In this document: piece by piece, positions 1 through 33,634 of the stretch
How the letters are laid out: each line of letters opens with the position of its first letter
Position numbering within the stretch: position 1 is the first letter of the stretch
DNA from: Candidatus Azambacteria bacterium
GTDB taxonomy: Bacteria; Patescibacteriota; Minisyncoccia; GWC2-36-17; WO2-46-25
Direction of reading: 5' to 3'
Length of the DNA: 33,634 bases
Assembly: GCA_016200965.1 (NCBI GenBank)
Contig: JACQDT010000024.1
Location: 1 to 33,634 of the forward strand
Notes under the pieces: generated by a model
What the model saw: the letters and a program-made list of their open reading frames with translations, nothing else
What the model was told of the DNA's origin: nothing
The model's database searches: none
Position numbers and translations under genes: made by a program

Positions 1-175
1 GGTACAATGGAGCGAAGTGTAACCAAAACCTCGCCGTTGCGGAGACAAGCAAGGCCGCCGCTGGAGCGGCCGGCGGATTGAGCAAGAGGACGGGGACAGA
101 GGGCACCCTGCCCGCTTTGGCCTCGCGACGCTTTTCTTTGAGGAATCAAGACCGGCCGGATGTGTTAGGATGCTA

Positions 176-204
176 TTGACAAAAAATCTAAAAAGTAGTA
201 GTAT
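176..204 (+). promoter_or_regulatory. sigma70-type promoter for the lipoprotein gene
   Basis: TTGACA (176-181), 17-nt spacer, TAGTAT (199-204), upstream of a GGAGGT ribosome-binding site and ATG at 274. Confidence 0.7.
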
Positions 205-273
205 CTAACACATTGCAGGGGCTGAATTCGCTGTTTTAAAACAACATAAAAACACAGAGGGAGGTAATGAGCC

Positions 274-750
274 ATGGGAAAAATATTCGCTATCTTGGTG
301 CTTGCAACCATGATGATGTCGGGATGTGCAACTATACAAATCCCTTCCGACTCACCATATCGAAAGGTGTTTGCGGAAAACACAACAACCTACGAACTTG
401 AGGTGACGGGCGCAATAGAAGAGATCTTTGCACCCGGCGAAATAAAATATCCGAGGATGGAATGCACCGGATATTTTGAGGGAATAGCTTATGCATATCT
501 TATTCACGGCTTTGCTGAAAACGGCGCCGTGGTAAAAGAATACATCGGCGAGGCCCACTACAGCTTCATCGTGGATAACCGGCCGGAAATCTACAAACAA
601 GTTCCGGTGGATGCTCATGTATCATTCGCGAACGGCTTCAGTATTCAAAGTAAAGTGCTTGGAGGAAGAAAAAAGAGTCGCTTTCTCCCCGGTCTTTACC
701 AGCCATGCAGTTTCCTGATCCCCACAGTAAAATTTGAATGGAAGAAATAG
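274..750 (+). CDS. putative small lipoprotein, function unknown
   Basis: 158-aa ORF; N-terminus MGKIFAILVLATMMMSGCATIQ has a lipobox-like SGC; strong GGAGGT ribosome-binding site; promoter upstream and terminator downstream. Confidence 0.75.
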   Translation: MGKIFAILVLATMMMSGCATIQIPSDSPYRKVFAENTTTYELEVTGAIEEIFAPGEIKYPRMECTGYFEGIAYAYLIHGFAENGAVVKEYIGEAHYSFIVDNRPEIYKQVPVDAHVSFANGFSIQSKVLGGRKKSRFLPGLYQPCSFLIPTVKFEWKK

Positions 751-765
751 TTTTGGGGGCATCGT

Positions 766-804
766 AAAAAGCGCCAATTCCGAAAACGGGGTTGGCGCTT
801 TTTT
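766..804 (+). terminator. Rho-independent terminator
   Basis: aaaaagcgccaa / ttggcgcttttt hairpin followed by a T-run, 16 nt after the stop at 750. Confidence 0.85.
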
Positions 805-871
805 ATTTGCGCGCGCAGACCGCATTGATGTTATTTGGCATCATCACGATCATCACATACGCTGTGTATTA

Positions 872-915
872 CATCTTTGTCATTTTACCCCGATCGGGGT
901 AAAATGACAAAGATG
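872..915. repeat. 44-nt perfect palindrome (copy 1), overlapping the start of the PaaX/Cas2-like gene
   Basis: catctttgtcattttaccccgat|cggggtaaaatgacaaagatg; 22-bp arms without a mismatch. Confidence 0.95.
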
Positions 916-1491
916 AAAAAACACGCGGAAAAGAGGGCGGGCATTACCATAGGGCCGCAGGCGCAAAAACTCTTATTGCTGTTACAAACAGGCATAACGT
1001 TGTCACTCACTTCGCGGCCGGATTCTTTTTTTCGGGTAATCCGTGAGACATCAAAAGAGTTGAAAAAAATAAATCAGCGTACGTTGCAACGGGCGATCCG
1101 CGCCCTGTACCGCTCAAAGCTCATCGGGTGTGAAGAACACGACGACGGCACTATTACGCTTACGCTGTCGGAAAATGGGGAGAAGCGCGCGCTTCGCTAT
1201 CATCTTGGCAATCTTTGCATCAAAAAACCGGCACAATGGGACAGCTGGTGGCGGGTGGTAGTATTTGACGTTCCGGAACGTCTTAGGTTGGGGAGGGAAG
1301 CGCTCGTGGACAAGCTCAAACAACTTGGCTTTTCGCCAATTCAAAAGAGCGTATTTGTGTTCCCCTACGAATGTAAAAATGAACTTGATTTTATTATTGA
1401 AGCGTTTGACCTGCGGCCATATGTACGGCTTATGCGCGTGAAAGAAATTGATATTGAACTTGAATTAAAAGAGAAATTTGGCTTGGTGTAA
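904..1491 (+). CDS. PaaX-like transcriptional regulator with Cas2-like C-terminal domain
   Basis: Winged-helix-like N-terminus (RTLQRAIRALYRSKLIGCEEHDDGTITLTLSENGEKRALRY) and C-terminal W.RVVVFDVPERLRLGREALVDKLKQLGFSPIQKSVFVFPYEC, characteristic of the PaaX C-terminal/Cas2-like fold. The ORF track starts at TTG 835; ATG 904 or 913 is more likely. Confidence 0.7.
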   Translation: MTKMKKHAEKRAGITIGPQAQKLLLLLQTGITLSLTSRPDSFFRVIRETSKELKKINQRTLQRAIRALYRSKLIGCEEHDDGTITLTLSENGEKRALRYHLGNLCIKKPAQWDSWWRVVVFDVPERLRLGREALVDKLKQLGFSPIQKSVFVFPYECKNELDFIIEAFDLRPYVRLMRVKEIDIELELKEKFGLV

Positions 1492-1517
1492 TATGACACA
1501 GCATGAAAAAGTGTAAC

Positions 1518-1553
1518 TATGTCATTTTACCCCGATCGGGGTAAAATGACATA
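1518..1553. repeat. 36-nt perfect palindrome (copy 2), downstream of the PaaX/Cas2-like gene
   Basis: atgtcattttaccccgatcggggtaaaatgacat core plus one more pair; shares a 32-nt core with copy 1. Confidence 0.95.
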
Positions 1554-1596
1554 TCTAGAATAAAGAAGGGTAGGAAGCAAAAAGAGGATAATTTGT

Positions 1597-1626
1597 TTGT
1601 GGAAATGAAGAGGTGTCTGCTATACT
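1597..1626 (+). promoter_or_regulatory. putative promoter of the T4SS-like cluster
   Basis: TTGTGG (1597-1602), 18-nt spacer, TATACT (1621-1626), just upstream of ATG 1641. Confidence 0.45.
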
Positions 1627-1640
1627 ACACGCATAATCTT

Positions 1641-2591
1641 ATGACGAAAGAAACCAGAAACAAGGTGGTTGTTCCCGCTGTTTTGCTGTGCGGCATATTC
1701 ATCGGCGGGGCAATCGTATTACAAACCAAGGGCATCGGCGCGATTGTCCTTACCGAAGGCAAGAAAATCCTTTTCCCCATCGCATCGGAGCCGGACGCCG
1801 ACCCCGATAATGACGGACTCAAAAACTGGGAGGAAGGCGTATATAAAACCGATCCGCGAAATCCCGACACCGACGGCGATGGGTATCTGGACGGCGAGGA
1901 AGTGGCATCGGGATATGACCCGACGATAAAGGCGCCGGGCGACGCATTGCCCGGAGCTAATGCGGCCGCGCCGCGGCCTCTGCCAAAAAACCTCACTACT
2001 CACCTTGCCCAAATCCTTACCCAAAAAATTTCTGCGGGAGAGATAGACCCCGCTAAAGAAACCAAAGTTGACCCCAACGATCCCACCGTCCCCTACAACC
2101 AGGAGATATTGAACGAAGCGCTCGCGCAAATTGCGGTGCGCGCAAAAGAATACTTTGTCCTGCCGGAAGTGAAGGATGCGGATATTGTCATCGCGAAAGA
2201 AGCGGCCACGCGAGAAACAATCCATCTCTATCTGCAAAAAATACAAAGCAACATAACAACAAACGTAGACGACATCAAACGATTGAAAACATCGGAGGTA
2301 ATCATGCTACAAGACGCGGTCAACTCTAAAAACACCGATGCGATTTCAACATACATAACGGATTATCAAAAAGTGTTGGCCGCCATGAAGGCGACCGAAG
2401 TGCCGTCTTCATTGGTTGCGTGGCACAAAAGCATGATTGCGACCGTTTCACTGATGACAAAAATATTTGAGTCGGTCAGGGATTTCCAAAACGATCCGGC
2501 AATGGCCGCGGCCGCCATGGAAACGTATTCGCCCACCGTAAGCGCATTGCAAAAATTAACCGAGGATTTGGCGACGCAAATGCTAAAATAA
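1641..2591 (+). CDS. membrane-anchored protein with thrombospondin type 3-like Ca-binding repeats
   Basis: MTKETRNKVVVPAVLLCGIFIGGAIVL anchor; DPDNDGLKNWEE and DTDGDGYLDGEE Ca-binding loops. The ORF-track start at 1593 lies upstream of the likely -10 box, so ATG 1641 is preferred. Confidence 0.75.
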   Translation: MTKETRNKVVVPAVLLCGIFIGGAIVLQTKGIGAIVLTEGKKILFPIASEPDADPDNDGLKNWEEGVYKTDPRNPDTDGDGYLDGEEVASGYDPTIKAPGDALPGANAAAPRPLPKNLTTHLAQILTQKISAGEIDPAKETKVDPNDPTVPYNQEILNEALAQIAVRAKEYFVLPEVKDADIVIAKEAATRETIHLYLQKIQSNITTNVDDIKRLKTSEVIMLQDAVNSKNTDAISTYITDYQKVLAAMKATEVPSSLVAWHKSMIATVSLMTKIFESVRDFQNDPAMAAAAMETYSPTVSALQKLTEDLATQMLK

Positions 2592-2595
2592 GCGC

Positions 2596-5500
2596 ATGAA
2601 CGGCTTTTTGCCAAAATCAGTATCGGGGCTTCTCGTTGCGGTGATTATCGCAAATTCTTTTTTGTTTGCAATGCTGTTTCAGCCGCAGCAAGCGCAAGCG
2701 CAAGCCGTAGTTACTGATCCGGTGCTTACATCCGTGCAGTCGTTAAGCTACGGCGCGCAACTTGTTGATCATGCCTTAAACGTTGCGGCGGAAACAAAAG
2801 ACACCGCCGCGCAGACAAAAACAGGTCTTTTTGAAATTTGGGACCAGTTCAAATCGAATCACGGTATTATTGCCGATATCGTAAGAAGCCTTTTTCTTAT
2901 TCTCATACACCAAATACTCGCCAAGATCACCAACGATATCGTGGCGTGGATCAACGGCGGGGGGAAAGGGAAAATACGCGTCCTGCAGGACCCGGGGAAA
3001 TTCTTGAGAGACGCGGTTGACGAAGCGGGAGGAGTGCTCGCCGGCGCTATTTTGAATGTGGACCCCAAATCGCTGTGCGACGCAAGCTTCCTCAAGATCA
3101 AATTAAAACTGGCGTTCACCGGCCCGTATGCCATTCCCGCCTTTGACGAAAAAGTGGGATGCACATTCACCGGCATGGCGGAGGGCTTGCGCAAATTCAA
3201 AGATGACTTCATCCAGGGCGGATGGGCGTCGTTCATACAGCTCACCGAAAAGCCGAACAATCACATCGGGCAGACCCTTATCGTCGCCGAAGAGATGAAA
3301 AAAATAAAAGCAGACAAAAACACCGAGGCAACAGCAAAGCTTAATATTGGCCAAGGATTTCTCTCTCAAGAAATGTGTACTGTCACAAGAACAGCTAAGG
3401 CAGCATATCGTACCGGAGATGAAGGAAAAAACATTGAAGACATACAGAAAGATATTCCAAATGCCTCAGGTTTAAGCTCGGATGATTTCATATCGTGGTA
3501 CAGGGGGAGCGGCGGAGAGGTGGTGTGCAAAGCTGTCACTCCAGCACAAAACATAAAAGCTCTTTCGGATCGCTACTTACAACAACCTCTGAATTATTTG
3601 CAGGGGGGCGCTGACTCTCTCACGAGCCAGCTCGGGACCAGCATGCCAAGCATACTGAAACCTTATCTACTCGCCATTGGCTCTGCGGGGCTTAATTTAC
3701 TCCTGAAAAAAGGGCAGGGACTCATCACCACCACCCTGCAAAAAGCGCTTAAACCGCGCAAAGCGAACAGGCAAGTGACAAACTCCCTGCAGGAAAACAC
3801 GGCGCTCGCCAGTTCGGCAGGGGCGCTTTCAGGGACGATGGGGGGCTTCCGCACATTTTTGTTGAACGCCTTGCTTGAGTTCAGCATATTCATCACCGCG
3901 TCCTCCCAAGTGGTTGAATCAAGCAACAGGGTGCTCGGGAGAATACCGCTTAATCGCGGAGAGTGGCAAAAGCAATACCCTGGGGTTGCGGAGAGTCCTG
4001 TTCAAGGTTGCATATTTGACCTGTGGAAGAATAGTAGTAACTGTAATTATGTATCATACCCTGCCATAGATGATGCTACGCAAATCAATCTGCTTGGCGG
4101 CAGTTATAAAGTGCTGGCCGCGGACGGTACCACCGTCCTCTCTCCTGTCAAGGATACGAGCAGTCCGCCTGACGGCATACTGGATCCTACGCTCACAACC
4201 ACTTACCCCGCCGGCAAGATGTTTTACGAGCAGGCGCAGTGGTGCGGCGCATATTACCAGAAAATTGACATAGACGGGGCATCCGCATCGGCAGTCATTC
4301 CTTCCTATGTGACAGATCATCCTAGGTACCTGACCGACCAACACGCTACCTTAACCGCCGATTGCCCCGTATCGCAATACAGCGCTACCATCATCGGCAA
4401 CTGTTCCGGACCGGATTGGGTCACCTACGATCTTGACGGCGACGGCGCCCCCGAGCTCGCGGAGCGCATCACCGACGCGTTTGACGATCTCGGCGCGGGA
4501 TCCCCAAACAGATTCTACCGCGAAAAAACGTATGTGGACGGCGTGACGGATATTACTCCCGGCGGCGCGGGAACAATTACCGAAACGATCATCAGCGGCT
4601 ACGTCCAAAACACGGGGAATACCAGCGCCATCGTTGCGTTCAAAAAGTTATTTGAATTAGGCCCGGCGTCTCTTGACGTATATCCGCAGGGCAGTATATA
4701 CCTTGTCAGCCCGGCTCATACTCCCGATGGCTCCGGAAAAGTTCCCGCCAATTCCGTCACCACTCCGTTTTGGGAAAAATATTTCAGCCCCACGTTTGAA
4801 GGCGGCTCCGTCATTCTTATGAATTTCGCACACACAATCACCTATTCCTTTGATTTCGTCAATGCGCTCGGTGCGCCAGGTGCAGACGGCACAAATGATC
4901 TCCTTTACACGTCATCGGACAATACTGACCCCGATCTCATGTGGCTCGTGCCACCGTTTTATCCCGAGCTGTTGGAAAAAATACAGGACTTGATGGAAAA
5001 GGTCCGTGTGGTGAACGGCTATAACTATCCGCCTTCGGGAATAAAATATTACGACTCTTCGCTCGCGGACCAGCTGGGAGCGAATCCCGACGACGACCTT
5101 TCCGACAATAATCCCGCAAACCCCCTCTACAACGAAATAGTGGATGCCACAACCGGAACAGTGACACAAGAAGGGTACAAGGGCTCCGTGAACGACGTCA
5201 TCACAACATACAACAATATCGCCCAAACCTATCAGGCGCTTTTTGCCGGCCTGCAGGACGAAAACTCGCTTGAGTCGGTAGACAAGGACTTCACCATTTT
5301 AAATCCCAAGGAGCAGAACATCCGCCTCGCGCTCATCGGCAAACGCTGTCCGGTCATCGCGCCATCTGCGACCTCCAACCCCGACCTCATACAGCAATGC
5401 CCGACGCTTGCCACCGGAGAATATAATATGGCGCGCAAATTCATATTCCAGCCGGACGACCTGAGTGAGGCCGCAACCGGCCTCACCACCGGATTCGCAA

Positions 5501-7128
5501 CCAACCCGTTTTCGGGCGCGAAAAGCTCCGCAATCGCCGGCGTACTGAATCTGGAAGACATGACCACGCAATTGCAATCGCTTCCGCCCGATAAAAACAT
5601 CGTGAAACTCATCCGCCTGCGGCAGATTTTGGAACAGGTGCAGGTCGCGCCCCAGCGCATGCAGATCCCCGGGAAAACAAAAGGCGTATTCATTAATCCG
5701 GGCGCGCTTGACGGCGCGGATATCGTCCAAACATCTCTTCCCGGATACGAGAAAGTCCAGGACTGGCTCAACGATACTTCCACGAAAAATCTGAACATCC
5801 AGAAACTGATAGAGGCGTACGGATATGTCACCGCGAAAGAAGCGTATCCCGTCATCAGCAAAGAACTGGATGACGTGCTGGACTCCGCAATCAATCAGGT
5901 TGCCGACAAGCTCAAGGACGTCTTTCTCAAGCGCGTTGAAGTACAGCTGGAACAGGCGAAGAGAAACGCCCAGCACCGGCTGTCTCGGTTCATTGAATAC
6001 GTCCGCGACCTCAACAGCACGGTGAAGCTTGAAAAAGAATATCCCCCTACTACCGCCGCACCAACCGGGCTTGAGACAAGACAAATCGCATCCGATACGC
6101 TTATATGGAATGTTGACGCGAAGCTTATGTTCTCCAATCTCGCACAGATTGACGCGTGGCTCGCCCGCGACGAAACCGCGGTTGATGCTAGCGGTAACCT
6201 GACTCGTCCGCCCCTGGCCACGGCGCTCTCCGATAACGACCGGAGCGGCATCATCGGCTCGGGCGCATATAAAATAAAATCGCTGAGTAAGTTCGTCGGC
6301 ATTGACACCACGACGGAAGCATTCACGACCCAAACGACCAAATACACCACTTCCGGCGCCGCAAGCACCTCCACGCAAGACATTACGACCGATCTGGACA
6401 AGCGGGTACGAAACGTGTTGAGAGACGTGTATCGTCTTTATACCGGCATCTTTAATAAAACCGGGGAAACGGTTTCCGACGCTGATCGCAAGCTTTCCGC
6501 GGGCTGTTCCTACGATGACGTTCGGGGAATTGGGTCATGCGCGCTTTCGGGGGGGCAGGTCATCTATAAAGACGCGCGCACGAAACTGCGCGAAATTGAA
6601 AACGACTTCGGGCTCATGGTGGAAGAAGCGTCAAAGGTGAAGGAGGAATTCTCCGATCTCATCGGAAGCGTCAGGGGGGAAAAACAGGACACGGAAGACC
6701 TTATTCAAAAAATCAGCGAAATTGAAAGCGACTACAACCAAGCAAACTCCTATGTCGGCATACCCACCACAGGCACAGGAAATTTATGGAGCTTCACCAC
6801 GGGCCAAACCGTTTTAAAGGGCGTGGCGGTGGGCGTGGCGGTGGGCGGCGCCGTCTTTGCGGGCGCGTACCTTGCGGGAGTAGTAGCCACTGGAGGACTC
6901 CTGTTGGCGGCGGCTCCTGTCATTATCGCGGTGGCTTATTTCATAAGCAGGGCGAACAGAAAAAAGGCAAAGAAGGCGAAAAAGAAATATCAGCAGGAGG
7001 TCGCGGAGAAGGCAAACGATGCCAGAGAAGGCATCAAGAACTTCAATAAGCATCTTGGCCAGCTTGCGGGCACGTTTATCTGCGGCAAAGTGAATCCGCT
7101 GTACCAGGATAATACCACCACTCCGTAA
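2596..7128 (+). CDS. large (1510 aa) exported protein of the T4SS-like cluster, function unknown
   Basis: Signal-like N-terminus (LLVAVIIANSFLFAMLFQPQQAQAQA); glycine-rich hydrophobic segment near the C-terminus (GVAVGVAVGGAVFAGAYLAGVVATGGLLLAAAPVIIAVAYFI) followed by a Lys-rich stretch; one EF-hand-like loop DLDGDGAPELAE. Confidence 0.8.
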   Translation: MNGFLPKSVSGLLVAVIIANSFLFAMLFQPQQAQAQAVVTDPVLTSVQSLSYGAQLVDHALNVAAETKDTAAQTKTGLFEIWDQFKSNHGIIADIVRSLFLILIHQILAKITNDIVAWINGGGKGKIRVLQDPGKFLRDAVDEAGGVLAGAILNVDPKSLCDASFLKIKLKLAFTGPYAIPAFDEKVGCTFTGMAEGLRKFKDDFIQGGWASFIQLTEKPNNHIGQTLIVAEEMKKIKADKNTEATAKLNIGQGFLSQEMCTVTRTAKAAYRTGDEGKNIEDIQKDIPNASGLSSDDFISWYRGSGGEVVCKAVTPAQNIKALSDRYLQQPLNYLQGGADSLTSQLGTSMPSILKPYLLAIGSAGLNLLLKKGQGLITTTLQKALKPRKANRQVTNSLQENTALASSAGALSGTMGGFRTFLLNALLEFSIFITASSQVVESSNRVLGRIPLNRGEWQKQYPGVAESPVQGCIFDLWKNSSNCNYVSYPAIDDATQINLLGGSYKVLAADGTTVLSPVKDTSSPPDGILDPTLTTTYPAGKMFYEQAQWCGAYYQKIDIDGASASAVIPSYVTDHPRYLTDQHATLTADCPVSQYSATIIGNCSGPDWVTYDLDGDGAPELAERITDAFDDLGAGSPNRFYREKTYVDGVTDITPGGAGTITETIISGYVQNTGNTSAIVAFKKLFELGPASLDVYPQGSIYLVSPAHTPDGSGKVPANSVTTPFWEKYFSPTFEGGSVILMNFAHTITYSFDFVNALGAPGADGTNDLLYTSSDNTDPDLMWLVPPFYPELLEKIQDLMEKVRVVNGYNYPPSGIKYYDSSLADQLGANPDDDLSDNNPANPLYNEIVDATTGTVTQEGYKGSVNDVITTYNNIAQTYQALFAGLQDENSLESVDKDFTILNPKEQNIRLALIGKRCPVIAPSATSNPDLIQQCPTLATGEYNMARKFIFQPDDLSEAATGLTTGFATNPFSGAKSSAIAGVLNLEDMTTQLQSLPPDKNIVKLIRLRQILEQVQVAPQRMQIPGKTKGVFINPGALDGADIVQTSLPGYEKVQDWLNDTSTKNLNIQKLIEAYGYVTAKEAYPVISKELDDVLDSAINQVADKLKDVFLKRVEVQLEQAKRNAQHRLSRFIEYVRDLNSTVKLEKEYPPTTAAPTGLETRQIASDTLIWNVDAKLMFSNLAQIDAWLARDETAVDASGNLTRPPLATALSDNDRSGIIGSGAYKIKSLSKFVGIDTTTEAFTTQTTKYTTSGAASTSTQDITTDLDKRVRNVLRDVYRLYTGIFNKTGETVSDADRKLSAGCSYDDVRGIGSCALSGGQVIYKDARTKLREIENDFGLMVEEASKVKEEFSDLIGSVRGEKQDTEDLIQKISEIESDYNQANSYVGIPTTGTGNLWSFTTGQTVLKGVAVGVAVGGAVFAGAYLAGVVATGGLLLAAAPVIIAVAYFISRANRKKAKKAKKKYQQEVAEKANDAREGIKNFNKHLGQLAGTFICGKVNPLYQDNTTTP

Positions 7129-7129
7129 T

Positions 7130-9169
7130 ATGACCATACGCAATAAAAAATTAATGGTACTGGCAGCGGTAGCGGCGTGCACACTCTTGCTTGTTCCCGC
7201 GCTATTGGGAAGTGTTCTGATGCCCACACAAGCGCTTGCGCAAGCAGACCTCCTCTCCGGTGAAGCAACCGGCGCACAACCGGGAATAGTTGGCTTCGGG
7301 GGAGGAGTACCTGAAACAGACAGCGGTCCGTCGTGGTTTACCTTTTTACTATATCAACTTGTTAAATTCCTCGCGTGGATACTTGCTTTCGTTGCAATGT
7401 TCGTCAACTGGGTAATGAGCCCGTTCCCCGTCACCACTTCCACCCTCGTGCAAATCGGCTGGACCGTGACGCGCGACTTCGCCAACATGTTTTTCATCCT
7501 CATTCTGCTTGGCATCGCGCTTGATTTTATTTTGTTCAACTCGTTTCAGGTAAAAAAAATGCTGCCCCGCCTTCTGCTTATCGCACTTCTCATCAACTTC
7601 AGCTTGCCCATCGCCGGCATCGTCATTGATTTTGCGAACGTGTTCACCTCTTTCTTTCTGGACAAAGTTTCAGGAGGAGGATTCACAGAGGCGATTGGTC
7701 AAAGCGTCGGCATACAGCGCATATTAGACGCAAATTCCGTCCAAGCCGCAACAACTCCCGCCTCCGCACTCCAAAGCACGGTCCTTGAAATGTTTTTTGT
7801 CATTCTCTACCTTATCGGCATGATCTTTATTTTCCTTGCGCTTGGCTTGATGTTTCTCATCAGAACCGGATATCTTTCCTTCCTTCTTATTCTTCTTCCT
7901 ATGGTATTGGTGCTGTACGCATTCCCTCCGACCAGCGGCAAATTCGGCCAATGGCAAAACAGTTTCATTAAATGGACAATGTTTGCTCCCGCGGCGGCAT
8001 TTTTCCTTTATCTCTCCATACTGGTGCTTTCGGCAACCGGAAGCCAAAGCATCATAACGGCTGTTCGGGGGGTGAAAACGGCAACTGCCACGGATTTTTT
8101 CTCCACCACCCTCTCTACCTTTGTACGCTATATCATCGCATGGGCATTGATGCTGGGGAGCTTGGTTACCGCCCAACAAATGGGCATCCATACCGCCGGC
8201 GCGGCGCGCGCCGTCTTTACCAAGGTTGGTAAAGGGGTAAGAGGGAAGGCGGCCTCGGGGGCATGGAAAAGCGCGGCGTGGGCTACGCGCAAAACAGGAG
8301 CCGATAAAGGCGTGGAGAAGCTTGGCGCCGTCCTTTCAAAGATACCCGGCGCAGGAATGCTTGCGCGCGGGATAACTGGCGCCGCGGTAAAGACAAAGGA
8401 GTTTGCGAAAGCCGCAATACCGCAAAAAGAGTTAGACGCATACAAACAGTATTCCGACGAGCAGCTGCATGATACATACAACCGTTCAAGCGGGGCGCGG
8501 AAGGCGGCTGCCGCCAACATATTGGCGCAAAGGGGTAAATTGCGCATAATGGGCGCTGATGGAAAACCACATCCCAATAAGACAAAGGAATTAGTCAAGG
8601 AAGCATACGCACTCAACAAGATACACGGGGATAAGACGGCGCTGGCCAATGTCCGGCGGGCAAGTCCTGCGGCATACAAAGACATCGCGGATGAAGAATG
8701 GAAGCGGCTTGAGAAAGAAAACAAGATAGTAACGCAAAAGAGAAAAGATAGGGATGGAAACGACATTACAGTAAGGGTTGACAGCAAAACGGGAGAAACA
8801 CGTGAGGAAAAGGAGAACATGGCATACGACATAAGAACGAGCGATCTTGAAAATATGAAAGGAATGTGGGACGGGAAGTTAATGGAAGGGTTTGTGAAAA
8901 GCGGGAAACTCACATCCGGGTTCATCAGATCTGCCTCTAATGCGAATGATTATCAGTTCATTGACGAGTTGAACACATATCTTGAAAAAGTGAGCGCCGA
9001 CGACCTGCAAAAGACAAATCCGGGGCTTCTGAACGCCCTTCGGAGCGGAAACATAGATGAGTTTGTGATAGTGCCATCTCATCTTCAGGGGAGCAAGAAG
9101 AAAAAGGACTTGAGTGAAATGACAAAAGAGGAAAGATTTAAACATGTTGAAGCTGAGCTTAAAAAATAG
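7130..9169 (+). CDS. VirB6/TrbL-like polytopic membrane protein
   Basis: 679 aa; signal-like N-terminus, several hydrophobic segments between about residues 60 and 350, then a long charged, Ala/Lys-rich C-terminal region; genomic context with PrgI/VirB4/pilin. Confidence 0.65.
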   Translation: MTIRNKKLMVLAAVAACTLLLVPALLGSVLMPTQALAQADLLSGEATGAQPGIVGFGGGVPETDSGPSWFTFLLYQLVKFLAWILAFVAMFVNWVMSPFPVTTSTLVQIGWTVTRDFANMFFILILLGIALDFILFNSFQVKKMLPRLLLIALLINFSLPIAGIVIDFANVFTSFFLDKVSGGGFTEAIGQSVGIQRILDANSVQAATTPASALQSTVLEMFFVILYLIGMIFIFLALGLMFLIRTGYLSFLLILLPMVLVLYAFPPTSGKFGQWQNSFIKWTMFAPAAAFFLYLSILVLSATGSQSIITAVRGVKTATATDFFSTTLSTFVRYIIAWALMLGSLVTAQQMGIHTAGAARAVFTKVGKGVRGKAASGAWKSAAWATRKTGADKGVEKLGAVLSKIPGAGMLARGITGAAVKTKEFAKAAIPQKELDAYKQYSDEQLHDTYNRSSGARKAAAANILAQRGKLRIMGADGKPHPNKTKELVKEAYALNKIHGDKTALANVRRASPAAYKDIADEEWKRLEKENKIVTQKRKDRDGNDITVRVDSKTGETREEKENMAYDIRTSDLENMKGMWDGKLMEGFVKSGKLTSGFIRSASNANDYQFIDELNTYLEKVSADDLQKTNPGLLNALRSGNIDEFVIVPSHLQGSKKKKDLSEMTKEERFKHVEAELKK

Positions 9170-9194
9170 ATGGGAAAAAAACCATAAGTAAACT

Positions 9195-9899
9195 ATGCGA
9201 GATATTTCACGAGAACAAACTATAAAAAGATTTCAGCTTTTGTCTGAATCTCTTCAGGACGCCATATTTTCTGAAAAAACCTCCAGCGCTACGCTAAAAA
9301 GTTGCGCCTTGCGCGATGTTCCTGAAGACGGGGTACATCTCATCGGGAGATTGGTAAGCCGCGTCCTCCTCGGCTATCTCCGTCCCGAAAATTTCGCATC
9401 GGAAATTCAAAAAGAAACGGGGATAGACGCGCTGAAAGCAGGGCAGGTCGCGCACGATCTTGATACGGAGATATTCAGCGCGGTCCGGCTTGAGCTGAAA
9501 AAACTGTATCCGCCGGCAATCCAGACGCCGACCATACAATCGCCTGGCTTTGTTCCCTCCGCTGTTCGAAATCCGACGCCGACCATACAACAGCCCGCGC
9601 CAAAATACATCGTTTCCATACCGGAAAAGTTTTTGAAACAAAATGCGGGAATTGTGCGTCAGAAAGTGGAAACAAAAGAACAGAAACAAGAACAACCGCC
9701 TGCGCCGCCGCCACAACAAACCATTCCTCCCAAAACCGAACCAGCAAAAATTGTTGAGAAATTGGCGCCATCTTCACCCGCCATGAAACCCGTCGTACCG
9801 CTTCCCACGTTTATTCAATCGAAATTCAAGCCGCAAGAGAAAGAAGGCGATGCGAGACAAAAGCCGCAGGGAAATACAATTGATCTTTCCAAATTCTAA
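9195..9899 (+). CDS. hypothetical cytosolic protein with Pro-rich C-terminal half
   Basis: 234-aa ORF in the operon; proline-rich linker with the repeated PTIQ motif. Confidence 0.7.
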   Translation: MRDISREQTIKRFQLLSESLQDAIFSEKTSSATLKSCALRDVPEDGVHLIGRLVSRVLLGYLRPENFASEIQKETGIDALKAGQVAHDLDTEIFSAVRLELKKLYPPAIQTPTIQSPGFVPSAVRNPTPTIQQPAPKYIVSIPEKFLKQNAGIVRQKVETKEQKQEQPPAPPPQQTIPPKTEPAKIVEKLAPSSPAMKPVVPLPTFIQSKFKPQEKEGDARQKPQGNTIDLSKF

Positions 9900-9903
9900 A
9901 TGA

Positions 9904-9925
9904 ACCCCCACACCATAACGAGTTT
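9904..9925 (+). repeat. left arm of the inverted repeat bracketing the GIY-YIG gene
   Basis: acccccacaccataacgagttt; complementary to 10188-10208 with a single 1-nt bulge. Confidence 0.9.
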
Positions 9926-9931
9926 CGCATT

Positions 9932-10189
9932 ATGTTCTACTTGTATATACTAAAGAGTGGACGGGATGGTAAATTGTACATCGGCTATTCAAATGATTTG
10001 CGAAAAAGAATAAAAGAACATAATACAGGGCTGGTGCGGGCTACAAAATCAAGAGTTCCATTCCGCGTGGTATATTACGAAGCATACGCGGAGAAAGAAG
10101 ACGCAACCAAAAGAGAACATAATCTAAAACTACGGGCGAAAGCGCTGAGACAGCTTTTGTTAAGAGTAAAAGCTAGTCTTAGGGCATAA
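9932..10189 (+). CDS. GIY-YIG nuclease family protein (UPF0213/YhbQ-like)
   Basis: MFYLYILKSGRDGKLYIGYSNDLRKRIKEHNTG: GIY-YIG variant (LYIL...LYIGYS), single-domain 85 aa. Confidence 0.9.
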   Translation: MFYLYILKSGRDGKLYIGYSNDLRKRIKEHNTGLVRATKSRVPFRVVYYEAYAEKEDATKREHNLKLRAKALRQLLLRVKASLRA

Positions 10190-10208
10190 ACTCGTTTGGT
10201 GTGGGGGT
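10188..10208 (+). repeat. right arm of the inverted repeat bracketing the GIY-YIG gene
   Basis: aaactcgtttggtgtgggggt; overlaps the GIY-YIG stop codon and the likely prgI GTG start at 10207. Confidence 0.9.
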
Positions 10209-10620
10209 GAAGCAATTTCAAGTGCCCCAATTCATAGACGTGGAAGACAGAATCTTGGGACCCATCACCATGCGGCAGTTTTTTATTATGCTCATCCCTT
10301 TTGGCACGGGTATTTTGCTCTATTTTTTGTTTAAATTCTGGGTGGTGATCATCGTCACCATACCCGTCATCATCGGTTCCGCCGTATTCGCGTTTTACCG
10401 GCCGTACGGAATGAAATTTTCCCGCTTTTTTTCCTCATTCCTTTCGTATATGATGAAACCTCACATGTATCTGTGGAAGCGGGAGGAACAAGCGCGCGTG
10501 GTATTTGAAAATCCGGCGGAGGCATCCCCACATCAGGAGAAAGAGAAAATCATGGGAAAAAGTAGCTTAAAAACGAAGAAAAGCAGTGTAGAAACGGGAA
10601 GTGTGTATCATGAAAATTAG
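10207..10620 (+). CDS. prgI: PrgI family protein (VirB3-like T4SS component)
   Basis: VKQFQVPQFIDVEDRILGPITMRQFFIMLIPFGTGILLYFLFKFWVVIIVTIPVIIG...FYRPYG is typical of the PrgI family. The ORF track starts at GTG 10201; GTG 10207 fits the family N-terminus better. Confidence 0.85.
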   Translation: MKQFQVPQFIDVEDRILGPITMRQFFIMLIPFGTGILLYFLFKFWVVIIVTIPVIIGSAVFAFYRPYGMKFSRFFSSFLSYMMKPHMYLWKREEQARVVFENPAEASPHQEKEKIMGKSSLKTKKSSVETGSVYHEN

Positions 10621-10627
10621 AACTATG

Positions 10628-10759
10628 CCCAGTATATCAACTTTCCGAGCCCAACGCCACACAAACCATATGAAAACGAAATACAGCAACAAAAATAGTA
10701 ACGCACACTTTACAGAACCCTGCCGAAAGGCGTTGGGCTCGGGAAGTTGATATACTGGG
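10628..10759 (+). repeat. 31-bp inverted repeat (stem-loop, 70-nt loop) between prgI and the traC N-terminal gene
   Basis: cccagtatatcaactttccgagcccaacgcc (10628-10658) against ggcgttgggctcgggaagttgatatactggg (10729-10759); 30 of 31 positions complementary, the other a T/G wobble. Confidence 0.95.
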
Positions 10760-10760
10760 T

Positions 10761-11411
10761 ATGCCGCAAAAGCTGAATGCACAATCAACACAACAATTGG
10801 TGGACGTGGAAGCTATCCGCGATGGCGTCGTCATACTCAAAAGCGGGGCCATGCGCACGATTTTGATGTGCTCGTCGGTGAATCTCGCGCTTAAATCACA
10901 GGACGAGCAAGACGCGCTCATATCCCAATACCAGCATTTCCTGAACGGGTTGGATTTCTCCGTGCAGTTTGTCGTGCACTCCCGCAAGCTTGATATCTCG
11001 GATTATTTAAACGACCTCGGGGAGTCGCTGAAAACTCAGGAAAACGAACTCTTGCGGATCCAAACGGAAGAATACATAGAATTCATTCGGAGTTTCGTCG
11101 GCATGCAAAATATCATGGCAAAAAACTTTTATGTCGTCGTCCCGTATCACGTGGGGGAAGATAGGAAGCGCTCGCTGGCGGACCGTTTGTTCGGAAAACA
11201 AACGGTATCGTTCATGAAAATGTCCGATGAGGAGTTTCAAAAATACAAAAACCAGCTGTGGCAACGAGTGGAAAACGTGATTTCAGGAATGCGTTCGTTC
11301 GGCGTCAGATCGCTTCCGCTTGCCAACACAGAGCTGATAGAACTTTTCTTTGATCTGTACAATCCGGGAGAAACAGGAAAGCAGTTTCTCACATCCGGCG
11401 ACATACAATGA
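10761..11411 (+). CDS. TraC/VirB4 N-terminal-domain protein (separate polypeptide)
   Basis: VDVEAIRDGVVILKSGAMRTILMCSSVNLALKSQDEQDALISQYQHFLNGLDFSVQFVVHSRKLD; directly upstream of, and overlapping by ATGA, the VirB4-like ATPase. Confidence 0.75.
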   Translation: MPQKLNAQSTQQLVDVEAIRDGVVILKSGAMRTILMCSSVNLALKSQDEQDALISQYQHFLNGLDFSVQFVVHSRKLDISDYLNDLGESLKTQENELLRIQTEEYIEFIRSFVGMQNIMAKNFYVVVPYHVGEDRKRSLADRLFGKQTVSFMKMSDEEFQKYKNQLWQRVENVISGMRSFGVRSLPLANTELIELFFDLYNPGETGKQFLTSGDIQ

Positions 11412-13177
11412 AACAGTCCGATCTTCAACTTGATATACCGGAAGTGAACCAGGCGGCAAGCTTCAAAGACATCGTGGCGCCTTCCGCGGTGCTCATCGAC
11501 AGCCGCTATCTCCAGCTGGGCGATAAATTCCTGCGCACGCTTTTTTTGTACTCCTACCCAAGATATCTTAATACCAACTGGTTCTCGCCAGTCATCAACC
11601 TAGACCGCTTTTTCGACATCGTTATTTACTTCCACCCCGTGGACACGGTAACCATCATGCGCAAACTCAACAAAAAAGTCACCGCGGTGGAAGCCCAGCT
11701 CGCCGAGCGCGAAGAGAAGGGTCTTATCCGCGACCCCATTTTGGAAACCGCGCTGAAAGACCTTGAAGCCCTCAGGGATTCGCTCCAACAGGCCACGCAA
11801 AAGCTGTTTCGCGTCGGGACCTACATCACGCTCATTGAGGCAAGCGTGGAACAGCTTGATAAGGCGGAAAATGAAATTAAAGGCATATTAGACGTCCGCA
11901 TGGTGCTTACCAAGGCGGCGAACTTCCAGCAGGAGATGGGCTTCATGTCCACCCTTCCTTTGGGGCAGGATCGCATGGAAATCCACTCCAACCTCAACAC
12001 CGGTCCCGCGTCCACGCTCTTTCCGTTCGTGTCGGCCGACCTTACCTCCAACAAGGGGATTCTGTACGGGATCAACCGTCACAACAACTCGCTCATTCTT
12101 TTTGACCGGTTTTCACTTGAAAACGCGAACATGGTCGTGTTCGCCAAATCCGGCTCCGGCAAAAGCTATACCGCCAAGCTTGAGATCCTCCGCTCCCTGA
12201 TGGTGGGAACTGAAGTCATTGTCATTGACCCGGAAAATGAATATCAGTACCTCGCCGAGGCAGTCGGCGGCGCGTTTTTTAAAATATCGCTCAACTCGCC
12301 CAACCACATCAATCCGTTCGACCTTCCCATGCCCTTAAAAGACGAATCGCCTGCCGACGTCCTGCGCTCAAATATCATCAACATGGTCGGGCTCGTCCGC
12401 CTCATGCTCGGCGGGCTCACGCCCGAAGAAGACGCTATCATCGACCGCTCGGTTGCCGAGACCTACGCCTCGCGCGACATCACGCCAGAAGTTGATTTTT
12501 CCAAAGCGGTGTCTCCGACGCTCTCTGATTTCCATCAAATCCTTTCGAGCGTTGAGGGAGGAAAGGGGCTCGCGCTCCGCCTGGAAAAATACATCACGGG
12601 GCCGTACGCGGGATTTTTGAACAACCAGACCAATATCAACGTGAAAAACCGGCTGGTGGTGTTTTCCATGCGCGACATGGAAACAGAGCTCCGCCCCATC
12701 GCCACGTATCTCATTATCAGATATATCTGGAATCTTATCCGCTCCGAAACGAAAAAACGCGTGCTCGTGGTGGATGAGGCGTGGATCATGATGCAGCACG
12801 AAGACGCCGCTTCGTTTTTATACGGCGTCGCCAAGCGCTGCCGCAAGTATTATCTGGGCCTCACCACCATCACCCAGGACGTAGGCGACTTCATGCAGTC
12901 CAAATACGGCAAACCCATCATCACCAACTCTTCCATCCAGCTCCTGCTCAAACAATCGCCCGCCACCATAGACGTGGTCAAAGAAACGTTCAATCTGTCG
13001 GACGAAGAAAAGTATCTGCTTCTGGAGTGCGACGTAGGAGAAGGCATCTTCTTTGCAGGGCTCAAACACGCCGCCATCAAAGTCATCGCGTCCTATACGG
13101 AAGACCAGATCATCACCTCCAATCCGGAACAACTATTGGCAATTGAAAAAGCAAAGAAAGAAATGGAAAACGCGTAG
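11408..13177 (+). CDS. VirB4/TraC-family conjugative ATPase
   Basis: Walker A FAKSGSGKSYTAK, Walker B RVLVVDEAWIMM, QD motif TTITQDVGDFM; 589 aa. Confidence 0.92.
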   Translation: MKQSDLQLDIPEVNQAASFKDIVAPSAVLIDSRYLQLGDKFLRTLFLYSYPRYLNTNWFSPVINLDRFFDIVIYFHPVDTVTIMRKLNKKVTAVEAQLAEREEKGLIRDPILETALKDLEALRDSLQQATQKLFRVGTYITLIEASVEQLDKAENEIKGILDVRMVLTKAANFQQEMGFMSTLPLGQDRMEIHSNLNTGPASTLFPFVSADLTSNKGILYGINRHNNSLILFDRFSLENANMVVFAKSGSGKSYTAKLEILRSLMVGTEVIVIDPENEYQYLAEAVGGAFFKISLNSPNHINPFDLPMPLKDESPADVLRSNIINMVGLVRLMLGGLTPEEDAIIDRSVAETYASRDITPEVDFSKAVSPTLSDFHQILSSVEGGKGLALRLEKYITGPYAGFLNNQTNINVKNRLVVFSMRDMETELRPIATYLIIRYIWNLIRSETKKRVLVVDEAWIMMQHEDAASFLYGVAKRCRKYYLGLTTITQDVGDFMQSKYGKPIITNSSIQLLLKQSPATIDVVKETFNLSDEEKYLLLECDVGEGIFFAGLKHAAIKVIASYTEDQIITSNPEQLLAIEKAKKEMENA

Positions 13178-13197
13178 CGATATTTTATGGTATAATT

Positions 13198-13644
13198 ATG
13201 GATAAGGAGGAAACACAGGAACAGGAGGATCGGCATGCGCAGGGACTGCGCCAAGCGCGCGCGCAAAGTAGTCGCGCTGAAGCCAAGGCCGGCGAAGACG
13301 CGCAAACGACAACAGACGACTCATCCGAAGAAGAAGAGAAGGAAAAGACGGCCTTAAACATCATGACCTTGTTTGATGTTGCCGGTGATCTGCTTGGTTG
13401 GGTGCCGTTTCTTGGCGGAATTGTGAGAGTTATCACGGGAGCGGGAGCCGTGATTCAATCTTTTAAACTTAATATCGCCGTTAGGGTAAAGGCGTGGGTT
13501 ATCAATGGGGTCATGGCGCTTATTGATATACTCTTGTCTTTCGTTGGTTTAAATATACTGCCTACGCAAACAATCGGCGCGGCAATAATACGCATGATGG
13601 CAGGCAATGCAAAAACAATTGAGAAAATTGGTCATGATAAATAA
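13198..13644 (+). CDS. small membrane protein with acidic N-terminus, T4SS-cluster hypothetical
   Basis: 148 aa; charged N-terminus, hydrophobic C-terminal half; start site uncertain because a TATAAT lies at 13190-13195. Confidence 0.55.
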   Translation: MDKEETQEQEDRHAQGLRQARAQSSRAEAKAGEDAQTTTDDSSEEEEKEKTALNIMTLFDVAGDLLGWVPFLGGIVRVITGAGAVIQSFKLNIAVRVKAWVINGVMALIDILLSFVGLNILPTQTIGAAIIRMMAGNAKTIEKIGHDK

Positions 13645-14632
13645 TCTAAAACTTGTGCTGGCCACGCTCGTTGCGCTTGTTTTTTTGAGCGGCGGGGCTC
13701 ACGCGCAAAACGCGGGAGTTCTTCCTTCCGCACAGGATGTCAGCGCGCAAGCGGCTTCTGATTTGAACTTAGACGAGTTTTCCGCGCCGTCCGTTGACCT
13801 TGTTGTCTCCGCAAGCGGCAAAATGGGAACGGGCGCCTCACTCGCGGCAAAAACCACGAACATAGACGATAACGCCGCCACATTTGAGTGGTATTTAGAC
13901 GATGAGCTGGCGCCTTCGCTTGTCGGCCGGGCAAAAACCGCGTTCTCGTTTACCACCTCGAAACCCTCTCACCTCGTGCGCGTCGTGGTTTCCATCAACA
14001 ACAAAAAAGTCGCCGAAAACACAGCGGCGATACATTCCTTCAATGTCGCGCTTGCCTGGCACACCGACACCTTCGTGCCGGCCGAGTACGAAGGAAGGGC
14101 GCTTCCCATCGTCGGCTCCCGCGTCACGGTGAGCGCGCTTCCCGAGATTAAAAACGAACAGCCCGAGGACTTGCTCTACACATGGTACGTGGATGCCGAA
14201 TCACGGGTGCGCAACGTGGTGGGAGAACAGGACTTTACTTTCACTGTCACTAAAAACGTCCGCTTTGTTTCAATCATTGTTGAGGTGTCCAATCAAGGCC
14301 AGTCCATCACCGTAAGACAAGCGATCAATGTTCCCGTAATGAAGCCCTCGGTGGTTCTTTCTCCTTTCGCGCCGCTGTTTGTCTCTGCGGGAGGGAAAAC
14401 GGTGGTGCAAGCGCTTCCTTTTTACTTCCACGCGGCGACGCTCAATGAGCTGTCCTACGAATGGGGCTTCGCAGGCAAAGGCGCGCGGGGAGTGCCGCCC
14501 GACCCTAATGCGCTCACGCTCGCCATTCCCGCGGACTCCGGGCACGGCATGCGCCGGCTTTCACTCGAGGTCGCAAACCAAAATGTCATCGGGGAAAAAG
14601 CCGGCACTGAAATCGAAGTGAATATTTTATGA
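13634..14632 (+). CDS. exported protein with probable Ig/PKD-like beta-sandwich repeats
   Basis: Signal peptide MINNLKLVLATLVALVFLSGGAHAQ. The segments ATFEWYLDDELAPSL, LLYTWYVDAESRVRN and LSYEWGFAGKGAR recur at regular spacing. ATG 13634 preferred over 13607. Confidence 0.65.
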   Translation: MINNLKLVLATLVALVFLSGGAHAQNAGVLPSAQDVSAQAASDLNLDEFSAPSVDLVVSASGKMGTGASLAAKTTNIDDNAATFEWYLDDELAPSLVGRAKTAFSFTTSKPSHLVRVVVSINNKKVAENTAAIHSFNVALAWHTDTFVPAEYEGRALPIVGSRVTVSALPEIKNEQPEDLLYTWYVDAESRVRNVVGEQDFTFTVTKNVRFVSIIVEVSNQGQSITVRQAINVPVMKPSVVLSPFAPLFVSAGGKTVVQALPFYFHAATLNELSYEWGFAGKGARGVPPDPNALTLAIPADSGHGMRRLSLEVANQNVIGEKAGTEIEVNIL

Positions 14633-15276
14633 GATTTTCAAAAACAACGGCACTTATATTACTACTTCTCTTTCTCTTGCCGGCATTTACATCTCTTGTT
14701 CATGCCGAAACAAAACTTGAAGTAGGAATACCCGGAACGCCGGGAGTGGCCGCGGGAGGATCGGTGGCCGGGCCGGCGCAATACATCAAATACATCTATC
14801 TGTTCGTGCTTGGTTTTGTGGGTATCGCTGGCTTTGTGACGCTGGTAATATGGGGCACGGTGTGGACCGCCTCGGGCATCATAGATCAGAAAGCAAGGGC
14901 GATGGAGGGCATTAAAAATTCGCTCATCGGCATCGGCATTGCCTTTACCGCGTTCATCTTGTTAAACACCGTCAACCCTGACCTGACCATAATCAAGGCG
15001 CCAACCGTGTCGTCGATTAAATCAAATGCCAACGCTTCATCGCAAACCTTCGCGGGAAGCATTATTCCGACGGTAACCGCGCCCGGGGTAACCGGAAAGG
15101 TTGCCGCATGCTGTTATCTTGCGAGTGGTCCTGCCTACCAATGGGCGTGCATGGGACAAAACGAATTGGATCAGGGCACGGGCTGTTCGTCACAGCTTGG
15201 ATTGGGGTGGCAAACATTTACGACTGCAGTAACAGGGTGCGCCGAGAAAACCGGCCAATCAGCTCCGGCATGTTAA
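14629..15276 (+). CDS. VirB2/TrbC-like pilin-type membrane protein with Cys-rich C-terminal extension
   Basis: Signal peptide, two hydrophobic segments (YIKYIYLFVLGFVGIAGFVTLVIWGTVWTASG; GIKNSLIGIGIAFTAFILLNTVNPDL), C-terminal tail with seven cysteines; ATGA overlap with the upstream gene. Confidence 0.7.
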   Translation: MRFSKTTALILLLLFLLPAFTSLVHAETKLEVGIPGTPGVAAGGSVAGPAQYIKYIYLFVLGFVGIAGFVTLVIWGTVWTASGIIDQKARAMEGIKNSLIGIGIAFTAFILLNTVNPDLTIIKAPTVSSIKSNANASSQTFAGSIIPTVTAPGVTGKVAACCYLASGPAYQWACMGQNELDQGTGCSSQLGLGWQTFTTAVTGCAEKTGQSAPAC

Positions 15277-15289
15277 ATTAATAAAACTG

Positions 15290-16423
15290 ATGACTACAAA
15301 AAAAATAATTCTTATATTGCTTGCTGTTCTTCTCCTTGTCGGCGCGGGATTTGCTGTGTACTATTTTTACTTTAAAAAACCGGCTGTCAAAGCGGGGGAA
15401 ACGGGAAAGGAAACGAAGGCGCCGCCCCGGGCGCAGGAAAATGTAACGGTAATAGACAGTAAGCTAAAAAGAATAAGCAAGGGTGTCGCGGTATCTCCCG
15501 TGGCGATCGCAGACGGAACAAAGGTAATGTATGCGGGCAAATCAGGCGGCATATACGAAGTCGGGTTTGACGGTGGGGGACTGAAAGAAACGAAATTCGT
15601 TCCCCAGAAAAATCTTTTCCGCGTGTTGTGGTCAAAAAACGCCGGGGAATTCATCGCGCTGTACGGCGCGCCCGAAGGAAGGCGCCTGTTTTACAATAAT
15701 AGCGCAACACAAAACACTTCGCCCCTGGATAAAAACATCGTTTCGGTTTCACTCTCAAAAACAGCAGCAAAAATGGCGTATCTGAGCATCAACGGGACGC
15801 AAAACCAAAACACCGTCACGGTCGCCGACCTAAACGGAGAAAATCCGAAAATCGCTCTCAATACGCGCCTTGCGGATGTCCGGCTTGACTGGGTGAATGA
15901 AAACGAGATCGCCGTTTCCACCACGCCGTCAGGCCTTGCAGAAAACACGTTGTGGCTCTTGAATGTTTCTTCTCAAAAACTGACCTCCGTACTTTCCGGG
16001 GTGTTCGGCCTTACAGCAAAATGGGATGATGCGGGAGAACGCTTTCTTTTTTCGCAAACTTCAAGTGCAGGAGAGAATCTGTCGCTTTCAATCTCAAATA
16101 AAACAGGAGGCCAGATAAAAAAAATGGATCTTGCCGCGCTTCCCGAAAAATGCACATTCAGCAAAGACGGAAAAAACGTATTTTGTGCCGCAGCACAGAA
16201 CGCGCCTGATATCGTATGGCCGGATGATTACTATAAAGGGCTCTACAAAACAAATGAGCGCGTCTGGTCGGTGAATCTTTCAACCGGATCAAGAAACTCG
16301 CTGTATGAATTTGATCCGAACGGCGCGTTTGACGCGACCAATCTCATTCTGTCGCCGAAGGAAGATGCGCTTGTTTTTCTAAACAAAAGCGATGGCTATC
16401 TGTACAGCCTCCAATTAAAATAG
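15290..16423 (+). CDS. membrane-anchored beta-propeller (TolB/WD40-like) protein
   Basis: N-terminal anchor KKIILILLAVLLLVGAGFAVYYFYF followed by repeated blade-like sequence (KMAYLSINGTQNQNTVTVADLNGENPKI). Confidence 0.6.
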   Translation: MTTKKIILILLAVLLLVGAGFAVYYFYFKKPAVKAGETGKETKAPPRAQENVTVIDSKLKRISKGVAVSPVAIADGTKVMYAGKSGGIYEVGFDGGGLKETKFVPQKNLFRVLWSKNAGEFIALYGAPEGRRLFYNNSATQNTSPLDKNIVSVSLSKTAAKMAYLSINGTQNQNTVTVADLNGENPKIALNTRLADVRLDWVNENEIAVSTTPSGLAENTLWLLNVSSQKLTSVLSGVFGLTAKWDDAGERFLFSQTSSAGENLSLSISNKTGGQIKKMDLAALPEKCTFSKDGKNVFCAAAQNAPDIVWPDDYYKGLYKTNERVWSVNLSTGSRNSLYEFDPNGAFDATNLILSPKEDALVFLNKSDGYLYSLQLK

Positions 16424-16439
16424 GCCGCTTTCTTTACGG

Positions 16440-17852
16440 CTACTGCTTTAAAAAAAGAAGGTCGTTTTTAGAGACACCCTTAAACAGGTATATAAGAGCG
16501 GCGTATGAGCACGCACCTGAAAAAAGGAGCGCTACGAAGCTCTGCGTGGGGTAAAAATACAAAACCAGAAACATCGCGCCCGATGCGCCGAGCGCCTTTC
16601 CCAAAACCCTCATCGAAGGGAAAAAGCGTAATGTACGCCAAACAAGGAAAAAGAGAAAGAGGGTTACGAATACCTCTGTCACGGCCGTTACCGCGGCGGC
16701 CCCCATATAGGAATACTGCTTGATAAAATAGAGGTTCGCCGCCGTATTCAGCAGGGCCGCCGCGCCATACCCCCATAGCGCGGCTTTTTGTTTGTGTAGA
16801 GCGACAATGGCGTTGCCAAACAGGGCCCCAAAAAAGATAAATACTATCGCCACAAACAGGATGCGAAGAGGCGCGGCGGCTCCTCCAAACCCGTCCCCCG
16901 CAAGAATATGCACAATGCCCTGTGAAAGATATGCACCTCCTACCGCAAACGGTAGCGCTATGATCGCGAGAAAATCAAATGCTTTTTGAAATACGGAGCG
17001 GAAACGCGCAGGGTCCGAGGCGGCATAGCGTGAAAGAAGCGGCATGACGAGCCCCGCAAACGCAATGGGGATAAATATCGCGTGCTCCAGCACCTTGTAA
17101 GCAACGCCGTAGATGCCCACATCGCGCGAGGAATGCATAAGGGAGAGTATTACGGTGTCCCCGCGGAAATACACCAGTGTCAACACCGCGGAGACGGCAA
17201 GCGGCCACCCCTCTTTAAGTACATCCCAAAATCCTTCCGTTGCCATACGGAACCGAAATCCGGTGCGCACGACAACCCAATAATACGCAATAATAAAATA
17301 AAGCGTACCGCCAAGCACGAATACAAAAAGAAATTCAAAGATTCCGCCACCGACAAGATACAAATAAAATGAAAGCGTGAGCTGTACACCCCGAACAGCC
17401 ACTTCCGCAACAGCGGGAATGATTGTTTTTAGATGCCTCTGAAATACGCCGACAAACACCTGGGCGAGAGAGAAAAAAAATGATCCGGCGGCCGCAAGCG
17501 CGACTCCCAGCTTCACATTGAAAGAATACGGCGCGAAAAAAACAAGAGCAACTCCCAGCAAAAGAAAAACAGATAACAGCGCGCATCGCGCAAAAAATAT
17601 CCGCTCTATCGTTTCTTTTTCATCAGCCCCTTCTTTGGCGATTTCTCTGGTAAGAAGAGGGTCTAGCCCGAAACTTCCAAAAACGGAAAAAATATAAAGG
17701 ATGGTGAGCACAAGATTGTACTCGCCAAAAACACTGACTCCAAGCGCACGGGTCGCAAAAGCAACTGATGCAATTCCCAACGCGCCGGACAAAAATCTTC
17801 CGACCACTGAAATCGTCAGATTCCGTGCTATTTTTCTTGTGAGTTCGTTCAT
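16440..17852 (-). CDS. oligosaccharide flippase / polysaccharide biosynthesis protein (MVF/RfbX-type)
   Basis: 470 aa, polytopic; N-terminus RKIARNLTISVVGRFLSGALGIASVAFATRALGVSVFGEYNLVLTI typical of Wzx-like flippases. Confidence 0.85.
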   Translation of the reverse strand: MNELTRKIARNLTISVVGRFLSGALGIASVAFATRALGVSVFGEYNLVLTILYIFSVFGSFGLDPLLTREIAKEGADEKETIERIFFARCALLSVFLLLGVALVFFAPYSFNVKLGVALAAAGSFFFSLAQVFVGVFQRHLKTIIPAVAEVAVRGVQLTLSFYLYLVGGGIFEFLFVFVLGGTLYFIIAYYWVVVRTGFRFRMATEGFWDVLKEGWPLAVSAVLTLVYFRGDTVILSLMHSSRDVGIYGVAYKVLEHAIFIPIAFAGLVMPLLSRYAASDPARFRSVFQKAFDFLAIIALPFAVGGAYLSQGIVHILAGDGFGGAAAPLRILFVAIVFIFFGALFGNAIVALHKQKAALWGYGAAALLNTAANLYFIKQYSYMGAAAVTAVTEVFVTLFLFFLVWRTLRFFPSMRVLGKALGASGAMFLVLYFYPTQSFVALLFSGACSYAALIYLFKGVSKNDLLFLKQ

Positions 17853-17861
17853 GAAAATGGT

Positions 17862-18560
17862 CTATTTTTTTCTGAACGCGATTCGTTGTTGCACAATGGA
17901 AAACGCCGTGGTAGTCACCCAGTACAGCGCGATTCCCGCGTGAACGGAGTACGCAATAAATACGGTGAGCACCGGCATCACGTACGTCATCTGTTTTGAC
18001 ATGGCAAGCGATGTGTTGGTCTGAAAATCGGCGGGCGTGTTGTGCTTTTTTTGCTCGTCTAAAATCATCTTTGACTGCCAGAACTGTAGCGCGCCAGCAG
18101 TAAGCGCAAGCATGATATTTTGTTTGGAGATATCCACAAAACCGAGAAAAAGATGGTTAATGCTCCCCGGATTCGGCAAAAAACTATACAACTGCAACAG
18201 GCTTTGCTCGTTAAAACCGGCTAAAAATACCCGGTACAACGCGAGAATGATGGGAAGTTGTATAAGAAGAGGGAGACATCCCGAAAAGGGATTCACCTTT
18301 TTTTCTTTGTACAGCGCCATTACCTTTTTCATTTGTTCCTCTTTCTCGTTTTTGTGTTTCTCCTGCAGCTTTTTCACCTCCGGCTGAATCGCCATCATCT
18401 CTTTTTGCGACATGATGGATTTTTGGGAAAGGGGGTACAACAAAACGCGGATAAGCAGGGTGAGCATGATGATCGCGATGCCGAGATCGTGAAATGAAAT
18501 CGTCTGATACAGAAATATCAGGGTGTTGAAAAGCGGCCTATAAAACAGTTCATTAAGCAT
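17862..18560 (-). CDS. yidC: membrane protein insertase YidC/Oxa1
   Basis: LGIAIIMLTLLIRVLLYPLSQKSIMSQKEMMAIQPEVKKLQEKHK...NPFSGCLPLLIQLPIILALYRV; context rpmH-rnpA-yidD-yidC. Confidence 0.95.
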   Translation of the reverse strand: MLNELFYRPLFNTLIFLYQTISFHDLGIAIIMLTLLIRVLLYPLSQKSIMSQKEMMAIQPEVKKLQEKHKNEKEEQMKKVMALYKEKKVNPFSGCLPLLIQLPIILALYRVFLAGFNEQSLLQLYSFLPNPGSINHLFLGFVDISKQNIMLALTAGALQFWQSKMILDEQKKHNTPADFQTNTSLAMSKQMTYVMPVLTVFIAYSVHAGIALYWVTTTAFSIVQQRIAFRKK

Positions 18561-18831
18561 GGGGGGGATGTTGTTGCGGGGTTACCGGATTATAGCCGCC
18601 GTCGGCGCCGGGACGACACCGCGCGATTCTTTTCGCTCCGAGAAACATTCCTTTCAAGATGCCGTGGGCATGCATCGCTTCCAAAAAATATTCGGAGCAC
18701 GTGGGGTAAAACCTGCATTGTATCCCGCGCGCCCTGAAATGCTCGCGGAATATTCCATGATCGGGAGAAATGGTCCGCTGATACGCGCGGATGCATACAT
18801 ATATTGTTTTTTCTAAAATTAAACTCGTCAT
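18553..18831 (-). CDS. yidD: membrane protein insertion efficiency factor YidD
   Basis: IRAYQRTISPDHG...CRFYPTCSEYFLEAMHAHGILKGMFLGAKRIARCRPGADGGYNPV. Confidence 0.95.
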   Translation of the reverse strand: MTSLILEKTIYVCIRAYQRTISPDHGIFREHFRARGIQCRFYPTCSEYFLEAMHAHGILKGMFLGAKRIARCRPGADGGYNPVTPQQHPPHA

Positions 18832-19157
18832 ATGCGGGCCAACGACTCAAGAATTTTCTCCTTCACCTTTTTGAACGCCAGTGAAGCAATTTGTTTTTTC
18901 GCGATGAAGACCGTGTCATATCCCTTCTTGAGAAAATTTATTTCTTTTCCGACTATTTCTCTCATTATTCTTTTTACCTTATTGCGCTCAACCGCATTTT
19001 TTGACACCTTTTTACTCACCACAAACCCCGCCCTGCTTTTTCCTTCCCGACCCTTCACATATTTTAACAGAAAAAGGGGGGTTGAAATAAACCTCCCTTT
19101 CGCGAGTATGTGTCGAAACTCGCTTTGTGTGATCAATCTGTGGTCTCTTTTGAGCAC
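18828..19157 (-). CDS. rnpA: ribonuclease P protein component
   Basis: AGFVVSKKVSKNAVERNKVKRIMREIV (RNxVKR-type motif); context. Confidence 0.95.
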   Translation of the reverse strand: MLKRDHRLITQSEFRHILAKGRFISTPLFLLKYVKGREGKSRAGFVVSKKVSKNAVERNKVKRIMREIVGKEINFLKKGYDTVFIAKKQIASLAFKKVKEKILESLARI

Positions 19158-19170
19158 GGAAAACTATGAT

Positions 19171-19320
19171 CTAGGAGCGGCTGGTGGTCGGGGCGAGCCT
19201 TTTTCTTCCTTTTCTCCTTCTTCGCTCAATAGTACGCTCGCCGTACACCGTCTTTTTCCTCGAGAGGAATCCGTGTTTTTTTGCCCGCCTTCTCTTGCTT
19301 GGTTTATATGTTTTTGACAT
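19171..19320 (-). CDS. rpmH: 50S ribosomal protein L34
   Basis: Read from the minus strand: [49 protein letters not shown]; 49 aa, below the ORF-track cutoff; directly upstream of rnpA. Confidence 0.95.
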
Positions 19321-19400
19321 GCGTGTTGTTTATTCATATACTTTAATGTAGAAATGGGTTGAAAGTCAACTATTGCGCTTGGAAATGCGCTCTGCACAGC

Positions 19401-19420
19401 ATATCCACACATTATCAACA
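19401..19420 (+). promoter_or_regulatory. tandem DnaA-box-like sites upstream of dnaA
   Basis: ATATCCACA (19401-19409) and TTATCAACA (19412-19420), near matches to TTATNCACA. Confidence 0.55.
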
Positions 19421-19450
19421 GAAATTGGTTGTTTTTCTTTTTTCTTGGTG

Positions 19451-19459
19451 TGGTATAAT
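19451..19459 (+). promoter_or_regulatory. extended -10 promoter of dnaA
   Basis: TGGTATAAT; ATG follows at 19476, implying a very short leader. Confidence 0.6.
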
Positions 19460-19475
19460 CCACCCGCACATCTTT

Positions 19476-20864
19476 ATGAATGAAGCGACAAATGAGGTAG
19501 TGATGGAAAACGAGGGGTTGTGGCGCCACGTGCTTTCCGAGGTGGAGCTCTCTGTGTCGCACGCGAGTTTCAATACATGGTTTCAACACACCCATATTTA
19601 CTCGAAAACAGAGGGGATTATTGTTGTTTCCGTACCAAACTCGTTCGCAAAAGAATGGCTTGAAAGCAAATTCAATAAATTCATCCTCAAGTCGTTGCGC
19701 GGCGCCTCTCCCGATATAAAAGACGTTCAATTCATCATTTCGCCGGCGGGGAGCGCTATCCCGTTCAAGTTCAAAAAGAAGAAGGAGGAGCGGGAGGTTG
19801 TCCCGCAAGACAGCCAGTTTGAATTCCAGGGGGCCGATAAAGACACCAACCTTAACCACAAGTATACGTTTGATGATTTTGTGGTCGGTTCGTCAAATGA
19901 GCTGGCGCACGCCGCTGCGGTATCCATTACGAAAAACATCGGAACGGTATACAATCCTCTTTTCATATATGGGGGGGTGGGTCTTGGGAAAACCCACTTA
20001 TTGCAGGCCATTGGCAACGAGGTTTTAAAATTACACAAGGGCAAGCTAGTAAAATATGTTTCGTCCGAAAAATTCACCAGCGAGCTTGTCGCCGCGATCC
20101 AAAACAGGGAGATGGAAAAATTTAAAGAGGAATACCGGAAACACGATGTACTTATTATAGACGATGTGCAGTTCCTTGCGGGCAAAGATAAGACGCAGGA
20201 AGAGTTTTTTCACACCTTCAATGCATTGTATGAAAAAAACAAACAGATTATTTTAAGCTCTGATCGTCCTCCCAAGGCAATCCCCACACTTGAGGACAGG
20301 CTTCGTTCCCGATTTGAGGGTGGTATGATTGCTGATATTGGATACCCGGATTATGAAATGCGTCTCGCAATACTAAAAAATAAGGTAGTGAAAAAAGAGG
20401 CGTCGCTTCAAGATGAGGTGTTGGAATATATTTCTCATAATTTCCAAAAAAATATCCGCGAACTTGAAGGCGCCCTGAATAAGGTGATCATTCAAATGAA
20501 AATTTCAAAAAACCCCCTCATATTAGACGACGTAAAAAGGATCCTTTCTCCATCACTTGCCACCCCTAAAAAAGCGGCGAACATCAAACAAATCATTCAG
20601 TCCGTCGCTGGTTTTTATGGGATTAATGAGAAACAACTCATTATTAAAACAAGAAAGCAGGAGGTGGTGAGACCCCGCCAGGTCATTATGTACCTTTTAA
20701 GAGAGGAATTTAAGTTTTCATATCCCTCAATTGGAAGTAAAATTGGTGGGAGAGACCACACTACGGTTATGCATGCGTGTGAAAAAATAGGTGGGTTGTT
20801 AAAAAATGATGAATCCTTTGCGGAAGAAATAGGTATGATAAAAAAACTTATTTATAGTGTGTAA
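19476..20864 (+). CDS. dnaA: chromosomal replication initiator protein DnaA
   Basis: Walker A NPLFIYGGVGLGKTHLLQAIGN; VLIIDDVQFLAGK; C-terminal box-binding motif GGRDHTTVMHACEKI. The ORF-track start at 19359 is upstream of the promoter; ATG 19476 preferred. Confidence 0.97.
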   Translation: MNEATNEVVMENEGLWRHVLSEVELSVSHASFNTWFQHTHIYSKTEGIIVVSVPNSFAKEWLESKFNKFILKSLRGASPDIKDVQFIISPAGSAIPFKFKKKKEEREVVPQDSQFEFQGADKDTNLNHKYTFDDFVVGSSNELAHAAAVSITKNIGTVYNPLFIYGGVGLGKTHLLQAIGNEVLKLHKGKLVKYVSSEKFTSELVAAIQNREMEKFKEEYRKHDVLIIDDVQFLAGKDKTQEEFFHTFNALYEKNKQIILSSDRPPKAIPTLEDRLRSRFEGGMIADIGYPDYEMRLAILKNKVVKKEASLQDEVLEYISHNFQKNIRELEGALNKVIIQMKISKNPLILDDVKRILSPSLATPKKAANIKQIIQSVAGFYGINEKQLIIKTRKQEVVRPRQVIMYLLREEFKFSYPSIGSKIGGRDHTTVMHACEKIGGLLKNDESFAEEIGMIKKLIYSV

Positions 20865-21053
20865 ATGTTGTGTATAAGTTTTATGTTTTGAGGAAGTGGT
20901 TGATTTATATACATATTATCCACCTTCTTATCTCCATATTACTAATATTTTTATCAACATAAGAAAGTGAGTAAATACAACACATAAACAATTTACCCAC
21001 ACACATAACACCCCTTAATAATAACTATAAAAGTAAGTTTTAAGTAAATATTT
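20865..21053. other. oriC: candidate replication origin (oriC), dnaA-dnaN intergenic region
   Basis: DnaA-box-like sites: 20869-20877 (minus, TTATACACA), 20916-20924 TTATCCACC, 20951-20959 TTATCAACA, 20993-21001 TTACCCACA; AT-rich stretch just before dnaN. Confidence 0.7.
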
Positions 21054-22154
21054 ATGAAGATTGTGTGTTTACAGGAAAATTTAAAGAATAGTATTTCACA
21101 TCTTGAACGGATTGCATCAAAAAATCAAAGCACCCCAATTCTTAATAATATCCTCCTTAAAACAGGAGATGGATCACTTATTTTATTTACCACTAATCTT
21201 GAGCTTGGTCTACACATGCGCGTGCCATGTAAGGTTGAGAGAAAGGGTGAGTTGGTGGTTCCTATTAAATCAATTTCTTATTTCATACAAAATCTTCCCA
21301 ATATGAAAATAACCATAGAAGAAAAAGAAAAAAACATCCTTATTGAAGCTGAAAACATAAAAACAACCATTCCCACAGTGAATAAAAACGAATTCCCACT
21401 TATTCCAAAACTTAAAAACGAACACATTATAAAAATCAATCCCACAACATTTAAAACAGCACTCACCCAGGTGTTAAACTCGGTAGCGGTTTCCCATTCA
21501 ATCTCAGAAATATCCGGCATTTTTTTTAATTTTAAAGATGATGTTTTAAAAATAGCATCCACGGACAGCTTCAGGCTTTCAGAAAAAACAATATATAAAA
21601 AAAAGGAATATCAATCCACACAACCCCACTCATTTATTTTACCCCAAAAAACAGCCCAAGAACTCACACATCTTATCGAACAAGAGGATCAAATAATCAT
21701 CTCCATTGAGCAAAACCAAATTGGATTTACTTTTGAAAACGGGGTTCTTACCTCTCGGCTTATTTCCGGCACCTACCCTAACTACGAGCAGATCATCCCA
21801 AAAACAACAAAAACAAAATTTATTCTCAATAAATCTGAACTTATATCAAAAGTAAAGCTTGCAAGCGCGTTCGCATCAAAACTCAACAGCGTTTATTTCA
21901 CCGTCCACGCGAAAAAAGGAATAGTTGAAATAAAATCATCCGATGAAACAAAAGGAGAATTCACCTCAATCATCCACACCGAAGTTTCCGGAGAAAACAC
22001 CGAGGCAGCGTTCAATTACAAATATATATTAGACGGCCTTTCTAATATTTTTGAGGATGAGGTGGTATGCGAGCTAAACGGACCGTCGGCGCCGGCGTCG
22101 CTTATTCCGAAAAACAACAACTATCGCTACGTGCTCATGCCCATAAAAATATAA
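21054..22154 (+). CDS. dnaN: DNA polymerase III subunit beta (sliding clamp)
   Basis: 366 aa; ASKNQSTPILNNILLKT; C-terminal YRYVLMPIKI; downstream of dnaA. Confidence 0.96.
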   Translation: MKIVCLQENLKNSISHLERIASKNQSTPILNNILLKTGDGSLILFTTNLELGLHMRVPCKVERKGELVVPIKSISYFIQNLPNMKITIEEKEKNILIEAENIKTTIPTVNKNEFPLIPKLKNEHIIKINPTTFKTALTQVLNSVAVSHSISEISGIFFNFKDDVLKIASTDSFRLSEKTIYKKKEYQSTQPHSFILPQKTAQELTHLIEQEDQIIISIEQNQIGFTFENGVLTSRLISGTYPNYEQIIPKTTKTKFILNKSELISKVKLASAFASKLNSVYFTVHAKKGIVEIKSSDETKGEFTSIIHTEVSGENTEAAFNYKYILDGLSNIFEDEVVCELNGPSAPASLIPKNNNYRYVLMPIKI

Positions 22155-22156
22155 TT

Positions 22157-22297
22157 ATGTTTGTTTCTCTTAGTCACATCATTCCCTCAATACTTAAGAA
22201 AAGAGGAATACAGAAAAAAACAGTGCTTCTTACCAAAAAAGAAGGCGCCAAGCGCGCGGTACGCGCGCCCAAGAGAGAATATTCACCAAAAAGATAA
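22157..22297 (+). CDS. 46-aa basic protein downstream of dnaN, possible DciA/DUF721-like N-terminal fragment
   Basis: MFVSLSHIIPSILKKRGIQKKTVLLTKKEGAKRAVRAPKREYSPKR*; ATG 2 nt after the dnaN stop. The ORF track shows it only as the tail of 22067..22297. Confidence 0.4.
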   Translation: MFVSLSHIIPSILKKRGIQKKTVLLTKKEGAKRAVRAPKREYSPKR

Positions 22298-22321
22298 AAT
22301 ACACCCAACAGAGTTAAGAAG

Positions 22322-24805
22322 TTATCTTGATACCACCACACTATCGGTCCCCGTGTTGTCATATATATCGTAGGCGCGCACTAATACCGCATGGGAATCC
22401 CCGGAGAAAGAAGAAAGCGGCACGCGGGCTTCGTAAGGAAACTGAAAATCAGAGAAAAGAAGCGCCCCGTCCAGGTAAAAATCAACCTCTCTTATTTTAA
22501 ATCGCGCAGACACCACCGCTTTTATATCGGTTTGATCGCCGACAATCCCAGACGGCACAGGAGAAACAATACTTATCCTTGGCGTATTTTCTTCCGTATG
22601 TACGTCGTCGTGTCCGGTTGGAGGAGCATCATAAGGAACCAGAAATGATTTGTTCTCATTTAACCACTCCGAGACGCCGCGCTCCCAATTGTCATATTGC
22701 GGGTCGTCGGAAGGGGTTTTTCTGGGGTCGCCGAGCGGATTGTTTTTATCCACATACTGCAAAATAGTGTGAATCTCCTTGTATGTTTTTTCCTCCGCTT
22801 TTTCGGGGGGGGTTTTTGAGGTAGCAAGTTTTCCAGAATCCTTATCTATACGCACCCTTGTCTCCGCAATATAATTGCCGTTAAGAACCGGTTTTTTACT
22901 TGCCATTGGTTCTGGGGGAGAGAAATGTTCCACTTCACGACCTCGAAGGAATCCCGACATGAATTCATGAAAGATGGGCCCTGCGGCCGCGATGCCCGCG
23001 CCGCCTTTTTCCATGGGGGCGCCGTCATTATTACCCACCCACACCGCTGCGGCCAGGGAAGGAGAATAGCCGACCACCCACGCATCTTTGTAATTTTGCG
23101 TAGTTCCGGTTTTCGCTGCGACCTCAAACCCGTCAAAGGAAAGAGGACCGTGCGCGCCGAAGATCGGCGCGCGCAGGTCGTTGCTTGAAAGGATGGCTGT
23201 TATAGTGCGGGCGACGTTTTTTTCAAGAACCTCCTTTTTTCGCCGCTTCCATTCTTCCTGTATTACGCCGCCCGCATCCTGTATTTTAAGAATGAAGGCC
23301 TTTTCGTTTCTTACGCCTTCGTTTGCAAATACTCCGTACGCGTAAGCCATATCAAACGGACTCACCTCGCCACCTCCAAGCACCAGAGAAAGGCCGATGC
23401 GCGACCTGTCTTGAAGCGTCGTAATTCCGAGATCGTGCGCAAGCCGTATCACGTCGTCTATTCCCGCAAGATACAACACCTTTACCGAGGGCACGTTCAG
23501 CGATTGTGCGAGCGCGCTTTTTGCCGATACAGGGCCGCGGAATTTGTCATCGTAGTTATTTGGGCTGTACGATTCTTCCGGGTTCGCCGAAAACTCCGTT
23601 TTGGCGTCAAATAACGCGGTTTCAGGAGGATATCCCTTTTTAAAGAACTCCGCGTACGCGAACGGCTTAAAAGAAGATCCCGGCTGTCTGTTTTTTGAAG
23701 TTGCCACGTTGTAATTCCCGTCATGCGCCACATCAAAATAATCGCGTGATCCAACCATGGCAAGAAGTTGACCGGTTTTCGGATCAACCGCGACGATTGC
23801 GGCATTTTTTGCGTGATATTTCTTTTCATTTTCTTTTCCGATTCGGGCAACGACTTCCTCAGCTTTTTGTTGCAGATCCCAGTCAAGCGTGGTGAAAACC
23901 TTCAGGCCAGCGTTTTCCACAAAGCTTACCCCGTATCTTTCCTCAAGATAATTTTTCACGTACATCACGAAATGCGGCGCTTTGATGCTTTCTTTTTGTC
24001 TCGCAAACACCAGGGGCTCCCCCTTCGCTTTTTTTACTTCTTCCGGCGTGGCAAAGCCGACCCGCTCCATCCGGTCAAGGATGTAATTTCTTCTTGTGAT
24101 GAGTTCGTCCTTGTGTTCCCCGTACGGCGAGTAGCGACTGGGTGCTTTGGGGAGCGCCGCGAGCGCTGCGGCCTCGTTTAGGGTAAGGTCCGAGACACCT
24201 TTTTCAAAAAAGGTCTGCGCGGCTGACTCCACGCCATACGCATTTGAGCCGTATGGGATCTGATTGAGATAAAACGCAAAGATCTCCTCCTTGGTATAGC
24301 TTTTTTCTATTTTTATCGCCAGTAGCGCCTCCTTTATTTTGCGCGTAAGCGTGCGCTCCGACGTGAGAAAGGTATTTTTGACTAGTTGCTGTGTGATGGT
24401 GGACCCTCCCTGCGCAAAGTCCCAGCGCGTCACGTCCACGAGGAAGGCCCTGACGATGGATTTAAAATCTATTCCGCTATGCGTGTAAAAGTTGAAATCC
24501 TCAGCGACGATAGTGGCATCTTTTATCCAGCGGCTCATGCGGTCGAACGGCACCACCGTTCTTTTTTCTTCGCCGTGGATTTCATACAAAAGCACCGATC
24601 CGGTCCTGTCGTATATTTTTGTGGACTCAGATATTTTCAGCTGGCTTATGGCAAGAGGGTCGGGAAGGCGCTTCATTGTTGCCAGCACGAGGAATATTCC
24701 TGAAAAAACGGCTACCGCAAGCGCCACAAAAGAAAAAAGAACCACCCTTTTTAAGGCGCCACGCTTTTTTTTCCGAGCATATTTATAATTTTTGAGCCGA
24801 GGCAT
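22322..24805 (-). CDS. class A penicillin-binding protein (transglycosylase/transpeptidase)
   Basis: GT51 motif VAEDFNFYTHSGIDFKSI; transpeptidase SSFK, KTGTTQNYKDAW; C-terminal Ig-like segment. Confidence 0.95.
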   Translation of the reverse strand: MPRLKNYKYARKKKRGALKRVVLFSFVALAVAVFSGIFLVLATMKRLPDPLAISQLKISESTKIYDRTGSVLLYEIHGEEKRTVVPFDRMSRWIKDATIVAEDFNFYTHSGIDFKSIVRAFLVDVTRWDFAQGGSTITQQLVKNTFLTSERTLTRKIKEALLAIKIEKSYTKEEIFAFYLNQIPYGSNAYGVESAAQTFFEKGVSDLTLNEAAALAALPKAPSRYSPYGEHKDELITRRNYILDRMERVGFATPEEVKKAKGEPLVFARQKESIKAPHFVMYVKNYLEERYGVSFVENAGLKVFTTLDWDLQQKAEEVVARIGKENEKKYHAKNAAIVAVDPKTGQLLAMVGSRDYFDVAHDGNYNVATSKNRQPGSSFKPFAYAEFFKKGYPPETALFDAKTEFSANPEESYSPNNYDDKFRGPVSAKSALAQSLNVPSVKVLYLAGIDDVIRLAHDLGITTLQDRSRIGLSLVLGGGEVSPFDMAYAYGVFANEGVRNEKAFILKIQDAGGVIQEEWKRRKKEVLEKNVARTITAILSSNDLRAPIFGAHGPLSFDGFEVAAKTGTTQNYKDAWVVGYSPSLAAAVWVGNNDGAPMEKGGAGIAAAGPIFHEFMSGFLRGREVEHFSPPEPMASKKPVLNGNYIAETRVRIDKDSGKLATSKTPPEKAEEKTYKEIHTILQYVDKNNPLGDPRKTPSDDPQYDNWERGVSEWLNENKSFLVPYDAPPTGHDDVHTEENTPRISIVSPVPSGIVGDQTDIKAVVSARFKIREVDFYLDGALLFSDFQFPYEARVPLSSFSGDSHAVLVRAYDIYDNTGTDSVVVSR

Positions 24806-24817
24806 ATGTAAAAAGTT

Positions 24818-24845
24818 ATTCTAACACAAAAAACAGAAATATCAA
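24818..24845 (-). promoter_or_regulatory. promoter of the PBP gene
   Basis: Minus strand TTGATA, 16-nt T-rich spacer, TAGAAT; start codon at 24805. Confidence 0.6.
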
Positions 24846-24858
24846 GGCATAGAAGGGG

Positions 24859-24886
24859 TTGACAGCGTAATACGACCTGCTACAAT
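24859..24886 (+). promoter_or_regulatory. sigma70 promoter of the acidic small protein
   Basis: TTGACA (24859-24864), 16-nt spacer, TACAAT (24881-24886). Confidence 0.7.
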
Positions 24887-24935
24887 AATCTCAAAATAAA
24901 CCATTAAAGCGCTTTTGGCGCCACACACAAGCACC

Positions 24936-25085
24936 ATGTACGAAAACGACTTTGAAGATGCCGCGGCAGAAAAGGTTGAGGAGAAAAAAGATCCCGAAGC
25001 GTGGGATGAAGAGGACGAGTTCAACGATATTGAGAAATTTGAGGTGGAAGAGGACAATGAAGAAGAGAAAGACGAAAACTACTAG
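24936..25085 (+). CDS. 49-aa strongly acidic protein, unknown function
   Basis: MYENDFEDAAAEKVEEKKDPEAWDEEDEFNDIEKFEVEEDNEEEKDENY*; has its own promoter; too short for the ORF track. Confidence 0.65.
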   Translation: MYENDFEDAAAEKVEEKKDPEAWDEEDEFNDIEKFEVEEDNEEEKDENY

Positions 25086-25552
25086 ACGCTAGAGCTCGCG
25101 CACAGCGCCGCAGCCACTGCATCCGCCGCATCATCTTGCGACGGACGCTCCTTTATATTAAAAATCGTTTGTATCATCCGCTGTACCTGTTTTTTGTCGG
25201 CTTTTCCATAGCCGCACACCGCCTGTTTTATTTGCGACGGCGTAAACTCAAGTATCCGCACGCCGCTTTTTTCACACGTTGCGAGAATCACGCCGCGCGC
25301 TTGCGCGACGCGAATTCCCGTTTTCACGTTTTTCGCGAAAAAAATCTCCTCCACGGCCGCGACGTCAGGACGATGTTTGTGTATAAGCGCCAAAAGTTCG
25401 CGTTCGATCGTCGCGAGCTTTTGGGGCACCGTATGTTGGGCCGAAGGGATGTGCATACAGCCGGATTCCACAAGAGAAAGCCCTACGCCGTCCTTTTGAA
25501 CCACTCCGAATCCCACGCGCGTATCCCCGGGATCTATTCCCAAAATAATCAT
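25082..25552 (-). CDS. ruvC: Holliday junction endodeoxyribonuclease RuvC
   Basis: MIILGIDPGDTRVGFGVVQ; EEIFFAKNVKTGIRVAQARGVIL; DDAADAVAAAL. Start at 25552 or 25564. Confidence 0.95.
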   Translation of the reverse strand: MIILGIDPGDTRVGFGVVQKDGVGLSLVESGCMHIPSAQHTVPQKLATIERELLALIHKHRPDVAAVEEIFFAKNVKTGIRVAQARGVILATCEKSGVRILEFTPSQIKQAVCGYGKADKKQVQRMIQTIFNIKERPSQDDAADAVAAALCASSSV

Positions 25553-25564
25553 AGACCGCAACAA

Positions 25565-26293
25565 TTAGTTTTCGAACTGTGCGCTTGAGTAAATTTCCTG
25601 CACGTCGTCGTTGTCATCAAGCGCTTCAAATAAATCCTCAACTTGTTTTTTCAACTGCGGGTCGCTGACCACAGTGACATTTTTTGGTTTATAGTCAAAG
25701 CCCGTTTTCTCCACCATAACCCTTTTTTCCTCCAGAAATTTTTTGACGCGATACAGATCTTCCGGCCTAGTAAGTATGGTGATGGCGTCGCTTTCCCCGC
25801 TTTGCACATCTTCCGCCCCCGCTTCAATGGCGAGCAATTCCAGGTCGGCGCGGTTTGCGTTTCCGACCGCGGCGACTATCTCGCCGTATTTTTCAAACAA
25901 CCACATCACGGACCCCGGTGTCGCCATAGTACCGCCATGCGAAGAGAGCAGGTGGCGGATTTCCTGCGAAGTCCGATTACGCGAATCGGTGATGGCATCG
26001 ATGATAAGCGCGACTCCGCCGGGTCCGTATCCTTCAAATTGGATTTCCTGAAGTTGGTCGCCCCCTCCTCCCGAATATTTTTTTATGATGCGCTGTATGT
26101 TTTCGGAAGGCATATTTACCTCTTTTGCTTTTTCCAGCGCGAGCCGCAACGCCAAATTCGTATCGGGGTTTGACCCTTTTTCTTTTACCGCTACGCTGAT
26201 CATCCGCGATATCTTTGAGAACGCTTTTGCCTTTTTCGCGTCAGTAAGGGCCTTTTTATGCTTGATGGTGCTCCACTTCGAATGTCCGGACAT
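25565..26293 (-). CDS. yebC: YebC/PmpR family protein
   Basis: MSGHSKWSTIKHKKALTDAKKAKAFSKISR; GGGGDQLQEIQFEGYGPGGVALI. Confidence 0.96.
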   Translation of the reverse strand: MSGHSKWSTIKHKKALTDAKKAKAFSKISRMISVAVKEKGSNPDTNLALRLALEKAKEVNMPSENIQRIIKKYSGGGGDQLQEIQFEGYGPGGVALIIDAITDSRNRTSQEIRHLLSSHGGTMATPGSVMWLFEKYGEIVAAVGNANRADLELLAIEAGAEDVQSGESDAITILTRPEDLYRVKKFLEEKRVMVEKTGFDYKPKNVTVVSDPQLKKQVEDLFEALDDNDDVQEIYSSAQFEN

Positions 26294-26294
26294 A

Positions 26295-27308
26295 TTATAG
26301 TAATAATCCTTGTTTATCCTTGTCGTGGTAAGGAATGCCGAGGTGTTCGTAGGCGTGTTTGGTCGCGATTCTTCCTTTCGGGCTTCGGGAAAGAAAACCG
26401 ATTTGCAGAAGATATGGCTCGTAGACGTCTTCTATGGTCTCCACTTCTTCGGAAGTGGATGCCGCGACGGATTTGAGCCCTACCGGCCCGCCACCGTATT
26501 TGGTGATGATCGCCTCAAGAATGCGAACGTCGGTTGTTTCAAGACCGATTGCGTCAACCTCTAGCACCGCTAGCGCTTTTTGAGCGACAGCACGCGTGAC
26601 GGGGGTCATATTATGAACCTGGGCGTAATCGCGCACACGTTTTAAAATCCTGTTTGCCACGCGTGGCGTGAAGCGCGAAGCCCGCGCGATGGTTTTCACG
26701 GCGTCGTCGTTGACACGCGCTTTCAAAAGCGCCGCCGACCGCCGGATGATGCGCTCTATTTCCTCTTCCCGGTAAAAATCAAGCCGGTGGGTTGCGCCGA
26801 ACCGGGAACGGAACGGAGAAGAAAGTAGTCCCGCGCGCGTGGTGGCGGCGATGATGGTAAAGCGGGGGAGATGGAGCTGGATCGTTTTTGCGGAAGGTCC
26901 TTTGCCCAAAATAATATCAAGCGTACTTGATTCCATCGCGGGGTAGAGCATTTCTTCCACCACTTTATGGATGCGGTGCGCCTCATCGATAAAAAGCACG
27001 CCGCCTTCTTCCATGTTGGTTAAGATGGCAGCAAGGTCACCCGCTTTTTCAATGGCGGGACCGGAAGTAACTTTCATAGTTGTTCCCATTTCTCTTCCGA
27101 CAAGATGGGCAAGCGTGGTTTTTCCTAACCCCGCGGGGCCGTATAACAGGACGTGCTCGATCGGTTCGCCCCGCTTTTGGGCGGCCTCAATGAGGATACG
27201 GAGGTTGTTCTTTATCTTTTCCTGTCCGATATACTCATCCCAACGCGAAGGTCTGAGCGCTAAGTCGAGCGTTACATCGTCTTTTTTAAGCACATCCCCG
27301 CTTGACAT
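26295..27308 (-). CDS. ruvB: Holliday junction branch migration ATPase RuvB
   Basis: LRPSRWDEYIGQEKIKNNL; Walker A LLYGPAGLGKTTLAHLV; LFIDEAHRI. Confidence 0.97.
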   Translation of the reverse strand: MSSGDVLKKDDVTLDLALRPSRWDEYIGQEKIKNNLRILIEAAQKRGEPIEHVLLYGPAGLGKTTLAHLVGREMGTTMKVTSGPAIEKAGDLAAILTNMEEGGVLFIDEAHRIHKVVEEMLYPAMESSTLDIILGKGPSAKTIQLHLPRFTIIAATTRAGLLSSPFRSRFGATHRLDFYREEEIERIIRRSAALLKARVNDDAVKTIARASRFTPRVANRILKRVRDYAQVHNMTPVTRAVAQKALAVLEVDAIGLETTDVRILEAIITKYGGGPVGLKSVAASTSEEVETIEDVYEPYLLQIGFLSRSPKGRIATKHAYEHLGIPYHDKDKQGLLL

Positions 27309-27474
27309 AAAAAGAAAATTTGATTACTATTTGGACTTGTCCCACACCAGAACCTGCGGTTCGGTACGGGACTGCGCCGTTGTTTCGCTTGTAATGCGCG
27401 CTTTTTCTTTCCCTCCGATCCGCCGATGCTTTCAGTTCTTGGTGCGGGGCTTGTTGTTGCTTTTTGGAGGGGTA

Positions 27475-27503
27475 TTGACAAAATATAAACATTTTGTTAT
27501 ATT
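27475..27503 (+). promoter_or_regulatory. near-consensus sigma70 promoter of the structured RNA
   Basis: TTGACA (27475-27480), exactly 17 nt, TATATT (27498-27503). Confidence 0.75.
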
Positions 27504-27509
27504 TACGCA

Positions 27510-27682
27510 GTTCATAAAAAAACCCACCAACCTGTAGGCAATTAAGGTTTCCATGCCTTAATATGGGAATACATCTCAGTTTCGGGTAGTTTGGTTCCGA
27601 CTAGTCTACTCCTCGGATGTATTCTCTCCCTCTGACCTTGAGCCAGAGTTCCTTGCCTACAGGTTCGTGGGTTTTTGCTTTT
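27510..27682 (+). ncRNA. structured small RNA candidate, 6S-like architecture
   Basis: Closing stem 27521-27541/27653-27673 (20 of 21 paired); apical stem 27568-27575/27616-27623; side hairpins 27542-27547/27556-27561 and 27630-27634/27644-27648; T-rich end; no convincing ORF. Confidence 0.7.
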
Positions 27683-27697
27683 TAGTCAAGCGCGCGA

Positions 27698-29365
27698 CTA
27701 TCCGGCAACCGCCTCAACTTCTTCAACGGTGGTGATCCCCCCCAGCGCTTTCATAAAACCATCCTGTTTTATGGACACCATTCCTTTGCGTTGCGCCATC
27801 TCCCGCAATTGCGACTGGATCGGGCTTGATACGATGACCTTTTCCGACTCCTCGTCCACACGGAACATCTCATACAGGCCCACCCTCCCTTTATATCCGG
27901 TGTTGTTGCACAGTTTGCATCCGGAGGGCCGCGCAATAGTTGTCTGATCATCAACGCGGGGAGGAGGGATTCTGACAGGAAGATCCGCGAACGCCAGTTT
28001 GAATTTCGCAAGCTCCTCTTTTGTAAGAGGGCTTTTTTGCGAGCAGTGTTCGCATACTCTGCGGACCAGCCGCTGAGCGATGAGCAGATTTACCGCCGGC
28101 GCGATGATGGAAGGGCTTAACTTCATGTCAATGAGCCGCAGTATGGCGCTTGGCGCATCATTCGTATGTAGTGTAGAAAAAACAAGATGACCCGTCAAGG
28201 CGGCGTGCAGAGCGATATCCGCCGTTTCCATGTCGCGGATTTCCCCGACCAAGATGACATCCGGGTCTTGGCGCAAAATGGAGCGCAGGCCGGATGAAAA
28301 GCCGTACCCGCCCGCCGGATTGACCTGGCTCTGCGAGATTCCCTCCACGTGATATTCAATGGGGTCTTCAATGGTGATGATTTTTACCTCGGATGTGTTG
28401 ATTTTTTTCAAAAACGCGTAGAGCGTCGTTGTTTTTCCCGATCCCGTCGGTCCGGTCACGAGGATAAGGCCGTTGGGACGCTTCAATTCCTCTTTCACCA
28501 CCTCAAGGTCATAGTCCAGAATGCCAAGTTTTTCAAGCGAAATGGCGATGGTCTTCGGATTGAGAATTCTCATCACGAGCGATTCTCCGTTGGGGCCGGG
28601 AAGCACCGAAGTGCGCACCTCGATTGATTTGTTTTGCGATACAATGGAGAATCTGCCGTCTTGCGGCGCATCCACGACGTTGAGCTTCATTTTGGAGAGC
28701 AGTTTGATGCGGCTCGCAAGCAAGGCATACATTTTTTTATCCAGCGATGCGACTTCCTGCAGAACGCCGTCAATGCGGAAACGTATGGTAGTACGATCCT
28801 CCTGCGGCTCCACGTGTACGTCGGAGCTGTCCAGGGAGAGCGATCCCGCAATGAGCAGTTCAAGCACCGCGGTGGCGTTTTTGAGCGCGGCGCGGAGATA
28901 CACGTCTTTGAAATCGTCCACGTAGTGTATTTCTTTTTGGAGCTTTTCAAGATTTTCCGGAGTAATTTCAATGACCCCCGTTACATCTTCTTTTTCTTTG
29001 GGGAGGAGGGAATAAAATCCCCACGCTTTCTCTAGGCCGTGCTGAGACACCAGAAAGAGGTCCACGATAAGACCCTTGTTTTTCATGTTTTCAACCGCAA
29101 GCATCGTGTGCGGGTCCTTCGGATTTTTTACCGCGACTTTCAGATTTGAGCCGAGTTTTTGTATCACGGCGAGACGAGAGCGCCTGGCACTTTCTTCATC
29201 CATGAAAGTGAGCGTTTCCATGTTGATCGTTTGTTTGGAAAGGTCTATATAGGGAATACCGACTTTTTCCGCAAGGCGCTGGGCGGCGTCCTCTTCTTCC
29301 TTTTTACGGAGCTCGTCGAACTTTTCTCTCTGCTTTTTTTCCTCAAATGAGTGCTCGGTAGACAT
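27698..29365 (-). CDS. pilB: type II secretion / type IV pilus assembly ATPase (GspE/PilB family)
   Basis: Walker A LVTGPTGSGKTTTLYAFL; Asp/His boxes; C-terminal CEHC...CKLC zinc-binding motif. ATG 29365 (MSTEHSFEEKK) preferred; the ORF-track extension to 29650 overlaps the PLD gene. Confidence 0.93.
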   Translation of the reverse strand: MSTEHSFEEKKQREKFDELRKKEEEDAAQRLAEKVGIPYIDLSKQTINMETLTFMDEESARRSRLAVIQKLGSNLKVAVKNPKDPHTMLAVENMKNKGLIVDLFLVSQHGLEKAWGFYSLLPKEKEDVTGVIEITPENLEKLQKEIHYVDDFKDVYLRAALKNATAVLELLIAGSLSLDSSDVHVEPQEDRTTIRFRIDGVLQEVASLDKKMYALLASRIKLLSKMKLNVVDAPQDGRFSIVSQNKSIEVRTSVLPGPNGESLVMRILNPKTIAISLEKLGILDYDLEVVKEELKRPNGLILVTGPTGSGKTTTLYAFLKKINTSEVKIITIEDPIEYHVEGISQSQVNPAGGYGFSSGLRSILRQDPDVILVGEIRDMETADIALHAALTGHLVFSTLHTNDAPSAILRLIDMKLSPSIIAPAVNLLIAQRLVRRVCEHCSQKSPLTKEELAKFKLAFADLPVRIPPPRVDDQTTIARPSGCKLCNNTGYKGRVGLYEMFRVDEESEKVIVSSPIQSQLREMAQRKGMVSIKQDGFMKALGGITTVEEVEAVAG

Positions 29366-29420
29366 AACAATGATGCCTTTATCATACAGCCAAGCGCAAA
29401 AAACGCAAAACCCACGCAAT

Positions 29421-30455
29421 TTATACCAGCGACTGAAAAACGGAAATGAGCGGCGCGAGCAGATAATCAAACCATGTTTTTTTGTGCATAGAGGGGTCAA
29501 ACACCACGCAATTTTGTTTCCATGCGCCGATGATTCCGCCGAGTTCCCGCACCATTTGTTTATCTCGGAAGAATATGCCGGCTTCCACGTTATAACCGAA
29601 AGAAAGCGGATCAATGTTTTGCGAGCCGACCGCCCCTTCCGTATCGTCAATCAGCATCGCTTTTGCGTGGTTCATGTTTTTGTGCAGATAAAACACCACG
29701 CCCATCCGCTGGAGCTTGAGCACATAAAAATAATTGACTCGGTTGAAAATCCAATGGTCGGTGCGTCTGGGCACCAAAATACTCACGAGCGCGCCTCGCA
29801 ATACCGCCTGATGGAGCGCGGCAAACAGCCATCGGCGCGGCGCGAAATACGGCGTCACAATAACGACGCTTTTTTGCGCGCTTGCCAGTTTTTCCTGATA
29901 GCGCTTTTTAAGCAGAAGGTCTCCGCTGCTTTGCCGATGCTGTAAAAACCACATCCGCGTTTTTTTGAAAATGTTTTTTTTATGATAATACGCAAGAATG
30001 TTCGGGTCTTTCCCTCCGCATATCCGATAGTTTTTTGCAAAAGAACGGACAATGCTTTTTACCATGCGGCCGGTGAAGCGAACCTGCAAATCGTTCCATT
30101 TTTGGAACAGCTTATGAATGTTCACGCCGCCCAGAAATGCCGTTTTCTCATCCACCACCAATACTTTCTTATGCATGCGCCGAAGCCAATAGCTGAAAAA
30201 CAATACCTCCGCTCCCGCCTTCTTTATTTTTTCAATTGTCTTGGAGTCCAGCTCCTGGCTCCCAAAAGAATCCACAATGATCTTAACCGCAATCCCTTCC
30301 CTCGCTTTTTGCGCCAATAGTTCAAAAAAATTATATTTATCGGTGTTGTCGATGAATATATACATTTCAAGGAAAATTGATACGCGCGCGCCAGAAATCG
30401 CTTCAAGCATCGCCCCCCATGCTTTTTCCGAAGTGGTATAGAAGGTGTAGTTCAT
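29421..30455 (-). CDS. phospholipase D-family protein (cardiolipin synthase-like)
   Basis: Two HKD motifs: HKKVLVVDEKTAFLGGVN and HAKAMLIDDTEGAVGSQNID. Confidence 0.9.
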   Translation of the reverse strand: MNYTFYTTSEKAWGAMLEAISGARVSIFLEMYIFIDNTDKYNFFELLAQKAREGIAVKIIVDSFGSQELDSKTIEKIKKAGAEVLFFSYWLRRMHKKVLVVDEKTAFLGGVNIHKLFQKWNDLQVRFTGRMVKSIVRSFAKNYRICGGKDPNILAYYHKKNIFKKTRMWFLQHRQSSGDLLLKKRYQEKLASAQKSVVIVTPYFAPRRWLFAALHQAVLRGALVSILVPRRTDHWIFNRVNYFYVLKLQRMGVVFYLHKNMNHAKAMLIDDTEGAVGSQNIDPLSFGYNVEAGIFFRDKQMVRELGGIIGAWKQNCVVFDPSMHKKTWFDYLLAPLISVFQSLV

Positions 30456-30494
30456 TGATTATGAGGAAAGCCCAATCTTTTATTCGTGTCTTGC

Positions 30495-30545
30495 ATAGTA
30501 GCAAGTCCGGCTTTCATTGTCACCAGAGGCCTGTTTTGGTAGAAT
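30495..30545. promoter_or_regulatory. divergent promoters sharing a -35 region (PLD gene / plsC)
   Basis: Plus: TTGTCA (30517-30522)-N17-TAGAAT (30540-30545). Minus: GTGACA (30518-30523)-N17-TACTAT (30495-30500). Confidence 0.6.
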
Positions 30546-30560
30546 GCGTGGTGGTATCGC

Positions 30561-31232
30561 ATGAAAACTGACATGACTACTTTTCCGCCGACACTTGTAA
30601 AAATACACCAAAAAGCGATGTGGCCGATTATGCGCGCGATTCTCCGCATTTTCACGCGATACGAAGTGCGCGGCGCAGAGCACCTTAAAGGCCTCACGGG
30701 CCCTCTTATTATTGTGGCCAATCATAAGAGTAAATACGATGGTTATTTTATCGGCGCGAGCGTGCCGTTTGCATCGGCGCTGTTCCCGATTTATTTCATG
30801 ACCGATTCTTGGTATATGGAACGCCCGATCCTCGGCGCCTATCTCCGTTCAATAGGCGATTTCCCTGTGTATGAAAAAGTGGGGCTTGACCGGTCGCTTG
30901 AAATTGCGACGAAGCTTCTTGAAGAAGGCCGCGTTGTCTGTATCATGCCGGAGGGGAAGTTGTATCGCCAAGACGGCATTGCCGAAGGCAAGATTGGGGC
31001 CGCCGCGCTTGCGCTCCGCACGGGAGCGCCCATTCTCCCGATGGCGATAAAAGGCGGGCACGCATTCAACGAGCTGACTTTTTTTCTTGGACGGCATTCG
31101 TTGCGCGTCGCGTTCGGAGCTCCTTTCGCGCTTCACCCCGCAACTGTTGAAGGCAACGACCAGTTTGCATATTATCAAAAACAAACCGAAATAATCATGG
31201 AAAAAATCAAGGCGCTCTATGATGCGCTGTGA
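30561..31232 (+). CDS. plsC: 1-acyl-sn-glycerol-3-phosphate acyltransferase (PlsC family)
   Basis: HX4D motif NHKSKYDGYFIG; MPEGKLYRQDG; PILPMAIKG. Confidence 0.9.
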   Translation: MKTDMTTFPPTLVKIHQKAMWPIMRAILRIFTRYEVRGAEHLKGLTGPLIIVANHKSKYDGYFIGASVPFASALFPIYFMTDSWYMERPILGAYLRSIGDFPVYEKVGLDRSLEIATKLLEEGRVVCIMPEGKLYRQDGIAEGKIGAAALALRTGAPILPMAIKGGHAFNELTFFLGRHSLRVAFGAPFALHPATVEGNDQFAYYQKQTEIIMEKIKALYDAL

Positions 31233-31256
31233 CGGTTTTTGGCGTGGCAATCTTTT

Positions 31257-31841
31257 ATGAATAAATGGGATAACATTTTTTTGGAAGGAACAACATTCGG
31301 TCCGCTGAACGAAATATTCTTAAGTGCCCTTTTGGAAGCGGTTCAGAAACATATCAGAGTGACAGCTAAAGAAATTATTGATTTGGGCTACGGGGACGGA
31401 GACGCGCTGGTTCGATTTGCAAAACGGAGATTTAAGGTTGTTGGATTTGACTTTTCCGAGGTCGCTCTCGCAAAAGCTCGGCAAAGATTAGATGATGCAA
31501 AAATTACAAACATTGATCTGCGCTTAATAGATCTTGAGGAAATGATCGTCCAAGATAAGACCGATATTGTTCTCTGTAAGCTTACCTATGCGTTCGTGGA
31601 AAACAAAGAAAGGTTTTTGAAAAATGTCAAAAATCTCATGAAAGATAACTCCGTTTTCATACTCATAACCCCCGTTTTGCATAAAGGAGTTGAGTATTTT
31701 AAAGAAGATAAGCCAGGCATAGCCGTGGATTTTGATGAGACAAAAGATGTGCTTGCCAATCATTTCTCAAAAGTTGAAGTATTCCACCACAACTATCTTG
31801 GCGCAAGGGTGGATGTAACAACATTTTTGTGTTTCGCGTGA
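31257..31841 (+). CDS. class I SAM-dependent methyltransferase
   Basis: EIIDLGYGDGDALVRFAKRRFKVVGFDFSEVALAKARQRL; ATG 31257 preferred over TTG 31239. Confidence 0.8.
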   Translation: MNKWDNIFLEGTTFGPLNEIFLSALLEAVQKHIRVTAKEIIDLGYGDGDALVRFAKRRFKVVGFDFSEVALAKARQRLDDAKITNIDLRLIDLEEMIVQDKTDIVLCKLTYAFVENKERFLKNVKNLMKDNSVFILITPVLHKGVEYFKEDKPGIAVDFDETKDVLANHFSKVEVFHHNYLGARVDVTTFLCFA

Positions 31842-31876
31842 TCAGAGTGGACTCGCTTCCGCGATTCGTATTTTCA

Positions 31877-31905
31877 TTGTACCCCGCGCCTGTTTTTGGT
31901 ATGCT
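31877..31905 (+). promoter_or_regulatory. promoter upstream of the truncated ORF
   Basis: TTGTAC (31877-31882), 17-nt spacer, TATGCT (31900-31905). Confidence 0.5.
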
Positions 31906-31935
31906 GGGAGAGTCAGCGACGAAGCCGCATTTTTA

Positions 31936-32064
31936 ATGAAAGCAATCACCAGAATATTCAATGATTTGTTCGTTCAGTATTTTCCCGCGCGCAAGAAGCC
32001 GGAGATTGATTTTGCTTTTCTTTTGCATTCGCGCTATACGTCGGCTCCATTCATTGAGTGTTGA
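31936..32064 (+). pseudogene. 42-aa ORF, probable N-terminal remnant of a truncated gene
   Basis: MKAITRIFNDLFVQYFPARKKPEIDFAFLLHSRYTSAPFIEC*; promoter present; its end overlaps the 3' end of the convergent gene. Confidence 0.4.
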
Positions 32065-33634
32065 GGGTGTTTATGGGATAGCAAGAGCAATCGTTTTATA
32101 TAAATATTCTCTTTAGCGTCGAAATCGCTAAATTGTTTTGGGAGCTTGTTTTGTTTGATGAGCCAGGGCAGTAAGAATTCCGTATTGCGTTGCTTGGTTT
32201 TAATGTGCCTAAGCCATCTGAGTGTTTTTCGAAGAATTCGTCCATCTAAGAGCGCCTCGGAGATGCTGAGCTTGCGTAGAAAAAGCTTCGCTTGAGTTGC
32301 TTGCTTTCGGGGTCCCTCAAGGAGAACCCTTCCCTGAACGTAATAGGCGTAGAATAGTTCCTTCCTCTTCTCGTATATGATTTCTTTCGGCAATCCCGAG
32401 GCAAGCGTGTATATGAAGTATTCGTGCATAAGTCGTGTTACGCGTTCAATATACGGCCCCATGAAATTAACCGCCGAAATACTTGTTTGATGCGGTGCAT
32501 GAAAAAAACTGGTAGCGTCAGCATCAAGCACGCCACCGCTTGTAAATGCTTGCACAAAACAATTATATTTAGTTAATTGGTTTGTTTCTTTTGGAAGAAG
32601 TGGTAGCGCCCGTCCTGTGGCAAGACTCCACAAACTAAGCTTCCTATCTCTCGGATTATTGCAATTACTTTCTTTCTCACGCGCATACGCTTTGAGTTCT
32701 CGCCGCGAGAAGATTGTTGAATCGCCGAATTTTATACCGCGACACGCTATAGAACGATATGCTTCCATGAAGATAAGAGGATTAGGGGACTTAAGAAGGG
32801 AAATGGTTTTAGCGGCAGTCAGCGTATTGAAATATAACGACCGAAGCGCGCGAAATTGAGCAGATGCATACATCGGGCTTCCAAGCGCCTTTACTGTTTC
32901 TCGTTGAAATATCCTAGGGTTTTCTGCAAGTACAGTGATTGGTTGGAACCATCCGTGTTGGGGTCGGCGAATATTCCAGATCGGATAGAGTCGTGTACCA
33001 ATCATGTATACAAGACCATGTTTCATTAGGCCGGCAATTGCTGTTGCAGTTTTTTGACAGTCTTCGCGCCTGATTTTAAGAATCAGGTGTCCCTTGCTAC
33101 CAAATCTGCCAAGTAGCGCTGTTGCTGTGATAAGTTTTCTGGCGAAAAACGTCCATTCGGGAAAGTGGGAGGCATCAAGATTTAATATCCTGATTTCTTT
33201 GCACAAACGTTTACTATTTTTATTTCTACAGAAAGAATCTTCAAACACCCGTTGTTCTAATTGTTCCATCTCACCCGCAATAATTTTAAGTTTAATACGG
33301 GCTTCGTATTTTTGGATGTTTTCATTATCCATTTGGCGACAGAATGTGTGCGCCAGCTTACCGTTTTTAATGATTGGTCGCAATAATTTCACCCCATTTT
33401 TATTTTTCGCTAGCACGGGTATCTGATGCGGAAGCTCAGTACTGAAACCACTTTGTTCTAATACGTTTTTTATTTTTTGAAGAAGAACAGTTGTTTTTCG
33501 CGCTCCGAGTTTAGGAGCGTAAAGTGTTGGCATGTCAACATCTGAGGAACCGTCTCGCATTGCGGTACCGTAGAAAAATGAACACGGTTTCGCATAAAGA
33601 TTTATATGGTTTTTCTTTTGCAGTGAGGTAATCA
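32034..33634 (-). CDS. nucleotidyltransferase-like protein, N-terminus truncated by the window edge
   Basis: The frame stays open upstream of the ORF-track ATG (33560): ITSLQKKNHINLYAKPCSFFYGTAMRDGSSDVDMPTLY; GT..R.G.SDVD resembles the pol-beta superfamily motif. Confidence 0.6.
   Translation of the reverse strand, partial: ITSLQKKNHINLYAKPCSFFYGTAMRDGSSDVDMPTLYAPKLGARKTTVLLQKIKNVLEQSGFSTELPHQIPVLAKNKNGVKLLRPIIKNGKLAHTFCRQMDNENIQKYEARIKLKIIAGEMEQLEQRVFEDSFCRNKNSKRLCKEIRILNLDASHFPEWTFFARKLITATALLGRFGSKGHLILKIRREDCQKTATAIAGLMKHGLVYMIGTRLYPIWNIRRPQHGWFQPITVLAENPRIFQRETVKALGSPMYASAQFRALRSLYFNTLTAAKTISLLKSPNPLIFMEAYRSIACRGIKFGDSTIFSRRELKAYAREKESNCNNPRDRKLSLWSLATGRALPLLPKETNQLTKYNCFVQAFTSGGVLDADATSFFHAPHQTSISAVNFMGPYIERVTRLMHEYFIYTLASGLPKEIIYEKRKELFYAYYVQGRVLLEGPRKQATQAKLFLRKLSISEALLDGRILRKTLRWLRHIKTKQRNTEFLLPWLIKQNKLPKQFSDFDAKENIYIKRLLLLSHKHPQHSMNGADV

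Follow-up and report, generated by a model that had tools for sequence, protein, structure and literature searches.

A GIY-YIG nuclease gene between terminal inverted repeats in the prgI start codon of Candidatus Azambacteria: a probable minimal transposable element

Introduction

Bacterial IS elements and MITEs are typified by terminal inverted repeats (TIRs), short target-site duplications (TSDs) of constant length, internally deleted non-autonomous copies and nested insertion. GIY-YIG nucleases are familiar to us as homing and repair enzymes, and we know of none that is the sole enzyme of a TIR element. In the rRNA genes of CPR bacteria, insertions with GIY-YIG ORFs that are unlike group I or group II introns have been described, together with unexplained short insertions without ORFs (PMC11270868). 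The part of that source available to us describes no TSD, MITE or start-codon insertion, and the word 'inverted' is absent from its main text in the form accessible. A literature search recovered no description of a GIY-YIG transposon, bioRxiv and most subscription journals being outside its scope.

The locus described here shares the above-mentioned features with bacterial IS and MITEs but differs from IS in that its product is an 85-aa GIY-YIG protein, with no DDE, HUH, tyrosine, serine or DEDD transposase, in that it measures only about 300 bp in total, and in that its insertions fall within or next to start codons and leave a substitute start behind. With the GIY-YIG homing endonucleases (I-TevI and the free-standing phage Seg/Mob) it has in common a catalytic domain within a selfish, site-preferring element; however, it has no intron, intein or separate DNA-binding domain, and its family possesses TIRs, TSDs, many ectopic sites and MITEs.

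Results

Extent, repeats and gene content of the element

The window, i.e. the entire stretch of 33,634 nucleotides that was analysed (contig JACQDT010000024.1, Candidatus Azambacteria bacterium), was originally predicted to contain a mobile or selfish cassette bounded by inverted repeats at 9904–9925 and 10188–10208, with a GIY-YIG gene between them. The arms were found at these positions and are real, except that their outermost A/T pair is flanking sequence; the element is thus delimited to 9905–10207 (303 bp on the + strand, as are all locus features below; termini CCCCCACACC...GGTGTGGGGG), same-family relatives being 303–305 bp long. The left TIR (9905–9925) carries an extra base, while the right TIR (10188–10207) overlaps the GIY-YIG stop codon, as had been noted in the original prediction. 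The repeats read CCCCCACACCA(T)AACGAGTTT ... AAACTCGTTTGGTGTGGGGG, with 21 of 22 positions complementary and one extra T in the left arm, and their local alignment score of 37 compares with scores of at least 32 in just 0.09% of 1131 random placements at GIY-YIG loci. The arm sequence does not recur within the window, occurs once in the host genome and was not found in viral contigs, where TIR matches were dismissed as unpaired chance matches. The extra base of the left arm (T or G) was retained in all 12 relatives' copies that were read, and several arm changes in the family are present on both sides, such that complementarity is kept through paired changes.

The sole gene of the element is the 85-aa GIY-YIG ORF at 9932–10189; the element has the terminal repeats by which a TIR element is recognised but encodes no known transposase class. 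The protein belongs to the GIY-YIG superfamily (PF01541, E=1.1e-15), with residues Y5, Y16, G18, R26 and E50 invariant across 20 proteins, while TIGR01453 is a weak, sub-threshold match. Its AlphaFold2 model (mean pLDDT 95.5) matches GIY-YIG structures, the closest solved sequences and folds being those of UPF0213/COG2827 proteins (PDB 1zg2, 1ywl) and of SLX1. In contrast to the element, the UPF0213-like gene of the host (L007) has no flanking repeats. It may be speculated from this resemblance that such a fold would suit the recognition of hairpin-like ends, SLX1 being a branched-DNA nuclease. The ORF of the family is under purifying selection (dN/dS 0.07–0.23 where not saturated).

The window holds further repeats. 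Two near-perfect palindromes of the TTTGTCATTTTACCCCGATCGGGGTAAAATGACAAA type (867–918 and 1517–1562), mutually inverted and approximately 600 nt apart, enclose most of the ORF at 835–1491 and may represent another unit bounded by inverted repeats, and a 24-bp inverted repeat with 111 nt between its arms lies at 27518–27676.

Insertion in the prgI start codon

Although no target-site duplication had been evident in the original prediction, TGAA is present both at 9901–9904, within the original start ATGAA of the secretion-system gene prgI, and at 10208–10211. Removal in silico of the element together with one TGAA joins the flanks as ATGAAGCAATTTCAAGTG and restores a prgI start of MKQFQVPQ, the resulting stretch TTCTAAATGAAGCAATTTCAAGTGCCC containing the upstream stop codon and then prgI from MKQFQVPQFIDVED. 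MKQFQVPQ is likewise the start of the prgI orthologs in four operons that lack the cassette (G002, G006, G007 and G008), and the insertion is therefore placed within the prgI start codon (A^TGAA). Judging from these orthologous starts, the original ATG (9900–9902) is now severed and opens a 17-codon ORF running into the element, and prgI itself (PF12666, 10207–10620) now begins at a replacement GTG at 10207, built from the element's terminal G and the TG of the second duplication.

The cassette-free operons supply the empty sites that had been proposed as a check on mobility, while two further genomes carry different inserts at this junction, namely, in G004, a GIY-YIG cassette whose repeats are not those of the window element and, in G001, a small gene of four-helix-bundle-like type, indicating that the junction before prgI was struck independently. 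In G002, such a small gene (L056) lies between prgI and virB4, and that of G001 (L058) lies before prgI; these are the two junctions at which the window carries elements. Both resemble the IVP/S23 genes of 23S rRNA intervening sequences, as judged by eye from the sequence; their protein is unrelated to GIY-YIG.

Placement at operon gene junctions would also be compatible with a resident small gene framed by a regulatory hairpin or terminator of the host. This reading is contradicted by the empty sites in relatives, the TSDs and the copies at unrelated loci (below), and we attach practically no weight to it.

Relatives of the element at unrelated genes

Elements of the same family, 303–305 bp in length, were identified at L063, L064, L065, L066, L068 and L185. 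The family occurs in five other genomes, the nearest relatives, with which the repeats are shared, deriving from Nealsonbacteria, Wildermuthbacteria and other Patescibacteria. Four of the copies lie in the ATGAA start codons of other genes in the arrangement A^TGAA(element)TGAA, these being an unnamed 314-codon ORF (L063) and genes for an epimerase (L064), rplX (L065) and rnhA (L068), where gene names are our reading of the translated starts; at L066 the left TGAA has been lost. Thus, the second copies that the original prediction had suggested looking for exist in the genes of other genomes, with arms conserved within the family, and the element has both copies at several loci and empty sites, as expected of a TIR element. 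The possibility of insertion into a pre-existing palindrome was rejected, as the gene brings its repeats along to unrelated sites.

ORF-less derivatives of 133–139 bp were detected in G167 and G550, the latter genome also containing a full copy. Those of 133–134 bp next to rpsC and rplE are flanked by clean TAAA/TAAA duplications, and a related GIY element displays TAAA/TAAA at a ruvX-like start, while the flanks are imperfect at copies adjoining rplF, ftsH and a dehydratase gene. From the TGAA copies alone a TSD could not be separated from a fixed element end, since the duplication always consists of the same four bases; a TSD is favoured because the TAAA copies exist, and the family has duplications of constant length and variable sequence (TGAA and TAAA). 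The window cassette is thus a real mobile element, as originally hypothesized, and members of its family enter new sites and give rise to ORF-less MITEs.

The homing endonuclease fold of the GIY-YIG domain, the conserved genes at the sites and the occurrence of some GIY-YIG genes within rRNA and RNase P RNA genes would all be in keeping with a homing cassette, whose enzyme cleaves alleles of a single site that lack it, so that it is copied in by recombination between homologous flanks. A homing endonuclease gene would, however, be expected at a single cognate site without a short TSD, while here the same element is found in unrelated genes that share only about 4–5 bases, with 4-bp duplications; neither short TSDs nor MITEs are products of homing. 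Classical homing is therefore not the best fit, and we consider it distinctly unlikely.

A second element in the window and the CCCAGTA family

A 132-bp palindromic, ORF-less element of the CCCAGTA TIR family is located at 10628–10759 (arms 10628–10658 and 10729–10759), flanked by the duplication TATG at 10624–10627 and 10760–10763. The ATG within the right copy (10761) starts the virB4-type gene at 10761–11411. The 866-kb host genome contains about 24 paired copies with CCCAGTA...TACTGGG ends, 20 of 24 pairs having a perfect 4-bp TSD (TATG, CATA, CATG, CTTG or TGTG; in the gene-forward direction mostly TATG or CATG, i.e. YATG), and a duplication of constant length and variable sequence is thus present in this family also. 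At each of the 17 YATG-type insertions the duplicated ATG begins an ORF of 65 aa or more (100 aa or more in 15 of the 17), compared with 43 of 258 comparable YATG sites (17%) that are located at gene starts; the corresponding binomial value (about 1e-9) refers to 15 of 18.

A single host copy of the CCCAGTA family carries a GIY-YIG gene (C9:1323-1697, TSD CATA). The frame of this gene begins at the duplicated ATG on the left, and it therefore appears to borrow the start codon of the host; near its C-terminus it is interrupted by a nested 62-bp MITE with a TSD of its own. MITEs of 229–234 bp align to both ends of this copy. Being short, ORF-less and multicopy, with TIRs, a TSD and ends in common with a coding element, 10628–10759 has every attribute of a MITE. 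None of the CCCAGTA ends in the host bounds an element of IS size, all pairing at no more than 375 bp. A further CCCAGTAGTAGAAC... subfamily on host contigs C17, C28 and C38 comprises MITEs of 132–136 bp with TTTGAC inner stems and 4-bp TSDs, for which no GIY-YIG partner was seen in the host assembly.

Members of both families lie within or next to start codons, and the upstream stop and the downstream start thereby survive. The 4-bp duplication is established for these two TIR families only.

Small GIY-YIG genes in other TIR families

GIY-YIG matches (E<=1e-8) were present in 84 of 116 sampled genomes of the phylum. Other GIY-YIG ORFs with flanking repeats, which the original prediction had proposed to seek, proved common: inverted repeats (score at least 24) flanked 51 (59%) of 86 small GIY-YIG genes, which came from Patescibacteria, Bacteroidetes, Planctomycetes, Deltaproteobacteria and other groups, whereas the same score was reached by 1.9% of random placements and by 7.3% of cross-paired flanks. 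The remaining 41% lack a detectable inverted repeat, and many of these adjoin tRNAs or tmRNAs. An arm sequence common to all GIY-YIG genes was rejected; the arms are family-specific and only the CCC...GGG ends are shared.

Repeat similarity tracks protein similarity (Mantel r 0.62, 0 of 2000 permutations), an observation that bears on whether the GIY-YIG gene is merely a hitch-hiker on repeats acted upon in trans by an unrelated transposase. MITEs are commonly mobilised in trans, and the only CCCAGTA copy with a GIY-YIG gene in the host is interrupted, both of which would agree with such an arrangement, and, with a host genome that is 94% complete, a transposase gene could have escaped assembly. 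Nevertheless, the TIRs and the protein co-diversify, the ORF is under purifying selection, every CCCAGTA end in the host pairs at the short distance given above, and GIY-YIG is the sole gene inside such ends in many TIR families of several phyla. The hitch-hiker explanation is therefore considered improbable, albeit the most plausible of the alternatives.

Other GIY-YIG families are located inside 23S rRNA (L102), 16S rRNA (L126) and RNase P RNA genes (L158 and, in the host, L005), L102 and L126 being elements bounded by inverted repeats in the kind of gene for which insertions have been reported (PMC11270868). L005 (contig C24) and L158, whose TIR types are related, occupy an identical position in the RNase P RNA gene, immediately 5' of AGGAAAGTCCGGAC, and are oppositely oriented. 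At elements in rRNA, tRNA or RNase P RNA, duplications are absent or of other lengths, and no 4-bp duplication was visible in the common TTYACCC...GGGTAAA family when a TSD was sought. GIY-YIG genes without inverted repeats lie just upstream of a complete tRNA at L071-L073, L076-L079, L085, L086, L088, L095, L110 and L125, and in several cases (among them L072, L077, L088 and L075) the GIY-YIG gene is preceded by 18–36 nt that match the 5' part of a tRNA exactly or nearly so, as if the element had struck the tRNA and restored it. At L082, L087, L089 and L104 the end of a tmRNA gene is about 150–190 nt upstream of the GIY-YIG match.

The location of some relatives within 16S and 23S rRNA and RNase P RNA genes, and the paired changes that preserve arm complementarity, might suggest that the repeats form an RNA stem processed or spliced in the manner of 23S rRNA intervening sequences, with mobility incidental or ancient. 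The 4-bp TSDs and the start-codon insertions, however, show transposition at the DNA level, and RNA excision or splicing is unnecessary in the window since the host gene keeps a start codon of its own; we thus regard this explanation as very unlikely indeed.

Discussion

The cassette is, in our judgement, probably a minimal autonomous transposable element of approximately 300 bp, consisting of two imperfect TIRs and the gene of an 85-aa GIY-YIG nuclease. That this protein is the mobilising nuclease is inferred and not shown, there being no biochemical data on end cleavage. The inference rests on its being the sole gene inside such ends across many families, on the purifying selection and invariant catalytic residues of the ORF, and on the absence of any larger host element with CCCAGTA ends. 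Mechanistically, the GIY-YIG protein, probably as a dimer, would recognise the terminal repeats and cut both the element ends and the target with a 4-nt stagger, and host repair would then fill the staggered gap. The constant bulge of one base in these repeats may allow the protein to distinguish left from right ends. Insertion at start codons is presumed to reflect in part a true target preference and in part the survival of harmless insertions.

With somewhat less assurance, we lean towards the broader reading that the GIY-YIG nuclease is the transposase of a separate and widespread class of DNA transposons that, at about 300 bp, would rank with the smallest autonomous elements, and which selects start codons and non-coding RNA genes and restores the start codon or RNA end, one family borrowing the start of its host for its own expression. 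If so, it would represent a new catalytic fold among DNA transposases, in an 85-aa protein and an element of approximately 300 bp, spread over Patescibacteria and present in several other phyla. It would also offer an explanation for the unexplained GIY-YIG ORFs and the short ORF-less insertions in CPR rRNA genes, and would constitute a case of selfish DNA that spreads in very compact genomes by entering start codons and restoring them.

Follow-up and report, generated by a model that had tools for sequence, protein, structure and literature searches.

A candidate housekeeping RNA gene between ruvB and pilB belongs to an RNA family of Patescibacteria that is absent from Rfam

The window analysed here is a stretch of 33,634 nucleotides from a Candidatus Azambacteria bacterium (contig JACQDT010000024.1). 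Between two genes of the minus strand it carries a structured RNA gene, which lies on the plus strand at 27510 to 27683. Upstream and divergent is ruvB (26295 to 27308, minus strand; Pfam RuvB_N and RuvB_C), and downstream and convergent is pilB, which encodes the type IV pilus ATPase (27698 to 29650, minus strand; Pfam T2SSE). Both assignments also draw on conserved synteny. The RNA is transcribed away from ruvB and toward the pilB end. The longest pilB frame has a TTG start and overlaps a phospholipase D-like frame (29421 to 30455) by approximately 230 nt. The real start of pilB is therefore probably internal to this frame.

A sigma-70-type promoter, TTGACA-N17-TATATT, occupies 27475 to 27503 on the plus strand. 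Its TTGACA (27475 to 27480) and TATATT (27498 to 27503) are separated by a 17-nt spacer, and the RNA begins approximately 7 nt further on. Promoters of the same class precede most homologous loci. A promoter score of at least 11 (maximum 12.5) is found upstream of 64% of 132 RNA loci versus 0.27% of shuffles, and the majority of the promoters at these loci have the exact TTGACA and N17. This near-consensus sequence suggests strong, stable transcription of the RNA. In three loci (L023, L054 and L056) the consensus promoter is 67 to 101 nt ahead of the closing stem and the leader has an extra GC-rich hairpin.

The RNA is about 165 to 175 nt long when its 5' end is placed by the promoter and its 3' end by a U tract. 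The segment 27510 to 27683 (plus strand) folds with a minimum free energy of -77.8 kcal/mol, compared with -45.96 +/- 4.39 for shuffles (z -7.25, n=200), and none of the 200 shuffles folds as well. Together with the promoter scores at the 132 loci, this bears out a preliminary description of the locus as a structured RNA gene that stands alone and has a promoter of its own.

The closing stem (P1) has its 5' strand at 27518 to 27541, with the strongly conserved junction-side portion CUGUAGGCAA, and its 3' strand at 27653 to 27676 (UUGCCUACAGGUUCGUGGGUUUUU). Positions 27518 to 27540 pair with 27654 to 27676 in 22 pairs and one mismatch, which agrees with the long closing stem described earlier; a further pair, 27541/27653, comes from the consensus model. 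Inside P1 are a side hairpin P2 (27541 to 27562; UUAAGG...CCUUAA), an arm P3 (27565 to 27626), and a second side hairpin P4 (27630 to 27648; CUCUG...CAGAG), all on the plus strand. The arm consists of a basal stem, an internal loop (CUCAGUUU on one side, CUCGG on the other), and an apical stem (27584 to 27611, plus strand) that is capped at 27596 to 27599 by the UNCG-type tetraloop UCCG. P2 and P4 are the small hairpins that had been placed one on each side of a central bubble, and both covary. The central region of this form of the RNA, which we call the class form, is a four-way junction with two covarying hairpins. The apical arm was also recognised at the outset but its parts were assigned differently: the supposed 8-bp apical stem AAUACAUC/GAUGUAUU forms the base of the arm, and the tip is made by GGGUAG/CUACUC and UUGGU/ACUAG, which had been read as a continuation of that stem.

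Apart from the genome of the window, a BLASTN search of 98 genomes recovered the RNA in three relatives; one belongs to the same family and two to different families. In the alignment of these first four sequences, 19 of 51 pairs show two-sided compensation. A covariance model built from the four sequences (R1) matches 193 of 293 genomes of the class (Parcubacteria / Ca. Paceibacteria), mostly with one match per genome. A refined model (R2), built on 35 sequences, together with examination of the ruvB locus, added 5, 3, 40, and 11 genomes missed by R1. By these three approaches the RNA is present in about 252 of the 293 class genomes; E-values of the model searches rest on a short calibration. 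Among the remaining class genomes, four loci (L199, L200, L208 and L212) show an RNA at the corresponding position that is recognisably alike but has diverged further. Of 30 genomes in which the RNA was not detected, eight likewise gave no RuvB match at E<=1e-40, which would fit joint loss or divergence of ruvB and the RNA in these eight; three belong to one family (G194, G238 and G262) and the others are G178, G212, G173, G059 and G276. Scanning named genomes for the pattern returned 22 matches, 21 of them of Parcubacteria type including Ca. Yanofskybacteria, Azambacteria, and Paceibacterota. The single match in Fulvivirga was taken as chance.

In an alignment of 103 class sequences, which was fitted to the model and in which three rows are antisense matches, 51 of 53 base pairs have two-sided changes and 90% of cells pair. 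None of 500 shuffles reaches the observed covariation scores, and slid controls are far below as well. The result is the same when 35 sequences are aligned with MAFFT. In the 103 sequences the cells of P2 and P4 are 83% paired, with two-sided changes in all of their pairs. Conservation is highest in three parts: on the junction side of P1 (CUGUAGGCAA/UUGCCUACAG), at the tip of the arm (UUUGGNUNCGNCUGG), and in CUCCUCGG. A lack of conservation or covariation had been named as grounds for abandoning the initial proposal; the RNA is conserved and heavily covarying in more than 200 genomes.

The gene neighbourhood is conserved as well. In 85 of 90 loci ruvB is upstream and pilB downstream, both on the strand opposite to the RNA, and two of the five exceptions are loci at contig ends. 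This synteny emerges although the covariance models contain no gene information. The best reading of the locus is a single-copy housekeeping RNA gene of a new family.

R2 also matches seven genomes outside the class. In three of these (L115, L120 and L121) ruvB is near the match, and in one of them pilB is too. In L122, L124 and L125 the RNA is reduced to approximately 110 nt, without P2 and P4, and adjoins vanW (Pfam). A covariance model of the reduced forms (R3) matches 36 of 389 genomes of the phylum, many of the matches adjoining vanW and clpP. The reduced form is widespread across the phylum's other lineages, and the prevalence figures outside the class are minimum values. It shows strong covariation and has promoters above chance. 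Closing stem and arm are retained, together with an unpaired strand of 10 invariant nt. An invariant 13-nt stretch within CACGACAAGCAUGG is opposite a short strand, and the two sides of the internal loop are unequal (about 10 nt versus 1). Because R3 finds the class genome G079 at the exact R2 site and R2 in turn finds reduced forms, the two forms are likely homologous members of one superfamily. One genome (G605) has two tandem copies of the reduced RNA (L125, 1501 to 1610 and 1286 to 1395, minus strand).

No Rfam 15 family matches the RNA of the window, 20 class homologs, or eight further loci including out-of-class homologs. Loose thresholds gave, for the window, the homologs and the reduced forms, chance-level matches below the gathering cut-off. 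The RNA family is absent from Rfam and previously unlisted, which agrees with an undescribed CPR RNA family, an alternative that had been allowed for. The models proposed for checking, those of 6S, SRP, and tmRNA, do not match the RNA.

6S RNA is a regulator of the transcription enzyme; it binds the sigma-70 RNA polymerase holoenzyme and serves as the template for pRNA. The preliminary description saw its architecture here, and the size and the layout of closing stem, junction, and arm do hold. A 6S RNA is defined as about 160 to 200 nt with closing and apical stems around a central region (PMC8876501), and the new RNA has this size and layout. The definition also includes a relatively unstructured central bubble, and here both sides of the bubble are folded into hairpins. 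The 6S model RF00013 matches neither the window nor the 20 class homologs (E<=1) nor the eight further loci. Membership of the Rfam 6S family was rejected on these two grounds.

The distribution of RF00013 itself is also relevant. RNAs of the RF00013 type were found in 24 of 245 genomes of the phylum, four of them over the curated cut-off, and in none of the searched genomes of the window's class. With permissive settings RF00013 gave no match in 28 genomes (21 of the class and seven others that bear the new RNA), and control genomes were positive. No second 6S RNA was thus found in the tested genomes bearing the new RNA, as would be expected if the new RNA fills the 6S place. In the other direction, R2 matches none of the 24 RF00013-bearing genomes, the R3 match list does not overlap with them, and neither R2 nor R3 matches the Patescibacteria 6S loci at E<=10. 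The non-overlap has roughly p 0.07 outside the class and 0.009 with the class genomes, ignoring phylogeny and with both models missing many genomes. The pattern is weakly significant and would fit two RNAs filling one place. Twelve loci (L128 to L139) are RF00013 RNAs of other Patescibacteria lineages, four of them over the curated cut-off. The first ten (L128 to L137), viewed with up to 1.5 kb on each side, are without the ruvB, pilB, yebC, and ruvC of the window.

Our best single guess, which we hold tentatively and at somewhat less than even confidence, is that the RNA functions like 6S or Ms1 through putative RNA polymerase binding without belonging to Rfam 6S. The guess is based on the size and layout of the RNA, the strength of its promoters, its near-universal presence in the class, and the non-overlap with RF00013. 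RNA polymerase-binding RNAs outside the 6S family are described, namely Ms1 (PMC4191392, PMC9130861) and CoRP (PMC11077062), and these show that a lineage in which 6S is not recognised can have a different RNA of this kind (PMC9130861, PMC11077062). The new RNA would be a decoy of the 6S/Ms1/CoRP type that is bound by RNA polymerase. Its long stem and its arm would imitate promoter DNA flanking a melted centre, and in this way the RNA would tune transcription in cells that are slow or starved. In the layout of closing stem, central region, and apical arm, the half of the closing stem that adjoins the central region is the conserved one. With a 6S function, short pRNAs complementary to CUGUAGGCAAUUAAG would be expected from the junction. 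Against such a function are the two conserved hairpins in place of an open bubble in the class, the lopsided internal loop of the reduced form, the failure of Rfam 6S to match any tested homolog, the failure of R2 and R3 to match the Patescibacteria 6S loci, and the weak significance of the RF00013 non-overlap.

A rival that we rate about as highly, also short of an even chance, is a new housekeeping RNA that does not work through RNA polymerase but, for instance, as the scaffold of a small RNP or as a ribosome- or translation-associated RNA. In the most novel version, again at less than even odds, the RNA would be nearly universal in the Patescibacteria/CPR, with a large four-helix form in the Parcubacteria class and a small form with the invariant 13-nt stretch in other lineages; it would be non-homologous to known RNAs and have a new function other than that of 6S. 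Recognition would be through the junction, the internal loop, and the UNCG-capped arm. The tightness of the four-way junction, the conserved hairpins, the capped arm, and the conserved nucleotides of the internal loop all suit such a role, as does the lack of a match to any Rfam family. The invariant 13-nt stretch of the reduced form resembles a recognition site. However, no partner protein or target is known, and among the few near-universal bacterial RNAs 6S is the obvious unfilled place.

The fixed site between ruvB and pilB might suggest a trans-acting regulator of the adjoining genes for the type IV pilus or DNA uptake and recombination. This is improbable: the RNA is directed away from ruvB and toward the end of a pilB gene on the opposite strand, the reduced form adjoins vanW and clpP instead, and what is conserved in the class form is structure and not an unpaired seed. 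More improbable still is a mere bidirectional terminator or inverted repeat between convergent units. The U tract UUUUUGCUUUUU 3' of the stem (27672 to 27683, plus strand) is a putative terminator, and in the window A7 and U5 flank the closing stem and could end transcripts on both strands. A bidirectional terminator that also serves pilB, as the preliminary description supposed, is thus possible in the window itself. The tract is not kept generally: a U-run (>=4 T in 25 nt) follows the RNA in 45% of homologs, a minority, versus 34% in upstream control sequence. A terminator also does not explain internal arms and side hairpins that are conserved in sequence with covariation, or the constant orientation of an RNA driven by its promoter.

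A very diverged SRP RNA is largely refuted and highly unlikely: SRP RNA is also missing, in that RF00169 was undetected in 31 Patescibacteria genomes, but the Rfam SRP models give no match, the arm is without the CAGG/AGCA symmetric-loop signature, and G114, a complete one-contig genome of the class, carries the new RNA (378012 to 378177; the genome of loci L245 to L276) with no SRP RNA found and no Ffh detected by tblastn below E 1 (this one genome, with an E. coli Ffh query). In G114 or in these Patescibacteria the SRP pathway may have disappeared or may no longer be recognisable. Two other identities were rejected from the same genome, where the tmRNA (340913 to 341261, found by aragorn and by Rfam) is away from the new RNA, as is an RNase P signature at about 285619.

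Patescibacteria make up a very large part of bacterial diversity and have tiny genomes. A literature search, within the library used, on 6S or structured RNAs in CPR, Parcubacteria, or Patescibacteria found nothing relevant. The RNA is likely important to these cells, as it is kept in most genomes of the class with the same neighbours and strong promoters and is absent from Rfam. If it is their 6S equivalent, it would show global transcription control in minimal, host-dependent bacteria; if not, it would be a new kind of housekeeping RNA. In either case the covariance models provide direct targets for experimental work in co-cultures.

Several known RNAs invite comparison. The small SRP RNA (RF00169) is a housekeeping RNA that is abundant and has a long capped arm; the new RNA has such an arm too, but the SRP loop signature is absent. 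Like 6S RNA (RF00013; ssrS, bsrA) it is a single-copy RNA of this size class with a closing stem, central region, apical arm, and its own promoter. Free 6S-1 RNA is known to carry hairpins on its central region (PMC8876501). In the new RNA, unlike 6S, the central region is a covarying four-way junction, and the gene adjoins ruvB and pilB whereas 6S adjoins ygfA. It has no common sequence with the RF00013-type RNAs of other Patescibacteria. Ms1 of the Actinobacteria has a 6S-like shape, was found where 6S is not recognised, and was traced by synteny (PMC9130861, PMC11077062). For Ms1 and CoRP the sequence comparison consists of the Rfam scan alone. RNA polymerase binding is shown for both and predicted here, and they occur in another phylum with other neighbours; what the new RNA shares with Ms1 and with CoRP of Corynebacterium is that each is a structured RNA specific to its lineage.
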